A stretch of 62,709 bases of DNA from a virus, in IMG/VR virus record IMGVR_UViG_3300010412_000012, positions 1 through 62,709 of that record; one strand, 5' to 3'. The notes under the pieces were generated by a model. It had not been told where the DNA came from. It searched no databases and saw only the letters and a program-made list of their open reading frames with translations. The position numbers and the translations under genes were made by a program. This document shows positions 1 through 62,709 of this stretch, one piece after another (the first letter of the stretch is position 1; the number at the start of each line of letters is the position of its first letter).

Positions 1-4
1 CCCG

Positions 5-3000
5 ATGGTGCAGGACTTCGATGGCCGGGGCGGGGACATGATCTTCGCCGACGAGGAGACCGCTGACTACTGGATGGATCAGCTGGCACAGAGTGCGCCG
101 GAAGACCTGCAAGCTATCCTCGGTGAGATCACCGGGGCTGGTACCGGCAAGCCGATTGATGGCCGGTTGGCTGTCCAGAAGATCGGTGAGAATGGAGGCG
201 TCGAACAAGAGACGCTGGTCTCCACCCTCGAAGAAGCCCAACAGGTGCAGCAAGAGTGGGGTGGTGAGACACGTGTACTAACGGCTGAAGAAGCCATTGC
301 TCGTCGTGAGCAGATGGCGGCTGGCGACCTGTTCGCTGAGCCTGAACCGGAGCCGGAGGGTACCACTGGGGGTACGCCACGGACGACAACTGGCCGGATG
401 CGTGTCCGGTTCACAGACGACGCCGGGAATACCATCGAAGACCGTACGTTCAGCGACAGGAGGAGAGCCGAGCGATATGCAGATCAGTTGGCCGATGAGT
501 ACCAGCTGGCACAGCCTGATGCTGATGCCCGCATTACTGTCACCCCGATACGCACTATGCCTAAGCAGAAGACCAAGGCCACGCAGGATGAGCAGAAGGC
601 CGAGATCGCTGCACGAAAGAAAAAGGCTACGTATAAGACAGAAGGTGAGCAGGTAGCCGACGAGATTCGCAAGACCGTCCCGTTCGAGGAACGTCAGGAG
701 ATGGTCGAGGCTGTGTCCAAGGGCAAGACCCGAGAGGACGCGGCCAAGAACCTGCTCACGCTCGCTGCCGAGACGCTGGACAAGGAAGCCAAGGGTGCTG
801 TCGCCGGGCAGGTACATCCTGATGCGCTTGAGTTCAAGGATGAGGCCATCGCCAAGGAGTACGCCGAGGCGTGGCAAGAGCTGTACGCTGCCGACTTCAT
901 TGCCAAGAACAAGGACATCATCCCGCTTGAGCATCGTGGAACAGTTGTCTCAAAGGCTAACCGCGACAAGAAGAAAGCGTTGGCGAGAGTCAAGCGTGCT
1001 CGCCGGTCGGGTGCGCCGCGTCGTCGTGTCGAGAAGGTCTTTCGTCAGGCCCGTCTCACCAAGGACGCCGTTGTACAACAGCTGGGATATAACGCTGACA
1101 AGATTGCAGACCTCCTCGGTGTCGATCGCCGACAGCTGACGCCGGAGGAGAAGAAAGCCATCGAGCTGCTGGGCGAGACCCGTCAGATCGGTGAGGAGTT
1201 TGGAGCTGCCGAGCTGCCTGCTGGCACCGACGAGGTAATGCTCGAGACTGAGTTCTTCAACATGAAGACCACCGAGGCAGACCTGAAGGCGCTGTCTCCT
1301 GCGGAGTTGGAACAGGCGTTCGAGGAGTCACTGAACTACCGCATGAGCGTCAACAAACGTATTGACGACGATGCTCTGGCCGAGATCAAGGCGAAGGCAA
1401 CCAGCCCGTCGCTGAAGATCAAAGAGATTATGCGTGCCGTCGTCAGTATGCGTAACCAGTCACAGTCTGATTCACGTGTTAAGGGAGCACGTATCGTCAC
1501 CAATGTGACCAAGCGCGGGAAGGGTGGCTACAACAAGACGGTGCGTGAGACCAAGTCTCTGACATCTGTTACAGAGAAGCACGAAGAAGGCGTAGACACG
1601 AAGGCGGTTCGTGAAGGTGAGGCCAAGAAGATTTACGAACAGCTGGGTGAGCGGCTCCGTGGAGCCATCAAGCGCCTGCGTAACGTCACCCCGGAGGTAG
1701 ACGAGTACGGCGACCTTACCCCGACAGGCGTCGATCAGATCATGGGTATCTGGTGGGCGGAGTCAATGGTCGAACTCGGTAACGCCATCAACGAGCTGCG
1801 TCGTTTCGATGAAGGCGCTGTCAAGCTGGCGAAGTCTGTCAGTACGGCACTAAACCGTATCGCCAGCGGCAGCGACAACCTGTTCGGTAAAGAGTTCGCC
1901 TACGCCGCACGCGAGACGCTGCGTATCAACGCGAAGGGGATGGGGCGAGACCTCAAAGAGATCGCCCGTAAAGTAGAGGCACACAACAAGCGGATCGAGG
2001 CTGCTGCCAACCACCGCCGTAACAGTGCCAAGTGGCGCAAGAACTCTGACTACAAGCAGTTCGTTGCACCCATCGTTAAGAAGTTCGTTGACGCCTACTA
2101 CAACGGTGAGGGTTCGTACCGTCCGACACTGGCAGAGGCACAGAACTTGAGCTGGGCGCTTGAGACTTTCCGCGCACAGGGTCTCGAGGAAGACTTCTTC
2201 GTGCCGATCAAGCGTATGCTCACCGACTTCGGCTTCCGGTTCCGCAAGAACAAGATGGTCATTGACATCGACGAGAAGGGTGGCTTTGAGTTTACGCCAA
2301 AAGATGCTCACCTGATGAACAAGATTCGTCGTGGCGAGAGCATCATCACCACGAGGACCCTGAAGCGTGTCGAGACGGCCAAGCCCTACGAGCCGGTCAC
2401 GCTTACGTACAGGCGTCCGGAAGGTGAGCTGGATCAGCGCATCCGCGATCGTGACAAGCGTGCTGATCGACAGATAGCACAGGAGAAAGAGAAGCTCGAA
2501 GACGTCCGTCATGTACGGGCGACTCAGATTTTTGCTGCTTTCAGGAAGATTGTGGACAACAAGAAGTCCACCATCCGCAAGCTGGCTGTCGCCGAAGACA
2601 GGTTCCTAGCAGACCTGAAAGCGGAAGGGTTCATCACCCAGATGGGTTCGGAGTTCGCCACCATCAAGTTCCCGCACCAGTGGACAAAGACTGGCGGCTG
2701 GAAGTACCGGACTATTACATACCGTCGCTTTGGTGATGCGCTGTGGCAGGAGAGGATCAGGAAGGCTGATGCTCGTGGCCGGGCGTCTGCTATCCGTAAG
2801 GACTACACCCAGACCAAGGCGCGTGTTGCTGACCGCACAGACACGATGAGTGCGTACACCAACAAGAACCTCGAGCCGGGACTGTTCGTTGACTACATGC
2901 AGGAGAAGTACCAAGAACGTGCCTATGACAAGATCGGTGAGGAGATTCGTAACCACGGCCCGAAGGTTAAACAAGCTGCACGTGTGCTTGGCGACCTACT

Positions 3001-6000
3001 GATCGCGCCTACTGATGAGAAATTCAAGGGCGAAGAAGGACGAATTGTTCATGCCAGTATTGTCCTGAAGGCACTGAAAGATGTCCTGCCGGAGTCCAGC
3101 TTCTACGGTATGACTGTCCGGAAACTGCTTGACATAGAGTTTGCCAATGATGTGACCATCGCCTACAAATGGGGACCTTCAATGGCCCTTGGTAGGTTTT
3201 ATGGTCGCCGGAACCGTATCCATCTGTTCCCTGATAGAATCGCAAGATCGTCACAACCTGAAGGTGCGGCTGTCCATACCCTTCTGCACGAGTTGATGCA
3301 CGCGGCTACTGTGGCCTCGTTGGAGACGAAGCCTGCTCTCCGTAAATACGTAACTGAACTGGCGGATCAAGCACGACAGCATTGGGTTAAAACCAGACGA
3401 GGTAAATACACAAAGGAATGGAAAAACCTTGACCGTGATGATGCTGAGCTATATGTGTGGGAGATCAATCTTCAGGAGTATAATGGCGCAGCCTACTTCC
3501 AGAAAGAGGCAGACGGTACGTACACGGTAAGAATGAGGAACGTGCCTCATGCAACCAAGCCTTACGGTTTGTTTGACACCTACCTGTCTCCGGCAGAGTT
3601 TGTCGCCGAGGCGTTCTCGAACCCAGAGTTTCAAGCGTTCCTACAGTCTGCCCCGGTGGACAATGAGACCCTGTGGGACAAGTTCACAGCGTTTCTAAAA
3701 CGGCTGTTTGGTTTTAGTCAGGCACCTGAATACGACAACATCATGGAAGCGCTCATGGCTGTTGAGCCTACGCTGATGGAGAAGGCTGGTGTCTATACGA
3801 AGCGGCAGAACACCTACGGGCTAGGTGGCGAGGAAGTATGGAACAAGATCAACCAGACATTCGAGGTTGAAGACAATGCCCGCAAAGCTGCTACCGCCAT
3901 TAAGAGTAACGCTCTCCGAGGCAAGCTCAGTCATGCGTTCCACTCCATGCGTCAGCTGCGTGAGCGTTACGAGCAGTACTTCGGTGGCGAGAAAGGCCCG
4001 CTGGCGAAGTACATGGATGCGTTCAATGGCCGCAACGCTCGCAACAACAAGCTGATGCAGCTGCCAGAGTCCATGTCACGTACGTGGACGAAGCTGCGTG
4101 AGAAGCACGGCGTGGAGCAGGAGCTTGAGTTCAGTCGTCTGGCTACGGAGTCCACCCTCAAGGGCTTCGACCCCAGCAAGCTCAGCACACATGATCGGAA
4201 CAAGAAGTCGCACGCCGCCCAGCGTGGAGAGTACGCAGTGCTCCGCCGTCGTTGGCAGGCGCTTCCGCAGGATTACAAACAGCTGTGGCAGGACGTCACC
4301 ACGTACTACCAGAACTCTCTCGAGAACGAGGTAGACCTGTTGCTTCTGAATGCGATTCGTGGCGTCGTCACCAGCGGCCCGGATGGTATGGACATCGACG
4401 CCTTCAACCGCAAGTACAACAAGGACAACATCCGCAAGTTCGCCGACAGCAAGGACATGATCGCCGCAGAGTTCGGCGAGTACCTCGGCGATAAGGAAGA
4501 CGATCTGGCTGGCTTTATACAGTCGGTGGCGCAAGTACCTGCCATGAAACAGGGTGTCTATTTCCCGTTGATGCGATACGGGGACTTCGCCGTGTACGCG
4601 AGCCGGGTCATCGAGGAGCGCACCTTTGGTGACAGCCGTGAGGCACGCAAGTACGCCGCCGACAAGCGTGCAGCTGACCCCAGTCTCTCTGCCAGCGTGC
4701 GTGAGAAAGATGGCAAGTGGGCAGTCGAGATCAAGGAGTCGGAGTTCGTTGTCGGCGAGTCGATGTCCGAGGTGTTGGAAGCAAGGGAGCGACTGCTTGA
4801 GGAGTACGGCGAGGGTAATGTTGGAGAGGCTGGACGGAAGCTGGATTCCATGCAGGAGTCTGCAATCCAATCGAACGCCGCTCTCAATAGCATTATAGAA
4901 TCGTTGGGAAATAATGCAGCTGCGGCAAACGCGATCAAGCAGTTCTACCTCCGGAACCTGAGCGACCAGTCGTTCCGTAAGCGTGAGATCAAACGTCAGA
5001 ACAGGCGTGGTGTGAACTACGACTTGCAGCACCGCAACTTTGCGAACTACGCCTCGCAGTCTGCCTACTACCGGGCGCAGCTTGAGTACGGCTGGCAGAT
5101 GTCGAAGGGGCTGACCGATATGCGGGAGTACCTGAAGAACTATCAGCAGGGTGCATCTCCGATGTCGAAGGAGCAGCTGGACAACGTCTACAACACGCTT
5201 CTGAAACGTGATGAACTGACGACCAACCCGATCGAGATTCACAACCTCGCACGGAAGGGTATCGCCCTGACTCAGTTCTACATGCTGACGAGTGTGTCAT
5301 ATCACATGATTAACAGCACCCAACCGTGGATGGTGACGGCCCCGACGATGGCTGGCCGACACGGGTGGGGCAACGCCCTGTCTGCGATGAAGGCAGCACA
5401 GGGACTCATCAAGGCTCCGATCTTCAAGGGCGTAGGGAAGTCGAAGGGTGGCCTCGCTCTCCTACCGTGGTTGAAGGGTGCGGATGTCGCAGCCGAGGAA
5501 GCGTTCGGAATCTTCGACGACCTTACCTCACACCTGCAAGCAAACGACACCCGAGCCGAAGAACACATCGCCATGCTCGAGAAGCTGCGTGAGACCAGCG
5601 TGCTTGAGGTCTCCCCTTTGACAGAGCTGCGTGAAATCGCAGGGGGTAAGACCGACTGGAAGGCCAAGGTGCTCGACGCATCTCGTGCAATGGCGCACAT
5701 GGTTGAAGTAAACAACCGCGTCCTTACCGCCATCGCTGCTTATGATCTGGAATACGCTCGCCAGAAGAACAGCGGTGCCGGTGAGGAAGCGGCCCGAGAA
5801 GCTGCCACCTCCTACGCAGAGGACATGGTCTCGCAGACGCAGTTCGACTACTCGACGGCCAACAAGCCGCCTGCGTTTATGAAGCTGCCTATCGTTTTCC
5901 AGTTCATGCAGTGGTCACAGCACATCTACGCACATCTCATCCGCCACACGGTGCGTGCGTTCAAGGGCGACAAGGACTCTCGGAAGATCGTAGCGGGGCT

Positions 6001-6862
6001 GCTCGGTACGCACGCTGCCGTAGGCGGTCTCGTAGGCGTTACCTTGCAGCCGATCAAGATGGCGATGGGTATGGCGATGATGGCACTCGGAGATGACGAT
6101 GAGCCGTACACCTTGAAGAATGCCCTGTCTGGCGCGACCTACGACCGGCTTGTGACAAGTGCTACGAACGATCTGTTTGGAACAACTGTTTCAACAGCTC
6201 TTGGCCGTGGCCTCCCGGCGGCCTTCGGTGCAGACCTGTCCGTTCGCATGTCTTTGGGAACCCTGTTCTTCATCGACCTGCGAGGTGACACCCCTGAGTC
6301 GGTGGCTGGCTCACTGCTCTCGTCCTTCGGTGGTGCGAGCATCAACCAAGCCCTGACGTTTGGCAGGGGTCTACAGTATTTTGGTAGTGGCGACTACGTG
6401 AAAGGACTCGAAGCGCTGAGTCCGAAGTTCATGCGTGATATACTTCGTGCAGGTCGGTTCGCCTCTGAAGGGCTGGTCAATAGCTCTGGCGATACGGTGC
6501 TCGACACCTCCGACCTCAACGCATGGGAGGTGGCTTTGCAGGCAGTAGGATTTACCCCGACAGATGTCGGAAAGTTCTACGCAGGTCAGGCCGCCATCAA
6601 AGACAAGGAAGCCTTTGTACGGGACAGGAAGATCGACCTAATGAAACAGTTTCGTACCGCCGACATTGGGCAGCGAGCAGCGATCATGCAAAAGATCGTT
6701 GAGTTCAATCGTTCGTTCCCTCAAGAGGCAATCACCCGTTCTGCCATTCTGCGTAACATGAAGGGCAAACTCGAGCGAGAACTTCAATACGAGCGATATG
6801 GAGCAGCGATTGATGAGAAGAAAGCAGGGCTATACGCCGGGTACGGGGAACCGTACCGTTAA
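5..6862 (+). CDS. Giant internal virion / polyvalent protein with zincin motif (5' end probably cut by window)
   Basis: At least 2,285 residues. The frame is open to the window edge, so the true start is probably upstream; position 5 is only the first ATG. The first 600 residues are rich in Lys, Glu and Arg and look helical. HELMH at residues 1095-1099 is a zincin-type HExxH motif. About 100 residues later comes SPAEFVAEAFSNPEF, whose Glu is a plausible third ligand, as in the metallopeptidase-like domains of large phage proteins. The C-terminal third (from about residue 1740) has hydrophobic helical stretches such as QFYMLTSVSYHMIN, like large DNA-ejection or polyvalent proteins. The role is inferred: carried in the virion and delivered with DNA, possibly cleaving host or virion proteins. 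The internal virion genes at the right end of the window support this if the genome is circularly permuted. No catalytic polymerase motif was seen. Confidence 0.7.
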   Translation: MVQDFDGRGGDMIFADEETADYWMDQLAQSAPEDLQAILGEITGAGTGKPIDGRLAVQKIGENGGVEQETLVSTLEEAQQVQQEWGGETRVLTAEEAIARREQMAAGDLFAEPEPEPEGTTGGTPRTTTGRMRVRFTDDAGNTIEDRTFSDRRRAERYADQLADEYQLAQPDADARITVTPIRTMPKQKTKATQDEQKAEIAARKKKATYKTEGEQVADEIRKTVPFEERQEMVEAVSKGKTREDAAKNLLTLAAETLDKEAKGAVAGQVHPDALEFKDEAIAKEYAEAWQELYAADFIAKNKDIIPLEHRGTVVSKANRDKKKALARVKRARRSGAPRRRVEKVFRQARLTKDAVVQQLGYNADKIADLLGVDRRQLTPEEKKAIELLGETRQIGEEFGAAELPAGTDEVMLETEFFNMKTTEADLKALSPAELEQAFEESLNYRMSVNKRIDDDALAEIKAKATSPSLKIKEIMRAVVSMRNQSQSDSRVKGARIVTNVTKRGKGGYNKTVRETKSLTSVTEKHEEGVDTKAVREGEAKKIYEQLGERLRGAIKRLRNVTPEVDEYGDLTPTGVDQIMGIWWAESMVELGNAINELRRFDEGAVKLAKSVSTALNRIASGSDNLFGKEFAYAARETLRINAKGMGRDLKEIARKVEAHNKRIEAAANHRRNSAKWRKNSDYKQFVAPIVKKFVDAYYNGEGSYRPTLAEAQNLSWALETFRAQGLEEDFFVPIKRMLTDFGFRFRKNKMVIDIDEKGGFEFTPKDAHLMNKIRRGESIITTRTLKRVETAKPYEPVTLTYRRPEGELDQRIRDRDKRADRQIAQEKEKLEDVRHVRATQIFAAFRKIVDNKKSTIRKLAVAEDRFLADLKAEGFITQMGSEFATIKFPHQWTKTGGWKYRTITYRRFGDALWQERIRKADARGRASAIRKDYTQTKARVADRTDTMSAYTNKNLEPGLFVDYMQEKYQERAYDKIGEEIRNHGPKVKQAARVLGDLLIAPTDEKFKGEEGRIVHASIVLKALKDVLPESSFYGMTVRKLLDIEFANDVTIAYKWGPSMALGRFYGRRNRIHLFPDRIARSSQPEGAAVHTLLHELMHAATVASLETKPALRKYVTELADQARQHWVKTRRGKYTKEWKNLDRDDAELYVWEINLQEYNGAAYFQKEADGTYTVRMRNVPHATKPYGLFDTYLSPAEFVAEAFSNPEFQAFLQSAPVDNETLWDKFTAFLKRLFGFSQAPEYDNIMEALMAVEPTLMEKAGVYTKRQNTYGLGGEEVWNKINQTFEVEDNARKAATAIKSNALRGKLSHAFHSMRQLRERYEQYFGGEKGPLAKYMDAFNGRNARNNKLMQLPESMSRTWTKLREKHGVEQELEFSRLATESTLKGFDPSKLSTHDRNKKSHAAQRGEYAVLRRRWQALPQDYKQLWQDVTTYYQNSLENEVDLLLLNAIRGVVTSGPDGMDIDAFNRKYNKDNIRKFADSKDMIAAEFGEYLGDKEDDLAGFIQSVAQVPAMKQGVYFPLMRYGDFAVYASRVIEERTFGDSREARKYAADKRAADPSLSASVREKDGKWAVEIKESEFVVGESMSEVLEARERLLEEYGEGNVGEAGRKLDSMQESAIQSNAALNSIIESLGNNAAAANAIKQFYLRNLSDQSFRKREIKRQNRRGVNYDLQHRNFANYASQSAYYRAQLEYGWQMSKGLTDMREYLKNYQQGASPMSKEQLDNVYNTLLKRDELTTNPIEIHNLARKGIALTQFYMLTSVSYHMINSTQPWMVTAPTMAGRHGWGNALSAMKAAQGLIKAPIFKGVGKSKGGLALLPWLKGADVAAEEAFGIFDDLTSHLQANDTRAEEHIAMLEKLRETSVLEVSPLTELREIAGGKTDWKAKVLDASRAMAHMVEVNNRVLTAIAAYDLEYARQKNSGAGEEAAREAATSYAEDMVSQTQFDYSTANKPPAFMKLPIVFQFMQWSQHIYAHLIRHTVRAFKGDKDSRKIVAGLLGTHAAVGGLVGVTLQPIKMAMGMAMMALGDDDEPYTLKNALSGATYDRLVTSATNDLFGTTVSTALGRGLPAAFGADLSVRMSLGTLFFIDLRGDTPESVAGSLLSSFGGASINQALTFGRGLQYFGSGDYVKGLEALSPKFMRDILRAGRFASEGLVNSSGDTVLDTSDLNAWEVALQAVGFTPTDVGKFYAGQAAIKDKEAFVRDRKIDLMKQFRTADIGQRAAIMQKIVEFNRSFPQEAITRSAILRNMKGKLERELQYERYGAAIDEKKAGLYAGYGEPYR

Positions 6863-8453
6863 ACGAAAGGGGCCTACTGGTCGCACCCATGAGTACAAGA
6901 CCTGTCCGAAGTGTGGGCGGGATACTTTACGGCGCGGCCAGAAGGCTCAGAGTGGCAAGCAACGATGGGTGTGTGAGGATCAAAAAGCAGGCGAGCGCAT
7001 CTACTGTTACTCCACCACCGACCCCGACAAGCCGTACTCAGGCCGTAACAGTCGTAAGGAAGCTGACAAGAACCCACAGTTCAAACGTAAGCTGGGAGGT
7101 GTCAAGCGCTTCGTCATAACAGCTGCACAGAACGCCACCCCCATCCATCAACAGTTCTTCGAGGCACTGCGACGTTACTGCGAACACAATGAGGCTGAAC
7201 TGGTAGTCATACCACTTAGGTACAAGAACCCAACATCTAGGTGGACAGACTCGCAGGAGAATCTGGAACAGTGGGCCAATGAACTACACCCCTACCTCTA
7301 CAACCAGCGCAAGAAACTCAACGAGAACCTTGTGCTGCTCGGAGACATCAAGACGCAGCCCACCGCTGTCAACCCCCTACAGGGTTTCGAGAGCCTCACA
7401 CACGGCGAGTCAGGCATCCTCGGACACACCAAGCTGCAACTTGAGACTATCGCCACGCCCTCCCACCGCTACCCCAAGATACTCACGACCACAGGCGCAG
7501 TCACCCTGCCGAACTACACGGACAGCAAGGCTGGCAAGAAGGGCGAGTTCCATCACGCACTGGCCGCCGTCGTCGTGGAGATCATCGGTAAGAAGTTCAG
7601 TTTGAGACAGCTGAACGCAACCAAGGACGGTAGCTTCATAGATTTGGACATGGAATACACCCCGTCCAAGGTGTCCAAGGTGGCACGAGCTTCCGCACTG
7701 GTGTTTGGAGACACGCACCGGGCGGTCATGGACCCGACCGTGGAGAAAGTCACCTTCGGGCCGGGCGGCATGGTTGAGACCCTGAACCCGGAACATCTGG
7801 TGTTCCACGACCTCCACGATGGCATCAGCACCAACCATCACGTGAAGAAAGACCCATTCGCGCAGGTGGCTAAGCGTGTGGGCCTCCTGCACCTCGTTAA
7901 AGAGGAGGTGATACAAGACGTCATGTGGCTGGCGCGTGTCTGTGCGGGGCGCTCAGGCGTTCTGGTGGCCTCCAACCACGACGATTTCCTAGCCCGGTGG
8001 CTGCGAGAGCAGGACTGGCGGCACGACCCGGAGAACGCAGAGTTCTACTTGGAGACTGCCCTGTATATGGTGCAAGAAATTAAGCAAAATAATGCGGTCC
8101 CTCACCCCTTCACCTACTGGGTGGACCGCTTGAAGGGTAACGCTCCCATCACGTGTTTGAAACGAGACGAGAGCTTTGCGCTGAATGGCGTGGAACTTTC
8201 GCTGCACGGTGACAAAGGGCCAAACGGATCAAGGGGTTCGAGAAAGAACTTGCGTCGGATCGGAGTCAAGACGATCATAGGACACAGTCACTCCCCCGGC
8301 ATCGAGGAGGGGTGCTACCAGACCGGCACCAGCACCCCGCTGCGGCTGGACTACAACCAAGGCCCGAGCAGCTGGATGCACTGTCACTGTGTTCTGTACG
8401 CCAATGGCAAACGTAGCCTGCTGTTCATCATCGACGGAGAATGGCGACTGTGA
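6813..8453 (+). CDS. Zinc-ribbon metallophosphoesterase-like protein
   Basis: 546 aa from ATG 6813, which has GGAG 9 nt upstream; an in-frame ATG at 6798 is the alternative. The start lies inside the end of the giant gene. The N terminus holds a four-cysteine zinc ribbon (C31, C34, C54, C65). The C-terminal half shows the calcineurin-type metallophosphoesterase series: GDTH 299-302, HDLHD 332-336, SNHD 387-390, HGD 465-467 and GHSHSP 490-495. These are the usual two-metal ligands. The family includes phosphatases, phosphodiesterases and DNA nucleases (SbcD/Mre11, phage T5 A1). With the zinc ribbon, a role on nucleic acid, such as host DNA degradation or genome processing, is plausible but inferred. 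The fold is fairly sure; the substrate is unknown. Confidence 0.75.
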   Translation: MRRKQGYTPGTGNRTVKRKGPTGRTHEYKTCPKCGRDTLRRGQKAQSGKQRWVCEDQKAGERIYCYSTTDPDKPYSGRNSRKEADKNPQFKRKLGGVKRFVITAAQNATPIHQQFFEALRRYCEHNEAELVVIPLRYKNPTSRWTDSQENLEQWANELHPYLYNQRKKLNENLVLLGDIKTQPTAVNPLQGFESLTHGESGILGHTKLQLETIATPSHRYPKILTTTGAVTLPNYTDSKAGKKGEFHHALAAVVVEIIGKKFSLRQLNATKDGSFIDLDMEYTPSKVSKVARASALVFGDTHRAVMDPTVEKVTFGPGGMVETLNPEHLVFHDLHDGISTNHHVKKDPFAQVAKRVGLLHLVKEEVIQDVMWLARVCAGRSGVLVASNHDDFLARWLREQDWRHDPENAEFYLETALYMVQEIKQNNAVPHPFTYWVDRLKGNAPITCLKRDESFALNGVELSLHGDKGPNGSRGSRKNLRRIGVKTIIGHSHSPGIEEGCYQTGTSTPLRLDYNQGPSSWMHCHCVLYANGKRSLLFIIDGEWRL

Positions 8454-8680
8454 TGGTGGTAGAGATACGCTGGCTTGATGCCAGTATCGAGACCTCGGAT
8501 TTCAAAAGGAAGGAAGCGAAGAACACCAAGCCCGTAGACCGCTGGACTACAGGCTATCTGGTGGAGGAGAACGAGGATTGTGTGGTGCTGGCGACGGACT
8601 ATTACGTCAAGAAGAAGGACGGATTCGCCGCCAAGATGGTCATTCCTTGGGGGATGATTACCGAGTACTGGTACTACTAG
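8453..8680 (+). CDS. Small conserved-looking protein, last gene of the left rightward block
   Basis: 75 aa from ATG 8453, which overlaps the previous stop as TGATG; an in-frame ATG at 8441 would give 79 aa. The sequence is Lys- and Glu-rich with a Trp/Tyr-rich C terminus (IPWGMITEYWYY). No domain recognised. Its stop overlaps the stop of the convergent gene 8677-9156 by four bases, so no room is left for an ordinary terminator between the two transcription blocks. Function unknown. Confidence 0.6.
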   Translation: MVVEIRWLDASIETSDFKRKEAKNTKPVDRWTTGYLVEENEDCVVLATDYYVKKKDGFAAKMVIPWGMITEYWYY

Positions 8681-9156
8681 AAGGCGTACCCGATCACCAG
8701 CATGTCCTGCCCCAAGTTCGGGGTACCTGACCCTGCGTTGCTGAAGTGCCGCACCCTGATCGACCAGTGCTCACCGCCGAAGCCGAGGGACAGAGACCAC
8801 GTTAGCTTCTTGCCGAGGGCGCGGTTCGTATTCTGGAAGTAGGCTGGCCCGATACCAAGTTCCCAACGCTTGTACTCAAACACACGTTGGGCGTGGAAGA
8901 AAATGTTTTCGTCCAGCTCAGCCGGGTAACGGCAGTGACACACTTGTTTGGAAATGTAGCCACCGCCGACAGAGAACTTCCCGATACGATCCGACAGGAT
9001 CATGGCCCCACCTTCCGAGTACTCACCTGACAGGAGCGCTGGCCCGGCCTCAAGCTCGAGCGCGTTAGCCTCCTTGTAGGCGAAGAAGATGAGGATGAGC
9101 AGGAAGACGAGGATAATCCATATACCCTCGACCCCCAGCTTTGAATCCTTACCCAT
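8677..9156 (-). CDS. PagL-like outer-membrane protein (putative lipid A deacylase)
   Basis: 159 aa. Residues 11-27 are a hydrophobic signal or anchor segment (IWIILVFLLILIFFAY). The rest alternates like a small beta-barrel, with GGGY, GIGPAYF and SLGFGGEHW strands and a terminal aromatic F. H137 and S139 in RHFSNAGSGTPNLGQ match the HxSNAG active-site signature of PagL lipid A 3-O-deacylases. The glutamate of the PagL triad is not obvious, since Q150 and D151 stand near its expected place, so activity is uncertain. If expressed in infected cells it would sit in the outer membrane and could alter lipopolysaccharide to block superinfection or aid lysis (inference). ATG 9156 overlaps the upstream stop as TGATG. 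It is the last gene of the leftward block. Confidence 0.65.
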   Translation of the reverse strand: MGKDSKLGVEGIWIILVFLLILIFFAYKEANALELEAGPALLSGEYSEGGAMILSDRIGKFSVGGGYISKQVCHCRYPAELDENIFFHAQRVFEYKRWELGIGPAYFQNTNRALGKKLTWSLSLGFGGEHWSIRVRHFSNAGSGTPNLGQDMLVIGYAF

Positions 9157-9500
9157 CAGGGCTTTTCGTGTGCCGAGAAGGTGAACGTGAAGTTCGGGCT
9201 TGCCGTACCACCAAGCGTCCAGCTGACCCGAAGCAGATGACCGAACGGCGTCGTGTTACCGACGACAGTGCGGCGAACAGTGGCAACGCCAGTCTGCTGC
9301 GGGAACGTGTCGATGGTAGCGTAGCTGTCTGAAGCCTCGTCGTATTCCTCAACGATCACATCGAGCGTGGGCGTCGTGCCACCGGCAGCGGTGATGTCCA
9401 GTACGAACACGGCATTCTGTGCGCCGAAACCGAACAGCCCCGAGGCACCTGTGGCAGTGATGTTGCCGCTGTGGACAACGTGTTGGGCTGGCCTACTCAT
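9156..9500 (-). CDS. Small beta-rich virion-decoration-like protein
   Basis: 114 aa from ATG 9500, with GAGG upstream; a TTG three codons earlier is less likely. Thr/Gly/Val-rich with alternating hydrophobics (VFVLDITAAGGTTPTLDV, LLRVSWTLGG), typical of small single-domain beta-sandwich proteins common in phages next to structural genes. No enzyme motif. It lies in the leftward, otherwise non-structural block, separated from the head genes by over 20 kb. It could be a decoration protein or an accessory secreted or virion component. Function unproven. Confidence 0.6.
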   Translation of the reverse strand: MSRPAQHVVHSGNITATGASGLFGFGAQNAVFVLDITAAGGTTPTLDVIVEEYDEASDSYATIDTFPQQTGVATVRRTVVGNTTPFGHLLRVSWTLGGTASPNFTFTFSAHEKP

Positions 9501-9630
9501 CTTCGTCAACCTCTACGTCTTCGACGACTTCTTCCTCGAAGACTTCTTCCTCGACTACGGGTTCGGCAACCGGCTCAGCACGTGCAGCCTTCTTGCGTTC
9601 CCACTCTTTCCTCAGTGTGCGACTTGGCAT
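9493..9630 (-). CDS. Short acidic-tail protein (45 aa)
   Basis: Read from the gap between 9500 and 9641. ATG 9630 has AGGA upstream, followed by 45 codons to TAG at 9493, overlapping the start of the next gene. The first third is basic (SRTLRKEWERKKAARAE). The last 25 residues are almost all Glu, Asp and Val, a strongly acidic tail. The charge split recalls small regulators or inhibitors that mimic DNA, but no family is recognised. The good ribosome-binding site, tight packing and clean codon pattern support a real gene. Confidence 0.55.
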   Translation of the reverse strand: MPSRTLRKEWERKKAARAEPVAEPVVEEEVFEEEVVEDVEVDEDE

Positions 9631-9640
9631 TTCCTGTCTC

Positions 9641-9898
9641 CTAAATTGGACGGTTCTTCGCGTCACGCTTGTAGCTGCGGTTCGTCTTGCGGCTCACAAC
9701 ACGTGTGTTAGACGTCGAACGGCTCCCTCCCTTCGACAGTGGAACTTTGTGGTCAAGCTCTTTGCCATCACCCTTCTTGACCCGGCCATCCTTCATGGCC
9801 TCACGGCGTGCCTTGTTACGGGCAGCACGATCCTTCTTCGCCTCGGGGGAAGCGTGGTACTTCTCGTAGTACGCCTTACTTCTTTCTCTTGCGCCCAT
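9641..9898 (-). CDS. HNH-endonuclease-like small protein
   Basis: 85 aa, very basic. The C-terminal half carries LDHKVPLSKGG followed by two asparagines (STSNTRVVSRKTNRSY), the D-H, N and N pattern of HNH metal-finger nucleases. The first histidine or zinc-cysteine pairs of larger HNH enzymes are missing, so this is a minimal variant. Such proteins in phages act as nicking enzymes, homing nucleases or packaging partners; none can be chosen here. The start overlaps the end of the upstream gene by 23 bp. Fold likely, activity unproven. Confidence 0.6.
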   Translation of the reverse strand: MGARERSKAYYEKYHASPEAKKDRAARNKARREAMKDGRVKKGDGKELDHKVPLSKGGSRSTSNTRVVSRKTNRSYKRDAKNRPI

Positions 9899-10136
9899 TT
9901 AACCGTCGCTTCTCTCGCTGTGCATACCAAATGATCTTGTCCAGATCATATTCCCTAGTGGTGTTGGCTTTGTGACCGTAACGATAGCACGCCTTGAAGA
10001 TATTTCCCATAGCGAAATTCATGTCCCGGTACTCGATCAAGTCCTGCATTTCCTTGGCACCGGGCGGCAGCTGGTAGTAGTCAGATGACCAACCTGTAAC
10101 GTCAGATCGCGTTTTCAATTTTGTATTTTTTGACAT
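9876..10136 (-). CDS. DUF3310-like small protein
   Basis: 86 aa, ATG 10136. The region YYQLPPGAKEMQDLIEYRD...GNIFKACYRYGHKA...YDLDKIIWYAQRE matches the pattern of phage DUF3310 (nucleotide-kinase-like annotated) proteins: GNI.K...RYG.K followed by DL.KI.WY. The biochemical role of that family is not established. A 24-bp gap separates it from the primase-helicase upstream, with no strong ribosome-binding site visible. The C terminus is very basic. Confidence 0.6.
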   Translation of the reverse strand: MSKNTKLKTRSDVTGWSSDYYQLPPGAKEMQDLIEYRDMNFAMGNIFKACYRYGHKANTTREYDLDKIIWYAQREKRRLNGRKRKK

Positions 10137-10160
10137 TTTAATAGTGGGCCTTTAATACAC

Positions 10161-12962
10161 CTATAACGTAACTTCAATGATGTTGCTTCGGGGCAGGTGG
10201 TAGGCCGTATCCTTGATTCCGAGGTATGCCTTGCTTTCCTTCGCATCCAGCGTTTCCTGCATTTGCGGCCAGAGCGCCGAAACATTCATATTTTGCGATT
10301 TTTGCAGCCACGCCGCGAAGTCCTTTCCACGGAAACGGTAGGTGTCGCCTGCTCGGACGATCATCATGCGATTCTTCGGTGGAGCCTTCACGGTGGGGTT
10401 TTTGGCGTGCTGGCCGGGCTGCGGGAACGCATCGAGGAGCAAAAGCCCGTCTTGGAACTGCTGTATGTAAGCAATGACGACTTCTCGAGCGCTGGTGTTG
10501 GTCATAGCGAGTCCAGTGCGAACACGCAGTACAGAAACCCTGTCACGAAGGTATTGCGACATCGTCTTTATGTCAAAATTGACGATTCCGGCTTTTTTCG
10601 CCAGTGACGCAGCCGCTAGAAGCGAAGCGATAGTTGCACACCAGAACCTCTCTCCTTCGGTGAATCCCCACTCAGTATAGATACGTTCATAGAACTTCCG
10701 AACATAATCCGCGATAGTAGGTTGCCGGGTGGCGATATATGCTGCAAACAGCTGCCCAGCGTGTCCGTGGTTCGAGTCCAGACGTCCAAACATGGCGTTC
10801 CGGGTAGCCCGAGTCGGGTCATCAAAAGGATCGACTTCGAGTTCAAGTGTTCTCGCCGTTGCCGCGTTACTACGCCCTCCGCGCTGTGCCATGTGATCGA
10901 AGATAGATTCATTACTCGCCCCTACGACGATGGTCTTCCAGTCCAGTACCTCACGCATTTCGGCATGGGCGTTCATTCGTGCCTTGCTCTTGCCCTGCGT
11001 GATCTGAAACGCGATCCGGTGGAAATTATCGAGGGCTTCGTCGCCCCTGATTTCGTCCCAATAGATCGGCAGGTTCTTCAGGAACGCGGTTTTGGCGATA
11101 ATCGAGTTTTCGGTGTCGCTGATCGAGTTCATACCCACCTTGGGATGCCCCCAGACAGCCTGTGCGGTCTGTAGGGCCGAGGACTTACCCAAACCCGACT
11201 CCCGGCTCACAATGGTTATCATGGCCCCAGACATCCCCGTATAGCCGAACAGGGGCGCAGCAAAAGCGCTGGCAAGGACACTGGTGAAGGCCGGATTGTT
11301 CTGGTCGGCCAAGAAGTCAGCCGCCTCCTTCCAGACCTCAAAGTCACCGTCAGGGATGAAGTGCCGCGCAACCTCCTTATGCTCGGCAGCGATACGCAGG
11401 TCGTTGTGGACAGTCCCGTCCTTCATGTAGCTCGTATCACCTGCTGTGAACCCGGTGGTGTGGACTTTGCCCTCACTCCGTTCCTCGATCCAGCCGTAGC
11501 GCGATACGCTCTTACCGACCTTTCGTTGTTTCTGTACCTGTCTCAACCACGTGTTCATAAGGTTTATCCAATGGTTCACTTCCTTCTGTTCGATAGCGCA
11601 GCCTTTCTCTGCCAGTTCCTTCTTCAGACCATACGTATCGCCAAGCAGTTTGTTCGGGAGGTCAATACTGACCGGGGTGCTGTCGGAGTACCGGGACACA
11701 ACTGTTATCATGTAATTACCAGTGACCATGTCGCGTGACGCACCCGACAGTTCCCAACTGCGGTTCAGAACCTTGACCCAGATGTACTCCTTGGTCTCCT
11801 TGTCAAAGTCCTTCTTCTCCATGCCCATGTTACCTTCAATCGGACGCCAGCCATACAGCGGGAACTCTTTTCCTTCAGCTGTTACGACTTCTTCCTCGCC
11901 GAGCATCAGCGGTGTCTTGATCTTCCCCCGGTGTGGGCAGGCACCGCATATTTCGGGCCGATAGGCAGCGAAGGTGTCGCAGAGTGTTGGCCCGGCTTCG
12001 TTCTCCAACCTTTGCTGCCACTTCTCGTTGGTATCCTCGGGTGTGTAATCCCGATGTCCTTTTGATAGGTCGTGGTAGTAGAGTTCACCATCCGCACAGT
12101 GTTTTGCAAGTTGGAGCGAAGCAGTCCACTCTGGCTCAGAGCAATCCTCTCCGTTAACTGTGAGGATATGTGCGAGCACGCCGCATTTCTTAGCGATGTT
12201 GGGGATGAAACTTTGAACAGTTCGTCCCACACCGTGTAGTAGATCGTCTGACTGTCCCAGACCCCGGAGGTAGTCTGGTACAGGTCCGCCAAGGTGTAAA
12301 CCGGACTCTCCCGAGACGCCGCCTCCGAGAAGGGTGACTTCAAGTTCTGCGGGATTAAATAGTTCACCTGTGGTAAGGGCGTCAGGGACAACTGGTTTAG
12401 GGTTTCGTTTATCCTTAACATTTCGTGTACCGATGGGCCGAAGTACTCGAGCCGCGTCAGTCGTGCATTTGACATCGGTAGGTAGGCCGTGACTGACCGC
12501 CAGAGCTTTGAGAGCTTCAGCAAGCGGTTGCCATCGAGAACGCGCAATAGGAACTTCAAAAGGCCAGTAGACATGACACCCATTCCCAGAGTGAACGAGG
12601 ATCGACGGTATGGGCATCCTCGTTGCGTTACAAAACTCACGGATAGCGGCGACTACTTCCGTGGGGTTCGATAGCCCATCTTTATAGTCAATATCGAACC
12701 ACAGCGCTTTGACCTGATGTACGTTGGCCTGTGTACGGAGTTGCTTTTTACCAGTTTTTTCGTTGGTGTACCAACCCTGTTGGTAACTGCTCATCGCGTA
12801 GAACACGTTGTGTCCCGACTGAGCAACTCTGATTGTCGCCTTTTGCAATTCTTCGTGGCTATTACATACCACGTGTTGCATACCCTTGTCTGTCAAGAAC
12901 GCGAGTATGCGTTTTCCCTCGTCCTTCGGGACGATGGCCTCGTAGAATTCTGATAGTTTCAT
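10161..12962 (-). CDS. Primase-helicase (archaeo-eukaryotic primase fold plus ATPase)
   Basis: 933 aa. The N-terminal domain has WFDID at 88-92 and HSGNGCHVYW at 124-133, the acidic and SGxGxH-type motifs of archaeo-eukaryotic primases. A cysteine set (C328, C339, C342) may bind zinc. The C-terminal part resembles DUF927/SF3-like replicative helicases, with Walker A SRESGLGKSS at 586-595 and Walker B PIYWDE at 632-637. One chain can therefore prime and unwind, serving the DNA polymerase encoded 5 kb upstream. ATG 12962 has AGGCGG just upstream. A hairpin with a T-run lies between this gene and the preceding one. Replicative role likely, details inferred. Confidence 0.85.
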   Translation of the reverse strand: MKLSEFYEAIVPKDEGKRILAFLTDKGMQHVVCNSHEELQKATIRVAQSGHNVFYAMSSYQQGWYTNEKTGKKQLRTQANVHQVKALWFDIDYKDGLSNPTEVVAAIREFCNATRMPIPSILVHSGNGCHVYWPFEVPIARSRWQPLAEALKALAVSHGLPTDVKCTTDAARVLRPIGTRNVKDKRNPKPVVPDALTTGELFNPAELEVTLLGGGVSGESGLHLGGPVPDYLRGLGQSDDLLHGVGRTVQSFIPNIAKKCGVLAHILTVNGEDCSEPEWTASLQLAKHCADGELYYHDLSKGHRDYTPEDTNEKWQQRLENEAGPTLCDTFAAYRPEICGACPHRGKIKTPLMLGEEEVVTAEGKEFPLYGWRPIEGNMGMEKKDFDKETKEYIWVKVLNRSWELSGASRDMVTGNYMITVVSRYSDSTPVSIDLPNKLLGDTYGLKKELAEKGCAIEQKEVNHWINLMNTWLRQVQKQRKVGKSVSRYGWIEERSEGKVHTTGFTAGDTSYMKDGTVHNDLRIAAEHKEVARHFIPDGDFEVWKEAADFLADQNNPAFTSVLASAFAAPLFGYTGMSGAMITIVSRESGLGKSSALQTAQAVWGHPKVGMNSISDTENSIIAKTAFLKNLPIYWDEIRGDEALDNFHRIAFQITQGKSKARMNAHAEMREVLDWKTIVVGASNESIFDHMAQRGGRSNAATARTLELEVDPFDDPTRATRNAMFGRLDSNHGHAGQLFAAYIATRQPTIADYVRKFYERIYTEWGFTEGERFWCATIASLLAAASLAKKAGIVNFDIKTMSQYLRDRVSVLRVRTGLAMTNTSAREVVIAYIQQFQDGLLLLDAFPQPGQHAKNPTVKAPPKNRMMIVRAGDTYRFRGKDFAAWLQKSQNMNVSALWPQMQETLDAKESKAYLGIKDTAYHLPRSNIIEVTL

Positions 12963-12974
12963 AGCCGCCGCCTA

Positions 12975-13038
12975 AAAAGGGCCGGGGGGCGTCTGCTTCC
13001 TGCGGTACTCCACAGTGCTCAGCATACCCCTCCGGCCA
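12975..13038 (-). terminator. Possible intrinsic terminator / attenuator upstream of primase-helicase
   Basis: Read leftward, GGCCGGAGGGG (13038-13028) can pair with CCCCCCGGCC (12990-12981), followed one base later by TTTTT (12979-12975). The loop is long, nearly 40 bases, so this is weaker than the other two terminators in the block. It could act as an attenuator between the ssDNA-binding gene and the primase gene. Confidence 0.4.
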
Positions 13039-13044
13039 AGCTAC

Positions 13045-14091
13045 TCAACCACCAAGAATGGAGTCGAGCATTGCGTCAAAGTCCTCACCGCCGCTAGAGG
13101 GGGATGCGGCGGCAGGCTGCGAGGGGGTCTCGTTACTCGCAGGGACTTCAGGTGGCGCAACTGGTGCGGGAGCAGGGGCAATCTCATCGACCGTCTCGGC
13201 CTTGGCTGCTGCCTGCTCTTGGGCGACTGCTGTTTCCTGTACCGGCGTAGCTTTTGCGGGAGCCGGGGCAGCTACTTCTGGCGCAGCGTGCGTGGGTGCT
13301 GCACCTGCCTCGCTTGCTGTCCCGGTTGTTCCCGCATCGGCATACTCCGCCGACTCATTGAGGACTCGTTTGGCTTCATCAGACTCACGCAGTTCTGCTG
13401 ACGCCTTGAACTCATCTTCATTGAGGAAACGAAGACCTTTGAAGGTAAACTTCGGATACGCTGCGTCAGCGTCGAAGCCTATCTTCGTTGCCAGCACGTA
13501 GTACGGAATACCTTTCGGCTTCAGTACACGTTCGGCGTAATCTTTGAGGGGGTTCAGTGACGCAGGCGGTACACGCAGCAACATCACATCGACGTCAGCC
13601 AGAGCACGTGTGCCAGCTGCGACTTCTTCCAGCTGATACAAAAAGGCTACGGCCACACGCCGGACGTCCTGACACGCCTTCGTCGGCTTGCCTTGATCCG
13701 TCTGTTTGGAACCCCAGACGTTCATCGGACAGTTGGCGCACATGTCATTGACTTTGACAGGCACCGTCGAGTCGGGGCGCACACCGTCGCTCGACCAGCA
13801 ATCAGGCTTGCTGTTATCACCTTCCGAGTACGAACCTTTGTAGTACGTCTTCGAGGGCAGGTTGTTCGAGCGAAGCATGACGACTTCGAGGCTCGGCATT
13901 GGGTCGCCATCGGCGTTCAGGTACGGTTGGGTTTCCCCACCGGCCCTCACCTTCCAGACCTTACCTTTGTAACTGATGACCGGAAAACCGGACGACACGC
14001 CACCGGACAGTTCCTCGAAAACTTCCTGACCGACGACCCCTTGCAAGTGTGCAGGCAGTTGTGCTGCCGTAGTTGTAAGATCATTACTCAC
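13045..14091 (-). CDS. Probable phage ssDNA-binding protein
   Basis: 348 aa, GTG start at 14091 overlapping the previous stop, with GGA 8-10 nt upstream. The N-terminal 230 residues form a globular domain containing MCANCPMNVWGS...KACQ, a cysteine set seen in phage single-strand-binding-type proteins. Then comes an Ala/Pro/Glu-rich linker of about 100 residues, and an acidic tip (GGEDFDAMLDSILGG) like the protein-docking tails of SSBs. Its place between helicase and primase genes fits replication or recombination. No direct homology could be tested, so the name is an inference from layout and composition. Confidence 0.6.
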   Translation of the reverse strand: MSNDLTTTAAQLPAHLQGVVGQEVFEELSGGVSSGFPVISYKGKVWKVRAGGETQPYLNADGDPMPSLEVVMLRSNNLPSKTYYKGSYSEGDNSKPDCWSSDGVRPDSTVPVKVNDMCANCPMNVWGSKQTDQGKPTKACQDVRRVAVAFLYQLEEVAAGTRALADVDVMLLRVPPASLNPLKDYAERVLKPKGIPYYVLATKIGFDADAAYPKFTFKGLRFLNEDEFKASAELRESDEAKRVLNESAEYADAGTTGTASEAGAAPTHAAPEVAAPAPAKATPVQETAVAQEQAAAKAETVDEIAPAPAPVAPPEVPASNETPSQPAAASPSSGGEDFDAMLDSILGG

Positions 14092-14476
14092 TGTCTTTTC
14101 CTCTGCGGATACCGATTTGGGTTGATGCCGTGAACTTGACGCCCGGTACCTCTACGCCCTCGTCCAGCAATTCTTTGATGATCTTCTTGTTCGCACGAAT
14201 ATCCATCGCGTCGAGTTTGCGATTCTTGATAGCGAACTTGAAGAACTCGTCTCGATCTTTCACCGTTGCGCTGGTGCGTTCAATCTTGTAGATCGTGCCA
14301 GCGTCGGTGTTGGCAGAGTTACTACCAGAGTCGTTCAAGTGCGTGGCGAACTCCGACTCGAGTTTCGCCATAGCTGCCTTGACGCGATCCATACTGGTAT
14401 TGAACTCTTTTTTGGCTTCGTCCAGATAGTCACGAAGTTTGACGTACTGCATAATTTTTTGGTTTAGGTCTGTCAT
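14084..14476 (-). CDS. Coiled-coil protein of the replication block
   Basis: 130 aa. Residues 5-50 are helical with heptad-like spacing, followed by a Ser/Asn-rich turn, and a C-terminal part with DEFFKFAIKNRKLDAMDIRANKK. Similar small coiled-coil proteins often accompany SSB genes in phages and may act in recombination, but no family is certain. Its ATG overlaps the upstream stop (ATGA) and its stop overlaps the GTG of the SSB gene, so all three are probably translated together. Confidence 0.6.
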   Translation of the reverse strand: MTDLNQKIMQYVKLRDYLDEAKKEFNTSMDRVKAAMAKLESEFATHLNDSGSNSANTDAGTIYKIERTSATVKDRDEFFKFAIKNRKLDAMDIRANKKIIKELLDEGVEVPGVKFTASTQIGIRRGKDSE

Positions 14477-14886
14477 AGTTTCAACTCCACTTGTCGGCCA
14501 CTCGCGTCAACGATGGTTGACTTGCGGCCCTTTAGCGTTCGTGCTGCCTCTGTCTTCAGCACTTCCTTCGGCTTCTCACCAAGTACCTTTTCAGCGCTGG
14601 CTGTAAGGGTGGCGAGGCCGATTCGAGCGCGTATAAGTAGAGACAGTCGTGAGTCATGGAGTGTGGTCATGTAACGGATGAACTGATCCAGTTCTTCACG
14701 TTCGCATGTCATTACAACCTCGTCGTTCTTCTTGATGCCGCGAGTCATTATCTCGGTGGCTTCAAGCATCTTTGCGAACGCATAGACCCCATCTTTATCT
14801 TTGTCACGGACGGAAGTACGTATGGCTAGAGCAGCCACTACACGCTTCAGCTTCCACCGATAAAACCATTGCTTGATTCGGTTCAT
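14473..14886 (-). CDS. Unknown helical, basic protein
   Basis: 137 aa, ATG 14886 with AAGG 8 nt upstream. Basic N terminus (NRIKQWFYRWKLKR), mostly helical, with no recognisable catalytic motif. It sits between the SNF2 helicase and the coiled-coil protein, with ATGA overlap to the latter. Replication or recombination involvement is inferred from context only. Confidence 0.6.
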   Translation of the reverse strand: MNRIKQWFYRWKLKRVVAALAIRTSVRDKDKDGVYAFAKMLEATEIMTRGIKKNDEVVMTCEREELDQFIRYMTTLHDSRLSLLIRARIGLATLTASAEKVLGEKPKEVLKTEAARTLKGRKSTIVDASGRQVELKL

Positions 14887-14896
14887 TGTAGTCGCC

Positions 14897-16447
14897 TTAG
14901 TTGTCGTTAAACATGTCGAGGAGTGCTCCCTGAAGTCGGGACTTCTGCCTCAAACGGGAATACAGCTTACGCTCGATTGCGGTGCCAGTCAAATGAATAA
15001 TCAGGGCTTTTTGGGTCTGACCGGGGCGCGTGATTCGAGCGTTCGCTTGCTCATAAATTTCGAGTGAGGTTGTCGGGGTGAACCACACAATCGTGTTGGC
15101 AGAGGTCAGTGTCAGACCGTGCGCCATGCACTGCGGATGTGCGATCAACAACTGTTTCTCAGGGCTGTCCTGAAACGTGTTGAAGATGTCGTTGCGGTAC
15201 TTCATCGGAGTACCTCCGTGAACCAACGCACAGTTCGTCTTCTTCACTACACGTGCATACAACTCCTCAGTGGAGTGCTTGAAGTTGGTGAAGCAGATGA
15301 CCTTGCCAGCTGCCTGCTCGTAGATGTCGAGCAACTCTTGAACTCGGTTCTTGTTGTCGAGTCTAACCACGCCTTTATCCTGCGTGTAGACCCAACCACA
15401 ACTGATTTGCAACAGCTTTGAGAAAAGCACGCCTTCGTTCGCAGCGGTGACATTGCCCTCTTGAAAAGCCAGCTTCAATTTCTTAACCATGTTGTCATAG
15501 GTCTGAGCGACCTGCTTCGACGGTTTCACTTCGACGTCCTTGTATGTCGTCTCGGGCAGCTCCACGCAGTCGTCACGCTTGAACCTGACAGCTGGCTGCA
15601 ACATGGCATACACATGGTCGTTAGCGTCGTGCTTCGGCACCCATCGGAATTCACTTATCTGTATCATGGTTTTCCGAATGAACTCTTTTTTGTAGGGCGT
15701 TGCACGTGCGGGGGTTAGCAGCTTCGCCAGCCCCCATGCGTCCGGTGGTTCGTTCGGCATGGGCGACCCGGTCATTCCCCAGACGTAGGGAGTGTTGCGT
15801 ATCACGCTACGCGCAGCACGCCAGAGTTCGGTGCTTGGATTTCTGAATGTCGCTACTTCGTCAATGATGACGACATCGTACTTCTGGTCGATCAACTGCT
15901 GCCGCATGATCTTCAGACCATCGTGATTGATGATGTGGATTTGCTTGTCTTGGTTGGTCTCCAACAGGTGTAGCCGTTTCTTCCTTTGGGGGTGATGCAG
16001 CACCACGGTGCTCAGGTGCATGAAGTAACGGAATATCTCTTTGTCCCACACCTGTGTCAGAGTACTGAGGGGTGCGACAACAAGAACTTTCTTAATTTGG
16101 CCTTCGTTGAACATGTGGTCACAGGCGTACAGAGCCGCACGTGTTTTGCCTGTTCCCATTTCAGATAGGACGTAGGCACGAGGCTGCATGGTGAGCAGCC
16201 CTGCCGTGATCCTCTGCGTTTCAAAAGGTGGGGGGTCGGTGGGCCACTCATACTGCGACAGAACTGGCGCGGGTATTTTGTAGCCCATGTTGCGAGCGAG
16301 GCGTGTAGTCTCAGTCGTATGTGGATACGCCATCACGTGCTGACCACGGAAGTCTACCAGTCTTCCGGGTACGAGCGCAGTCAAACCCTCATCAGGCGGA
16401 ATGAGGAATTCCTTGCTTGCTTTGACGATTACAGGCTGAGTAGCCAC
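14897..16447 (-). CDS. SNF2-type superfamily 2 helicase
   Basis: 516 aa, GTG start at 16447 with GGAG 8 nt upstream. Motif I is SEMGTGKTRA (95-104), motif II IIDEV (194-198), motif III GMTGSP (224-229). The C-terminal RecA-like domain shows CFTNF...ALVHGG and motif VI QANARITRPGQ, where the RITRPGQ spacing is typical of SNF2 enzymes. It lacks long accessory domains. Phage members act as DNA translocases in replication or recombination, or to displace host proteins. It overlaps the VRR-NUC gene by 19 bp, so the two may work together at branched or blocked DNA. Confidence 0.88.
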   Translation of the reverse strand: MATQPVIVKASKEFLIPPDEGLTALVPGRLVDFRGQHVMAYPHTTETTRLARNMGYKIPAPVLSQYEWPTDPPPFETQRITAGLLTMQPRAYVLSEMGTGKTRAALYACDHMFNEGQIKKVLVVAPLSTLTQVWDKEIFRYFMHLSTVVLHHPQRKKRLHLLETNQDKQIHIINHDGLKIMRQQLIDQKYDVVIIDEVATFRNPSTELWRAARSVIRNTPYVWGMTGSPMPNEPPDAWGLAKLLTPARATPYKKEFIRKTMIQISEFRWVPKHDANDHVYAMLQPAVRFKRDDCVELPETTYKDVEVKPSKQVAQTYDNMVKKLKLAFQEGNVTAANEGVLFSKLLQISCGWVYTQDKGVVRLDNKNRVQELLDIYEQAAGKVICFTNFKHSTEELYARVVKKTNCALVHGGTPMKYRNDIFNTFQDSPEKQLLIAHPQCMAHGLTLTSANTIVWFTPTTSLEIYEQANARITRPGQTQKALIIHLTGTAIERKLYSRLRQKSRLQGALLDMFNDN

Positions 16448-16755
16448 TCACGCAACTCCGACTCCCCCGAAAACGAATCATCTTCCGGGTAGTAAACTTC
16501 GCCGATGACGATGGTCTTACCACCGGCCTCTCTAATCTGTTCCAGCGTCAACTCCTGTCGGGGTGTCGGGTGCTTGCCCGGACGCTTGGTTTCAATGCCG
16601 AGGAACCTCCCGCCATGACAGGCATGGAAGTCCACCCCAGACGAGCCATGCCCACGTTGGACAGGCATGTGCCACCACGCACCGTGATTTCGTAACATGC
16701 GTTTCACACGGTCTTTCACAGTCTTCTCGAGGATGTCTTTCGGGTCTCGTCTCAT
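16429..16755 (-). CDS. VRR-NUC domain nuclease
   Basis: 108 aa, a stand-alone virus-type replication-repair nuclease of the PD-(D/E)XK superfamily. GVD at 40-42, IETK at 54-57 and PTPRQ with Q67 are the expected catalytic core, followed by LEQIREAGGK, the usual helix. Stand-alone VRR-NUC proteins can cleave branched DNA such as Holliday junctions. It lies between an SNF2 helicase and a RecB-like nuclease, so recombination-dependent replication or debranching before packaging is likely. Confidence 0.88.
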   Translation of the reverse strand: MRRDPKDILEKTVKDRVKRMLRNHGAWWHMPVQRGHGSSGVDFHACHGGRFLGIETKRPGKHPTPRQELTLEQIREAGGKTIVIGEVYYPEDDSFSGESELREWLLSL

Positions 16756-16758
16756 CGC

Positions 16759-17427
16759 TTAGTCTCTCTCGTACCATTCAGGACAGCTGCTCACAGGGCA
16801 GTATCCGCATAAAGGGGTGGCATTGGATGGAAAATCGGTGGTCTGCTCGGCTTTGTCTATCTCCGCCGCCCGAGGCATAAAGTCCAGCCACACCTGTTTC
16901 AGTCGATCCTTGTGGATGACCTCGCGGGTGAACTCGTTATCCTTGAGCCACGCATAGATCAGGATGAAGTTCTCTATCTCTGGCATGAAGCGTGACAGGA
17001 TCGCAGCGGCCAACTTCAGCTGGTCGAAGCCCGGCTTCTGCTTGCCTGTCTTCCAGTCAATCAGGAATGCCATTGTCGAGTTATCGGAAAGCAGTAACAG
17101 GTCGAGGACAGCGCGAACCCATGCGTCCTTGGCGAAGAAGTCTACTGGCTGCAACTTGTCGTTGAGGCACAGCTTCATTTCGCCATACTTCTCGTCGTGC
17201 GGCAGCGCCAGCGCCCGGTCAGCACTAGCCTGCATGTGACGCAGCTGTACCGGAAGTGGTACACCTTCCATGCAGTACTTGAACAGCGCGTCGTGGACGA
17301 ACTTACCGTCAGCCTGCCACTGGTTGTCAGGCTCCTTTACGTCCTTCTTCACCTTCAGGTGATAGAACTTCTTGCGGCACTTCTCGAACATATCGAGGGC
17401 GCTGTATGACCATGCTCGTTTCTTCAT
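16759..17427 (-). CDS. Cas4/RecB-like nuclease with probable Fe-S cluster
   Basis: 222 aa PD-(D/E)XK exonuclease. Motifs: H45 in GKFVHDAL, D109 in RAVLDLL, DWKTGK 124-129 and Q136. Cysteines C17, C207, C210 and C215 have the Cas4/AddB arrangement, one N-terminal and three C-terminal, that holds a [4Fe-4S] cluster. It is unlikely to be a CRISPR protein because no cas1/cas2 or repeat array is in the window. A phage recombination exonuclease that makes single-stranded ends is the best reading. The ATG overlaps the preceding stop. Confidence 0.85.
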   Translation of the reverse strand: MKKRAWSYSALDMFEKCRKKFYHLKVKKDVKEPDNQWQADGKFVHDALFKYCMEGVPLPVQLRHMQASADRALALPHDEKYGEMKLCLNDKLQPVDFFAKDAWVRAVLDLLLLSDNSTMAFLIDWKTGKQKPGFDQLKLAAAILSRFMPEIENFILIYAWLKDNEFTREVIHKDRLKQVWLDFMPRAAEIDKAEQTTDFPSNATPLCGYCPVSSCPEWYERD

Positions 17428-17657
17428 ATCCTGTGTCTTCCGTCGATGATGACGTCGCCTTCAGCCTCAATCCATACATGTGCTCCACACGATAGTGGTT
17501 TGTCAGGTTGATACACGACTACTGAATCCCCTTCGATATAAACGTGGTTGGCGGTGTGCGTCTTCTTGTAAGTCTTCACGGACATAACCGGGCGACTGCC
17601 ACCGTCCTTTCTGTTGGCTTTGATGTTGTGCTGGTTTACGTGGATTCGTTTCTTCAT
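17424..17657 (-). CDS. Small conserved phage protein (RIHVNQH type)
   Basis: 77 aa. The opening KKRIHVNQHNIKANRK and the closing DKPLSCGAHVWIEAEG are a pattern met in many phages just upstream of replication nucleases, of unknown function. The fold is probably all-beta and compact. ATG 17657 overlaps the previous stop (ATGA) and the stop overlaps the next ATG. No catalytic residues stand out. Confidence 0.65.
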   Translation of the reverse strand: MKKRIHVNQHNIKANRKDGGSRPVMSVKTYKKTHTANHVYIEGDSVVVYQPDKPLSCGAHVWIEAEGDVIIDGRHRI

Positions 17658-17815
17658 CGTGGTTCACTTGTAAGGTGGTAAAGCCCCCGGCAATGGGGGC
17701 ATTTATAGAACCGTTTTACCCCTATGTCTCGTTGTTCACGCAGAGCCTCCCTCGCTCTGGTCGCGCTCTTGTATCCTACTTTCCTGCATGTCTTCTTTTG
17801 CCTTCTTGAACCCAT
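17654..17815 (-). CDS. Small zinc-ribbon-like basic protein (53 aa)
   Basis: ATG 17815 has AAGGAG 7 nt upstream. A longer frame reaching 17929 exists but has no such signal. The product starts with basic GSRRQKKTCRKVGYKSATRA, has a helix (REALREQRD) and ends FYKCPHCRGLYHLTSEPR. This CxxC...H ending and the 'YKS...A..AL' pattern are typical of tiny phage zinc proteins thought to bind nucleic acid. The first 80 nt overlap the end of gene 17736-17894 in another frame. Real gene likely, role unknown. Confidence 0.65.
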   Translation of the reverse strand: MGSRRQKKTCRKVGYKSATRAREALREQRDIGVKRFYKCPHCRGLYHLTSEPR

Positions 17816-17894
17816 CACATTTCTCCTTGTGTTCGTTAATAGCGATTGCCTCGTAGTACTTCTTGCAATACGGGCAAGTCCAGATTTCCCACAC
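17736..17894 (-). CDS. Small C2HC zinc-finger-like protein (52 aa)
   Basis: Read from the sequence between 17896 and 17815. GTG 17894 has GGAG 6 nt upstream, at the very end of the previous gene, and the frame runs 52 codons to TGA at 17736. It contains CPYCKKYYEAIAINEHKEKC, a classic CxxC-x12-H-x4-C zinc-binding pattern, then a Lys/Glu-rich helix. It overlaps the downstream zinc protein by 80 nt in a different frame, both with good start signals, so two unrelated zinc proteins seem to share this DNA. DNA- or RNA-binding is inferred. Confidence 0.55.
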   Translation of the reverse strand: MWEIWTCPYCKKYYEAIAINEHKEKCDGFKKAKEDMQESRIQERDQSEGGSA

Positions 17895-17895
17895 T

Positions 17896-18177
17896 TCACT
17901 CTCCACCAAGGGTCATCATCCTGAACCATTCGTAGGCCACAGCTTCATACCACCTGAAGTACATCGTACTGTTCTGCTCATCGCCTTGGCGCTGGAACAG
18001 CATTTCCTCGGTGTCGGGGTCATTGGTGCTGGTCGTCCAGCCCATGTCCTGAAGCCACTTGGGTATGCCTTGCGGCACGTACTGGTAGGTGGCGCTGTAC
18101 TTGTACTCAACGGTGTTCGCCACGGAATGTGTAGTGATCTGGGAGCCGAGACCGCCGGGCCATTGGTTGTATGCCAT
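17896..18177 (-). CDS. Unknown small acidic protein downstream of DNA polymerase
   Basis: 93 aa, with ATG 18177 fused to the polymerase stop as TAATG. Aromatic-rich (WPGG, YKYSATYQYVP, MYFRWYEAVAYEWF). No domain recognised. Tight coupling to the polymerase gene suggests shared expression and perhaps a replication accessory role, but nothing in the sequence proves this. Confidence 0.6.
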   Translation of the reverse strand: MAYNQWPGGLGSQITTHSVANTVEYKYSATYQYVPQGIPKWLQDMGWTTSTNDPDTEEMLFQRQGDEQNSTMYFRWYEAVAYEWFRMMTLGGE

Positions 18178-20030
18178 TATTTTGCATCCCCGTATGTAGG
18201 GCCATGACCGGCCTCTGCGTCAATAGGTAAATTACGCGACCACTTCGGTTGCGTCTTCATAATGCCAAGCAAGCCTTGCTCCAACTGAGGAAGCATGGCC
18301 GTAGGGACAACATACACCAATTCGTCGTGCGCTTGAAGGGCTGGGCGCAGACCGAACTGCTGATAGGCTTCACGCATGTGTCCCATAATGATGATGCGTG
18401 CGAGGGCTTGGATCAGGTTCTCCACGAACTTGCCGCCCCACATGGTTCGGCCCTGTCCTGCGAAGTTGTATGACCAGCCCTGATACTTACTGTCTTCGAC
18501 CCACCGGAGGTTCGGGTAGTCGAGCGTCATCCCATTGGGAAGAAGAATCTGGTTGCCCTTGACGGTGGCCGGGCCGATCTGCCGGGACGCACCTTGAGCC
18601 ATCATGCCGATGGTCTCGTCACACAGCCGCCAGAGCGCCGGGATTTCGGGGTACGACATTCTATACACATCTACGTAACGCTGAACCTGTGCGTCCGTTT
18701 CTTTGACGCCCTGAGCACGCAGCGTGGCCTTCAGCTTCTTCCAGCCCATGCCGTAACCGAGGCCGAGGATGCAGGTCTTGCCGATGAAGCGTTCGTGCTG
18801 GTCGGCCTTGGTAATGGTGCGCCCCCAGACCTTCGATGCAAATGCACAGTATGGATCACCACCTGTACGGAACACGTGTAGCAAATCCTGACAGTTGGAG
18901 AGCCATGCGTTCAGTCGGGCTTCGATCTGGGACAGGTCACAGGCAAGGACGGAGTGGCCGGGCGGGGCGCACAGCGCGTAGCGTAGGTGGTACCTGTCTG
19001 TGGCGTTCTGGGGGATGCGTGGGAGGTTCTGACAGTTGATCCTCTCCATCCCCCCGTAACGGCCTGTGTGGGCCGCATAGTACCGTAGAGGGATTCTGAG
19101 GCGCTTGTAGCGCTCGCCTATGGCAAGGAACCTCTCGGCTCGGGTCTCGGCAATCGTGGATTTCACGCCCAATCGTGCAGCCATGATGGGCGCTATGAGG
19201 GGGTCATCGCCGTAGGTGTCTTCGAGTTCCTTCCAGCCTGTGTCGTTCTTGGCGAACGCCCAAGTCGCCTTGCCGGTGGTGGGGCTGATCTTGTACGGAA
19301 CTTCTACCCCCAGACTTTCCAACAGCTGTGCGAATTGTGGGTTAGACGAAAGCTGGGACTTTTTGATATGTGAGGGTAGGGCATCCATGAGCGCCTGTTT
19401 TCGCTCACGAGTCGAGTCTAACACGTGTTGCAGAATGTTGGTATCGAGGACGAACTGTGGCTCGAGGTACATACGCAGCGTGAGGTCGATAATGTCCAGT
19501 TCCTCACGCGGGAACTCGGGGAGCAGATTCCTGAATAGCCAATAGGTACCTTCCACATCCGTTTTGCAATACTCGCCATACTCCACCATTTCTTGCGTCG
19601 AGAGCGATGAACGCCTCCGGCCAGTCATCAAGTGGACAGTTCCCATCTTCGCCCACGGCGAGCCTCTGTGCTTCAGACATGAAGCGAGCGAGATACTCCT
19701 GTGGTACGGTTTTAGGAGGGCTTGAGCCATGCCAAGTGTGTCCAGCAAGCGTGCTGGCATGTGGGTCGGAAAGTAGCATGAGAAGATCAGACCATCGAAT
19801 GCAGTATTGTGACTCAACATAGCCGAGTCGCGTAGTCCAAGGCGACTGAAAAGGGCCGAGTACTCGTCCATTGTGTCGTAGCTGTACCATTGGGCGGGTT
19901 CCTCGTTGACCTTCACGCCGACCATGATGATTTCAAAGCGCGGGTCGTTTACGTAGTCCTGAGTAGACATCTTCGACAGGCTGTAATCCTTGTCGTAATA
20001 CGTCTCCCAATCAAGGGTGATGAGGTTCAT
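18177..20030 (-). CDS. polA-like: Family A DNA polymerase with 3'-5' exonuclease
   Basis: 617 aa from ATG 20030, chosen because it follows the TAG of a 24-codon peptide and puts exonuclease motif I at the start, as in relatives; a 635-residue frame extends upstream. Exo I is LDWET (D7, E9), Exo II NTAFD (75-79), Exo III YCKTD (154-158). Pol motif A CDLSQIEARL 364-373, motif B GKTCILGLGYGMGW 417-430 and motif C AHDELVYV 567-574 are all intact. It should be the replicative polymerase, copying the template primed by the primase-helicase gene further down the operon. Confidence 0.93.
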   Translation of the reverse strand: MNLITLDWETYYDKDYSLSKMSTQDYVNDPRFEIIMVGVKVNEEPAQWYSYDTMDEYSALFSRLGLRDSAMLSHNTAFDGLIFSCYFPTHMPARLLDTLGMAQALLKPYHRSISLASCLKHRGSPWAKMGTVHLMTGRRRSSLSTQEMVEYGEYCKTDVEGTYWLFRNLLPEFPREELDIIDLTLRMYLEPQFVLDTNILQHVLDSTRERKQALMDALPSHIKKSQLSSNPQFAQLLESLGVEVPYKISPTTGKATWAFAKNDTGWKELEDTYGDDPLIAPIMAARLGVKSTIAETRAERFLAIGERYKRLRIPLRYYAAHTGRYGGMERINCQNLPRIPQNATDRYHLRYALCAPPGHSVLACDLSQIEARLNAWLSNCQDLLHVFRTGGDPYCAFASKVWGRTITKADQHERFIGKTCILGLGYGMGWKKLKATLRAQGVKETDAQVQRYVDVYRMSYPEIPALWRLCDETIGMMAQGASRQIGPATVKGNQILLPNGMTLDYPNLRWVEDSKYQGWSYNFAGQGRTMWGGKFVENLIQALARIIIMGHMREAYQQFGLRPALQAHDELVYVVPTAMLPQLEQGLLGIMKTQPKWSRNLPIDAEAGHGPTYGDAK

Positions 20031-20101
20031 CCTAGCAACCATATTAGAAGCAGGAAGAACACGAGCACAATTAGTGTTGTCCATCTGCGTAGGAAGTTCA
20101 T
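20027..20101 (-). CDS. 24-residue membrane micropeptide
   Basis: ATG 20101 overlaps the previous stop as ATGA, and its TAG lies directly before the polymerase ATG (TAGGATG). The peptide is MNFLRRW followed by one hydrophobic helix (LIVLVFFLLLIWLLG), a typical one-pass membrane peptide. It may be a real micropeptide or a leader coupling translation to the polymerase. Too short for homology arguments; the overlaps on both sides are the main support. Confidence 0.4.
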   Translation of the reverse strand: MNFLRRWTTLIVLVFFLLLIWLLG

Positions 20102-20739
20102 TTGAGGTATTTGTCTATCAGCTGTTGGTAGAGTGAGGGTTTCGGGGGTGGCGCAGCGGGTGTACCTTGGATGCTGGAAGTACTTGCTGATGATAACGCC
20201 TGCCCCTGAGCCGCCGCTGCCGCCTGACCAGTGAACGTGATGGTCGGGCTTGTCACACCTGTGTGAGTCGGGTACGTGACAGTCCCGGTGTTGGTAATCC
20301 ACTGTGGAGTGTTCATCAGCTGGTTGTATTGACTGTGCTGGTACTTCTTCATCAGTTCTTCCAGCTGTTCACGGTGTATCTCGGCAGCTGACTTGGGTGC
20401 TTCTGGTCGTGGTGTTACCAAGTCGAAGTCACAGTCAGGGTTCTGGCATTGGAGAGACACCCACTCGCCGGGCTTGTTCTCCAACCCGTTGTCGGTTTCT
20501 TCGATCCACAACTGGTGTACCAAGAGCAAACCTTTCTTCTCGTCCTTGGTGAGACACTGGCGGCAGAAGATGGTCTGGTGCTGACGCTCGTAACGTGCCA
20601 GCGAGTTTAGATCACGTGCTCTGAAAGGGGTGAGGTAATGCGAGCGAAAGGCATCAGGATTGAATACGCCTTCCTGCATTTCGGGGTGGACTTTGGCAAC
20701 AAGTTCGATGACCTCTTGCCGAACTTCATCAAGTTCCAT
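20098..20739 (-). CDS. Zinc-binding protein with disordered tail, upstream of polymerase
   Basis: 213 aa, ATG 20739. The N-terminal half has CRQC (about 59-62) and CQNPDC (about 98-103), a four-cysteine zinc site. The C-terminal half is rich in Thr, Ala, Ser, Gln and Pro and ends YQQLIDKYLK, probably disordered with a docking end. First gene after a strong terminator and a sigma-70-like promoter, so it opens the replication sub-operon. A palindrome (20253-20266) lies inside its tail region. Function unknown. Confidence 0.65.
   Translation of the reverse strand: MELDEVRQEVIELVAKVHPEMQEGVFNPDAFRSHYLTPFRARDLNSLARYERQHQTIFCRQCLTKDEKKGLLLVHQLWIEETDNGLENKPGEWVSLQCQNPDCDFDLVTPRPEAPKSAAEIHREQLEELMKKYQHSQYNQLMNTPQWITNTGTVTYPTHTGVTSPTITFTGQAAAAAQGQALSSASTSSIQGTPAAPPPKPSLYQQLIDKYLK
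20253..20266. promoter_or_regulatory. Palindrome copy 1 of the TCACACA/TGTGTGA family
   Basis: TCACACCTGTGTGA; arms meet directly, one mismatch at the centre. It lies inside the coding region of the zinc-binding protein gene, so codon choice alone does not explain it. Confidence 0.6.
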
Positions 20740-20771
20740 TTCATCGCCTTAATTAGTTTGGTAGATGACCG

Positions 20772-20800
20772 AAACTATCAGATGACAAGTTGCTCGTCAA
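20772..20800 (-). promoter_or_regulatory. Sigma-70-like promoter for the replication genes
   Basis: Read leftward: TTGACG (20800-20795), 17-bp spacer, TAGTTT (20777-20772). It lies directly after the intrinsic terminator and about 33 bp upstream of the start codon of 20098-20739. The -35 is near consensus and the -10 moderate. Confidence 0.55.
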
Positions 20801-20803
20801 GAC

Positions 20804-20834
20804 AAAAAAAGGGGCCAGCCCGAAGGCCAGCCCC
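20804..20834 (-). terminator. Intrinsic terminator with UUCG loop
   Basis: On the leftward transcript GGGGCTGGCC pairs with GGCTGGCCCC (two G-U pairs) around a TTCG tetraloop, followed at once by TTTTTTT. A strong rho-independent terminator closing the 20856-30602 operon just before a new promoter. Confidence 0.85.
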
Positions 20835-20837
20835 ATG

Positions 20838-20852
20838 TCACACAGTGTGTGA
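20838..20852. promoter_or_regulatory. Palindrome copy 2
   Basis: TCACACAGTGTGTGA, perfect arms around a single base. It sits between the stop codon of 20856-21575 and the terminator hairpin, in untranslated DNA. Confidence 0.65.
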
Positions 20853-20855
20853 GTT

Positions 20856-21575
20856 TTAATGATCGGGATACAGTCTGTCGTTCTCCAAGTTGTCCATGAC
20901 TGCAATAGTTAAAAGGACTTGGTTGATTTCTTCCATGTCAGGCAGATGCTTAAACTGCTCTAAGGTTTCCTCACTCCAACCAGTAGGCATTGCAGAGCGT
21001 AACTTCTGTGCCGCCATTCGGTCGGTGTATTTCTTTTCAACCAAGGACGCGAACTCGGGCCACGCACGATACAACTGACCGGGAGTGTTCACTGAGTTGA
21101 TGGTCAGGTATTCCCCATCAGCCTTCTTGAGTCTCCCGCTACCCCACACTAACGCATGTGCGTAGCTGTCGAACCGAGACTGCCAAGCGCAAAGCTGACG
21201 GTCTCTGACAACCCACGCGAGTAACTTTGTGCGTAGTTCAGGGTCGGTGATCTGCGTGTCCTCAATCTCCACTTCGGGGTACGGGAAAGAATCGTACCGT
21301 GATCCGAAGTGAAGTTTGATTCTCGGGTTCCTCGGCAAGTACTCACGCTTCTCTGATAGCGACGGACACTTGATGGACATGCTGTTGCAATGGTTGAGCG
21401 CCTTCCTTGGCGCAATCAACTCCATTGCCTCACGTTCCTCACGTGACCATGCAAACCAGTAGTAGTCCTTGGGGTCAAGAGTGTTCGCGTGCATCGTGTG
21501 ACGATACCTTGTGAACATCTGTCGCCCTTTGTTCAGCATGAACGACCTGCCGGATTGTGACAGCCGGTTACTCAT
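20856..21575 (-). CDS. Unknown protein linked to the VWA/MoxR module
   Basis: 239 aa. The ATG overlaps the end of the VWA gene by 8 bp. Basic first 30 residues, aromatic- and charge-rich body, no membrane segment and no recognised catalytic motif. It is the last gene before the UUCG terminator, so it closes the MoxR/VWA sub-cluster and may encode a substrate or partner of that module. Function unknown. Confidence 0.65.
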   Translation of the reverse strand: MSNRLSQSGRSFMLNKGRQMFTRYRHTMHANTLDPKDYYWFAWSREEREAMELIAPRKALNHCNSMSIKCPSLSEKREYLPRNPRIKLHFGSRYDSFPYPEVEIEDTQITDPELRTKLLAWVVRDRQLCAWQSRFDSYAHALVWGSGRLKKADGEYLTINSVNTPGQLYRAWPEFASLVEKKYTDRMAAQKLRSAMPTGWSEETLEQFKHLPDMEEINQVLLTIAVMDNLENDRLYPDH

Positions 21576-22758
21576 CGTCCAGTTCTACGAAGATGGTCTC
21601 ACCAATAGGTGACTCCATCCCCTCACTGGTCGAACACCAGATGGTGTGATAGCCGGGGTCTTCGGGGAAGTCGCCATACATGTCTGTGAAGTAAACCACA
21701 CAGTCAGGACGAATCCCCTGTTCCTCAATCCACTCGAAAGGCGGCACAAAACTCGTCCCTCCTCCCCCGCCTAACGGTGGCGGGTTGTCCTTGAGTGAAT
21801 CACCGGCATACAACTCGTGAACCGAATTGATACGAGCATCGCAGCCTATCAGGGTTACGGCTTTCGGGGTGCAGTCGAGCAAGATGTTGTCGCACTCTCC
21901 GAGACCCTGTGCCATTTCCTTCTGCGACATAGAGCCTGAAGTGTCCACGACGAACACGATGTGACCAGCAGCGAAGCCGGTGTAGCTAGGCATGACGACG
22001 CCTTGTGATAACAACCGACGACGATGGGGTCGAGTCCACGTAGTAGCCTCTCGCCCTGCCACCTTCTGCATAGACTTACGCAACTTCTCAGTCCATGCGA
22101 CCTTCGGTTCAAGTACCTCATCCACGAACCGTTGCAGGTCAGCAGGTAACTTACCCTGCGCCTTGGCAGCATCAGCAGCACTTGCAATCACACGTTTCAT
22201 TTCGGCCTCGGTCACTTGAGCACTAGCGGGGATATGCTCGTCAAGCGTACCACCTGTGCCATGCCCCGGCCCATCCCCATCATCGGGATCGTCACGTAGC
22301 TTGCGGTAAACATCGTCTGCCATATCCTGCGAAGTGAACCGGGACGGATCATGCAGGACATTGGAAGGCATCTTGCCGATGTTACAGTTGTGCAGCATAT
22401 CGTTGATGATGTAGTCACCGGCTCGGTTCCATCTACCGTGGTCAAACGGTTCACCGTCGAAGCCCGTGTCCTGATACTGCTTGGCACGAGGCATGTGCAT
22501 CCAGATCGCATGACCAATCTCGTGACACATGACGAAGACACGTTCGGGTAGCGTCAGCTTCTCAAAGAAGTCAACGTCGAACCAGATGTTCTTCCCATCG
22601 GTTGCTGCGGTTTCGTTTCCCTTCATGTGCGGGGGAAACACATTGTCGAACTTGCCGACCTTGATACGCATGTGGTCAAGCATGATCGACGCGAAGAACG
22701 GTACATGCAAAAGCATCGCCGTTTTGACTTCCGTCAGTTTCGTGTTTTCTTCACTCAC
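21568..22758 (-). CDS. Metallopeptidase-like plus VWA domain protein (DUF2201/COG3864 type)
   Basis: 396 aa, GTG start at 22758 with AAGGAG upstream. The N-terminal domain has HEIGH at 79-83, a zinc-binding HExxH within VFVMCHEIGHAIWMH. A Gly/Asp-rich linker (158-171) follows. The C-terminal domain is a von Willebrand A fold with MIDAS motif DTSGS at 272-276 and a later TD in YFTDMYGD. Such proteins pair with MoxR AAA ATPases to remodel or assemble protein complexes. A MoxR gene is two genes upstream, so a phage-borne MoxR-VWA chaperone system is likely; its target is unknown. Confidence 0.85.
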   Translation of the reverse strand: MSEENTKLTEVKTAMLLHVPFFASIMLDHMRIKVGKFDNVFPPHMKGNETAATDGKNIWFDVDFFEKLTLPERVFVMCHEIGHAIWMHMPRAKQYQDTGFDGEPFDHGRWNRAGDYIINDMLHNCNIGKMPSNVLHDPSRFTSQDMADDVYRKLRDDPDDGDGPGHGTGGTLDEHIPASAQVTEAEMKRVIASAADAAKAQGKLPADLQRFVDEVLEPKVAWTEKLRKSMQKVAGREATTWTRPHRRRLLSQGVVMPSYTGFAAGHIVFVVDTSGSMSQKEMAQGLGECDNILLDCTPKAVTLIGCDARINSVHELYAGDSLKDNPPPLGGGGGTSFVPPFEWIEEQGIRPDCVVYFTDMYGDFPEDPGYHTIWCSTSEGMESPIGETIFVELDDE

Positions 22759-23344
22759 GATGATATTTCTCCTTCATTGAGTCGTATGGAACACGGACTA
22801 CGGCATTGTCCGGTAGCAGTTTATCTGCTAGACGGGCGCGAGCCTTAGCCCACGGTTCCATGTGTTCGTCAATCACCTGTCGTAATTCTGTCAGGTGTGA
22901 CTTCATCGGGTTCCAACGGGAATCGACTGCGATACGCACTACGTTCGCACCATAGGTACTCAGGTCACGTGCGTTGAACTTCTCAGTCATTACCAGCTGG
23001 GCTTCCATGTGCTTCATCAGTTCATCCCGAGCGTTCTCGTCAGGTGTCCAGATTGAACCACGTGTCTTGCCCAGATAGCCCAGCTGAAAATCCACGGTAC
23101 GCAGGATGAGTTGCAGACAGGTGTACCATCGTGAGGACTTGGAGAGCGTGTAGCCTCGACGAATTGCTGTGTCGATAGCCTTACGTTCCTTGTCACTCAG
23201 GTCGCCCATCGTCAACTCGGAATACCCACGTAGCCTGATTGGAACTTCACTGTCACTGTACTTGCCAGAGGGCTGCCTCTTGTACGTGTTCACCCATCTG
23301 TTCCATGCAGGTGTCAGCGCTTCTATTCCATGACTAGGTTTCAT
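22751..23344 (-). CDS. Unknown protein within the MoxR/VWA cluster
   Basis: 197 aa from ATG 23344; an alternative start lies three codons upstream. Helical, basic and charge-rich, with RWYTCLQLILRTVDFQLGYLG as its most hydrophobic part. No recognised domain. It overlaps the genes on both sides by about 10 bp, which argues for a fixed role with the VWA and DUF3150-like proteins. Function unknown. Confidence 0.65.
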   Translation of the reverse strand: MKPSHGIEALTPAWNRWVNTYKRQPSGKYSDSEVPIRLRGYSELTMGDLSDKERKAIDTAIRRGYTLSKSSRWYTCLQLILRTVDFQLGYLGKTRGSIWTPDENARDELMKHMEAQLVMTEKFNARDLSTYGANVVRIAVDSRWNPMKSHLTELRQVIDEHMEPWAKARARLADKLLPDNAVVRVPYDSMKEKYHRE

Positions 23345-24593
23345 CAGTCGCAAACTCCTTCATCAGATCGAAGATCACTTCCGCGTCAGCCGCCATCTGC
23401 TTGCGAAGGGCATCGTCTTTCCTAATGTCCTTCACATCGTACATAGTCAGCTTGCGCTCGACCCGGTCGCGTATGTCTTCGATCCGACCATCCTTGGTTA
23501 CATTCAGGTGTTTCAACATCGACGCCTGATCCTTCAGCTTCTCAATCATGGTGTAATGAAAGAGGGCGTCGGGGTTCGAGAGACGCTCGTAGGCGTGCTG
23601 CACAGTTTCGTACAGCCGTTGCCAAGCATCCTGCATCGCGTTCTCGAGCATCGTGCGCGTCCGTTTGTTGAGTGACTCTGCCAACTTCTGCGCTTGCTGT
23701 CCCTGAATACCATCGAAGTCCTGCCCCTTGGGGATAGGCTGGAAGTCGAAGTCCAGACCGAAGTGCTGTCGGATCACAGCAGCGTCAGGATAGTCAGCAG
23801 CGTTGTACGCGCTACCGAGTTTCCTTTGTGCTGCAACAAGATCGCTGCCGTACCCTTGAACGAACTCGTTGAGCGCCGCATCAGTCTCAGCCTTGGCGTT
23901 TGCCACCGCTGTCGTGTACTCCATGAACAGCGTATTAGGCAGCAGCCTCGGGCCTGCGCGCTTCCCGGTTTCGTTGATCCCAACTACCGACCAAGGCAAG
24001 GTCATTGCGTAGTGGGCAGTACGTGCAGCGTCAATGCACTTGTGAACCTTCTTGAGCCTTTCGTCAGCACCGGCAAGCAGGAACTTGTGAGTCTCGAAAG
24101 CAGCAGCGTCGGCACCAGCCGCAGTCGCCGCATCCTTACTCGCTTTACGATCCTTGATCTTACCGTGCCACCGAGCAGTCCGAAGTGTAACAAGTGTACC
24201 GAACTGACGAATGTCGATCTGATCCATAATGTCCTCATCCGTGAAGGTTGGAATGGGCACCGTATCGGCACCCGTTCCCTTTGAGAACATCTGTGTGGAA
24301 GGCTCTGGACTCACACACTGTGTGACATCCTCGACCTCCGGCTCAGGCTCGGGTTCGGGTTCCTCCACTTCCTCCCCCGCAGCACTAGCAATCAGTGCTT
24401 CAATGTCGTCAACAACTGGTTCGTTCACCAAGTCGTCGGCGGTGATAACGGCCTCGTCTTCCTCGGGTTCCGGGGTTGACACAGCCTCCAATGCCTCGTT
24501 GATTTGCTCGTCGGCAATCTCGTTAGGCGTTTGCTCCTCGTCTGCCAGCACGCTGTCCAGTAAGGAACTAATGTCGTCAAATGATGTTCCCAT
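23334..24593 (-). CDS. Acidic-tail helical protein of the MoxR/VWA cluster (DUF3150-like?)
   Basis: 419 aa, ATG 24593 with GAGG 8 nt upstream. The first 110 residues are acidic and Pro/Glu-rich (EEPEPEPEPEVED), probably disordered. The rest is helical with long amphipathic stretches. Its position directly after a MoxR ATPase and before a VWA protein resembles the arrangement of DUF3150 proteins in mobile elements, and the opening of the helical domain (DIRQFGTLVTLRTARW) is compatible, but the assignment is tentative. A palindrome (24311-24325) lies in the linker. Possibly the adaptor or cargo of the MoxR-VWA machine. Confidence 0.65.
   Translation of the reverse strand: MGTSFDDISSLLDSVLADEEQTPNEIADEQINEALEAVSTPEPEEDEAVITADDLVNEPVVDDIEALIASAAGEEVEEPEPEPEPEVEDVTQCVSPEPSTQMFSKGTGADTVPIPTFTDEDIMDQIDIRQFGTLVTLRTARWHGKIKDRKASKDAATAAGADAAAFETHKFLLAGADERLKKVHKCIDAARTAHYAMTLPWSVVGINETGKRAGPRLLPNTLFMEYTTAVANAKAETDAALNEFVQGYGSDLVAAQRKLGSAYNAADYPDAAVIRQHFGLDFDFQPIPKGQDFDGIQGQQAQKLAESLNKRTRTMLENAMQDAWQRLYETVQHAYERLSNPDALFHYTMIEKLKDQASMLKHLNVTKDGRIEDIRDRVERKLTMYDVKDIRKDDALRKQMAADAEVIFDLMKEFATDET
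24311..24325. promoter_or_regulatory. Palindrome copy 3
   Basis: TCACACACTGTGTGA, perfect 7-nt arms around one base. It lies in the coding region for the linker of gene 23334-24593. Confidence 0.6.
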
Positions 24594-24594
24594 C

Positions 24595-25674
24595 TTACAT
24601 ACCTCGCTTCGGGTCGATCAGGTTCGCCGCTACCAAAAGGTCTTGATTCTGGCGCAACCAACCGGCGAACTTCTTTGATTGCACAAGTGATGGGCCGGTC
24701 TTACGCATGGCCGCTTTGATTCCCGACACCTGAAACTCACGTGGCATACGCTTCAGGTAATCGAACGCAGGCTCAGCAGTATCTCCGTCCACACGATGAG
24801 CAATCATCTGCGTGGCAGCATACTGTGCGTCAGGCCGATCTTTGTCAGGCAGTTTGCACTTCATCGGATTGTTCACAATGTCCATGAAGTCAGGCAGCTG
24901 CTCCACTACCCGCATGAACGATACGAACTGTGCCGTAGTACCTTCACCGATTGCACCCGCGCAGAGTTCGATGAACTGGGACTCATCGAAGTAGTCTCCA
25001 ATCAGGTGTGACACCTTGCAGAACGAGCGTGGCGTGCAGAACGGCCCCGGCTTCTCAGGCACCTTGTCCTGAAAGATCAGTCCCGGCTGGCTCTTGGCGA
25101 ACGCAATCGCAGCCCAATGGATGTTGCCCTCTTGCTCCGCCCATTCGACCCACGAGTCCAAGTGCGGCTCGACCTTGAGTTCGATACGCCTGTTCTCAAT
25201 GAACGCCAGTGAGCGTTGGACACCAGACCGATCCGATTCCCGGTTCGATGCAGCTACCACCATGTACTCAATCGGTAGCTTCGAGTCACCGACCTGTCCT
25301 GCGTTGAGCAGTTCGGCAGATGGTTTCTGTACATCGTGACCAGACTGACGGTACTCATCCAAGAAGATGAATCCCGCCGCAGCATCACCCTCCCTTGGCA
25401 TCCACGGTGCCTTGGTGAACCACATTTCACGTGCTTCAAGGTCAGGACACCCATAGCCTCTTACGTCAGGTGCTTCAACGGTAGACAGGAAGAACTTCTT
25501 AACTGTGAAGTCGTCCAGACTCCATTGCTTCTGGATCATGCGTCCTGCTTGCTCGACGCACATGGACTTGCCAAGGCCCGGCCCGGATACCAACTCGACA
25601 GAGAACCTTTCACCTGTCTCAACTTGACGCTTCCACAGTTGGCTCAGCGTCGGGATTACTTGATTCAAAAACAT
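24595..25674 (-). CDS. MoxR-type AAA+ ATPase
   Basis: 359 aa, ATG 25674 with AGAGG 8 nt upstream. Walker A GPGLGKS at 31-37 and Walker B FIFLDE at 102-107. VVAASNRESD provides the sensor-1 asparagine. The compact N terminus, with no extra domain, is typical of MoxR/RavA-like ATPases. Together with the VWA protein it should form an ATP-driven chaperone or metal-insertion complex. In a phage this might remodel replication complexes or a host target; no evidence picks one. Confidence 0.85.
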   Translation of the reverse strand: MFLNQVIPTLSQLWKRQVETGERFSVELVSGPGLGKSMCVEQAGRMIQKQWSLDDFTVKKFFLSTVEAPDVRGYGCPDLEAREMWFTKAPWMPREGDAAAGFIFLDEYRQSGHDVQKPSAELLNAGQVGDSKLPIEYMVVAASNRESDRSGVQRSLAFIENRRIELKVEPHLDSWVEWAEQEGNIHWAAIAFAKSQPGLIFQDKVPEKPGPFCTPRSFCKVSHLIGDYFDESQFIELCAGAIGEGTTAQFVSFMRVVEQLPDFMDIVNNPMKCKLPDKDRPDAQYAATQMIAHRVDGDTAEPAFDYLKRMPREFQVSGIKAAMRKTGPSLVQSKKFAGWLRQNQDLLVAANLIDPKRGM

Positions 25675-25677
25675 GAT

Positions 25678-26190
25678 TCATACCTCTATGTGTCGTACTT
25701 GAAAGAAAGGCACGCCCGAAGTACGTGCTATGATGTTAGCCATTGGTGTTGCCGTAAGTGTTGGCCGGTCACTGTACGGTAGTGCATAAATCATTCCGGT
25801 GAATTCGCGCACCATACGAATCCACGCAGCTGTCGTGAGACACTCATCGTCCGTGTCATACCGATCACGTAAGACGATACAGATTTGCTCCTCGTCACTC
25901 GTCTTGTAACAGAATGGTAGATAGCCTTCGGGGTGACTGGCCTCGGCTTTCAGTTTGTTCCACTCTGGTAGGGTGCAGGGGTCAGCAAAGCAGAACTCCT
26001 GCGCTTCGTGTTGCTCTCGGGTCATGTCAGGAAACAAAAGCATCGTGTTCTCCATCATGTGTTTGAGACCATCGAGTTGCCAGTAGACATCACGCAGAAT
26101 GTTCTCCATGGCTTTCTTGGAATAGTGGCTCCAATTTTTGCCAATCCTGCTCTGCATTCTGTGTACCTTGTCGATGTAGTCAGGGAACAC
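25678..26190 (-). CDS. Unknown accessory protein
   Basis: 170 aa, GTG start at 26190 overlapping the upstream gene's end. Helical N terminus, then an acidic Cys-containing middle (FCFADPC, PFCYKTSDEEQICIV). No family recognised. It lies three bases upstream of the MoxR gene and is probably co-translated with it. Confidence 0.55.
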   Translation of the reverse strand: MFPDYIDKVHRMQSRIGKNWSHYSKKAMENILRDVYWQLDGLKHMMENTMLLFPDMTREQHEAQEFCFADPCTLPEWNKLKAEASHPEGYLPFCYKTSDEEQICIVLRDRYDTDDECLTTAAWIRMVREFTGMIYALPYSDRPTLTATPMANIIARTSGVPFFQVRHIEV

Positions 26191-26332
26191 GGCGTTTTAT
26201 TTCAGCGAGTACGTCACGCATTGATTCATATTCAACCTTGCCCCAATGCTCGTTCTCGCCCCTCTCACACATTTCCAGATCACCGTCTAGCAACTCAAAC
26301 AGTTCCTCTGTTGGTAACTTGCTAAGAGACAC
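26180..26332 (-). CDS. Small acidic protein (50 aa)
   Basis: GTG 26332 is preceded by GGGAGG; the open frame continues upstream to 26383 without a better start. The product has LSKLPTEELFELLDGDLEMC and a basic end (AEIKRRVP). It overlaps both neighbours by about 11 bp. No domain recognised; the overlaps and ribosome-binding site support a real gene. Confidence 0.5.
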   Translation of the reverse strand: MSLSKLPTEELFELLDGDLEMCERGENEHWGKVEYESMRDVLAEIKRRVP

Positions 26333-26546
26333 GATGTGGTTTCCTCCCTTTGCTGCTACGTCCCGATGCGCCACGCTTCTCATGCTTGCGGCGTGCGGGG
26401 GCGCTGATAACGGCTTGCCTCTTTGCCAGTTCAGCCCTACGCATCTTACGGTTAGGCGCGACGGGCAAGTGTGCCTCGCTCATCGCATGTGACGACCCCA
26501 AGAAGAAGTCGGTGAATGTCTTTACTGCGCTACGGAATCGAGCCAT
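26322..26546 (-). CDS. Small very basic protein with PNRKMRRA motif
   Basis: 74 aa from ATG 26546, overlapping the previous stop (TAATG) with GGGAG upstream. It contains PNRKMRRAELAKRQ, a short motif found in many phage and bacterial small proteins of unknown role, and ends in a Lys/Arg/Ser-rich tail. Probably binds nucleic acid or a host complex (inference). Confidence 0.6.
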   Translation of the reverse strand: MARFRSAVKTFTDFFLGSSHAMSEAHLPVAPNRKMRRAELAKRQAVISAPARRKHEKRGASGRSSKGRKPHRVS

Positions 26547-26905
26547 TAGTAAATCTCCCTTGCATCTGTTACACAGTCCCACCTGTCCCCGCCGATACGA
26601 CGTTCGACAACTGCGACACCTTCCTCACACATGTGTGAGTCCTCATCCTGATTCAGCGGGTAGCGATCAAAGTTGTCGCTACTGTCACACCACAGAATCC
26701 CACGCTTGTCGCGTGCCTTCCAATACCCATCAGCACACTGATAGGCAGCTATCCTCTCCGGGTTTCCATCACTGTGTGCAGTAATGGTGGGTACCTTGTA
26801 CCTCTCTGCCGTAATCGAACAGCCTTGCAGCATGGCAGTTACCGCGAGACCGATAATCATAAAGATCAGGAACAGGAGTTCCGCTACCTTGTCATTCCGT
26901 TTCAT
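26546..26905 (-). CDS. Putative lipoprotein, Cys-rich
   Basis: 119 aa from ATG 26905, with GGAGG 7 nt upstream. Basic start KRNDKVAE, hydrophobic LLFLIFMIIGLAVTAML, then lipobox MLQGC, so the mature protein would be lipid-anchored in the periplasm or outer membrane. Mature part has six further cysteines, possibly disulfide-bonded. Early-expressed phage lipoproteins often block superinfection; that role is an inference. A palindrome (26625-26638) lies within the gene. Confidence 0.65.
   Translation of the reverse strand: MKRNDKVAELLFLIFMIIGLAVTAMLQGCSITAERYKVPTITAHSDGNPERIAAYQCADGYWKARDKRGILWCDSSDNFDRYPLNQDEDSHMCEEGVAVVERRIGGDRWDCVTDAREIY
26625..26638. promoter_or_regulatory. Palindrome copy 4 (perfect)
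   Basis: TCACACATGTGTGA, perfect 14-bp palindrome inside the lipoprotein gene. Confidence 0.65.
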
Positions 26906-27128
26906 CTTCAACCTCCACATGCCTGATACAGTCCCATAGTTCACGTGTCTCGTCAGGCGCGAAACAGTGGGATATGTCGGGGCCATGTCGGTATGTCACA
27001 CTTGTGTGAGTCTCAGCCTTTGCCTCCTGCCAGAACAGAATCGCTCCGACCATGTAGGCAGCAGCCAGAGACACAAGCGCGATGATAACGAGCACGACTA
27101 TGAAGTCAGGTGATGGACGGTACCTCAT
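26892..27128 (-). CDS. Small membrane protein
   Basis: 78 aa with one strong transmembrane helix (FIVVLVIIALVSLAAAYMVGA, about residues 9-29), then a soluble tail containing two cysteines and an acidic end. It overlaps the downstream lipoprotein gene and the upstream coiled-coil gene (ATGA). Likely inner membrane; may work with the lipoprotein. Palindrome 26996-27009 is within it. Confidence 0.6.
   Translation of the reverse strand: MRYRPSPDFIVVLVIIALVSLAAAYMVGAILFWQEAKAETHTSVTYRHGPDISHCFAPDETRELWDCIRHVEVEDETE
26996..27009. promoter_or_regulatory. Palindrome copy 5
   Basis: TCACACTTGTGTGA, arms meet directly with one central mismatch; inside gene 26892-27128. Confidence 0.6.
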
Positions 27129-27307
27129 GCCGCACCTGCCTCGCGCAGTCGCTCAACCATACGGTCAACCTCCATGCGCTTGCCAATGTACTGTCTATAC
27201 AGGCGTTCGTATCTCTGACAAATGTCCTCGTAGTGACGGACGCGCACGAACCCGAGACGATACATCAACATATCGAACAGGCTCTCTCTAAACTCTCGCT
27301 TGCTCAT
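27125..27307 (-). CDS. Small helical / coiled-coil protein
   Basis: 60 aa, strongly helical and basic (VRHYEDICQRYERLYRQYI, MVERLREAG). ATG overlaps on both sides. No domain recognised. Probably part of the early accessory set. Confidence 0.55.
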   Translation of the reverse strand: MSKREFRESLFDMLMYRLGFVRVRHYEDICQRYERLYRQYIGKRMEVDRMVERLREAGAA

Positions 27308-27801
27308 CTTATCTTCACCTCCTCGCCAAGCAGGATTGCTTGACGTTCGTTAATACCCATCTTCTGTGGATAGAACCTAGCGACGAATGATGGGTAGTAG
27401 TCGTCGCTATAGTCTGTGCCGAATTCCAACACCGGCTTTGCTGTTGCAGTTGAGATCAGCTGTACTATTTCACACCTGTCCTCTTGGTAACGGTCGTCGA
27501 ACTGGTAGTCAATCAGTTCCGATTGCTTTTGTGCGTGGTGTCCTATTACCTCCTCTGCCGGTTGCCATACGTGCAACGGCATTTGATTTACCACAATGAT
27601 GTCCTCCATCATTGAACGGTAGCCATCGTTCGGGTCTTCCTGCACACGATAGATCACACCGTCCAACATGAAGTACATGTAGTCCACAGGCTGATCCTTC
27701 CATATCTTATCGGGTGGGTCTGCTTCCGCTTCGGTGAACCATACACCTGAAAGCAAACCCATCCGATTGTGGAAGTGTTCGAGCCTTAGTTGTCTTTCCA
27801 T
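27304..27801 (-). CDS. Unknown acidic accessory protein
   Basis: 165 aa, ATG 27801 with a G-rich site (GGGGGAA) upstream. Acidic, Tyr/Trp-rich, mixed alpha-beta. No known motif. It overlaps its upstream neighbour by 16 bp and its downstream one by 4 bp. Function unknown. Confidence 0.6.
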   Translation of the reverse strand: MERQLRLEHFHNRMGLLSGVWFTEAEADPPDKIWKDQPVDYMYFMLDGVIYRVQEDPNDGYRSMMEDIIVVNQMPLHVWQPAEEVIGHHAQKQSELIDYQFDDRYQEDRCEIVQLISTATAKPVLEFGTDYSDDYYPSFVARFYPQKMGINERQAILLGEEVKIR

Positions 27802-28127
27802 TTGATTTCCCCCACTTCGAGAGACGCATCCTTCGTTGCCTTGACGCTGAATGATGCTTGCCTGTGTCCCATGTCGCTGTCGATCTTCGACATGAGCGCG
27901 GCCATGAATGGATCGTCAGCCAATTCATTAACCGTGTTCACAATGCTAAGTACGTCCTGCATGAGATCGTACTGTTCTTGGGTGAGCAGGGGTTCACCGC
28001 AGTCGGGGCAGAGCGCCCCTATCCATGCTCCGTAGTCCTGCATGGCAATGTCTTGTTTCTCGTAGTCGCAGTTGGGATTGTCGCATACGAGTCCGTTTGC
28101 TTGTACTTGGATGGGTTTCTGTTCCAT
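27786..28127 (-). CDS. Zinc-ribbon protein
   Basis: 113 aa, ATG 28127 with AAGGA 6 nt upstream. CDNPNC (about 15-20) and CPDC (about 40-43) form a zinc ribbon, followed by an acidic helical region and a beta-like end. Possibly an early regulator or inhibitor binding host complexes, by analogy with other small phage zinc proteins; not proven. Confidence 0.6.
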   Translation of the reverse strand: MEQKPIQVQANGLVCDNPNCDYEKQDIAMQDYGAWIGALCPDCGEPLLTQEQYDLMQDVLSIVNTVNELADDPFMAALMSKIDSDMGHRQASFSVKATKDASLEVGEIKWKDN

Positions 28128-28210
28128 TGTAGTTCCTTAATTGATTGCAGTAATACTACCACAAGGGTAGGGTCTCGATCGAGCACTGTTTGTAGGAAGT
28201 CCCTTTCCAT
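28019..28210 (-). CDS. Doubtful small gene overlapping the zinc-ribbon gene
   Basis: 63 codons from ATG 28210, with AAGGAG about 10 nt upstream at the end of the previous gene. It fills the 90-bp gap before the zinc-ribbon gene, but then runs 109 nt into it in another frame. The first 30 residues (ERDFLQTVLDRDPTLVVVLL) look protein-like; the rest is Thr/Arg/Lys-rich and probably only a shadow. Kept as low confidence. Confidence 0.3.
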   Translation of the reverse strand: MERDFLQTVLDRDPTLVVVLLQSIKELQWNRNPSKYKQTDSYATIPTATTRNKTLPCRTTEHG

Positions 28211-28217
28211 ACACCTG

Positions 28218-28562
28218 TTACTCCTTGTCTATGTTCCTCTGGACGTCCGGCCACTGAAGCTGGTCGCACAGTTCACACATACCTTCCAATTCAATGAAGG
28301 TATCCTCGTCCACATCCCGGTGGCACTCAGTACAGCAGCACTTGGAGATATGGGGTTTCGGGGTCGCGTTGTACCGTGACGCTTCAGCGAACCTGTCCCA
28401 ATCGAACTTGTTGCTGTCGCGCCTGAAGTACCCCGCTATCTTGTTCGTGAGTATCGTCAGGATCAAGGCAGGGTCACGCTGTTGCTGTATGCCCTCAATG
28501 ATCTTCTGATCCTCACGCCGCAGGATCGAAGCTATCGCTTCATAGTCTTTCTTACTTGCCAT
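28218..28562 (-). CDS. Cys-rich small protein
   Basis: 114 aa from ATG 28562, with AAGGAGAG 6 nt upstream; the frame is open further upstream but has no better start. N-terminal helix, then CCCTECHRDVDED and MCELC, a likely zinc site. A palindrome (28574-28589) lies just upstream of the ribosome-binding site. Function unknown. Confidence 0.6.
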   Translation of the reverse strand: MASKKDYEAIASILRREDQKIIEGIQQQRDPALILTILTNKIAGYFRRDSNKFDWDRFAEASRYNATPKPHISKCCCTECHRDVDEDTFIELEGMCELCDQLQWPDVQRNIDKE

Positions 28563-28833
28563 GCTCTCTCCTTTCACACACGTGTGTGACTTGTTCGTTG
28601 TACCAAGACTCGTACCCCTCACAGAAGTGCGTGAGGAATGAGCCATGCTCTGCTATTGACCCGAACCTCTGAACCAAGAAACAAAGACACACTGTACGCC
28701 ACAGCACACGTGCCTCAATCGCGTCCAAGTCAACCTGTTCAGGGGTAGAGCCACGCCGCCGATGATAACGAGGAGTGGGCGCACCGATCATCAGCAGCGC
28801 GGCTCTATAGTCGTCGTGAGTGAAACGGCTCAC
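28552..28833 (-). CDS. Unknown small protein
   Basis: 93 aa, GTG start at 28833 overlapping the upstream stop (GTGA), with AAGG upstream. Contains RYHRRRGSTPEQVDLDAIEARVLWRT. No domain recognised. Its last codons carry palindrome copy 6 and the ribosome-binding site of the next gene. Confidence 0.55.
   Translation of the reverse strand: MSRFTHDDYRAALLMIGAPTPRYHRRRGSTPEQVDLDAIEARVLWRTVCLCFLVQRFGSIAEHGSFLTHFCEGYESWYNEQVTHVCERREHGK
28574..28589. promoter_or_regulatory. Palindrome copy 6 (perfect, 16 bp)
   Basis: TCACACACGTGTGTGA. It overlaps the end of one gene and ends only a few bases upstream of the AAGGAGAG site of the next, so a bound protein or an RNA hairpin could affect that start. Confidence 0.65.
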
Positions 28834-29165
28834 AGCAGCACGCCGCCTTTCTTCAGCTGCCGCATGAACAGTTGGTACGGTGCCGCATCGTCACCAGCTG
28901 TACGCAACGCACGCGAGACCACCGGCCACTCGTCGTGCCAGATCATCACCCACATTGGGAAACGCCTGTCACCAGTGAACTCACGGTGCAGGACTGACCT
29001 AAGTAACCGCTGGTCTGCCCACTTCATGTCGTCCTGCCTGCAAGCTGACCGCAGCGCCGATTCAATCTTGGCATGATTGCTCCTGCATAGCGCGATGCCT
29101 TTGGATGCCATAGGCACCTGCATACAGTCCCAATCACCTGCCAGTTCCGTCTTCATGTTTCTCAT
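28830..29165 (-). CDS. Unknown small basic protein
   Basis: 111 aa, ATG 29165 with GGAG 8 nt upstream and overlapping the previous TAA. Basic with Trp-rich RRFPMWVMIWHDEW and a basic end. No known domain. Early leftward block. Confidence 0.55.
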   Translation of the reverse strand: MRNMKTELAGDWDCMQVPMASKGIALCRSNHAKIESALRSACRQDDMKWADQRLLRSVLHREFTGDRRFPMWVMIWHDEWPVVSRALRTAGDDAAPYQLFMRQLKKGGVLL

Positions 29166-29476
29166 TATTCACACTCCAAACACGTGAACAGAACAGCATC
29201 ACGCCCTTCCAACTCAGGCACGATCCAAACATAGTGTGCCTCGACAGGCGTACCATCCTGACACCAGCACATCTCACATTCCGGGGTGCCGACCATCAGT
29301 TCGCCGAACATCTCAAAGTCACAACCGAATGTGGCGATCAGATCATCCATCGTGTATGCAACACGTGGCTCAAATGTACCGATACCTTCCATCGCACAGC
29401 TTGCGCGTGGCCCATCTTCCAGTACGTCGCGCTCCATGTTCTGAAGCATAATGTCTAGTTGTTTCATGTTACCCAT
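29165..29476 (-). CDS. Cys-rich acidic protein, first gene after the non-coding region
   Basis: 103 aa from ATG 29476, with GAGGAG 6 nt upstream; a GTG at 29497 is an alternative. Acidic, with CEMCWC and CLECE, so a zinc or disulfide site is possible. It is the first gene leftward of the 29.5-30.1 kb non-coding stretch and has a palindrome (29494-29508) in its leader. Function unknown. Confidence 0.6.
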   Translation of the reverse strand: MGNMKQLDIMLQNMERDVLEDGPRASCAMEGIGTFEPRVAYTMDDLIATFGCDFEMFGELMVGTPECEMCWCQDGTPVEAHYVWIVPELEGRDAVLFTCLECE

Positions 29477-29493
29477 GTCTATCTCCTCGTCAT

Positions 29494-29508
29494 TCACACA
29501 GTGTGTGA
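29494..29508. promoter_or_regulatory. Palindrome copy 7
   Basis: TCACACAGTGTGTGA in the leader of gene 29165-29476, about 18 bp upstream of its ATG. Confidence 0.65.
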
Positions 29509-29560
29509 GTTGTTATGTTTGTAACAGATGTATTTGAAAACATCTGTGTCAAACGTAAAT

Positions 29561-29860
29561 CCATTAAGTCCATCATCGCGTCCTCATTAAGTCCAAGTTA
29601 TTTTCTCACTTGGTCACGCGAGTGTCCAGTGTAATCAGTCGCTTATCCATTAGGTATAATTAGTCCACGATTTTCAGAGAACAAACATATATAGAATTAG
29701 AGGGTGAAGGGGTTTTGGTCGCCCCGTTACCCCGGCTGTTGCTCTCGCTATGGGGGGTTGTCCTCCGAAATCTATGGACTAATTATACTTAATAGATAAG
29801 TTATTGTATTGTATAGGCGACACACACACCTATCGCGTCCATCGCGTCCATTAAGTCCAA
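29561..29860. repeat. Iteron-like ATTAAGTCCA repeats
   Basis: Copies at 29561-29572, 29585-29596 and 29848-29860, the last two preceded by GCGTCC. Variants with an inserted TATAATTAG occur in both arms of the inverted repeat. All are in the same orientation on the plus strand except the inverted-repeat arm. Confidence 0.5.
29642..29800. repeat. Inverted repeat with two convergent TATAAT boxes
   Basis: Arms 29642-29675 and 29767-29800; the first 26 positions match at 24 when one arm is reversed. Each arm contains TATAAT (29655-29660 on plus, 29787-29782 on minus), pointing toward each other. No good -35 box is visible at either. The leftward box could serve gene 29165-29476. Confidence 0.6.
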
Positions 29861-29944
29861 ACTCGCTGCCGAAAGTCACGGCTGATGATAACGCCCGCAC
29901 CCCTGAACCCCTAGGTTTGAAAACATCTGTTATTGAAACGTATG

Positions 29945-29960
29945 TCACACACCTGTGTGA
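29945..29960. promoter_or_regulatory. Palindrome copy 8
   Basis: TCACACACCTGTGTGA, perfect arms around two bases, in the non-coding region between the terminator and the inverted repeat. Confidence 0.65.
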
Positions 29961-30001
29961 AAGGGTGTTAGGGTCACGTGTCCAAAACTGCTCACGCGGG
30001 C

Positions 30002-30030
30002 AAAAAAAGGGGCGGGCCGTAGCCCACCCC
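30002..30030 (-). terminator. Intrinsic terminator after the first leftward gene
   Basis: Leftward transcript: GGGGTGGGC, loop TACG, GCCCGCCCC (one G-U pair), then TTTTTTT. A strong rho-independent terminator directly downstream of gene 30066-30602. Confidence 0.8.
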
Positions 30031-30065
30031 CGCGCCGGTTCCCAAGCCCGGCTGTCCTCGATAGG

Positions 30066-30602
30066 TTACGAAAGCTCGTAACCGTGTTCGGCACAAACAG
30101 CTTGCAACGCCTGTATGAAAGCAGACTTGCTAGTGCTGTTGAGAATGTCCGTTGCGATCTTGTCGAGCGGATCGACCTGCGCGGCCTTGTTCTTCTTGAA
30201 GAATTCGGCTTTGATTTGTTTCACGCTCGGCGTACCCTTTTTCGACAGGCGCACGAAAATGCGCGCTACCTTGATTGCGTCATGCCATACGAAACGCTCG
30301 CAACGCTTGTCGGATTCGACCGCTTCACACAGCGTTTGCAATTCGTGATGCGACCGCAATACTGCGCGACACTCGGACATGCGGGAATCGCGGCTGCGAC
30401 CTTTCCAGCCCATTTCATCCGCAACGGCTGTCACGATTTCTTTAATGTCCGTAGCGGGTACGGCGGCGTCGTAATCTTCGCCGATGATTTCACACATGTG
30501 TGAAACGAGATTGGTCTGCGATGTTACCTTGCGATAGGTGTCTGCAAACCCCGAAACGATTTTGCTAAGTACGGACTTAGCCACCTTGTTTGTTTTACTC
30601 AC
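30066..30602 (-). CDS. First leftward gene, candidate regulator
   Basis: 178 aa from GTG 30602, with AGAGG 8 nt upstream; the frame is open to 30791 but that part is Pro-rich and shadow-like. Helical, Lys-rich, with KVAKSVLSKIVSGFADTYRK and SVKQIKAEFFKKNKAAQ. It is transcribed alone: promoter-like sequence upstream, strong terminator downstream. Palindromes lie both in its upstream region (30674) and within it (30490). This makes it the leading candidate for a protein that binds the palindrome family or controls early genes, but no DNA-binding fold could be named. Confidence 0.6.
   Translation of the reverse strand: MSKTNKVAKSVLSKIVSGFADTYRKVTSQTNLVSHMCEIIGEDYDAAVPATDIKEIVTAVADEMGWKGRSRDSRMSECRAVLRSHHELQTLCEAVESDKRCERFVWHDAIKVARIFVRLSKKGTPSVKQIKAEFFKKNKAAQVDPLDKIATDILNSTSKSAFIQALQAVCAEHGYELS
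30490..30503. promoter_or_regulatory. Palindrome copy 9 (perfect)
   Basis: TCACACATGTGTGA inside the candidate regulator gene. Confidence 0.65.
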
Positions 30603-30644
30603 GATGAATACCTCTTTCGTGGGGTGCGCCCTTCGCTCCCCTTC

Positions 30645-30650
30645 ACTATA
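30645..30650 (-). promoter_or_regulatory. Candidate leftward early promoter (-10 box)
   Basis: TATAGT read leftward, about 43 bp upstream of GTG 30602. No consensus -35 is present, but palindrome copy 10 starts 23 bp upstream, at about the -36 to -49 position, as expected for an operator. The same 9-mer TCACTATAC recurs at 34204-34212. Confidence 0.4.
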
Positions 30651-30673
30651 CAAGTGATTGGAAAGGACAGGAC

Positions 30674-30687
30674 TCACACATGTGTGA
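30674..30687. promoter_or_regulatory. Palindrome copy 10 (perfect), operator-like
   Basis: TCACACATGTGTGA in the divergent gap between leftward and rightward blocks, next to the candidate leftward promoter. The rest of the gap (30688-30846) is G-rich, then AT-rich with TATATA at about 30783; no clear rightward promoter could be fixed. Confidence 0.7.
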
Positions 30688-30846
30688 AAAGGGGACACCG
30701 GGGTACCGGGCCAAGGGGGGGCCGGGGTTGGGGGATCGTTTACCTCCCTCAAACATGTAACCCCCAAAAATGAAAAGTGGGCTATATACACACACTCAAT
30801 TTTTATGGTACGCTATGACTTCGTCCACGAGACGAGGAGAGCTGAA

Positions 30847-31050
30847 ATGCCCAACAACTGTTACAACTGCGAACACTTCGAGTACAAGCTCGAGAACCCC
30901 TTCGTGGGTGAATGCCACAGGTACCCCCCGACGCAGACCCCACAGCACTTTCCTCTGGCCGGTCAGCCCGAGCACTGGGGATACCCGAAAATCGAAGTGC
31001 CTTCCTACTGCTCTGAGTGGAAAGAGGCCGGACAAGGAGACTTCCCGTAA
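30847..31050 (+). CDS. Small Cys-rich (zinc-finger-like) protein, first rightward gene
   Basis: 67 aa from ATG 30847, with GAGGAG 7 nt upstream. NCYNCEHF...GECHRYPP...SYCSEW: four cysteines in a pattern met in small phage and bacterial proteins of unknown role. First gene of the late block; overlaps the next ATG (TAATG). Confidence 0.6.
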   Translation: MPNNCYNCEHFEYKLENPFVGECHRYPPTQTPQHFPLAGQPEHWGYPKIEVPSYCSEWKEAGQGDFP

Positions 31051-31322
31051 TGGAAAAAATCTGGATTGTAGTGTGGGTCTTAATGACACCACCACAGGGT
31101 GACGGGGTCGCATACCAGAAGGACTACGGTATGGCGGGTCCGATCGACGAGCACACCTGCGAACTGATGCGCGATGAAATCATTGACTTAGCTGCCCGCC
31201 GCTCTGAAGCGCACGCGCTCGTAGCAACGTGCCGGAAAATGAGACCGGAAGATGCTAAGCTGCTCGAGAAGAACACCCCTTTACCAAGGATTGAACGTGA
31301 CCGGAAAAATACGACCACTTGA
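31050..31322 (+). CDS. Small possibly exported protein
   Basis: 90 aa from ATG 31050. Short hydrophobic start (KIWIVVWVLMT) could be a weak signal peptide. The rest is charged, with two cysteines (HTCELMRDEI, ATCRKM), perhaps disulfide-bonded. Unknown function. Confidence 0.55.
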   Translation: MEKIWIVVWVLMTPPQGDGVAYQKDYGMAGPIDEHTCELMRDEIIDLAARRSEAHALVATCRKMRPEDAKLLEKNTPLPRIERDRKNTTT

Positions 31323-31500
31323 AGACGACCTCTACCCGATGAATCAGGATCGAGTCAATTTCGATGCTTTGATGTACGCGAACTCGATTGATTACATCGC
31401 CGGGTACGTGCGCCGGAACAAGATCGGTATAGAGGAGGCCGTAGCGATGATTGAAAAAGACGTTCGGATGATGCTTGACCAGCGGCATCGGACTCAGTAG
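31297..31500 (+). CDS. Small unknown protein (67 aa)
   Basis: GTG 31297 has AAGGA 6 nt upstream and overlaps the previous gene by 26 bp. Helical, with RRNKIGIEEAVAMIEKDVRMM. No domain recognised. Confidence 0.5.
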   Translation: MTGKIRPLEDDLYPMNQDRVNFDALMYANSIDYIAGYVRRNKIGIEEAVAMIEKDVRMMLDQRHRTQ

Positions 31501-31540
31501 CATCGTGGATGTTTCCAACCAATGTAAGGAACCACAAGAG

Positions 31541-31783
31541 ATGTTTACTATCCGATTCGTTCAGCATCACGACAAAGATCGCTACAAATCATACTCCTGT
31601 CGAGCATACGACGTCCGTCACGATGGCACAGGAGAAGCCACCGTCCGAATGCACTTTCCCGATGGGGAGATGTACGAAGAACAGGTCGGCGCGAAGACCC
31701 CCTACGATGTCGCCTACGTCACCAACGTGGAGTCGCGCACTATCGACGTCGTCAAAGAACTAATGTGTCTGAGAGAGGACTGA
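31541..31783 (+). CDS. Small beta-rich unknown protein (80 aa)
   Basis: ATG 31541 with AAGGA about 10 nt upstream; the frame is open to 31475 without a better start. Charged and beta-like (GEATVRMHFPDGEMYEEQV). Unknown. Confidence 0.5.
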   Translation: MFTIRFVQHHDKDRYKSYSCRAYDVRHDGTGEATVRMHFPDGEMYEEQVGAKTPYDVAYVTNVESRTIDVVKELMCLRED

Positions 31784-31786
31784 GCC

Positions 31787-31903
31787 ATGTACAGTATTGC
31801 ATGTTTTGTAGTCGTCGCATTGATCGTTGCAAGTGGTGTTTACATCTACCACGACCAGATCGACGCGCTCGTGCAGAAAGTCAGGGCGCGGTTTAAGAAG
31901 TAA
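31787..31903 (+). CDS. 38-aa single-pass membrane protein
   Basis: Found in the gap after 31783: ATG 31787, GAGAGG 8 nt upstream, stop TAA 31901-31903 overlapping the next ATG. Hydrophobic CFVVVALIVASGVYIY, then a basic end (QKVRARFKK). Inner-membrane micropeptide of unknown role. Confidence 0.55.
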   Translation: MYSIACFVVVALIVASGVYIYHDQIDALVQKVRARFKK

Positions 31904-32085
31904 TGCCGCGTCGGAGCATGAACGGGGTCAGGGTTCACCTGATCGTGACCAAACCCCAGCATACCCGGTTGGACGCCCTCGCGCAGAAGACCGGGTTGCC
32001 CATGTCTGAGTTACTTAGGCGTGCGATTGACACTTATCTGGGACAAGATGGACAAGCAAAAACTGAAACAGCAAATCAAGGCTGA
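31903..32085 (+). CDS. Ribbon-helix-helix DNA-binding protein
   Basis: 60 aa. VRVHLIVTKPQHTRLDALAQ gives the ribbon strand and first helix, then TGLPMSELLRRAIDTYL the second helix, the classic CopG/Arc arrangement. Such proteins bind short palindromes as dimers of dimers. It precedes terminase and is a natural candidate for a late/early switch regulator, and another candidate binder of the TCACACA palindromes. TAATG overlap with the micropeptide gene. Confidence 0.75.
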   Translation: MPRRSMNGVRVHLIVTKPQHTRLDALAQKTGLPMSELLRRAIDTYLGQDGQAKTETANQG

Positions 32086-32224
32086 CGCGAACCCCGACAA
32101 GCTCGTGGCCGCGATCAAGCGCGGAGATAAGAGCTACATCCGGGGAGCGTTGCAATGGTACGAGAGGAAAGCTGGCGCGAAAGAGCTTACGGCATTCCTG
32201 CGAGACTGCTACTCGGGTGGTTAG
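32048..32224 (+). CDS. Small basic helical protein (58 aa)
   Basis: ATG 32048, weak GGGACAAG site upstream; overlaps the RHH gene by 38 bp. Lys-rich (MDKQKLKQQIKADANPDKLV) and helical. No domain recognised. The 51 bp that follow before terminase hold only its ribosome-binding site and part of a doubtful membrane-like frame. Confidence 0.5.
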   Translation: MDKQKLKQQIKADANPDKLVAAIKRGDKSYIRGALQWYERKAGAKELTAFLRDCYSGG

Positions 32225-32275
32225 CTCTTGCGGTTGTATTCACGTGGGTGATTTTATGGCCTGTGAGGAAATTTT

Positions 32276-33715
32276 ATGAGTTCCGGAGACGCGAACCCGA
32301 ATGCACTGAACTTTGTGACGCCTCCCACCATTGGGAAGTTCATGCTGGACGGATCGTTTGTGCGCCTCATCATGGGGCCGGTTGGATCGGGCAAATCTGC
32401 CGGATGCTTTATGGAACTCCTGCGTCGTGCGCGTCTTCAGGAGCCGAATGCCCAAGGTGTACGCCAGACGCGCATGGCGATTATCCGAAATACGCTCCAA
32501 CAGCTGAAGCAAACCTGTCTTGCAGACATTCTGCTGTGGTTGGCTCCAATATGTACGTACAAGGTGAGCGACTCCACCATCTATATACGTTTTCCCCTAC
32601 CGGATGGTACCAGAGTGGAATCGGACTGGATGCTCATTCCCTTGGACACGAAACAGGATCAGCAAAGGCTCTTGTCCCTCAACCTGACGGGCGCTTGGGT
32701 GTCGGAGTTCCGAGAAATCGAACCTTCCTTGATCGACGCGCTCTCTGGCCGTCTGGGAAGGTTCCCGTCGAAGGCTATTGCGAAACCGACATGGCACGGC
32801 ATCGTCGCGGAGACGAACCCGCCGGATGAAGACAGTGAATGGTACACGAAACTCGAGGTGGAACGTCCGCCCGGATGGGCCTTCTACCGACAGCCGGGAG
32901 GTATGGACCCTGATGCAGAAAATCTCGAAAATCTGCCCTCACTTCCAGACGGTACCACTTACTACGAAAATCTCATCAACAATAACAACTCAGATTGGTG
33001 CGACATTCACGTACATGCCAATTATGGCAAGTCGCTCTCTGGTCAGGCCGTTTTCAGAGCATCGTTCAAACCTGACTTTCATATTGTAAAGGCCGAAGAC
33101 CTCGAAGAACCGTCCAGCATGGTGCCGTTGATGATCGGAGTGGACTTTGGTCGCACCCCGTGCGCCCTGATCGGTCAAATCGACTCAAGAGGGCGTCTCA
33201 TCATCTATGATGAAATTACATCGGAGGATATGGGCATTGAACAGTTTGCGACGACGCTTCTTAGACCCCTGCTCTACGAAAAGTATTCAGGCTTCAGCAT
33301 GTTTATGGTCGGAGACCCGAAGGGACGAGATAAATCGCAAGTCAATGAGGATTCTCCATTCGATGTTCTCAAGCGCCTCGGTTTCGACATCCACCCGGCC
33401 CCAACAAACAATATCGACTCAAGACTTCGAGCAGTGGAGCAACTCTTGCTTCATCAATACGATGGTGGACCCCAGTTGATGATTTCCAACGCCTGTACGA
33501 CGCTGACGCAGGCAATGAAGTTCTGGTACAGGTATAAGAGAAAAACGACCGGAATGTTGGAAGACAAACCCGAAAAAACGCATCCGTGGTCGGATGTGGC
33601 CGACTGTTTGCAATATATGTCGCTTTCGACGAACGCGAACTACCTCGGCAAGATTATGGCCCGCCGAGAGCACCGTGTGCCGAAACCAGCGCCGTCAGTC
33701 CGGGCTTGGACTTGA
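32276..33715 (+). CDS. terL: Terminase large subunit
   Basis: 479 aa, ATG 32276 with GAGGAAA upstream. ATPase: Walker A GPVGSGKS 34-41, Walker B around GAWVSEFREI 139-148 with E144. RNase H-like nuclease: D290 in IGVDFGRT, D347 in FMVGDPKG, D440 in WSDVADCLQY. This is the motor that packages DNA into proheads and cuts it. The last 21 bp overlap the antisense gene that looks like its small subunit. Confidence 0.9.
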   Translation: MSSGDANPNALNFVTPPTIGKFMLDGSFVRLIMGPVGSGKSAGCFMELLRRARLQEPNAQGVRQTRMAIIRNTLQQLKQTCLADILLWLAPICTYKVSDSTIYIRFPLPDGTRVESDWMLIPLDTKQDQQRLLSLNLTGAWVSEFREIEPSLIDALSGRLGRFPSKAIAKPTWHGIVAETNPPDEDSEWYTKLEVERPPGWAFYRQPGGMDPDAENLENLPSLPDGTTYYENLINNNNSDWCDIHVHANYGKSLSGQAVFRASFKPDFHIVKAEDLEEPSSMVPLMIGVDFGRTPCALIGQIDSRGRLIIYDEITSEDMGIEQFATTLLRPLLYEKYSGFSMFMVGDPKGRDKSQVNEDSPFDVLKRLGFDIHPAPTNNIDSRLRAVEQLLLHQYDGGPQLMISNACTTLTQAMKFWYRYKRKTTGMLEDKPEKTHPWSDVADCLQYMSLSTNANYLGKIMARREHRVPKPAPSVRAWT

Positions 33716-34171
33716 TTCGATGATGACCGGGGCCGATTTTACGTCGTCGCCGGTATTTATGTGAATTGCGACGTTGAATCCGGCTCCGGCAGCGCCACCT
33801 TCGGCTGCGCGTTGCGTTCGACCTGCCAAAACCGCCAGTTGCTTCACAGAGTCGATCTTGGACTGCGTCGAGCCTTCGGAATTGTGAATAATCCCGTCCA
33901 GAACCGGCAGAGCCTCCTCGAGCAGCATTTCCGACTTCAAGGTGATGCGTCGGCTCGCCCCGAGGTCCCCGGAGAACTTTTCCCCGGCGTCTTTCAACAT
34001 CTGGACGAAAAACTTGCTTGCTCGGAGCCTGTCCCATTGCGCGGGGGTCAGGTTGTACTTGATAGGGACATCGGAGGGCTTAACCAGCCCAGCGGCCAGT
34101 TCCACGCAAATCGTCGGGCTGAGATGCGTATAATCGAGGCTGTCGTCTTGTTCAGTGATTTCAGTAGACAT
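33695..34171 (-). CDS. Probable terminase small subunit, encoded antisense
   Basis: 158 aa from ATG 34171; GTG 34207 and ATG 34192 are alternatives, none with a clear ribosome-binding site. Helical core with KPSDVPIKYNLTPAQWDRLR and FFVQMLKDAGEKFSGDLGA, RITLKSEMLLEEALPVLDG, KIDSVKQLAVLAGR, then a Gly-rich hinge and a beta end (FNVAIHINTGDD). This is the usual build of phage small terminase-type proteins (DNA-binding helices, oligomerisation, tail). It alone fills the 480 bp between TerL and portal. Being on the opposite strand from TerL is unusual. TATAGT upstream on its strand may be a promoter. Confidence 0.6.
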   Translation of the reverse strand: MSTEITEQDDSLDYTHLSPTICVELAAGLVKPSDVPIKYNLTPAQWDRLRASKFFVQMLKDAGEKFSGDLGASRRITLKSEMLLEEALPVLDGIIHNSEGSTQSKIDSVKQLAVLAGRTQRAAEGGAAGAGFNVAIHINTGDDVKSAPVIIESSPSPD

Positions 34172-34227
34172 GGGGGGTCGATTCCAGTACATTTGTGACA
34201 CGCTCACTATACCTGCACCCTAACGAA

Positions 34228-36324
34228 ATGGCTACAGCGATTGGACAAGCTATTCCCGTATCCACAGGTCGGAGCCTATTGAGAGTCGTTTCAAGCCAAG
34301 AACTGAAGGCTCGGGACGATGCAGTAGAAGCCGAACTGGAAGCGGAATACGATCAGCAAGACGAGGTCACTGATTCCCTCGCCGCACACATACGCGCACG
34401 TATGACAGACATGAGGAACTTCCGAAACTCGGAAGGCATCTCAGAGAGACTTCTCCACGCCCTTCGCACCTACAAGGGCATGTACAGCACTTCACAGCTT
34501 CAGTCGATCCAAGGATTCGGCGGTAGCGACATCTACGCCCGCGTGACGGCCACCAAGTGCCGTGCCGCTACTGCACTCCTCCGAGACGTCTATCTCGGTC
34601 AGGAGCGCTCATGGGACGTTGAACCAACCCCAGAACCCAAGACTCCGATGGACGTTGACGCAATGATTCAGCAGCTCGTCAACGTGGAGATACAGACACT
34701 CCAACAGGCCGGTCAGCCAGTTGACCAGCAAATGATCGCAGATCGCGTCGAACTTCTACGTAAGGCCGCTGAGCGTGCAGCCAAGAAGGTAGCCTTCGAC
34801 GAAGCGGTCAAAGCTGGCAAGAAACTCGATGACATTCTGACAGAGGGCGGATTCTACGACGCCTTCGCCGAGTTCCTGATCGACCTGCCTATATTCCCGT
34901 ACGCATGTATGAAAGGCCCAGAAGTGCGGCGGGTGAATCAGACCAAGTGGGTGAACGGTCAGGCGGTGCAGGAGTCCGTTCCCAAGATGTTCTGGCGGCG
35001 CGTGTCGCCGTTCGACATCTATTGGTCCCCCGGCGCGGCTCACCCGAAGCAGGCGGAATTCATTGAGCGTATCCGTCTGACTCGGGCCGAGCTTGCGTCT
35101 TGCAAAGGACTACCCGGATACAATGACAAAGCGATCGACCGAGTCCTCGAAGTTGCGTACCTCGACGGCATCCACGAGTGGTGGGACACCATCGACACCG
35201 CACGGGCAGAACTCGAAGACAGGGAGCGCTGGTCACGAACGGCTACCTCCCTCATCGACACTGCTGAGTTTACCGGGCATATCAGCGGAAGACTTCTTAA
35301 CGAGTGGGGAATGGAAGTCGATGACCTCACCCGAGAGTATTTCGTAACAGCATGGATGGTTGACCGCTGGGTCATCAAAGTTCAGATCAACCCGAGTACG
35401 CAGCAACGCGCTCCGTACTACCTCTCGAACTTCGAGAAGGTCCCCGGTGCGATGGTTGGATACGGTCTGGTAGACCTGTTGGAAGACGTACAGACTGTGT
35501 GCAACGCTTCCGCACGAGCGCTTGTAAACAACGCATCTATTTCGTCTGGCCCGCAGGTCGTCATCAACGATTCTGTCCTGATGCCCGGTGAGAATGATGA
35601 CCTGTACCCGTGGAAGCGGTGGCATGTCGATTACGACCCCTCGCTTGTATCCAGCGGTACCAAACCCCTAGAGTTCTACCAGCCGAACATCAATGCGGCT
35701 GAACTCATGGGCATCTTCAAGGAATGGTCGATCCTCGGTGACGAGATCAGCTCCATTCCGCGTTACATGACCGGAAACGAGAAAGTCGGCGGTGCGGGCC
35801 GGACGGCTTCCGGTTTGGCAATGCTGATGGGAAATGCCTCGAAGACGCTGCAAAACGTAGCGGCCTCGATCGACAGGGACATTGTACGTCCCATGCTCCA
35901 TCAGCTGTATGATATGATTATGCTGACCGAGCCGGGTGCGTTCCGAGGCGATGAACAGATCGTCGTCAAGGGCGTCAACCATGCGGTCAAGCGCGAACAG
36001 GATCGGATGCGCCAGCTCGAGTTCTTGCAGCTGACGGCGAACCCGATCGACATGGCGATTGTTGGACCGGACGGACGAGCGAATGTCCTGCGGAGCGTGG
36101 CCCAGAATCTCGGCCTTGAGCATGAGAAGACGGTGCCGGATGACGACGAGCTGCAAGCCCGTATGATGGCTCAGCAACAGGCAGCGGCTCAACAGGGAGG
36201 AGGTGATCCTAACCAGCAGCCCGGACCTAGGGAGGGTCGTGCCGGGCCTGAAGCCGCACGCGAGGAAGTGGAAGGTGATTTTCAAGGCCCCACCGGGCGA
36301 CCCGGTATGAGGGCAGGAGGCTAA
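34228..36324 (+). CDS. Portal protein
   Basis: 698 aa from ATG 34228; a GTG at 34195 is possible. Size, acidic helical N terminus, IFPYACMKGPEVRRVNQ, SSIPRYMTGNE and GGAGRTASGLAMLMGNASKTL regions fit large podovirus portal (head-tail connector) proteins. The C terminus is Gln/Gly/Pro-rich and disordered. It should form the dodecameric ring through which DNA is packed by the terminase just upstream. Ends five bases before the next gene. Confidence 0.85.
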   Translation: MATAIGQAIPVSTGRSLLRVVSSQELKARDDAVEAELEAEYDQQDEVTDSLAAHIRARMTDMRNFRNSEGISERLLHALRTYKGMYSTSQLQSIQGFGGSDIYARVTATKCRAATALLRDVYLGQERSWDVEPTPEPKTPMDVDAMIQQLVNVEIQTLQQAGQPVDQQMIADRVELLRKAAERAAKKVAFDEAVKAGKKLDDILTEGGFYDAFAEFLIDLPIFPYACMKGPEVRRVNQTKWVNGQAVQESVPKMFWRRVSPFDIYWSPGAAHPKQAEFIERIRLTRAELASCKGLPGYNDKAIDRVLEVAYLDGIHEWWDTIDTARAELEDRERWSRTATSLIDTAEFTGHISGRLLNEWGMEVDDLTREYFVTAWMVDRWVIKVQINPSTQQRAPYYLSNFEKVPGAMVGYGLVDLLEDVQTVCNASARALVNNASISSGPQVVINDSVLMPGENDDLYPWKRWHVDYDPSLVSSGTKPLEFYQPNINAAELMGIFKEWSILGDEISSIPRYMTGNEKVGGAGRTASGLAMLMGNASKTLQNVAASIDRDIVRPMLHQLYDMIMLTEPGAFRGDEQIVVKGVNHAVKREQDRMRQLEFLQLTANPIDMAIVGPDGRANVLRSVAQNLGLEHEKTVPDDDELQARMMAQQQAAAQQGGGDPNQQPGPREGRAGPEAAREEVEGDFQGPTGRPGMRAGG

Positions 36325-36328
36325 TACG

Positions 36329-36667
36329 ATGCCCTGTGGTATGAAACATAAGTACGGAAACGGTGGACAGGTAAAGGTTCACTACGCCGATGGTGGTAAG
36401 GTTGCCAAGAAGAAAAAGAAGAAAGTAGCCACCCCTGAGATGCTTGGGACTGGTATGGCGGCCAAGGCCGGTAAGACACTTCGTGACAGGCGTGCGGAAC
36501 AGATGAAGGATATGGGTCTCGCTGACGGCGGCAAGCCTAAGATGAAGCCCCACAAGCCTGCCAAGGTGAAGTCTCCGATCCTTGAGGCTTCCAAGAAGAA
36601 AGGTTATGGTCCCGGTGGTCCGATGACACCCGGTGCTCGTGGAACTTACCCTCGCAAGAAAAAGTGA
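36329..36667 (+). CDS. Very basic Gly/Lys-rich small virion-like protein
   Basis: 112 aa, with VHYADGGKVAKKKKKK, GLADGGKPKMKPHKP and a Lys/Gly C terminus. The YADGG-type motif also occurs in the internal virion proteins at 60.8-62.7 kb, hinting at a shared virion role. Strong positive charge suggests DNA contact or a packaged protein. No domain recognised. Confidence 0.6.
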   Translation: MPCGMKHKYGNGGQVKVHYADGGKVAKKKKKKVATPEMLGTGMAAKAGKTLRDRRAEQMKDMGLADGGKPKMKPHKPAKVKSPILEASKKKGYGPGGPMTPGARGTYPRKKK

Positions 36668-36677
36668 GATTTAGGCG

Positions 36678-39092
36678 ATGACGACATACATTACAGTTGA
36701 CTATGACGGTCAATCAGGCGGCGAATTTGTCGAGGAAGGAGCGCTTGTCACGTGGACAGTGCCGAGTTCTTCGTCCGGTTTCATCGTCACTGACATCCCG
36801 AACGGTACGGCTGGCACGCTCAAGATGGCGCTTGTCAGCGGCGTTCTACCGTCTAACAACGCAACTCTGACTCAGGGCGGCGTAACTGCGCTCGCCAACA
36901 ACGAGTCCGGTGCCAAGATTGAGAATATGCTGTACCCGGCATACGCTCGTGAGGACATGGCTGTCGCCTCCTCTGGTGCGATCACGTGGACAGGCCCGGC
37001 ACTCGGTACCACCCACAGTTTCTTCTTCGACGGCCAGACGTCAAACGTCGTGGCTGGCGAGATTCTTACCTTCTCCGGCGGCCAGACCTGCGAAGTCATC
37101 ACGGTTGAGTCGGACGCTGGTGCCACTGGTGAGCTGTCAGTCCGGATCATCGGCGACATCGACATCAACGACCTCCCGGCAGACAACGAGACCTTCACTG
37201 GCGACATCGCTGGTGACGGTACAGTAAACGGTGCGTTCCACCCCCGAGGCTACACCCCGGAAGAACTGCACAGACTGCTCTCTGACCTCAACGACGACGA
37301 GACGATCTTCGGTGACGATGACCTCTCGATGGTTGACCCGACCGCGTCGGAACGTCAGACCGGCGTGCAGGTCAAACTGCTCGGCACCATCAATATCAAC
37401 GACACCGTCGCACAGCACATGTACGGCGGTTCTATCGAGCAGGGCAGCGGTACCACGCAGGAGGTCTACTCCGGCCTTGGCGTCAACGTAACGTCGCCTC
37501 TCACTACTACGATTCCGGTTCTGATCCAAGAAGACACGATCATCACCGAGTACTGGGATAATGCGTACTTCCCGAACTCCGTATCTGGTAAAGTACGTAT
37601 TCTCGTCAAGACCATTGAGAATGGCGTCAAGATCGACGGCCAGCGAGTGCGCGGTGCGCTGCTCGAGTTCGGTGAGACGTACTTCTTCGCCGGTACGACC
37701 ATCGGCTTTGGTGAGGTGTCCCTCGCCCTCGTATCCGCCGCAGACGGTAACAACAACACCGCTGTCGGCACGGTTGCAGGTGCGCCGTACAACACGATTG
37801 TACTGACTGAGGGCTACCACACCCTCGACTTCAACGAAGGCTCAGGTGCCACCCCGTTCGGGCTGGACATCGACTTCGGTTCGGCCAACAGCCTTCAGAC
37901 CTACGAGCGCACGAAGTACATCCAGCGGCGCGGTACCTCTGAGACCCTGTTCGGACGCAACGCCCAGCTGTTCACCGGCATCAACACCAACTTCGCTTAC
38001 AACAACGAGTCAGGTGCGATTGCCGAGGATGACATCCTTCAGTGGGGTACCGAGATTCCCTTCACGGGCGGTACCGGCACACTGGTAACAGTCGGTGAGG
38101 CAGTCCAAGGCACAACGTCTCTGGCACGTGGCCGGGTCATCTTCGTAGATAACGCGGCTGGCAGCGGCACCATCATCGTCGCCGACCCGACCGGCAGCTT
38201 CAACAACACTGAAGGTCTGACCACCCTGCGCGGCGCGTCTGAGTGGACGGCCACCTCCGGTACGGTTGTGAACAACACGGCTTCTGGTCAGATGCTTCTC
38301 GTCGCCAAGAACGATGCTGGTGCGACGGGTAACGTCTACGGCCAGCTGCTCACGGGTACGGTTCCGGCCAACGGTCAGACCTTGTTCGGTGCGACGGACG
38401 GCGACATTCTGGACGTCAACGGTGCAGTTAGCACTCGGACGGTTAACAGCCAGTTCGTCGGCTCCTACACCGGCTCGAACTACAACCCGCTGAACTTCGG
38501 TATCGCAATCTCGGTGGCTGACGCCATCGCTGGTGACTCGTTCACCAACCTGCTCGAAGCTACCATCGCACCGCCTGACAATCGCTCTGGCTCGGTTACG
38601 AACCTCTCGATTGGCGACTACGTCACGGTCTACCCGTGGGATGGTGTGGCTACCGACGTCAACGGCGATGCAGAGCCGGACTTCAACGAGATGGTGGCTA
38701 CGACCACGATCACGGGCGGCGTCAGCACCTCGGTGGTTGTCGGTGCGGCTAACATCCCTGCCAACACCCCGGCAGCCGGTTACATCCGCGTCGAGCGTGA
38801 CTCGGACGGTAACTACGACCTGCTCGAGTACAGCTCGTGGACAAACACGACTGGTACGTTCACTCTGGTCGGTACGGCTACGAACACCTGTACGACACCA
38901 TTCAACGTGTTCAGAGCACTGATCGACCAAGTAGCGACAGCGACGTCGCACTCCTACACAGCGACCTACACCACTCCGAACGATGTAGCGGTGACGGTGC
39001 GGCGTGGCGGTGTGACACCAATCAAAACCTTTAAGACGACGGCGCAGTTCGGAGCATTTAGCATCTCGACGATTAGAACGCCAGACTCGTAA
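36678..39092 (+). CDS. Large beta-rich structural protein (head fibre / decoration-like)
   Basis: 804 aa, Gly/Thr/Asn/Val-rich with repeating beta-strand patterns such as GDIDINDLPADNETFTG and short repeats with 'ATGxVxGQLLTGT'. No enzyme motif, no signal peptide. Located between portal and scaffold genes, so likely a head-associated fibre or decoration protein. Codons are uniform over its length. Function inferred. Confidence 0.65.
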   Translation: MTTYITVDYDGQSGGEFVEEGALVTWTVPSSSSGFIVTDIPNGTAGTLKMALVSGVLPSNNATLTQGGVTALANNESGAKIENMLYPAYAREDMAVASSGAITWTGPALGTTHSFFFDGQTSNVVAGEILTFSGGQTCEVITVESDAGATGELSVRIIGDIDINDLPADNETFTGDIAGDGTVNGAFHPRGYTPEELHRLLSDLNDDETIFGDDDLSMVDPTASERQTGVQVKLLGTININDTVAQHMYGGSIEQGSGTTQEVYSGLGVNVTSPLTTTIPVLIQEDTIITEYWDNAYFPNSVSGKVRILVKTIENGVKIDGQRVRGALLEFGETYFFAGTTIGFGEVSLALVSAADGNNNTAVGTVAGAPYNTIVLTEGYHTLDFNEGSGATPFGLDIDFGSANSLQTYERTKYIQRRGTSETLFGRNAQLFTGINTNFAYNNESGAIAEDDILQWGTEIPFTGGTGTLVTVGEAVQGTTSLARGRVIFVDNAAGSGTIIVADPTGSFNNTEGLTTLRGASEWTATSGTVVNNTASGQMLLVAKNDAGATGNVYGQLLTGTVPANGQTLFGATDGDILDVNGAVSTRTVNSQFVGSYTGSNYNPLNFGIAISVADAIAGDSFTNLLEATIAPPDNRSGSVTNLSIGDYVTVYPWDGVATDVNGDAEPDFNEMVATTTITGGVSTSVVVGAANIPANTPAAGYIRVERDSDGNYDLLEYSSWTNTTGTFTLVGTATNTCTTPFNVFRALIDQVATATSHSYTATYTTPNDVAVTVRRGGVTPIKTFKTTAQFGAFSISTIRTPDS

Positions 39093-39107
39093 GCATGAGG
39101 AGACGGA

Positions 39108-40781
39108 ATGGCTACTGTTTCCGTTTCATTTGACGGCTCGAGACTCAATGACTCGGACTCCAATACGAACTGGGGCAACTTCGTCGTCGGTGGCGGTGCT
39201 CCCGCTTCGGAGTTCCCCCTTGCGTATCAGGTAACGTCCGGTACGACTACTGGTGCTGTCAATAAGAAAATCACCTCCTCCACTGCCAGACAGGGCGTAG
39301 ACTACAACCACGGTACCGGGCAGGATATGACTGCTGCGGCCACAAAGCTGTGGTTCGCCAAGTGCTACGTCTCTGACTCGTTCGACCTGAACACTACGTG
39401 GGGCGTGGAACTAGCCATTGGATCAGGCGACACCGCCAACGACCACCGCTACAACGTCGCTGGCTCTGGTGCCAACCTGACGGCTTACAGCCAGTACCCG
39501 GCGCAGGGCGGCTACCTGATTACATCCATCGACCCCGAAATCACCGCATGGCGAGAGGCGGTCAACGGTACGCCCAACTGGGCCTCTGTCGTCTGGTTCG
39601 CTGTCGGCGCACAGTTCGTAAACGGTACGGCCAAGGCCGAGAACGTCGCACTGGACTCCATCGACATCGGTCGCGGGCTGGTACTGACTGGCGGTGACGG
39701 AGGTGATACGGACGGAACTTTCCTCAGTTTCGTCACCACAGATCAGGACATCAAGGCGAACCGCTGGGGTGTCGTAACCGGCTCCGGCAACAACGTGCGT
39801 TCGCACGGAATGCTCGCAATCGGTGAAAATACATCACAGACAGCGGTGGCTACCGGCTTCACTGACACGACCTCGGTTGTGGCTTTCCCTGATGGCTACC
39901 ACTCTCGCGGCACGGTAGGTGTCCGGATCAACCTCGGCTCCGCCTCCACTGCTGTCACCATCAACTCCCTACTCATCGGAGAGGGGACGCGGAACGGCGT
40001 AGACGCCAACGATACGCGGCCTGACTTCCTCGTTGTCGGTACAGCTGGATCGCTGGCAATCGGTGCTCAGATGCGTAACTTCCGCGATGTTACCCTGACT
40101 TCGGTTGTGGCCTGCGACGGCGCAGACATTGAGTGTCACCTGCTGACACAGGCCAGTGCAGACATCGAGAACTGCATCATCCGCACGAACGCACTGGCAA
40201 GTACGGCCTGCTTGCAAGACCCGACATTCGGCGTGTCCACCGACCTGAACAACACGGAGTTCCGTCAGACAGGCGCAGGCCACGCCATCGAACTCGACAC
40301 GGCTACCACGTACAACTTCCAAGACATCACGTTCACTGGCTACGGCGGTACCCCCGGCACGAACAGTACTCCCAATTCGGGAGCAACTGATGCCGCAATC
40401 GTCAACTCATCGGGCGGTGCAGTCACCATCAACGTCAACGGAGCGGGCAACCAGCCTAGCGTGCGGAACACAGCAGGCTCGACGACAACCGTCAACCAAA
40501 CCGTCACTGTGACGATCACCGTGGTGGATACGGCGGGTTCACCGATTCAGGATGCCAAGGTCTTCCTCGAGACGACCCCCGGCGGTGTGGACATCATCAC
40601 CTACGGAAACACGAACGCCAGCGGTCAGGTCTCTACCAGCTACGGAGGCAGCACCCCGCAGAACGTGGTAGGGTACGTGCGGAAGGGATCGGTTTCGCCG
40701 GTCTACAAAGCAAGCCCGATTACGGCCACCATCACCAGTAGCGGGCTGGCGCAGACAGTAACCCTAGTGGCGGATGAATAA
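39108..40781 (+). CDS. Beta-rich structural protein with Ig-like C-terminal domain
   Basis: 557 aa, ATG 39108 with GAGGAGACGG upstream. The middle (about 230-430) has alternating strands like a beta-helix. The last 90 residues (TVTVTITVVDTAGSPIQDAKVFLETTP...) resemble Big/carboxypeptidase-regulatory-type Ig folds, common on phage heads for surface binding. Stop overlaps the next ATG (TAATG). Likely a virion surface protein. Confidence 0.65.
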   Translation: MATVSVSFDGSRLNDSDSNTNWGNFVVGGGAPASEFPLAYQVTSGTTTGAVNKKITSSTARQGVDYNHGTGQDMTAAATKLWFAKCYVSDSFDLNTTWGVELAIGSGDTANDHRYNVAGSGANLTAYSQYPAQGGYLITSIDPEITAWREAVNGTPNWASVVWFAVGAQFVNGTAKAENVALDSIDIGRGLVLTGGDGGDTDGTFLSFVTTDQDIKANRWGVVTGSGNNVRSHGMLAIGENTSQTAVATGFTDTTSVVAFPDGYHSRGTVGVRINLGSASTAVTINSLLIGEGTRNGVDANDTRPDFLVVGTAGSLAIGAQMRNFRDVTLTSVVACDGADIECHLLTQASADIENCIIRTNALASTACLQDPTFGVSTDLNNTEFRQTGAGHAIELDTATTYNFQDITFTGYGGTPGTNSTPNSGATDAAIVNSSGGAVTINVNGAGNQPSVRNTAGSTTTVNQTVTVTITVVDTAGSPIQDAKVFLETTPGGVDIITYGNTNASGQVSTSYGGSTPQNVVGYVRKGSVSPVYKASPITATITSSGLAQTVTLVADE

Positions 40782-41374
40782 TGGCAGTCTCAGTGGATTG
40801 GATCACAGGAGTCATCACGGTACCCCGAGCCGATATGACCCTGATTCAAGCATCGCCAGAGGTGCGAGAGCTTGACACGACTGCGTTCTTCGACGAGCTG
40901 AAGGCTCTTGAGGCGTCGGCAGAGGGTATGCCTTGGCCGGACACCCAGCGCCACAACCTGAGTTATACCATTTCCGGTATAACCTACGCCGAGTCTCTCG
41001 AGATCATTCCGCCGTACACAGTGACGTTCGAGGACGCCCAGTACGCCGTATCTCTGAAGGGAACGAACAACAACATCATTGACCGGGCCAACACCAACCA
41101 AGTCCGTATTCTTGCCAACAACTCTGCTGGCCTGATCGACGTACCGATCACGCAGGCCGACAAAGATGCGATTGTGGCACAGGTGTTTGCACAGATCATG
41201 GAGGGGACGGAGACGTTCGCCCAACAGATCAAGCTCATCAGAGCCGAGGCTGCGGGTTCCATCACTGTGACTGGAACCGAGAACCGCATCAAGTCGGCAG
41301 ACGGCAACAAGGATCGCATTGTGGCGAATGCTGACGAAACCGGGCGAACTGTGACCTCCACGGACGGCACGTAA
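40781..41374 (+). CDS. Conserved phage structural protein
   Basis: 197 aa. VDWITGVITVPRADM, a helical stretch about 30-50, ISGITYAESLEIIPPYTVTFEDAQY and NNNIIDRANTNQVRILANNSAGL make a recognisable phage structural family of unknown precise place, often among head-tail genes. A short repeat-like end (TVTGTENRIKSADGNKDRIV) follows. TAATG overlaps on both sides. Confidence 0.65.
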   Translation: MAVSVDWITGVITVPRADMTLIQASPEVRELDTTAFFDELKALEASAEGMPWPDTQRHNLSYTISGITYAESLEIIPPYTVTFEDAQYAVSLKGTNNNIIDRANTNQVRILANNSAGLIDVPITQADKDAIVAQVFAQIMEGTETFAQQIKLIRAEAAGSITVTGTENRIKSADGNKDRIVANADETGRTVTSTDGT

Positions 41375-41835
41375 TGTACGGCACAGGCTATTACGCGGTC
41401 AGCTACTATGGCCCATCCTACTATGTAGGTAGGACTGGCCTAGTTACTGGTATAGGTCTGTTCACCTATGAGACCCTGATTGCCGAGTCTCGTAGCCGCC
41501 TGAAAGACCGGGATGCGTCAAACTACCGATATTCTGACACCATGCTCATCTCGATCCTGAACCGTGGCCTCAACGACCTTAACAGGATCAGGCCGGATGC
41601 GTGGTATTCCTTCTATGGAATATACCCCAATGGGGTACCTGAGATCACTGACAACTTCATCACCCTGCCGGGGCAGGTGAACTGGGAGGCTGATTTCCAG
41701 CCAGACACCCGGTTCTACCCAGCTATGGTAGACTACGTATGCGGCTTCACAGACATGATGGAAGATGCCTACGTCGATGAAGGCCGCGCACAAGCGTTCC
41801 TATCTGAATTCAGAAAGAAGGTACTAATCACATGA
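41374..41835 (+). CDS. Head-tail adaptor-like protein, paralogue of 45168-45545
   Basis: 153 aa. A Tyr/Gly-rich leader (GTGYYAVSYYGPSYYVG) precedes a domain with SDTMLISILNRGLNDLNRIRPDAW, then PEITDNFITLPGQVNW and DYVCGFTDMMEDAYVDEGRA. The same pattern (LNILNRGLHDLSKIRPD, ...VDGRA) occurs in 45168-45545, so the two are paralogues. The family is compatible with a connector or tail-completion role. Confidence 0.6.
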   Translation: MYGTGYYAVSYYGPSYYVGRTGLVTGIGLFTYETLIAESRSRLKDRDASNYRYSDTMLISILNRGLNDLNRIRPDAWYSFYGIYPNGVPEITDNFITLPGQVNWEADFQPDTRFYPAMVDYVCGFTDMMEDAYVDEGRAQAFLSEFRKKVLIT

Positions 41836-42284
41836 ATAGACTCGTCGTATCCGTTCCCCATACGGGAACACGGTTCATCAAAGAACGAATGGGCTTGCCC
41901 CGCCATGTCCACACCATTTCCGCCTACCCGCATATAATTACCCAGATAGAGGAGCACGATAGAAAGCTCGTCATACCTATGCGGCATCCGCAGGATGTAC
42001 TGCGGTCGTGGGTGCAGCGAGACAAGCACAAGCAGCAGGACTGGATTGTCAGGTTTGCTATGGGCTGGGCGCTTTTGCAAGAACTGTCCCAAACATGCGA
42101 TTGCGATTTCGTCTATCTCGAGGAGCAGAACCACCCCGAAATCACTGACTGGACACCTGTAGGGAGCAAAGACAAGAAGTGGAATGACGGTGCGGAAGCT
42201 GAAAATATCTCCATTTTTTCGGTGTTTCGCCTGCCCATAGTGTCCGAGCACTACAGACCCAGACCCTTGAAAGATCAACCCTAA
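41832..42284 (+). CDS. Small sulfotransferase-like protein
   Basis: 150 aa. SVPHTGTRFIKERMG matches the 5'-phosphosulfate loop and MRHPQDVLRSWVQRD the 3'-phosphate-binding RxxxxxxxS motif of PAPS-dependent sulfotransferases. It is about half the usual length, keeping the nucleotide-binding core. ATGA overlap with the upstream structural gene. It could sulfate a glycan or protein on the virion or host surface (inference). A second, longer sulfotransferase is at 56045. Confidence 0.65.
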   Translation: MNRLVVSVPHTGTRFIKERMGLPRHVHTISAYPHIITQIEEHDRKLVIPMRHPQDVLRSWVQRDKHKQQDWIVRFAMGWALLQELSQTCDCDFVYLEEQNHPEITDWTPVGSKDKKWNDGAEAENISIFSVFRLPIVSEHYRPRPLKDQP

Positions 42285-42285
42285 C

Positions 42286-42311
42286 ACTTGTTCTATATTC
42301 TAGAATCAAGT
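42286..42311. other. Hairpin between sulfotransferase and repeat-peptide genes
   Basis: ACTTG-TTCTA pairs with TAGAA-TCAAGT around TATTC with one bulged base. No T-run follows on either strand, so it is not a normal terminator; it may be an operator or RNA processing site. Confidence 0.4.
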
Positions 42312-42353
42312 ACGATCGGCGTGAACTCTCTCACATAGCTATGGAGAATTAGG

Positions 42354-42587
42354 ATGAAAGGCAAACATTGGGGCAGCTTGACTGCTTCTGTAGAACCGGG
42401 ATACCGCACGAACGTGCATGGTTCCCACGGTGGCTCGCCGAGCGGCAAGTTCGTTGCTGTTAAGCGGTCCAAAGAATATGCGACGAACGTCGTGGGCAGT
42501 CATGGCGGCACCCCCAGCGGCAAGTTCCTCGGCCAGACGAAGGGTAAGATTCGGCACGGTTCGGACTTCCCGGCGAAGGCATCGTAA
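42354..42587 (+). CDS. Small Gly/His-rich repeat protein
   Basis: 77 aa. Two copies of TNV(H/V)GSHGG(S/T)PSGKF, at about residues 19-33 and 44-58. Basic and probably disordered. No known family. It lies directly upstream of the head assembly genes and may be a packaged or scaffold-associated peptide. Confidence 0.55.
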   Translation: MKGKHWGSLTASVEPGYRTNVHGSHGGSPSGKFVAVKRSKEYATNVVGSHGGTPSGKFLGQTKGKIRHGSDFPAKAS

Positions 42588-42808
42588 TGGCGAAGGTCGT
42601 TAAATCGCTCAACCTGTCCTCGTTGGACGGGGTATATGACGTCGAAATCAACAAGGCAGCCCCCAGCGCACGACGTCAGCGGGACGCATCGAAGAATGGC
42701 TCGGCATCCGCCAAGGCCGACAGCCAGCAGTACGACGATGCACGCGCACGAGCGATTCACTACGGGTTTGACCCGAATGCGAAGCTGCCTATCGGCTTTT
42801 TCGAGTGA
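42587..42808 (+). CDS. Small Ala/Lys/Asp-rich protein
   Basis: 73 aa, ATG overlapping the previous stop (TAATG). KVVKSLNLSSLDGVYDVEIN, then a polar disordered middle and YGFDPNAKLPIGFFE. No recognised domain; head-assembly neighbourhood. Confidence 0.55.
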   Translation: MAKVVKSLNLSSLDGVYDVEINKAAPSARRQRDASKNGSASAKADSQQYDDARARAIHYGFDPNAKLPIGFFE

Positions 42809-43044
42809 ATCTGAAACTAGACAAACAAACAGCGCAGTCATTAACTAATCTCCGGGCAAGCCCCGACTTCAAGCAAGTACTAACTTGGCTCGAGGGACAC
42901 CGGAACAAGTTTTTCGAGGAGTGCTCCATTGCCGAAGGCCGTCCCCTGTATCGAGCGCAGGGGAAGGTCTTTGTCGTGAATGGCATCTTCGAGGCATTTG
43001 GTTCGGCCCCCGACGTAACGGAAAAATTCAAACAGGAGAGGTAA
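42805..43044 (+). CDS. Small helical protein upstream of scaffold
   Basis: 79 aa, GTG start at 42805 overlapping the previous TGA (GTGA). Residues 5-35 helical (KQTAQSLTNLRASPDFKQVL), then a beta-like part. Phage genes of this size and place often encode a head-completion or assembly cofactor; not proven. Confidence 0.55.
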   Translation: MNLKLDKQTAQSLTNLRASPDFKQVLTWLEGHRNKFFEECSIAEGRPLYRAQGKVFVVNGIFEAFGSAPDVTEKFKQER

Positions 43045-43050
43045 TACGCC

Positions 43051-44091
43051 ATGAGTGCGCTACCAGAAGCAGTACGCAAGCAAGTTGAACAAGCCAACAA
43101 GATCGTCAAGGAAGTCTATGGCGAGGATGGCAAACTGAAAGCCGAGGCACTTGCCGCAGGGCAGGCTGCACCCGCCGAACCACAGTCTCCCCCGGAGCCG
43201 AAGCCAGAGGCCAAACCAGAGGCCAAACCAGAGGCCAAACCAGAGGCAAAGCCGGAGCCGGTTGACTGGGAGCACAAATTCAAGGTGCTTCAGGGTAAAT
43301 ACAATGCTGAAGTCCCCCGCCTTCAGAAGCAGCTCAACCAGAGTGAGGATGACCGCCGAGAGATGAAGCAGCGTATGCTGAACCTCGAAGGTATGGTCGC
43401 TTCCATACAGGCTGTGAAGGACAAGCCAGCGGAGAAGCCCAAGGCACCAACCATTTCCGACGCGGAACGCGAGCAGTTTGGTGATGATCTGATTGATCTG
43501 ATCCAGCGTGTATCGCTTAACGCTACACTGCCGGAAATCGAATCCCACCTGAAGCCGCTTGAAGGGCGTGTGAAACAGGTGGATGAAAAGGTTGCATCTA
43601 GTCAGAAGACTATGGCAGAATCCAAACGTCAACAGGTATTCGACCGCCTTGCGGCAGCTGTACCAGACTGGGAGACCCAGAACGAGGACGACAACTTCCT
43701 CGCATGGCTCGACCAACCTGAAGGGCTAACCGGAAGACCGAGAGCGTACTTTTTGACAGAAGCGATGAAGAACAACGATGCCGAAACGGTGATCGCGTAC
43801 TTCACGAGCTTTCAAGGCGAAAACGCTGCTGCTATACCAGCGGAACCTGCTCCGGAACCAACCCCGGAACCACAGGTCAAGTTGGACGAATTGACGGCCC
43901 CCGGAACGCCTCAAACCGGGACAGCAAGCGCTCCGAACGAAAGCGGTAAGCGGGTATGGTCCCGCGCAGACATAGCCCGGTTTTATCAGGATCGGAACGA
44001 GTTTGTAAAAAAGGGCAGACCGATTCCGAAAGAGATGCAGAAACTCGAAAGAGACATCTTTGCAGCTCAAGCCGAAGGCCGGGTTCGTTGA
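43051..44091 (+). CDS. Scaffold (capsid assembly) protein
   Basis: 346 aa, ATG 43051. Helical, coiled-coil-prone (LQGKYNAEVPRLQKQLNQ), highly charged, with Pro/Glu/Ala/Lys linkers: (PEAK)n at residues 51-66, encoded by four 12-bp direct repeats at 43201-43248, and a second linker near 270-295. The C terminus has a basic helix (RPIPKEMQKLERDIF), as in scaffold domains that bind coat protein. Directly before the major capsid gene, as expected. Confidence 0.8.
   Translation: MSALPEAVRKQVEQANKIVKEVYGEDGKLKAEALAAGQAAPAEPQSPPEPKPEAKPEAKPEAKPEAKPEPVDWEHKFKVLQGKYNAEVPRLQKQLNQSEDDRREMKQRMLNLEGMVASIQAVKDKPAEKPKAPTISDAEREQFGDDLIDLIQRVSLNATLPEIESHLKPLEGRVKQVDEKVASSQKTMAESKRQQVFDRLAAAVPDWETQNEDDNFLAWLDQPEGLTGRPRAYFLTEAMKNNDAETVIAYFTSFQGENAAAIPAEPAPEPTPEPQVKLDELTAPGTPQTGTASAPNESGKRVWSRADIARFYQDRNEFVKKGRPIPKEMQKLERDIFAAQAEGRVR
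43201..43248 (+). repeat. Tandem 12-bp repeat in scaffold gene
   Basis: Four units of AAACCAGAGGCC or one-base variants, coding KPEA repeats of the scaffold linker. Likely length-variable by slippage. Confidence 0.75.
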
Positions 44092-44117
44092 AACCGACTC
44101 TAAGGAGTGATTGAGAA

Positions 44118-45095
44118 ATGGCATATCCACTAGGCACACCGTGGTCAGGTGCAGCACCCACCACGCCGTATGCAGGCAACTTCATCCCTGAAGTATGGTC
44201 TGGCAAACTCGTAGAGAAGTTCTACGAAGCCACCGTACTCGGGGCCATCGCCAACACGGACTACGAAGGCGAGATCAAGAATCAGGGCGATACGGTAAAC
44301 ATCCGTACCCGTCCCGATGTTGCGATCGCTGACTACACGGCCAATATGGACCTCGTAGTTACTCGTCCGTCGAGCGCCAAAATCCAGCTGACCATCGACC
44401 AAGGCAAGTACTTCAACGTCGCACTTGACGACGTCATGGAGCTTCAGTCTGACATCGACATGCTGAGTATCTGGGCAGAAGACGCCGCAGAGCAGATGAA
44501 GATTAAGGTCGATCAGGATGTCCTCGGATACCTGACGACTGTAGCTGGCACGAACGGCTACGACGACATCGTCGCTGCTAACAAGGGCAACACCGCAGGT
44601 GCTATCTCTGGCGACATCCAGCTGGGCTTTAACACGCTTCAGACCAACGCAATTCTGGTGGACAACGGCGGCACGAACACCTCGCCGATTGACTACATCC
44701 TGCGTTGTGGTCAGGTACTTGACGAGCAGAACGTCCCCGAGTCGGGCCGCTTCATGGTCATCCCGGCATGGTTTGCCGCGCTGGTCAAGCAGTCTGACCT
44801 GAAGGACGCCTCTCTCGCAGGTGACGGCACCTCGATCCTGCGTAATGGCCGCCTCGGTATGATCGACAGGTTCACGCTGTACGTCAGCAACCTGCTGCTC
44901 GACACCGAGACGACTGGTGCGTTCCCGGTCCTGTTCGGTACGTCGTCTGGACTGACGTTCGCTGCACAGTTCACGAAGATGGAAACGATCCGCTCCGAGC
45001 GTTCGTTCTCCAACCTGCTCCGTGGCTTGCAGGTCTACGGCCGTAAGGTCGTGAAGGGCGAAGCCCTCGGCGTCGGCTTCATCCGCAAGTCTTAA
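44118..45095 (+). CDS. Major capsid protein
   Basis: 325 aa, ATG 44118 with AAGGAG upstream. FIPEVWSGKLVEKFYEATVLG near the N terminus, the GDTVNIRTRPDV segment, and PESGRFMVIPAWFAALVKQ with the following loop are typical of HK97-fold coat proteins of podoviruses. It follows the scaffold gene directly and is followed by a small hairpin, fitting high expression. It should form the icosahedral shell. Confidence 0.85.
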   Translation: MAYPLGTPWSGAAPTTPYAGNFIPEVWSGKLVEKFYEATVLGAIANTDYEGEIKNQGDTVNIRTRPDVAIADYTANMDLVVTRPSSAKIQLTIDQGKYFNVALDDVMELQSDIDMLSIWAEDAAEQMKIKVDQDVLGYLTTVAGTNGYDDIVAANKGNTAGAISGDIQLGFNTLQTNAILVDNGGTNTSPIDYILRCGQVLDEQNVPESGRFMVIPAWFAALVKQSDLKDASLAGDGTSILRNGRLGMIDRFTLYVSNLLLDTETTGAFPVLFGTSSGLTFAAQFTKMETIRSERSFSNLLRGLQVYGRKVVKGEALGVGFIRKS

Positions 45096-45109
45096 TCGGA
45101 CGCTGATTT

Positions 45110-45146
45110 GGACCCCGGTCTCATCTTCATGGTGGGGCTGGGGTCC
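45110..45146 (+). other. Hairpin after the capsid gene
   Basis: GGACCCC (45110-45116) pairs with GGGGTCC (45140-45146). No T-tract follows, so it is a weak terminator at best; it may limit transcription or stabilise the capsid message. A CCTCC just after it could also pair with the GGAGG ribosome site of the next gene. Confidence 0.4.
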
Positions 45147-45167
45147 TCCCCTTAACCGGAGGGTCCG

Positions 45168-45545
45168 ATGGCTAAGACTTACCAGACACTCGTTTACGAG
45201 GCTCGAGAGCTTCTTCAAGACACGGATACCGACCAAGAACGGTATGCCGACTCTACCCTCCTCAACATCCTGAATCGTGGCCTTCACGATCTGTCGAAGA
45301 TCAGGCCCGACCTCACGTACACCGTGTACGCGAACAACTCCCTCGAAGTCCCCGAGATCGTTGAGTCAGCCCCCGGCACCGGACAGGTGGCGTGGACAGA
45401 CACGTGGCCGTGGGAGATGTGGTTTTACAACAGGATGGTGGAATACGTTGTCGCTCTGGCGGAAGTCACCGATGACGAGTACACTGTGGACGGCAGAGCT
45501 GCACTTCTCCTACAGCAGTTCCGTAACGGAGCAATAGGACTGTAA
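45168..45545 (+). CDS. Head-tail adaptor-like protein
   Basis: 125 aa, ATG 45168 with GGAGG 5 nt upstream. YADSTLLNILNRGLHDLSKI and the ending VDGRAALLLQQF match the paralogue at 41374. The helical N terminus and a gap-spanning middle fit adaptor proteins that sit below the portal. It begins the tail genes. Stop overlaps the next ATG (TAATG). Confidence 0.65.
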   Translation: MAKTYQTLVYEARELLQDTDTDQERYADSTLLNILNRGLHDLSKIRPDLTYTVYANNSLEVPEIVESAPGTGQVAWTDTWPWEMWFYNRMVEYVVALAEVTDDEYTVDGRAALLLQQFRNGAIGL

Positions 45546-46198
45546 TGGCTACCGAGTACACAGAATCTCTGGATACCCTGCTTCAAGACACGATCCCTGA
45601 ACTACCGGGTGTAGTCCGGGCTGTTGCGGAGAGGGAACTCAGGCTGACCTTTCGAGAGTTTTTCGAGAGGTCTTTTGCGTGGAGGTCTGTCCTGACGGTT
45701 GACGCCCCTGCTGGCGACACCGCCATCTGGCTACAGGACGCGAACGACCTTGACGCCAACTCGGATGTCATTGGCATCCTACACATCAACTTCAATGGTA
45801 CGCCGCTGAACAAGCTGGCGGCGAAACCTGACAGGGGAGAGGATCAGGCCAACGACCTGCCGGGCGGGTACTGGATGACCTCCAACCCCGACGAGTTCAA
45901 GCTCTATCCCCAGCTGGCAAATGCACAGGCTGGCGCTCTTGAAATCCACGTGGCTCTGATGCCGAAGCTGGACGCTACTACGTTCCCGCGTCAGATCACC
46001 ATGAAGTACTACGATGCACTACGTGAAGGCTTCCTTGCCCGCATGTATGGGCATCCGAACAAACCCTATTCGGCTCCCATCGTTGCCCAACAGATGCGGC
46101 ACAACTTCAGACGCCGTATCGGGTACTACAATGCACAGGCCAAGCAGGGCTATAATGACGCTCAAGCATGGTCGTACCCGGTGGGGTGGAGGAAGTAA
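45545..46198 (+). CDS. Tail tube / connector-like protein
   Basis: 217 aa. REFFERSFAWRSVLTVDAPAG, then a middle with NGTPLNKLAAKPDR, PDEFKLYPQ and ALEIHVALMPKLDATTFPRQI, and a C-terminal helix with HPNKPYSAPIVAQQMRHNFR. This order is the recognised pattern of podovirus tail-tube/connector family proteins. It should extend the portal channel. Confidence 0.7.
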   Translation: MATEYTESLDTLLQDTIPELPGVVRAVAERELRLTFREFFERSFAWRSVLTVDAPAGDTAIWLQDANDLDANSDVIGILHINFNGTPLNKLAAKPDRGEDQANDLPGGYWMTSNPDEFKLYPQLANAQAGALEIHVALMPKLDATTFPRQITMKYYDALREGFLARMYGHPNKPYSAPIVAQQMRHNFRRRIGYYNAQAKQGYNDAQAWSYPVGWRK

Positions 46199-46201
46199 GA
46201 C

Positions 46202-47299
46202 ATGGCAATCCTGTTTGCAAACAACTGTAGCACCACCCTTTCTGTCGGTATTACCGCTGGCTCAACCTCTATTCAGGTAGCTGACTCGAGCGCTTTCCCG
46301 CAGCCTACGGGCGGTGACGTCATCTACATCACGCTCGAAGACCCGGCAGGTGACATCGAGATTATTCGGTGCAGCGCCAACGACGCCATCAACACCTTTA
46401 CGGTGGACACAGGCGGTCGTGGCATTGACGGCACTACGGCCCAAGCGTTCAACGCCACTGAGACTCGTGTCGAACTGCGGCTCGTCAAGACCATCATGGA
46501 GGCGTACCTTCAGAAGACAGGCGGCACGCTGACTGGCGACCTCAACATGAGCAGCAATAATGTCGCTGATGCGAAACTGACTGGTGCCAGCACGCAGATG
46601 CTCGCCGGAGAGATCGTGGCTGTCCCGCTTCGTGGTCTGGCTGGCGCATCGGGCAATGAGATTGCTGTCCCGGTAAACGGTACCAGTCGAGCCACAGCTG
46701 GCGGCTCAGCCATACTGTGTACTGGCGACGACATCATGGCCGAGCTGGACGTCAGCGGCACCATCACATTCAACAGCGCCACGGTAGCGGTAATCGTGCC
46801 GGGCGGCATCCCGTTCCAAGTGAACGACGGTGATGACTCACATAACGTGCAGATCATCCATGACGGTACGAACCCGCAGCTCAGCTGCACGAACAACGAA
46901 GATTTCATCTTTGCGAATTCGTCGATCGACCTGAGTTTGAACCAGCTGAAACAAGCCGAGTTCATTGACCAGTCGGTGACAGAGCAGACGGTATCCAGCT
47001 CCCTCGGTGTACTGACGATTGACTACTCGCTCGGTTCATACGTGAACGTCACGTTGTCTGAGAACATCACAAGTATCGTGATTAACAACCCTCCGGCCAA
47101 CGGCGCGGTCGGTTCGCTGCGTATCAAGTTCACGCAGGACCCTGTCACCCCTCGGACGATTAGCTGGACTGGATACAAGTTTGCCAAAACGCCTTCACAC
47201 AGCACCACCGTGAACGCAATCGACTTTGTCGATCTCTGGACTGATGACGGCGGTACCACGTGGTACTGCGCTATGGACGATAACTGGGTAACTCAGTAA
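46202..47299 (+). CDS. Tail fibre-type protein with shared C-terminal module
   Basis: 365 aa. Residues 1-95 beta-rich, then LQKTGGTLTGDLNMSSNNV, a fibre triple-helix repeat pattern. The last 100 residues are a divergent copy of a module found in the two later fibres (PRTISWTGYKF...DDGGTTWYCAMDD). It is a trimeric fibre or a baseplate spike component by type; receptor binding is inferred. Confidence 0.65.
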   Translation: MAILFANNCSTTLSVGITAGSTSIQVADSSAFPQPTGGDVIYITLEDPAGDIEIIRCSANDAINTFTVDTGGRGIDGTTAQAFNATETRVELRLVKTIMEAYLQKTGGTLTGDLNMSSNNVADAKLTGASTQMLAGEIVAVPLRGLAGASGNEIAVPVNGTSRATAGGSAILCTGDDIMAELDVSGTITFNSATVAVIVPGGIPFQVNDGDDSHNVQIIHDGTNPQLSCTNNEDFIFANSSIDLSLNQLKQAEFIDQSVTEQTVSSSLGVLTIDYSLGSYVNVTLSENITSIVINNPPANGAVGSLRIKFTQDPVTPRTISWTGYKFAKTPSHSTTVNAIDFVDLWTDDGGTTWYCAMDDNWVTQ

Positions 47300-47309
47300 A
47301 GGAGGCCCG

Positions 47310-49199
47310 ATGGCTGGCATAAAGCTAGAAGGTTTCCAAGGAGTAATCCCACGAGTATCTGAACGTCTCCTGCCGCCGATGTCGGCGTCTGACGCCAAGA
47401 ACACGAAACTGCTCCAAGGTGAACTCCGTGGCTACCGCGTACTGGTGGAGGAGGCTGACTTCTCCGGCGGTGGCGTTACACCTGTTCGCCGTGCCTACAG
47501 AGTTCCCAACACGCCTAGCGATGCGTACCTCACGTTCGATACACGTGATGTAGACATTGTACGTTCCCCACTCGTGAATGATACGTGGGACCGATACTTC
47601 TGGGCCGGAGACGGTGTCCCCCAGATGAACTCTGGTGCCAACATCAAGGCAGGGCAGGTGAACGGTCCATACTGGCTCGGTGTACCCGGCCCGGCTAATG
47701 CGCCTTCCGTGTCGCCCCCAGCTGGCTCAGACGAGACGCGAGCGTACGTGTACACGTTCGTATCGGAGTTTGGTGAGGAGAGCCAGCCTTCCCCCGCTAC
47801 GGTCGTTGCAGGGGCTTCTGCGGGCACGTGGGCGCTCTCAGGCATGGATGCGACCATCTCCGGGGAAGCGAACCGTGCGTTCCAAGGCCACCAAGGTCAG
47901 GCAGTGGTCAAGATTTACCGTACTGTGCCGGGCAACGCCTCGACCAACTTCTATTACGTGGATGAGGTCAACTACGGCACGACTACGTACAACGACACTA
48001 TCGCCAACGACGTTGTTGCGTCGAATAACCTACTAGAGTCAACGACTTGGGCACCTCCCATCTCTACGATGGAGGGCTTCATCGCCATGCCGAACGGCTA
48101 CCTCGTTGGCTGGGCTGGCCGCCGCCTGTTGTTCAGTGAGCCGTACCGCCCGCACGCATGGCCTGCGGAGTACGAACTGTCCACTGAGTTCGACATCGTG
48201 GCACTCGGAGTTGTCGGCTCAACCTTGGTTATCGGCACTGAAAGTCAACCTTATTTCGGTCAGGGCGTCAGCCCCGCCTCGTTCACCACCCAGAAGATCG
48301 ACGCTGTCGAGCCATGCCTGTCCCGCCGAGGGATGGTCAGCACTACAGCAGGTGTTCTGTATCCGTCGATCAACGGGCTGGTGCTCGCTAACAGCTCCGG
48401 CGTGCAGGTGATTACCAAAGACCTGTTCACAAAGGAGGAGTGGTCAGACTGGCTCCCCAACCAGTTGTATGCAGCACAACTAGGCTTGCAGTACATCGCC
48501 TTCAATGGCCCAAGCACCGGGTTCGTCCTCGACCCGCAGGAGCCTGCCGCACGGTTCGTGCCGCTGGATGGCTTCACCAACGTCGAGGGTATCGAGACCG
48601 ACCGCTACACCGGCAACGTGTCGCTCCTGTCCAACGACCGCATCTGGGAGTGGGATGGCGAGAACACCCAGCAGCGGATGCAGTGGACATGGAAAAGCAA
48701 GATGTACCAGACCCCGAAACCGATTAACTTCGGCGCGGCCCGGCTGCACTTCATTACAGGTTCGGTGGACTTCAGTGACGAGATCACGGCCAAGTATTCA
48801 CCGTACAACACTTCGCTGATGACGGCCATCGGTACTCAACCCGGAGCACTGTCCCGATTGAACACGCTTAACGGACAGGTGTTGGGAGGTTCTCCGGCCA
48901 ATAACACAGGGCTTGTGGCCGGATGGGATGAGGCGGAGACCCGTCAACCCCTTGGTGGTTCACTGCTGTTCCCTGTAGGTGTACTGAGTTCCCAGACCAA
49001 TACGGTCAGGGTCATCATCTACGTGGACTACCAGAACGGTCAGAAGAAGGTTGTCTTCGATCGCAACATCTCGAGCGAGGACATCTTCAGGTTGCCTACA
49101 GGCTTCAAGAGTGACCTGTGGCAGATTGAACTTCGTGGTAACACCACGGTGTACTCCATGCAGATCGCGGAGACGCCGAAGCAGCTGGCTATGGTCTAA
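47310..49199 (+). CDS. Tail nozzle protein
   Basis: 629 aa. GIKLEGFQGVIPRVSERLLP near the start and EGFIAMPNGYLVGWAGRRLL, then beta-strand repeats, follow the pattern of podovirus nozzle proteins (T7 gp12-like, six-bladed propeller). Typical position after the tail-tube gene. It should form the tip of the short tail that contacts the cell. Stop overlaps the next gene. Confidence 0.7.
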   Translation: MAGIKLEGFQGVIPRVSERLLPPMSASDAKNTKLLQGELRGYRVLVEEADFSGGGVTPVRRAYRVPNTPSDAYLTFDTRDVDIVRSPLVNDTWDRYFWAGDGVPQMNSGANIKAGQVNGPYWLGVPGPANAPSVSPPAGSDETRAYVYTFVSEFGEESQPSPATVVAGASAGTWALSGMDATISGEANRAFQGHQGQAVVKIYRTVPGNASTNFYYVDEVNYGTTTYNDTIANDVVASNNLLESTTWAPPISTMEGFIAMPNGYLVGWAGRRLLFSEPYRPHAWPAEYELSTEFDIVALGVVGSTLVIGTESQPYFGQGVSPASFTTQKIDAVEPCLSRRGMVSTTAGVLYPSINGLVLANSSGVQVITKDLFTKEEWSDWLPNQLYAAQLGLQYIAFNGPSTGFVLDPQEPAARFVPLDGFTNVEGIETDRYTGNVSLLSNDRIWEWDGENTQQRMQWTWKSKMYQTPKPINFGAARLHFITGSVDFSDEITAKYSPYNTSLMTAIGTQPGALSRLNTLNGQVLGGSPANNTGLVAGWDEAETRQPLGGSLLFPVGVLSSQTNTVRVIIYVDYQNGQKKVVFDRNISSEDIFRLPTGFKSDLWQIELRGNTTVYSMQIAETPKQLAMV

Positions 49200-50254
49200 T
49201 GGCTCTCTCGACCAAACCAAACAGGTTCTACCCGGCGGTACCTGCCCCGACGCAAGACCTACCATCTCTCCAAAACACCGTGGAGCAGATGCGTACGGCC
49301 ATGCTCACTTACCAGCGGAGCGACAACAACTATAACAAGTCGTTCGTCCGGTTCGAGGAGCTGGTTGATCTCGGCATCATTGACGCGGAGGGCAACAACA
49401 CCCTGACCACAGGTACCGGCGGCGGGGAGAACCAGACCCCGTGGCTGAGCAACATTGACGGTGCCGGATACTCCCTGAGTAACGCTCTGACGATAGAGAT
49501 TCAGTCTGCCGATACCAACTACTTTACTACGTTGGGATTCAACGGCACCGATTTTGAAATCCTGATGGATGCTACGGTCTCGCCGCAGAACATGAGGGTT
49601 ACTGGTTTTGTAGGCGGCGACTTCATCGTTGAGGGTACCGCAGGCGGTGGCCGTATCCGACAGGAGAACTCGGCTGATCCGTCAGAGTACATTGAGTTTT
49701 ACCATGACACGAGCAGTACGGCGAGGATCGTATCTTCCGGTGCGATTCGTTTGCAGTCTACCCATGTCTCCCTGCCATACGTCGAGGTGGCTGACACCAA
49801 CGAGTTCAGGAAACTGGGCAGCGTAGCCAAGGCCACCTCGTTCGACTACAGCGGCGCAGACTTCATCATCGACGCCAATGCTGGTGCTGGTGCAGCTGCA
49901 TCAAACTTCAGGATCGAGAACTTCTCCGGCAACTTCAGGATGGCGACGTACATATTCGCCGCGAACCAGACTCCTACCAGTGCCGAGGACAACTACGTCC
50001 TGACCTACGATTTTGCTGGTAATACTATCCAGCTGGAACCGGGCGGCGGTGGCGGCCCAACAAGCGACCACCCCCACACAGGTGAGGTCACAGGCACGAC
50101 AGCATTGACGGTGCAGGTGTCTTCGATCACAAACCGTACAGCTGTAACAGAAGTATCTGACAGCGGTATCGACGATTTGGCGCTCCATGATGCAAGTGAT
50201 GGAAGTTTCAAGAAAACCCCAGTAAACTTGGTAACAGATGGTGGGTACTTTTAA
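49199..50254 (+). CDS. Tail/fibre adaptor protein
   Basis: 351 aa. N-terminal helical part (LPSLQNTVEQMRTAMLTYQR), then beta repeats, a Gly-rich stretch with GGGGGPTSDHPHTGE, and a short beta end. It probably anchors fibres to the tail. No enzyme motif. Starts with TAATG overlap to the nozzle gene. Confidence 0.55.
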   Translation: MALSTKPNRFYPAVPAPTQDLPSLQNTVEQMRTAMLTYQRSDNNYNKSFVRFEELVDLGIIDAEGNNTLTTGTGGGENQTPWLSNIDGAGYSLSNALTIEIQSADTNYFTTLGFNGTDFEILMDATVSPQNMRVTGFVGGDFIVEGTAGGGRIRQENSADPSEYIEFYHDTSSTARIVSSGAIRLQSTHVSLPYVEVADTNEFRKLGSVAKATSFDYSGADFIIDANAGAGAAASNFRIENFSGNFRMATYIFAANQTPTSAEDNYVLTYDFAGNTIQLEPGGGGGPTSDHPHTGEVTGTTALTVQVSSITNRTAVTEVSDSGIDDLALHDASDGSFKKTPVNLVTDGGYF

Positions 50255-50272
50255 CCCGACCGAGGAATAGTA

Positions 50273-51946
50273 ATGGCGAATACAATCCGTATTAAACGGT
50301 CAGTCACCACAAACACCCCTACCGGGTTGGCGCAAGGCGAGCTGGCATTTTCTGAATCCGGCTCCCCTAACGGTATTGGTGAGCTGTTCATCGGTGTAGC
50401 AGGGCCGGGCATCCAGAAGATCGCCACCCTGACAGGTGCTAATCCCGCTGAGCCGAACGATCCGGCGCAGGACAACCAGACGATCACGACTGGTCTCGGT
50501 ATCGACGGCGCGGATGCTGGCTCCACTGGCAACGTCACCCTGTCGCTGGCTACGACGGAGCTGACCAATACCGCTCCTGACGCTACCGACCAGATTGTTT
50601 TCAACGACGCCACGGATGAGCTACCGAAGAAGCAGGTAATTTCAAGTGTGCCGATCAGCCTGTGGGGAGCGGCGACTGGTCAGGTCAGTATGGCCGATCA
50701 GGACATTAACCGTCCGATCCTCGAAGACTACGGCATCAAGCACCACACGCTGTCGATCAGTACTGCGCCGTCGCCGGACACCGCTACGTTCGACATCACG
50801 TTGGGTAACTCGGCGGTCATCGACCTCGAGAATGCCACCGAGTCTGTCACCCTGACGTTCAGCAACCCGTCGCCTACAGGCAACTACTGCGAGATCAGTC
50901 TCATAGTCATCCAAGGCACCACGGCCCGGACGATCAACTGGCCGGGATCGGTGGACTGGAAGGGCGGCGCTCCCACCCTGAGCACCACCAACGATGCTGT
51001 AGACCTGTTCCACTTCTTTACGGTGAACGGTGGTACCACGTGGTATGGCACGTATGCGCTGGAAGCTGCGGTAGGTGGCGGTACGGTAACGAGTGTCAAC
51101 GCTGGCATCTTGACGGACATCAGTGGTACGGCCTCCGATCCGGTCGTTGATGTTGACCTGTCCGAAGCGACAGAAGCGGTCTATGCACCTGCAACAGACT
51201 ACCTGCTGTTCCTTGACGGCGGTGCTCTGGGTACGGCAGCGAAAGAGTCTGGCGCTGACTTCGCTACTGCGCTTGCTGGTGTCGGTCTGGCCGCCACTGG
51301 CGGTGTTCTGGCACTGGACTTCAACGAGCTGACCGACCTTGCCGGTGCCTCGGTAGTTGGTACGGACGAACTGATCCTTCAGGACGGTGGTACGACTGAG
51401 AGCCGTGTAGCCATCAACGAGATCGAGGTCGGCCTGTTCGCCAACGCAACTACGGAATACGTGTCTGAAAACGACACGATGGTAGTCGCCGACTGGAACT
51501 GGGTCCTCGACGAAGACAATATGGCGTCGAACTCAGCCGTTCACGTACCGACACAGCAGTCGGTCAAGGCATACGTCGATGCTGTCTCCGCCAGTGAGAT
51601 GACCTACAAGGGGCTGTACAACGCCTCGACCAACACCCCGGCGCTGGACACTGGTTCGCCTGTAATCTCCATCGGTGACGTCTACTACGTCTCGGTGGCA
51701 GGTACGTTCTTCACCACCCCGGTGAACCCCGGTGACATCCTGATCGCCAACAACACTTCTTCCGATGCTGCTCTCGAGTCTGACTGGGACATCGTAGTAG
51801 GTACTGAACACCCCACCGCATCTGAGACCGTAGCCGGTATTATCGAGATCGCTACACAGGCCGAGGTGGACGCCGGAGCGTCTGCCGTACTTGCCGTAGT
51901 CCCCAGCTATCTGCATAATACGACCTTCGACGGCGGCACGTTCTAA
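50273..51946 (+). CDS. Tail fibre protein
   Basis: 557 aa. Starts MANTIRIKRSVTTNTPTGLA, the attachment pattern of fibres that begin with 'RIKRS...P..L..GELA'. Module (residues 145-265) with VDWKGGAPTLSTTNDAVDLF and NGGTTWYGTY. C-terminal repeats include GTAAKESGADFATALAGV. Receptor-binding or adaptor fibre. Ends nine bases before the next fibre. Confidence 0.65.
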   Translation: MANTIRIKRSVTTNTPTGLAQGELAFSESGSPNGIGELFIGVAGPGIQKIATLTGANPAEPNDPAQDNQTITTGLGIDGADAGSTGNVTLSLATTELTNTAPDATDQIVFNDATDELPKKQVISSVPISLWGAATGQVSMADQDINRPILEDYGIKHHTLSISTAPSPDTATFDITLGNSAVIDLENATESVTLTFSNPSPTGNYCEISLIVIQGTTARTINWPGSVDWKGGAPTLSTTNDAVDLFHFFTVNGGTTWYGTYALEAAVGGGTVTSVNAGILTDISGTASDPVVDVDLSEATEAVYAPATDYLLFLDGGALGTAAKESGADFATALAGVGLAATGGVLALDFNELTDLAGASVVGTDELILQDGGTTESRVAINEIEVGLFANATTEYVSENDTMVVADWNWVLDEDNMASNSAVHVPTQQSVKAYVDAVSASEMTYKGLYNASTNTPALDTGSPVISIGDVYYVSVAGTFFTTPVNPGDILIANNTSSDAALESDWDIVVGTEHPTASETVAGIIEIATQAEVDAGASAVLAVVPSYLHNTTFDGGTF

Positions 51947-51955
51947 GGTGCAGGC

Positions 51956-54898
51956 GTGGCAAACACAATAATCCTCAAACGAAGAAGTACTACAGGTGCT
52001 CCAACAGCAGGTCAGCTCCAACAGGGCGAGCTGGCTATCAATACGCTGGACGAGAAGCTGTACTCGAAGAACTCGTCCAACGCCATCTTCGAGATCACTG
52101 ACCACAACAACCTGACCAACTATGTTGCCAACGAGCACATAGACTGGACGAACGCCACCCAGAACCTCGTCACTACCGGCACATTATCGGCTTCCGGTAA
52201 TACGATAATCAACTCGAAGATCAATGGGCAGACGATCCTAACCATTGGCGAGAGTTCGACCCTTCGAGGTGATGCTCAGGATGGGGTACTCAGGATTTAT
52301 TCTGAGAATGCTGGCGCAATCAATCTGGCGTCGTTTGCCAACACTGGCAGTAATCTACAGCTCACCGGCAATGTGAATTTTCAGGTCAATATGGGGCTTG
52401 ACATTCTTGCAGGTGAGTTCTATCGACAAAGGAATTCCGCAAACACGGCATGGGTCAACCATGTTGTATCTACTACGCCGGACCTCAACACGACGTTCAA
52501 TGGCGGTTCAGTAGACATCGTTGACTGGAACATCTCTGGCCTGACAGGTGTAGTAAACCTGTCGAACCCATTGGTGATGGGCGACAACGACATCCGCACT
52601 CCGGTTCTTGAAGATTACGGTATTACCCACCAGACAGCCACGGTTAGCGCCAACGCCGTCACGGTCAACTGCACGCTGGGTAACTCGGTCTATATTGACA
52701 TGGACCCAGCCACCGCTGCCGTCACCCTGACACTGAGCAACCCCCCGGCGTCCGGTACCTACGGCGAGGTGAACCTCCTCATCCAGATGGGTACTCCGGC
52801 CTATGACATTACGTGGCCGGTATCGGTCGTGTGGATGGGCGGTGGTGCTCCCAGCCTGACGACGACCAACGACGACTACGATCTGGTACACCTGTTCACA
52901 GTCAACGGTGGTACTACGTGGTTTGGGACCTATGCTACTTCGACGGCTACCGGCGGCGGTAATGTCAGCAATACTGGCACGCCACTCAACGATCAGATCG
53001 CTGTATGGACATCTTCAGCAGTCATCGAGGGTACGTCAGGACTGACATACAACGGTACGACGCTCGCTGTAACTGGCAGCATCACCGCCACTGGTAACGT
53101 CTCATCGTCAGGCGTAACAATAAACGGCAACAGCGTTGAGCGCGACTCGACCACAGATGGTCTGCGGATATACGGCGGTACAGCTGCTACCGGCGGAAAC
53201 ATAGAGATATACGGCGGGTCACACGCCACGCAGCCCAACACCATCTATTACGATGCCGCGACTCACTACTTCCGCGATGTAGATGCCTCTCCGAGCTACA
53301 TGACAATCGGGTCAACTACGACCACGATAAACGGAAACCTTGATGCGCTGAACGGGGTGGATGTTACGAACGGTATTACGTGCGGCTCTACCGTGGCTGC
53401 GAGCGTTACCGATCTGTCGAAACATCTTGCCCTGTACAGTACGACTTACGGCCTCTGCGTCACGGGCAGCACTCTGAACCTCGTTGCTAACGGCTCGAAT
53501 ACTTTTTCGACTACAAGCACCGCCATAACGTCAAAGATCAACCACGACTTCAGCGCGGGCATCGACGTCACTGGTAACATAACTGTTACCGGCACGGTGG
53601 ATGGTATCGACGTTGCCAACCTGCATCCGACTGGTATGTACAGCAGCACTGTCAAACGTAACATGGTGCAGTACAACCGTTTCGCTGCCGTGCAGGAGAT
53701 GGCTGGTTCGTCCAACTGGAACGAAGGTGTCTACGGTGCCTTTGGTAATATGACCAACGGGCCGTCAGGGATGACCTATGACCCTATTCTCGTCATGGGA
53801 TCGGCTTCAGATGTTCGGTCTTTCCTCGTCGTGCCACGTACTGCTTCTCGCGGGCTTGCATTCAAAGGCAGCACCGGCACAGCACCGCCAGTACATACGG
53901 CTTGGCACTACACCCCGTGGTCAACAACTGCGACGACGGTTGATTGGAGAACTCGTTTTGAGACTAACGAAGTTCGTGGGGACACTAGCCAGTATGTAGG
54001 CATACGAAGCGGAGTATCCGGCGCTGGTGGTATGCGTGTCTATAACAGCGCTGGCACTATTCAGGGATATGTCTATCACAATGATGCACAAGATTTTGGG
54101 CTTCTGCATAGTGGCGGTGGCTGGGGAGTACGCCTGTTTGCTGGTGGTACCGCTGTAGGTATTACTCCTAACTGTGACTTCTCGAACGGCATCGACGTAA
54201 CTGGTAACATAACTGTTACCGGCACGGTGGACGGTGTTGACATCGCCGCCTTGGACGGAGCTGTAGCCAAGACAGCCGACAACGAAACGATCACCGGCAA
54301 CTGGACACTTCAGTGCGATACTGTTGGCGACTTTGTAGTCCGTCGCAACGGTACTACTGGCGCTGCTGGTATTGGGTTTCGTAACGACGACGCTACCCTC
54401 AAGGGGTACCTCGGATTCTCAGACACCTCGGAGTTCGTAATCTGGAAGGGGACAGATACATCTGTCCTGTTCAAAATTGACGACACTGGTGCCATCACCC
54501 AAGTTGGAAACATCACGATGGGCGATAGCACACTCACGACGCCCAAGATTAACGATTACTCCATTACCTCGGGCAGTGCCACGATCAGCGCCAACGCTGC
54601 CACCCTGACGTACAGCACCGCTCAGGCGTGGGAACTGGACTTGGAGGCAGCCACAGGTAATGTTACAGTGACCCTCTCGGGTGGGCCGCCAGCGAGCACC
54701 TACGGCGAGATGATCGTCAAGGTACAGCAGGATACTACGGCAGCACGAACGATCACGTGGGCTGGTGGTACCTTCGAGTGGCCGGGCGGTACGGCACCTA
54801 CGATGACCGCCACGGCTGACGCCATCGACATCTACCACTTCAGTACGTGGAATGGCGGCACGACTTGGTGGGGATCAGTCATACAGGATTGCAAATAA
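51956..54898 (+). CDS. Large tail fibre protein
   Basis: 980 aa, GTG start at 51956 with AAGG upstream. N-terminal STTGAPTAGQLQQGELAINT matches fibre attachment domains like the previous gene. The shared module occurs twice, at about residues 205-330 and 860-980. The middle has GNITVTGTVDG repeats. Probably the main receptor-binding fibre. Stop overlaps the next ATG (TAATG). Confidence 0.65.
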   Translation: MANTIILKRRSTTGAPTAGQLQQGELAINTLDEKLYSKNSSNAIFEITDHNNLTNYVANEHIDWTNATQNLVTTGTLSASGNTIINSKINGQTILTIGESSTLRGDAQDGVLRIYSENAGAINLASFANTGSNLQLTGNVNFQVNMGLDILAGEFYRQRNSANTAWVNHVVSTTPDLNTTFNGGSVDIVDWNISGLTGVVNLSNPLVMGDNDIRTPVLEDYGITHQTATVSANAVTVNCTLGNSVYIDMDPATAAVTLTLSNPPASGTYGEVNLLIQMGTPAYDITWPVSVVWMGGGAPSLTTTNDDYDLVHLFTVNGGTTWFGTYATSTATGGGNVSNTGTPLNDQIAVWTSSAVIEGTSGLTYNGTTLAVTGSITATGNVSSSGVTINGNSVERDSTTDGLRIYGGTAATGGNIEIYGGSHATQPNTIYYDAATHYFRDVDASPSYMTIGSTTTTINGNLDALNGVDVTNGITCGSTVAASVTDLSKHLALYSTTYGLCVTGSTLNLVANGSNTFSTTSTAITSKINHDFSAGIDVTGNITVTGTVDGIDVANLHPTGMYSSTVKRNMVQYNRFAAVQEMAGSSNWNEGVYGAFGNMTNGPSGMTYDPILVMGSASDVRSFLVVPRTASRGLAFKGSTGTAPPVHTAWHYTPWSTTATTVDWRTRFETNEVRGDTSQYVGIRSGVSGAGGMRVYNSAGTIQGYVYHNDAQDFGLLHSGGGWGVRLFAGGTAVGITPNCDFSNGIDVTGNITVTGTVDGVDIAALDGAVAKTADNETITGNWTLQCDTVGDFVVRRNGTTGAAGIGFRNDDATLKGYLGFSDTSEFVIWKGTDTSVLFKIDDTGAITQVGNITMGDSTLTTPKINDYSITSGSATISANAATLTYSTAQAWELDLEAATGNVTVTLSGGPPASTYGEMIVKVQQDTTAARTITWAGGTFEWPGGTAPTMTATADAIDIYHFSTWNGGTTWWGSVIQDCK
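53561..54235 (+). repeat. 45-bp direct repeat in the large fibre
   Basis: 53561-53605 and 54191-54235 match at 43 of 45 bases, coding IDVTGNITVTGTVDG. Conserved at DNA level far beyond codon need, so a recent duplication or a recombination site. Confidence 0.75.
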
Positions 54899-55413
54899 TG
54901 TTTAGTGGAATGTTCAAAGTCTGCACCTCTCCGTCGCTCCGCTCGGATTATGCGGATGAGATTACCCTCGGCGATCTCGGCGGTGCTGGTGATGTCTACT
55001 CACAGGTAGACCCTTACAACGGCTCTGCTGTTATTCGTGTGTACGGTACACTCGGCGGCGCGAGGAAGGGCGAGATATGGGCCAACAACAACCTTGGCAA
55101 CCTCGTCCAGTTCGCCCCCGCCGACAACTGGATTAGACCTGTTGAACTTGCTGACGCAGAAGACTGGTGGGTGCGGTTCGCCAACATCACTGGTGACACA
55201 GCTCAGCTCGGCGGCAACGCGAACGAGACATGGGTGCAGCTGTCTGCAACCCCATACGCGAACCTGATCTTGAACGATCCCACTGGGCCTTCAATCCAGT
55301 ATTCAGTTTTTGGGCAGTTGGAACTACGCACCGGGTCGTCTGGCCCGGCAGAGTATTCAACTAACTTTGACATGTCTGCTGAAACAGACGAGAAGAAAGC
55401 AGTAGGTAAATAA
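54898..55413 (+). CDS. Fibre tip / chaperone-like beta protein (A of a pair)
   Basis: 171 aa from ATG 54898, overlapping the previous stop. GSAVIRVYGTLGGARKGEIW, NWIRPVELADAEDWWVRFAN and ITGDTAQLGGNANETW are shared with the next gene, so the two are paralogues. Ends KKAVGK. Possibly separate fibre tips or a decoration pair. Confidence 0.55.
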   Translation: MFSGMFKVCTSPSLRSDYADEITLGDLGGAGDVYSQVDPYNGSAVIRVYGTLGGARKGEIWANNNLGNLVQFAPADNWIRPVELADAEDWWVRFANITGDTAQLGGNANETWVQLSATPYANLILNDPTGPSIQYSVFGQLELRTGSSGPAEYSTNFDMSAETDEKKAVGK

Positions 55414-55415
55414 TC

Positions 55416-56048
55416 ATGGCTAACATCATTACGAAATCACGACTTCTTACGGCTCCGGTTGACATCTGGACGCCGCATAAATACAGCGGCATCAAGATTG
55501 CCGACTGGCTAAATTGGCGCTGGTACCTTCAGAAGATGGGTATGCTCGCTGGCGGGTTCTACTCACAGGGCGGTGGCGGCGGCTCCGGCTATACGCTAGA
55601 CCTTGGTGTCGGTACGCCGCGAGAAATTCAGGCGGGTGGCAACCAAGACATCGGTAGTGTGTCTATCCGTATTTATGGCGGCGGTCACGCTACCCGCGAA
55701 GGTGAGGTCTGGTACCATAACTCTGCTGGCACTCTGGTGCAGCTGTCAGACTCTACGAACTGGATCGTGCCACATACCGACGCTGACGCAGAGAGCTGGC
55801 AGGCTCGGTACACGAACCTCACTGGCGACACAGGCCAGCTGTCAGGTAACGCGGTGAATACGTGGTTCAACATGACCAGTACTTCTCCCTACTACGCCGA
55901 CATTACACTCGCCGAGTCAGCATCACCGTCTACTGCGTACAACGTAACAGGTGACGCGCAGATCAGGATTGGTACTGGTACGGTTGAAGTATCTTGTACT
56001 ATCTGGCTGGATACTGAAACCAGTTCTGGTAAGGCTACCGGCAAATGA
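55416..56048 (+). CDS. Fibre tip / beta protein (B of a pair)
   Basis: 210 aa. After a distinct N-terminal 80 residues with KIADWLNWRWYLQKMG and a GGGGGSG linker, SVSIRIYGGGHATREGEVWY, NWIVPHTDADAESWQARYTN and LTGDTGQLSGNAVNTW match the previous protein. Ends SSGKATGK. The extra N-terminal part may anchor it to the tail. Stop overlaps the sulfotransferase start. Confidence 0.55.
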   Translation: MANIITKSRLLTAPVDIWTPHKYSGIKIADWLNWRWYLQKMGMLAGGFYSQGGGGGSGYTLDLGVGTPREIQAGGNQDIGSVSIRIYGGGHATREGEVWYHNSAGTLVQLSDSTNWIVPHTDADAESWQARYTNLTGDTGQLSGNAVNTWFNMTSTSPYYADITLAESASPSTAYNVTGDAQIRIGTGTVEVSCTIWLDTETSSGKATGK

Positions 56049-56902
56049 TCGTCTCTCACAGCAGGAAGTTCGTCTTCCTCCGAGTGACGAAAACAGGATC
56101 GACGACAGCGCAGATTCTTCTTCGGCTCGGAGTTCACTGGGACTACGAACAAGATCACCTGAGCAGTGCGCCGGGTTGGGATATGGCGGGTGTCAACCTG
56201 CCACCTGACCCGGACCCACTCTCGATCACATGGCGTCACGCCGACCTCGAGAGTCTGGTCGATAAAGGTGTGCTGACCGAAGAACAGGTGTACGAGTACG
56301 ATGTCTATGCGTTCATCAGAAGCCCCTACGAACGGTTCGTCAGTGGATACTTCCATACGAACATACGTGGAGACTGGGGGCCAGCTGGTCTGACCGCCGA
56401 GCAGTTCCTTCAGCGCAAGAGACAGTACCCCGGCAAGTCTGAATACTTCACCCACCAGATTGTAGGCCGCCCTCAACACCTGTGGTTCCAGTACAAGGGC
56501 GACTACATCGTCAAGCCCCTGTGCTTCGACAACTACGATGAGGAGCTGCGGTTCTTGCTCGACCGATGCGGGGGGTATCAGTTCCCAGAGATACCCCTCA
56601 TCAACAGGTCAAAGGCAGACTATCGCGGCAAGGGGAGATCGAGAGCGCACACCCGAGAGTGGGGTGCTGAAGCCATGCTCGACCCCCAAATCCAAAAGGA
56701 AATAGAGGAGATATACGGTGACGACTTCAAAATCTACACGATGGCCCGAGATGACGCCCGGCTTCGCCACGGAGAAGGAAATCCAAACTATTGTGGACTG
56801 GGTCCTAAGCCCAGAAATCTATCAAAAGATGCAGATACGTTCATGGACTATGCCCAACCGGAAGGGCGTACTGCGAACTACCCTTTTGACAAGGCGGTGT
56901 AA
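56045..56902 (+). CDS. Sulfotransferase
   Basis: 285 aa. KFVFLRVTKTGSTTAQILL gives the 5'-phosphosulfate-binding loop, and AFIRSPYERFVSGYF the 3'-phosphate-binding motif, as in carbohydrate sulfotransferases (Sulfotransfer_2 type). It should move sulfate from PAPS to a sugar or tyrosine. The last 50 codons overlap the next gene in another frame and look less protein-like, so the functional end may be near residue 235. Directly after fibre genes, it may modify a fibre or surface glycan. Confidence 0.75.
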   Translation: MIVSHSRKFVFLRVTKTGSTTAQILLRLGVHWDYEQDHLSSAPGWDMAGVNLPPDPDPLSITWRHADLESLVDKGVLTEEQVYEYDVYAFIRSPYERFVSGYFHTNIRGDWGPAGLTAEQFLQRKRQYPGKSEYFTHQIVGRPQHLWFQYKGDYIVKPLCFDNYDEELRFLLDRCGGYQFPEIPLINRSKADYRGKGRSRAHTREWGAEAMLDPQIQKEIEEIYGDDFKIYTMARDDARLRHGEGNPNYCGLGPKPRNLSKDADTFMDYAQPEGRTANYPFDKAV

Positions 56903-57356
56903 GGGCGTCCGTCGTTCGTTCTGGGTACACCTGCGAGACAATGTGCCGCAGGCTATCTACGACATCGAGAAGCGGATCATGGATAAGTACGACCTCCATG
57001 ACTGCCCGCGTCCGGCATCGAACGTAAAGATCACCCTGCACAGCGCAGACAGTGACACCCGGAACCATACCGACGCCCACTTCGGCCCCGCCCACTTCCG
57101 TGCCAACTTGCTTTTGATCGAGCCAGAGGAAGGCGGGATGTGGAAGGTGGACGATAAGGACTGCCCGATGCACCTCGGCGAGCTGATGGCCTTTGACTCA
57201 GCTGTCCCGCACGCAGTAGAATGTGTCGAGAAAGGCCAGCGTATGTGTATTACGTATGGCTGGATTAAAGCGTACCACCTACCGGACATGCTTACTGATT
57301 GGCCGGAAGGTAAGGAAATACCACCCCTCCCTGAACGAAAGGAAAAAGCAGCATGA
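56751..57356 (+). CDS. 2OG-Fe(II) oxygenase (prolyl-hydroxylase-like)
   Basis: 201 aa from ATG 56751; start uncertain, as no clear ribosome site is near it and ATG 56829 or 56850 are possible. Iron ligands H106, D108 (NHTDAH) and H154 (VPHAV), with R164 (GQRMCITYGW) for 2-oxoglutarate. EEGGMWKV and HLGELMAFDS fit the P4H-type double-stranded beta-helix. It hydroxylates an unknown protein or small molecule. The collagen-like Gly-Pro-Pro protein 1.6 kb downstream is a possible substrate. It overlaps the sulfotransferase by 152 bp. Confidence 0.75.
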   Translation: MTPGFATEKEIQTIVDWVLSPEIYQKMQIRSWTMPNRKGVLRTTLLTRRCKGVRRSFWVHLRDNVPQAIYDIEKRIMDKYDLHDCPRPASNVKITLHSADSDTRNHTDAHFGPAHFRANLLLIEPEEGGMWKVDDKDCPMHLGELMAFDSAVPHAVECVEKGQRMCITYGWIKAYHLPDMLTDWPEGKEIPPLPERKEKAA

Positions 57357-57598
57357 ATCTCACGACTGAACACCTCGCCGCAGCAATGAAGGCGGCAATG
57401 GCACTGACTAACCGTGACGACGATCGCATCATGGTACCCATGAAGCACGTTGACGGCGCAATGATCCTCAACAACATCGCCGCCGCGATCCTGAACGGTG
57501 ACTTCGCACTCGTCCCACGACAGGTGATGGAAGAATCGCAGAAAGCCGAAGAAGGCAGGCTTTCGCCGCCACCGGAACCCGAGGAAGACGATGATTGA
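57353..57598 (+). CDS. Small helical protein with acidic end
   Basis: 81 aa. Helical (TEHLAAAMKAAMALTNRDDD), with an acidic Pro/Glu/Asp end. ATGA overlap with the oxygenase and 8-bp overlap with the endolysin. No domain recognised. Confidence 0.55.
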   Translation: MNLTTEHLAAAMKAAMALTNRDDDRIMVPMKHVDGAMILNNIAAAILNGDFALVPRQVMEESQKAEEGRLSPPPEPEEDDD

Positions 57599-58130
57599 CC
57601 AGATCATCACGGACATAATGAAGGCGGAAGGTTGGGATACATACACCAACGATCCGGTTGACCGGGGTGGCCCTACGAAGTGGGGCATCACCCTGAAAGC
57701 GTGGCAGGACTACCGTGGCGACTGGACGAGTGTCACGGCTGACGACATCAAGGCTATTACCGAGCAGGAGGCGCGGGCCTTCTACGAGGAGATGTACGTT
57801 AAAGCCCCACGTTTCGACCAGCTTCCGCCTCTCCTTATGCCGATGGTCGTTGACTGTGGAGTCAATCATGGCGTGAAAGCCGCCTCGAAATGGGTACAAC
57901 GAGCCGTGGGAGCCAAGCAGGACGGCGTCATAGGCCCCAAGACCCTAGATCAAGTCACTTCCGTAAACCTGTTGGCAATCTACCAGCGAGTAGCTGCGTA
58001 TCGTCTTCAGCTGTACGGAAAGATTGTATCTCGAGACCATTCTCAGGCAAAATACGCACATGGATGGAACAACCGTGGGGCCAAGTGGCTCCTACGACTA
58101 GCAGACTACCTAGCAGGCGACGACACATGA
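57591..58130 (+). CDS. Endolysin, glycoside hydrolase 108 type
   Basis: 179 aa. KAEGWDTYTNDPVDRGGPTK matches the GH108 lysozyme motif with catalytic E13, followed by WGIT. The C-terminal region (WVQRAVGAKQDGVIGPKTL) is the PG-binding-type segment usual for the family. It cleaves peptidoglycan at lysis. Without a signal peptide it needs the holin, whose gene overlaps its stop (ATGA). Confidence 0.88.
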   Translation: MIDQIITDIMKAEGWDTYTNDPVDRGGPTKWGITLKAWQDYRGDWTSVTADDIKAITEQEARAFYEEMYVKAPRFDQLPPLLMPMVVDCGVNHGVKAASKWVQRAVGAKQDGVIGPKTLDQVTSVNLLAIYQRVAAYRLQLYGKIVSRDHSQAKYAHGWNNRGAKWLLRLADYLAGDDT

Positions 58131-58582
58131 ACTGGTTGAAATCACTTTTCGGGCTTGGCGAGATCGCTGGCGAGTACTTCAAGGAACGTCAGAAGCTCAA
58201 GCAAGAGCTGAAGATGGCCCAACTCAAAGGCAAGATCGACCTCGCCAACGCGAAGGTGCAGGCCGCTATCGCCCAGCAACAGCACGTGCAGACATGGGAA
58301 CAGACCTACGTCAACATGCAGCGTGAGTCGCTGAAGGATGAGGTCGTTCTGGCCGTCGTCCTCCTGCCGTACGTGGGCGCGTTCATACCACGTGTACAAG
58401 ATCACATTCTGATCGGCTTCGAGTATCTGGCGAAGATGCCATACTGGGCAGTCGGTCTGACTGTAACCATCTTCCTCGCAATCTACGGCATCCGCCACAA
58501 GAACGCGGCGAAGATTCAAGCACCCGGTCTACGGGATCAAGACGTTAAAGGAAACGGAAATGAAAACACACCAAGCGGTTAA
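58127..58582 (+). CDS. Holin-type membrane protein
   Basis: 151 aa from ATG 58127. Charged helical N-terminal part (KSLFGLGEIAGEYFKERQ), then two hydrophobic segments (EVVLAVVLLPYVGAF near 83-97 and YWAVGLTVTIFLAIYGI near 111-127), like phage holins of the GTA/3TM type, with a basic polar end. It would release the endolysin. The next gene starts within its last codons. Confidence 0.75.
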   Translation: MNWLKSLFGLGEIAGEYFKERQKLKQELKMAQLKGKIDLANAKVQAAIAQQQHVQTWEQTYVNMQRESLKDEVVLAVVLLPYVGAFIPRVQDHILIGFEYLAKMPYWAVGLTVTIFLAIYGIRHKNAAKIQAPGLRDQDVKGNGNENTPSG

Positions 58583-58961
58583 TCAGCTTCTCACAGCTGT
58601 AGCAGCAGTAGTCAGACAGCGTCACCTGCCCGAGCTGGCAGACACCATCAAGCAGGCAGGCGTGCTGGTCAACTCTGTCCACACAACGTCACTCGAAGTG
58701 ATCGACGAGAAGCTCGCAAAACTCGTCAAGGACTTCGAGGCCAAGATCGTTGGAGGCGGTGACGTCTCAGCGCAAGACCTCATCATGGAGGTAGCTGAAC
58801 CAGCTGTCTCCGAAGATGAAGACTTCACCCCTCTGCCCGATGAGGTAGAGGAAGCCACGTTGGACGTATTCGACCCCACCAAGAAGGTAGAGGTTGAGGA
58901 TTACGAAGCCGACGCTGACCTCCTCGACGAACTCGATGCCGAGCTGGATGAAGTGATATGA
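58560..58961 (+). CDS. Acidic protein in the lysis region
   Basis: 133 aa. Helical first half ([20 protein letters not shown]) and a second half almost all acidic ([34 protein letters not shown]). ATGA overlap with the next gene. No recognised domain; may be a lysis timing or inhibitor protein, but no sequence evidence. Confidence 0.55.
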
Positions 58962-59800
58962 GGTGGCTTCTCCTAACAGCTGCTCTGCTTACGGCCCCTG
59001 CTTTCGCCACCGGGAACGGTGATGGTGAGTGTGACCATCCCGTATTTGTGGAAGTAGGGTGCGGTGAACCCGGCCCAGCTGGTCCTCCGGGGCCAGCCGG
59101 TCCTCCGGGGCCAGCCGGTCCTCCGGGTGAGCAAGGCCCGCCGGGTGAGCAAGGCCCGCCGGGACCACAAGGCCCACCGGGGCCGCAAGGTGAGCCGGGC
59201 GTCGTCGATTACAACCGCGTCAATGAGATCATCGAGACCTACCGCTTTGGTAGGTTCACTGATTACATGGCCGCTGTTTCTGCTCTCGACATTGATCTGC
59301 CGCAAGACCGTGGACATCGAATCACGGCTACTGGCTCACGAGTCCACGGAACCTCTGGTGTCGGCCTCGGCTACGCCTACATGAACGAAGATGGTGTGGC
59401 GCTGAAGGCCGGATTCGCCCGTGCCGGTGGCGAGAGTGTCGTGAAGGTCGGTGTAAGTTTCGAGTTCGGCAATGAGCGCAAGCAAGTTGCGGTATATGAA
59501 GCGCCGAAAAACGACAACTACGACAGACTGCTCGCCCGTGTAAACGAGTTGGAGCAACGCCTCGCAGCTATCCCGCAGGTTGACGAAACTGCGGTATATG
59601 CACAGCAACAAATCCAGCATCACGAACTGGTCTCCGCCGAAGAACACGGCGCTATGGCCTCCCGCCTCCAAGAGCTTGAAGAACAGCGTAAGCGCGATGC
59701 CGCACGCGCCAATCAGATTGCTCAAGAGCAGGCACAGTACGAGGCTGAGCAGCGTCAGTTCGCGCAAGAAGCCCTTATATCATTGGAGAAATATAAGTGA
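58958..59800 (+). CDS. Secreted collagen-like protein with YadA-type domain
   Basis: 280 aa. Signal peptide 1-17 ([16 protein letters not shown]). Collagen-like Gly-X-Y repeat, 15 triplets at 36-80, rich in GPP and GPQ (59063-59197, including 18-bp tandem units). Then [20 protein letters not shown]...KVGVSFEFG, four strands like a YadA trimeric-autotransporter anchor, then about 110 residues of coiled coil. In YadA proteins the anchor ends the chain; here a helical tail follows, which is odd. Probably an outer-membrane trimer made during infection, perhaps part of lysis or superinfection control (inference). Confidence 0.7.
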
Positions 59801-60069
59801 TCCCAGAGTCTACCAAGTCCCTTGCCAAAAAGATTGGTGAGTATCTAGCCTTCCTAGCTGTGTTTGGGACGGTAGGCTCGTACTGGATCAACACGGAAGT
59901 TGAGAGGCGTATGGGAGAGCTTGCACCAGATGCAGGTGTTCACCCTACGGTTGTTGCCAACTCGACTAAACTTGAAACCCTAGAGGCAGGTCAAGAACGG
60001 ATCGAGGAAAAGGTTGATGCGTTCTCGGGCAAGTTCCTCGAGTATCTTGAACGGCAGGCGGGACAGTGA
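59797..60069 (+). CDS. Membrane-anchored coiled-coil protein
   Basis: 90 aa, GTG start at 59797 overlapping the previous TGA, with GGAG 8 nt upstream. Hydrophobic [16 protein letters not shown] at about 16-31, then a soluble helical part ([20 protein letters not shown]). The topology suits a spanin-like or holin-partner protein; the spanin lipobox is absent. Confidence 0.6.
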
Positions 60070-60311
60070 TCCATGAAACAGATGTCGAACTCCATGAGAG
60101 AGTCGCAAAAATTGAGGCAAAGGTTGAGCACATCGACCAGATCGCGTCAGAGCGGAAGGGTCGGATGCAGAGGATCGAGGACAAACTCGATGCAATGGAG
60201 AAAGACCTTGAGCGGTATCGAGGGACCGTTGGTGCTATATTGCTTGTCCTTACTGCTGTTACTACATTCCTGAAACTGTTCTGGAACGACCTGACGAAAA
60301 TGTTCAAATGA
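60066..60311 (+). CDS. XhlA-like coiled-coil membrane protein
   Basis: 81 aa, GTG start at 60066 (GTGA overlap). Coiled coil at about 5-50 (KIEAKVEHIDQIASERKGRM), then one membrane helix (GAILLVLTAVTTFLKLF) and a basic end. This is the XhlA/hemolysin-holin-partner layout. Likely part of the lysis system. Confidence 0.65.
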   Translation: MIHETDVELHERVAKIEAKVEHIDQIASERKGRMQRIEDKLDAMEKDLERYRGTVGAILLVLTAVTTFLKLFWNDLTKMFK

Positions 60312-60808
60312 AATATAGAGCTATCCAGCCGTTCATTGACGGCGACGTCAGCATCGGCATCGAGCGGATGTCTGAGTGCCTTGACGAGATTGCCCCCCTT
60401 CACCAAGCGCATTATGCAGAGACCGAGGAAGAATACCTCGACGATCCCTACGACCCTGACTACGCTAGACTGTTCCAGCTTGAAGAAACTGGGAACTATG
60501 TTGTATTCACTGTACGCAAAGCTATGGAATTGGTGGGTTATATCCAGTACCATGTCTTTCGGGACCTCCATACCCAACGTGTGTACACAGCCCGTGAGGA
60601 CTGCCTATACATAAAACCGGAGGCTCGGGGACTAGGACTGGCCCCGAAGTTGTTGAATTTCGCGGAATATGGCCTGCGCCAGCTGAACTGCTCATACGTA
60701 GGCATGACCAGTAAGTCCCCAGTGGGCGGCCCGGACATCCGCCCGTTTTTGGAGAAGCGCGGCTACCGGATGGTGGCGGAGTACTTCTCAAAGAAGTTAG
60801 AGGATTGA
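60308..60808 (+). CDS. GNAT acetyltransferase
   Basis: 166 aa, ATGA overlap with previous gene. YVVFTVRKAMELVGYIQYHV then LYIKPEARGLGLAPKLLNFA, whose RGLGLA is the acetyl-CoA pyrophosphate loop (R/Q-x-x-G-x-G/A), and a final FLEKRGYRMV. The acceptor is unknown; phage GNATs can modify proteins, peptidoglycan or nucleotides. Placed between lysis and internal virion genes. Confidence 0.78.
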   Translation: MKYRAIQPFIDGDVSIGIERMSECLDEIAPLHQAHYAETEEEYLDDPYDPDYARLFQLEETGNYVVFTVRKAMELVGYIQYHVFRDLHTQRVYTAREDCLYIKPEARGLGLAPKLLNFAEYGLRQLNCSYVGMTSKSPVGGPDIRPFLEKRGYRMVAEYFSKKLED

Positions 60809-60811
60809 GAC

Positions 60812-61849
60812 ATGTGTTGCAGCTCGCCCCCGGCACCGCCTGACCTTGGACCGACAGCCGAAGCGTCAGAAGCGGTAGCGCGAATGAACCAGCAGACTGC
60901 CCGAGAGCAGCTTGACTGGGCCAGAGAACAAGATGCACTGAACCGAGACCTGCTACAGCAGGTTCTTGACGTTCAGCTCCCAGCGATGCGCGAGCAGTTC
61001 ACGACTGCACAGGCTGACCGCCAGCGTTACGAAGAAATGTTCCGCCCCTTCGAGAACCAGTGGGCAGAAGAAGCCAAGAACTACGACACGCCAGAGCGCC
61101 GCGCACAGGAACGCGCCCGCGCCCTTGCCGATGTCAATACCCAGTTCGACGCACAGCGCCGCAACGCACTTCAGCGGCTCGAGTCCTACGGTGTCGATCC
61201 TTCGCAGACCCGCAACGCTGCGCTGGACGTTGGCGTACGTACCGCACAGGCTGCTGCAATGGCCGGTGCTGCTACGCAGGCTGACCGCCGTGTCGAAGAC
61301 GTAGGCCGCGCCTTGCAGTCTGACGTCATCAACCTTGGCCGTGGCGCACTGTCCAACGCCGCTGGCTTCTACGGTCAAGCCGTCAACGCTGGCTCCGCTG
61401 CACAGGGTAACGCCCTGAACACGACCGCCAGTGGCGCGAACGCTGTCCAGTCCAGCCTTGGCTTCTCGAACGCAGCTCTGTCGGGCTACGGTCAGAGCGC
61501 CAACATTCAGAACATGGGCTTCCAGAACCAGATGGCAAACTGGAACGCGCAACAGCAGCAGACAGCCGGTATGCTCCAAGGCATCGGCGGTATCGCTGGC
61601 ATGTTCATGGCAGACGGCGGTAACGTCGAGAACCCTGTCGGTGGTCCGGCAGCGCCGTACACGGCTGATGGGCCGGTCGCTGGGCCGGGCGATGGTTCGG
61701 GCGTGGATGACCGTGTCCCGGCCATGCTGTCACAAGACGAGTATGTCATCCCGGCAGACGTTGTACGGGCGAAGGGCGAGGAGTTCTTCGATAAGCTGCT
61801 CGAGAAGTACCACACACCTGCGTCACAACAGCGCAGAGGAGCGATCTAA
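60812..61849 (+). CDS. Internal virion protein
   Basis: 345 aa. Helical Gln/Arg/Ala-rich part (DRQRYEEMFRPFENQWAEEA, ADVNTQFDAQRRNALQRL), then Ala/Gly/Asn-rich repeats. The end FMADGGNVENPVGG, DDRVPAMLSQDEYVIPADVV and FFDKLLEKYH is the recognisable C terminus of podovirus internal virion proteins. These are ejected into the host to build a channel for DNA. TAATG overlap with the next gene. Confidence 0.75.
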   Translation: MCCSSPPAPPDLGPTAEASEAVARMNQQTAREQLDWAREQDALNRDLLQQVLDVQLPAMREQFTTAQADRQRYEEMFRPFENQWAEEAKNYDTPERRAQERARALADVNTQFDAQRRNALQRLESYGVDPSQTRNAALDVGVRTAQAAAMAGAATQADRRVEDVGRALQSDVINLGRGALSNAAGFYGQAVNAGSAAQGNALNTTASGANAVQSSLGFSNAALSGYGQSANIQNMGFQNQMANWNAQQQQTAGMLQGIGGIAGMFMADGGNVENPVGGPAAPYTADGPVAGPGDGSGVDDRVPAMLSQDEYVIPADVVRAKGEEFFDKLLEKYHTPASQQRRGAI

Positions 61850-62709
61850 TGGCGGGCAATTCAGCACTGGGCGGATTCGTTGAGGGACTGCAAGGGGGTA
61901 TTTCCCACCGTCGTCAGACGCTCCGCGACAAGAAGATTGATCGAGCACTCGACCAGCAGAACAAGCTGGGTGCGATGGCGATTGAAGGCAAGCAAATGGA
62001 CATCAACAGGGTCCGTGCGGAGAAGGGACTGTCTCCTCGAGACTTCACCCAGTTCGAGGCGAACCAAGACCCCTACGGGTTCAAGCTCGGTGACTTCTTC
62101 AAGCCGAAGAAACTGTGGCAGAACTTCAAGGACAATGCTGGCTTCGGCGGTGGGTCGATGGACAGCCCTGCCTCCCCAGTACAGGCCAACGAAGCGGCCA
62201 TTGAGGACATGACCCAAGGAGCACAAGCCTCCTCGATGGGTATGCAGGGCAACACCGATAACATGAACCTGATGTACTCCGCTGATGGTGGGCCAGTCAG
62301 GAAGATGGCTAACGGCGGCGCTGTCCGTCCCGACTACATCCGTTCCTCTCAACGTATCGCAGGCGGAGGACGTACCGCAGCTAACGCTCCCGGCCTCCGT
62401 GGTGCTATCCCCAGATATGTTGCCCAGCAGGGCGGCGCACGTAACCTGCTCAACCGCAGCAAGGTGGTGAAAGGCGGCGGCGCTCTGGCTGCCGGTATGT
62501 CCATCGCTGACCAGACGGCTGACGACTACGATGAGCGCGTGCTCGGTGAACGCTTCGGAGACTTCGAGGGTACACCCCTCTACATCCCTGAAGATGAGCG
62601 TGGCGAAGGTGGCATCGGTAACTTCCTGAAGTACGCTGGACAGCGTGCCATCGGCTTCGCCAGTGACCTCGGCGATAACCTGACGATGGGTATTGCCGGG
62701 CGTGCCTAC
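61849..62709 (+). CDS. Internal virion protein (3' end cut by window)
   Basis: 287 codons to the window edge with no stop. ATG 61849 overlaps the previous TAA. GFVEGLQGGISHRRQTLRDK, a helical part, then LMYSADGGPVRKMANGG, the ADGG motif shared with its neighbour and with 36329-36667, and a Gly/Ala-rich stretch. Likely a DNA-ejection protein. The giant gene at the left edge may follow it in a circular map. Confidence 0.65.
   Translation, partial: MAGNSALGGFVEGLQGGISHRRQTLRDKKIDRALDQQNKLGAMAIEGKQMDINRVRAEKGLSPRDFTQFEANQDPYGFKLGDFFKPKKLWQNFKDNAGFGGGSMDSPASPVQANEAAIEDMTQGAQASSMGMQGNTDNMNLMYSADGGPVRKMANGGAVRPDYIRSSQRIAGGGRTAANAPGLRGAIPRYVAQQGGARNLLNRSKVVKGGGALAAGMSIADQTADDYDERVLGERFGDFEGTPLYIPEDERGEGGIGNFLKYAGQRAIGFASDLGDNLTMGIAGRAY

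Follow-up and report, generated by a model that had tools for sequence, protein, structure and literature searches.

The stretch of DNA analysed here (hereafter the window) is the 62,709-nucleotide IMG/VR record IMGVR_UViG_3300010412_000012. Its gene content was podovirus-like and included genes for a portal (phrog_332), a major head protein, an internal virion protein, a DNA transfer protein, and an endolysin. The leftward block encoded a primase-helicase, an SNF2-type helicase, VRR-NUC, a RecB-like exonuclease, and PolA, together with a DUF2201/VWA metallopeptidase-like protein and a MoxR-type ATPase. For the protein encoded at 21568-22758, the match to phrog_1314 ("HNH endonuclease") stood against a Pfam match to DUF2201 metallopeptidase-like/VWA, and the PHROG label looks wrong. 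The nearest cultured phages were Rhizobium phages of the RHph_TM3_14A type (terminase identity 44.5%), and the nucleotide sequence of the block matched none of the cultured phages searched. The block contained ten short palindromes and the features listed below in window coordinates, the sites and the non-coding region being given without strand.

20253-20266, site 1: TCACAC-CT-GTGTGA, inside ORF 20098-20739; the last site before the DNA polymerase
20811-20834, minus strand: intrinsic terminator that adjoins site 2 and lies upstream of the PolA operon; apart from the one after the DBP gene, the only strong terminator in the block
20838-20852, site 2: TCACAC-AGT-GTGTGA, with the intrinsic terminator 4 nt beyond it on the block strand
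24311-24325, site 3: TCACAC-ACT-GTGTGA, within the part of ORF 23334-24593 that encodes the N terminus
26625-26638, site 4: TCACAC-AT-GTGTGA, inside ORF 26546-26986
26996-27009, site 5: TCACAC-TT-GTGTGA, upstream of ORF 26546-26986
28574-28589, site 6: TCACAC-ACGT-GTGTGA, at the end of ORF 28552-28833, immediately preceding the ribosome-binding site of the gene that follows
29494-29508, site 7: TCACAC-AGT-GTGTGA, immediately before the ribosome-binding site of ORF 29165-29497
29498-30065: non-coding region that separates the DBP gene from the remainder of the block and contains site 8 and repeats
29945-29960, site 8: TCACAC-ACCT-GTGTGA, in non-coding DNA, past the terminator that lies downstream of the DBP gene
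30008-30031, minus strand: strong intrinsic terminator after the DBP gene
30066-30602, minus strand: DBP gene, encoding a basic (pI 8.9), all-helical protein of 178 aa from no known family, the putative binder of the sites
30490-30503, site 9: TCACAC-AT-GTGTGA, within the DBP coding region (encoding SHMCE), at a place also occupied in several relatives
30674-30687, site 10: TCACAC-AT-GTGTGA, in the DBP gene leader

All ten sites lay at the coordinates given by the first-pass annotation (20253, 20838, 24311, 26625, 26996, 28574, 29494, 29945, 30490, and 30674). That annotation had described them as arms of seven bases; eight sites fitted this motif, and those at 20253 and 26996 each deviated by one mismatch. 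The constant core shared by all ten was TCACAC-N(2-4)-GTGTGA, with 2, 3, or 4 bases between the arms and a total length of 14, 15, or 16 bp. Perfect self-complementarity was confirmed for four of the ten (26625, 28574, 30490, and 30674). The proposed confinement to the leftward block also held, with zero further copies of the core in the whole 62,709-base record, where the backward control pattern gave no match either. Chance occurrence was negligible, as had been assumed: 200 dinucleotide shuffles yielded 6 matches in total, or about 0.03 per genome. As previously assigned, five sites fell inside ORFs (20253, 24311, 26625, 28574, and 30490), one at a gene start or junction (29494), and four in leaders or non-coding DNA (20838, 26996, 29945, and 30674). 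A candidate promoter adjoining one of the sites was not recovered; where 8.4 promoter-like sites were expected in the block, a sigma-70 scan gave three, and no palindrome had one beside it. A 4197-base contig from another metagenome (IMGVR_UViG_3300009509_000631) encoded a MoxR-type ATPase 100% identical to that of the window and carried three TCACAC sites, and the window phage was therefore present in more than one sample.

The terminator at 30008-30031 suggests that the DBP gene is a separate transcription unit. The adjacent non-coding region (29498-30065) may be an early promoter or origin region. Within it, we observed a 43-nt inverted repeat (29642-29684 and 29758-29800; 81% complementary, 73 nt apart) and direct repeats of TTTGAAAACATCTGT (29533 and 29916) and CATTAAGTCCA (29562, 29585, and 29849); a TTTCAAA/AAAACATCTG element also occurred near sites in two relatives (G003 and G024). 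A replication role, in which DBP would be an initiator or replication-control protein and 29498-30065 the origin, could draw on this repeat-rich neighbourhood with its inverted repeat and on the presence of PolA and a primase-helicase in the block. The sites, however, occurred singly over 10 kb rather than clustered as iterons, and many were at ribosome-binding sites, at a terminator, or within genes, so that we consider this role quite improbable.

To place the sites in a wider context, we collected related contigs through the terminase (64) and the MoxR-type ATPase (61) and searched them de novo for repeated palindromes. Nearly every related podovirus-like contig that included the block had its own dispersed palindrome, such as TTACAACnGTTGTAA, TTAACAGnCTGTTAA, or TTGCTAGnCTAGCAA, usually in 5-10 near-perfect copies from the first early gene to the DNA polymerase. 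Examples, with copy numbers, are as follows.

G005: TTACAACnGTTGTAA, 10 copies
G004: TTGCACAnTGTGCAA, 7 copies
G022: TTAACAGnCTGTTAA, 8 copies
G017: TTACACCGGTGTAA, 7-8 copies
G019 and G025: TCACACAnTGTGTGA, 6-7 copies
G024: TTACACAnTGTGTAA, 9-10 copies
L173 and L174: TTGCTAG, 8-11 copies
L184 and L188: CCACACA, 8-9 copies

These sites were sharp, many genomes having 7-10 perfect copies and zero copies with one mismatch. Most relatives used one arm spacing, whereas that of the window phage varied between 2, 3, and 4 bp. In complete or long genomes with a DBP of the window type (family A), the sites extended from the leader of DBP up to a point just short of PolA, while PolA, the genes beyond it, and the structural genes were essentially site-free; because family-A sites avoid structural genes, the earlier suggestion that they serve a packaging protein is unlikely.

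Among genomes of fixed spacing, C or G occupied the centre of the 15-bp palindrome at 104 of 104 sites, with no strand bias (58 C and 46 G when read on the block strand). If duplex DNA is bound by a symmetric dimer, a central G-C pair that is required but has no preferred strand is to be expected, pointing to the sites being duplex DNA elements of this kind. The frequent location just before a ribosome-binding site or terminator could instead suggest RNA hairpins that hide ribosome-binding sites or aid termination. We regard such hairpins as highly improbable, since a perfect hairpin cannot close over the one base between the arms, the centre base lacks strand bias and is never A or T, and many sites lie mid-gene.

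The nearest relative (G003; IMGVR_UViG_3300009027_000001), with DNA about 80% identical over most of the block, contained no TCACAC...GTGTGA pair. At the counterparts of eight of the ten window positions it had ACACACA-S-TGTGTGT (ACACACAnTGTGTGT) instead: seven sites aligned directly (20838, 24311, 26996, 28574, 29945, 30490, and 30674), the counterpart of 29494 was displaced by roughly 45 nt, and those of 20253 and 26625 fell in diverged or missing DNA. Across the whole set, the main difference between the two phages was that G003 had A where the window had T as the outermost base of the half-site. Relatives that keep the genes and lack the sites had been named as evidence against dispersed operators; G003 keeps the positions with an altered motif. 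Separately, window positions 40834-40956 matched both ends of G003, indicating circular permutation or terminal redundancy of this genome, which is probably complete.

Placement relative to genes was also conserved across the clade. A Shine-Dalgarno sequence and start codon followed within 40 nt for 64 of 179 sites, compared with 22.6 expected. The site and terminator before PolA recurred in most relatives (G003, G005, G013, G019, G020, G022, G023, G030, L173, L174, L175, and L181). The counterpart of window ORF 23334-24593 contained a site within its first 370 nt in 11 of 13 genomes against 3.4 expected, showing that the location of intragenic sites is conserved. A conserved site immediately upstream of the MoxR gene was considered and dropped (2 of 13 genomes against 1.2 expected).

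Next, we considered which protein might bind the sites. Profile search detected DBP homologues in all relatives covering the region (32 distinct sequences). The family was visible only by profile: searches with the window DBP alone against viral contigs and with one homologue against cultured phages returned none, and the 15 distant loci found by scanning bacterial genomes with the terminase included none with DBP. Profile searches of the family against Pfam, PHROGs, and PDB sequences gave no significant match; DUF3232 (E 0.015) and weak PHROG matches were dropped as identities because they were below significance. An AlphaFold2 model of DBP was all-helical (pLDDT 88), a PDB fold search with it found no match, and neither sequence-profile nor fold searches revealed a recognisable helix-turn-helix. 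All full-length DBPs were basic (pI 8.8-10.3), and the one family member outside this range was a 51-residue fragment at a contig end. Sites flanked DBP genes almost everywhere, and most genomes had one in the DBP leader, coding sequence, or both, plus another just after the gene.

DBP was the most diverged of the 29 genes compared between the window and G003, at 33% identity, against 93% for the terminase, 95% for MoxR, 91% for PolA, and 73% for the ribbon-helix-helix (RHH) protein. Across 22 genomes, motif distance followed DBP distance (Mantel r 0.58, p 0.0005; partial Mantel 0.54 after correction for the terminase) more closely than it followed the terminase (0.36) or the RHH protein (0.21; partial 0.02). 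With half-sites assigned manually and partial Mantel tests liable to be anticonservative, more weight belongs to the difference between DBP and the RHH protein than to the p-value. The first-pass annotation had named both the 30066-30602 and the 31903-32085 proteins as candidates, and dispersed operators bound by the former appear from these comparisons to be the best-supported reading, their positions being kept while their sequence changes with DBP. Binding by the RHH protein (31903-32085), a ribbon-helix-helix repressor-type protein (RHH_3, E 2.9e-7) present in most relatives, seems scarcely credible, as its divergence does not track the motif after phylogeny correction and it is 73% identical in G003 although the sites have changed. 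A host regulator could be imagined from the similarity of the half-sites to common bacterial operator halves; phage-specific motifs that co-diverge with a phage protein, and the concerted change of sites between close relatives, leave this with a very small probability. We rejected as co-occurrence evidence the observation that contigs without DBP also lack palindromes, since those contigs lack the whole block, which makes the co-occurrence a weak test. KPP25 and Rollin, which have part of the block, had no such palindromes; they were the only negatives for the pairing of DBP with palindromes and also lack other block genes.

In RHph_TM3_14A (MN988472; L147/L148) and its metagenomic relatives, a simple profile search did not find family-A DBP. 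The RHph_TM3_14A genome nevertheless carried 55 copies of GTTACC-N(5-6)-GGTAAC with at most one mismatch, compared with 0-1 in shuffles. These were distributed over the whole genome, on both arms, about 1 kb apart and more evenly than expected by chance (P 0.002). Two further genomes had 41 TTACC-type pairs (G037) and 19 TAGTAC pairs (G041). At the DBP position of RHph_TM3_14A lies EVB41_028, which founds a second family (family B) of 13. Profile-profile comparison of families A and B gave 87% probability and E 3.7e-6 (for one comparison) over 158 columns and brought the conserved Ser-x-x-Arg and Ala-Arg motifs into register. Over the first 90 residues, predicted helices occupied nearly the same places in both families, and the two models had one and the same protein, A0A6J5KV99, as their best viral structure match (TM 0.54 and 0.68). 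These profiles and models suggest that the two families are probably distant homologues. RHph_TM3_14A thus resembles the window phage as a cultured phage with the same gene block, dispersed palindromes, and a probable distant DBP homologue, and differs in its genome-wide sites and in a longer protein recognisable only by profile and fold comparison.

Family-B sites covering the whole genome (55 in RHph_TM3_14A, evenly spaced, and 41 in G037), together with the many intragenic sites, would suit a DBP that binds mainly as a genome-organising, protective, or segregation protein, as in a phage nucleoid or partition system, and not chiefly as a transcription regulator. Family-A sites, in contrast, stay within a single transcription unit and are overrepresented at the leaders of ribosome-binding sites and before a terminator. 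ParA ATPases (PF13614) were absent from the 12 genomes searched (the window and relatives, as metagenome contigs that may be incomplete), and the window clade accordingly shows no ParA ATPase of the kind that marks ParABS partition. We judge an organising role of this sort to be rather unlikely.

Our preferred reading, which we consider likely, is that DBP is an autoregulated repressor or roadblock acting on palindromes along the early transcription unit. The ten palindromes would be binding sites of DBP, whose gene is the first of the leftward early block and probably its own short unit, and DBP would bind double-stranded DNA as a symmetric dimer. Sites in the DBP leader, in its coding sequence, and after its terminator imply that DBP should regulate itself. 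It would also occupy the leaders of ribosome-binding sites, fixed intragenic places, and the spot just ahead of the terminator that precedes the DNA polymerase gene. Bound in the regulatory region it would block initiation, and at internal sites it would obstruct RNA polymerase during elongation, so that early transcription is lowered or timed. Apparent from the DNA itself are the sites, their positions and conserved slots, their co-divergence with DBP, and their dyad symmetry without strand bias; we infer from these the binding, dimerisation, repression or roadblock, and timing by DBP. The placement of the sites within a single unit, where they lie at ribosome-binding-site leaders, within genes, and ahead of a terminator, and where the first gene would be autoregulated, fits a repressor with an additional block to elongation. 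Counting against this reading are the 2-4 bp spacing in the window, which is odd for a rigid dimer, and the lack of a helix-turn-helix or PDB structural relative for DBP and of a sigma-70 promoter beside the sites. The genome-wide family-B sites, evenly spaced in RHph_TM3_14A, are not predicted by a purely early-gene role.

Several known systems invite comparison. The stoperators of L5 and other cluster A mycobacteriophages are 13-14 bp, asymmetric, monomer-bound, and oriented with transcription, their repressor (gp71/Rep) comprises a helix-turn-helix and a Stoperator domain, the phages are temperate, and a block to elongation has been shown as their role (PMC9283540, PMC6550527). The present system shares with them many dispersed short sites, located between genes and at the gene of the binder itself; one phage-encoded protein of about 180 aa, here the predicted binder; and a motif that differs between phages and follows repressor distance (here Mantel 0.58, partial 0.54). 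It differs in that the window-type sites are palindromic and without orientation (58 C to 46 G at the centre base), that DBP is unrelated to the cluster A repressor, with no PDB profile or fold match, and that integrase and ParA were not found in the window clade, the metagenome contigs of which may be incomplete. Integrase domains (PF00589 and PF07508) were absent from 11 genomes and HTH_3 repressors of the lambda CI/Cro type (PF01381) from 12, in both cases comprising the window and its relatives and, for the integrases, metagenome contigs that may be incomplete. By analogy, the system may work like L5 stoperators, although the defining asymmetry, protein family, and temperate lifestyle were not found. 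As with immunity repressors and stoperators, DBP and all its sites would switch specificity jointly in every lineage of these phages. The T1-like phages Stevie and TLS carry about 16-21 asymmetric repeats of 22 bp that follow the direction of transcription and have no known function (PMC4319613, PMC11447400). The likeness lies in dispersed repeats, mostly intergenic and upstream of starts, in lytic phages, and the difference in asymmetric, oriented repeats with no proposed binder in another phage group. For a ribbon-helix-helix (Arc/CopG) operator system, co-divergence with the motif was not observed (partial Mantel 0.02). No description of the present system was found in the open-access literature searched.

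Good descriptions of dispersed repressor sites exist only for temperate actinobacterial phages. In the clade studied here, dozens of genomes pair sites with one candidate protein, co-evolution is directly readable, and there is no sign of lysogeny; judged from these sequences, DBP and its sites look like a fast-evolving gene-control system. More tentatively, and with slightly less than even confidence, we propose that families A and B form an undescribed all-helical phage DNA-binding superfamily with a new way of reading palindromes. In podoviruses that do not integrate, this superfamily would control transcription along early genes (A) or the whole genome (B), and in each lineage its specificity would switch together with that of all 5-55 sites, so that seemingly non-temperate phages would have immunity-like types. 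If true, this would add a DNA-binding protein fold and explain early-gene timing in virulent-looking phages. The system lets one ask why at least ten sites change specificity jointly, and RHph_TM3_14A, a cultured phage of the wider clade growing on Rhizobium etli, makes it testable.
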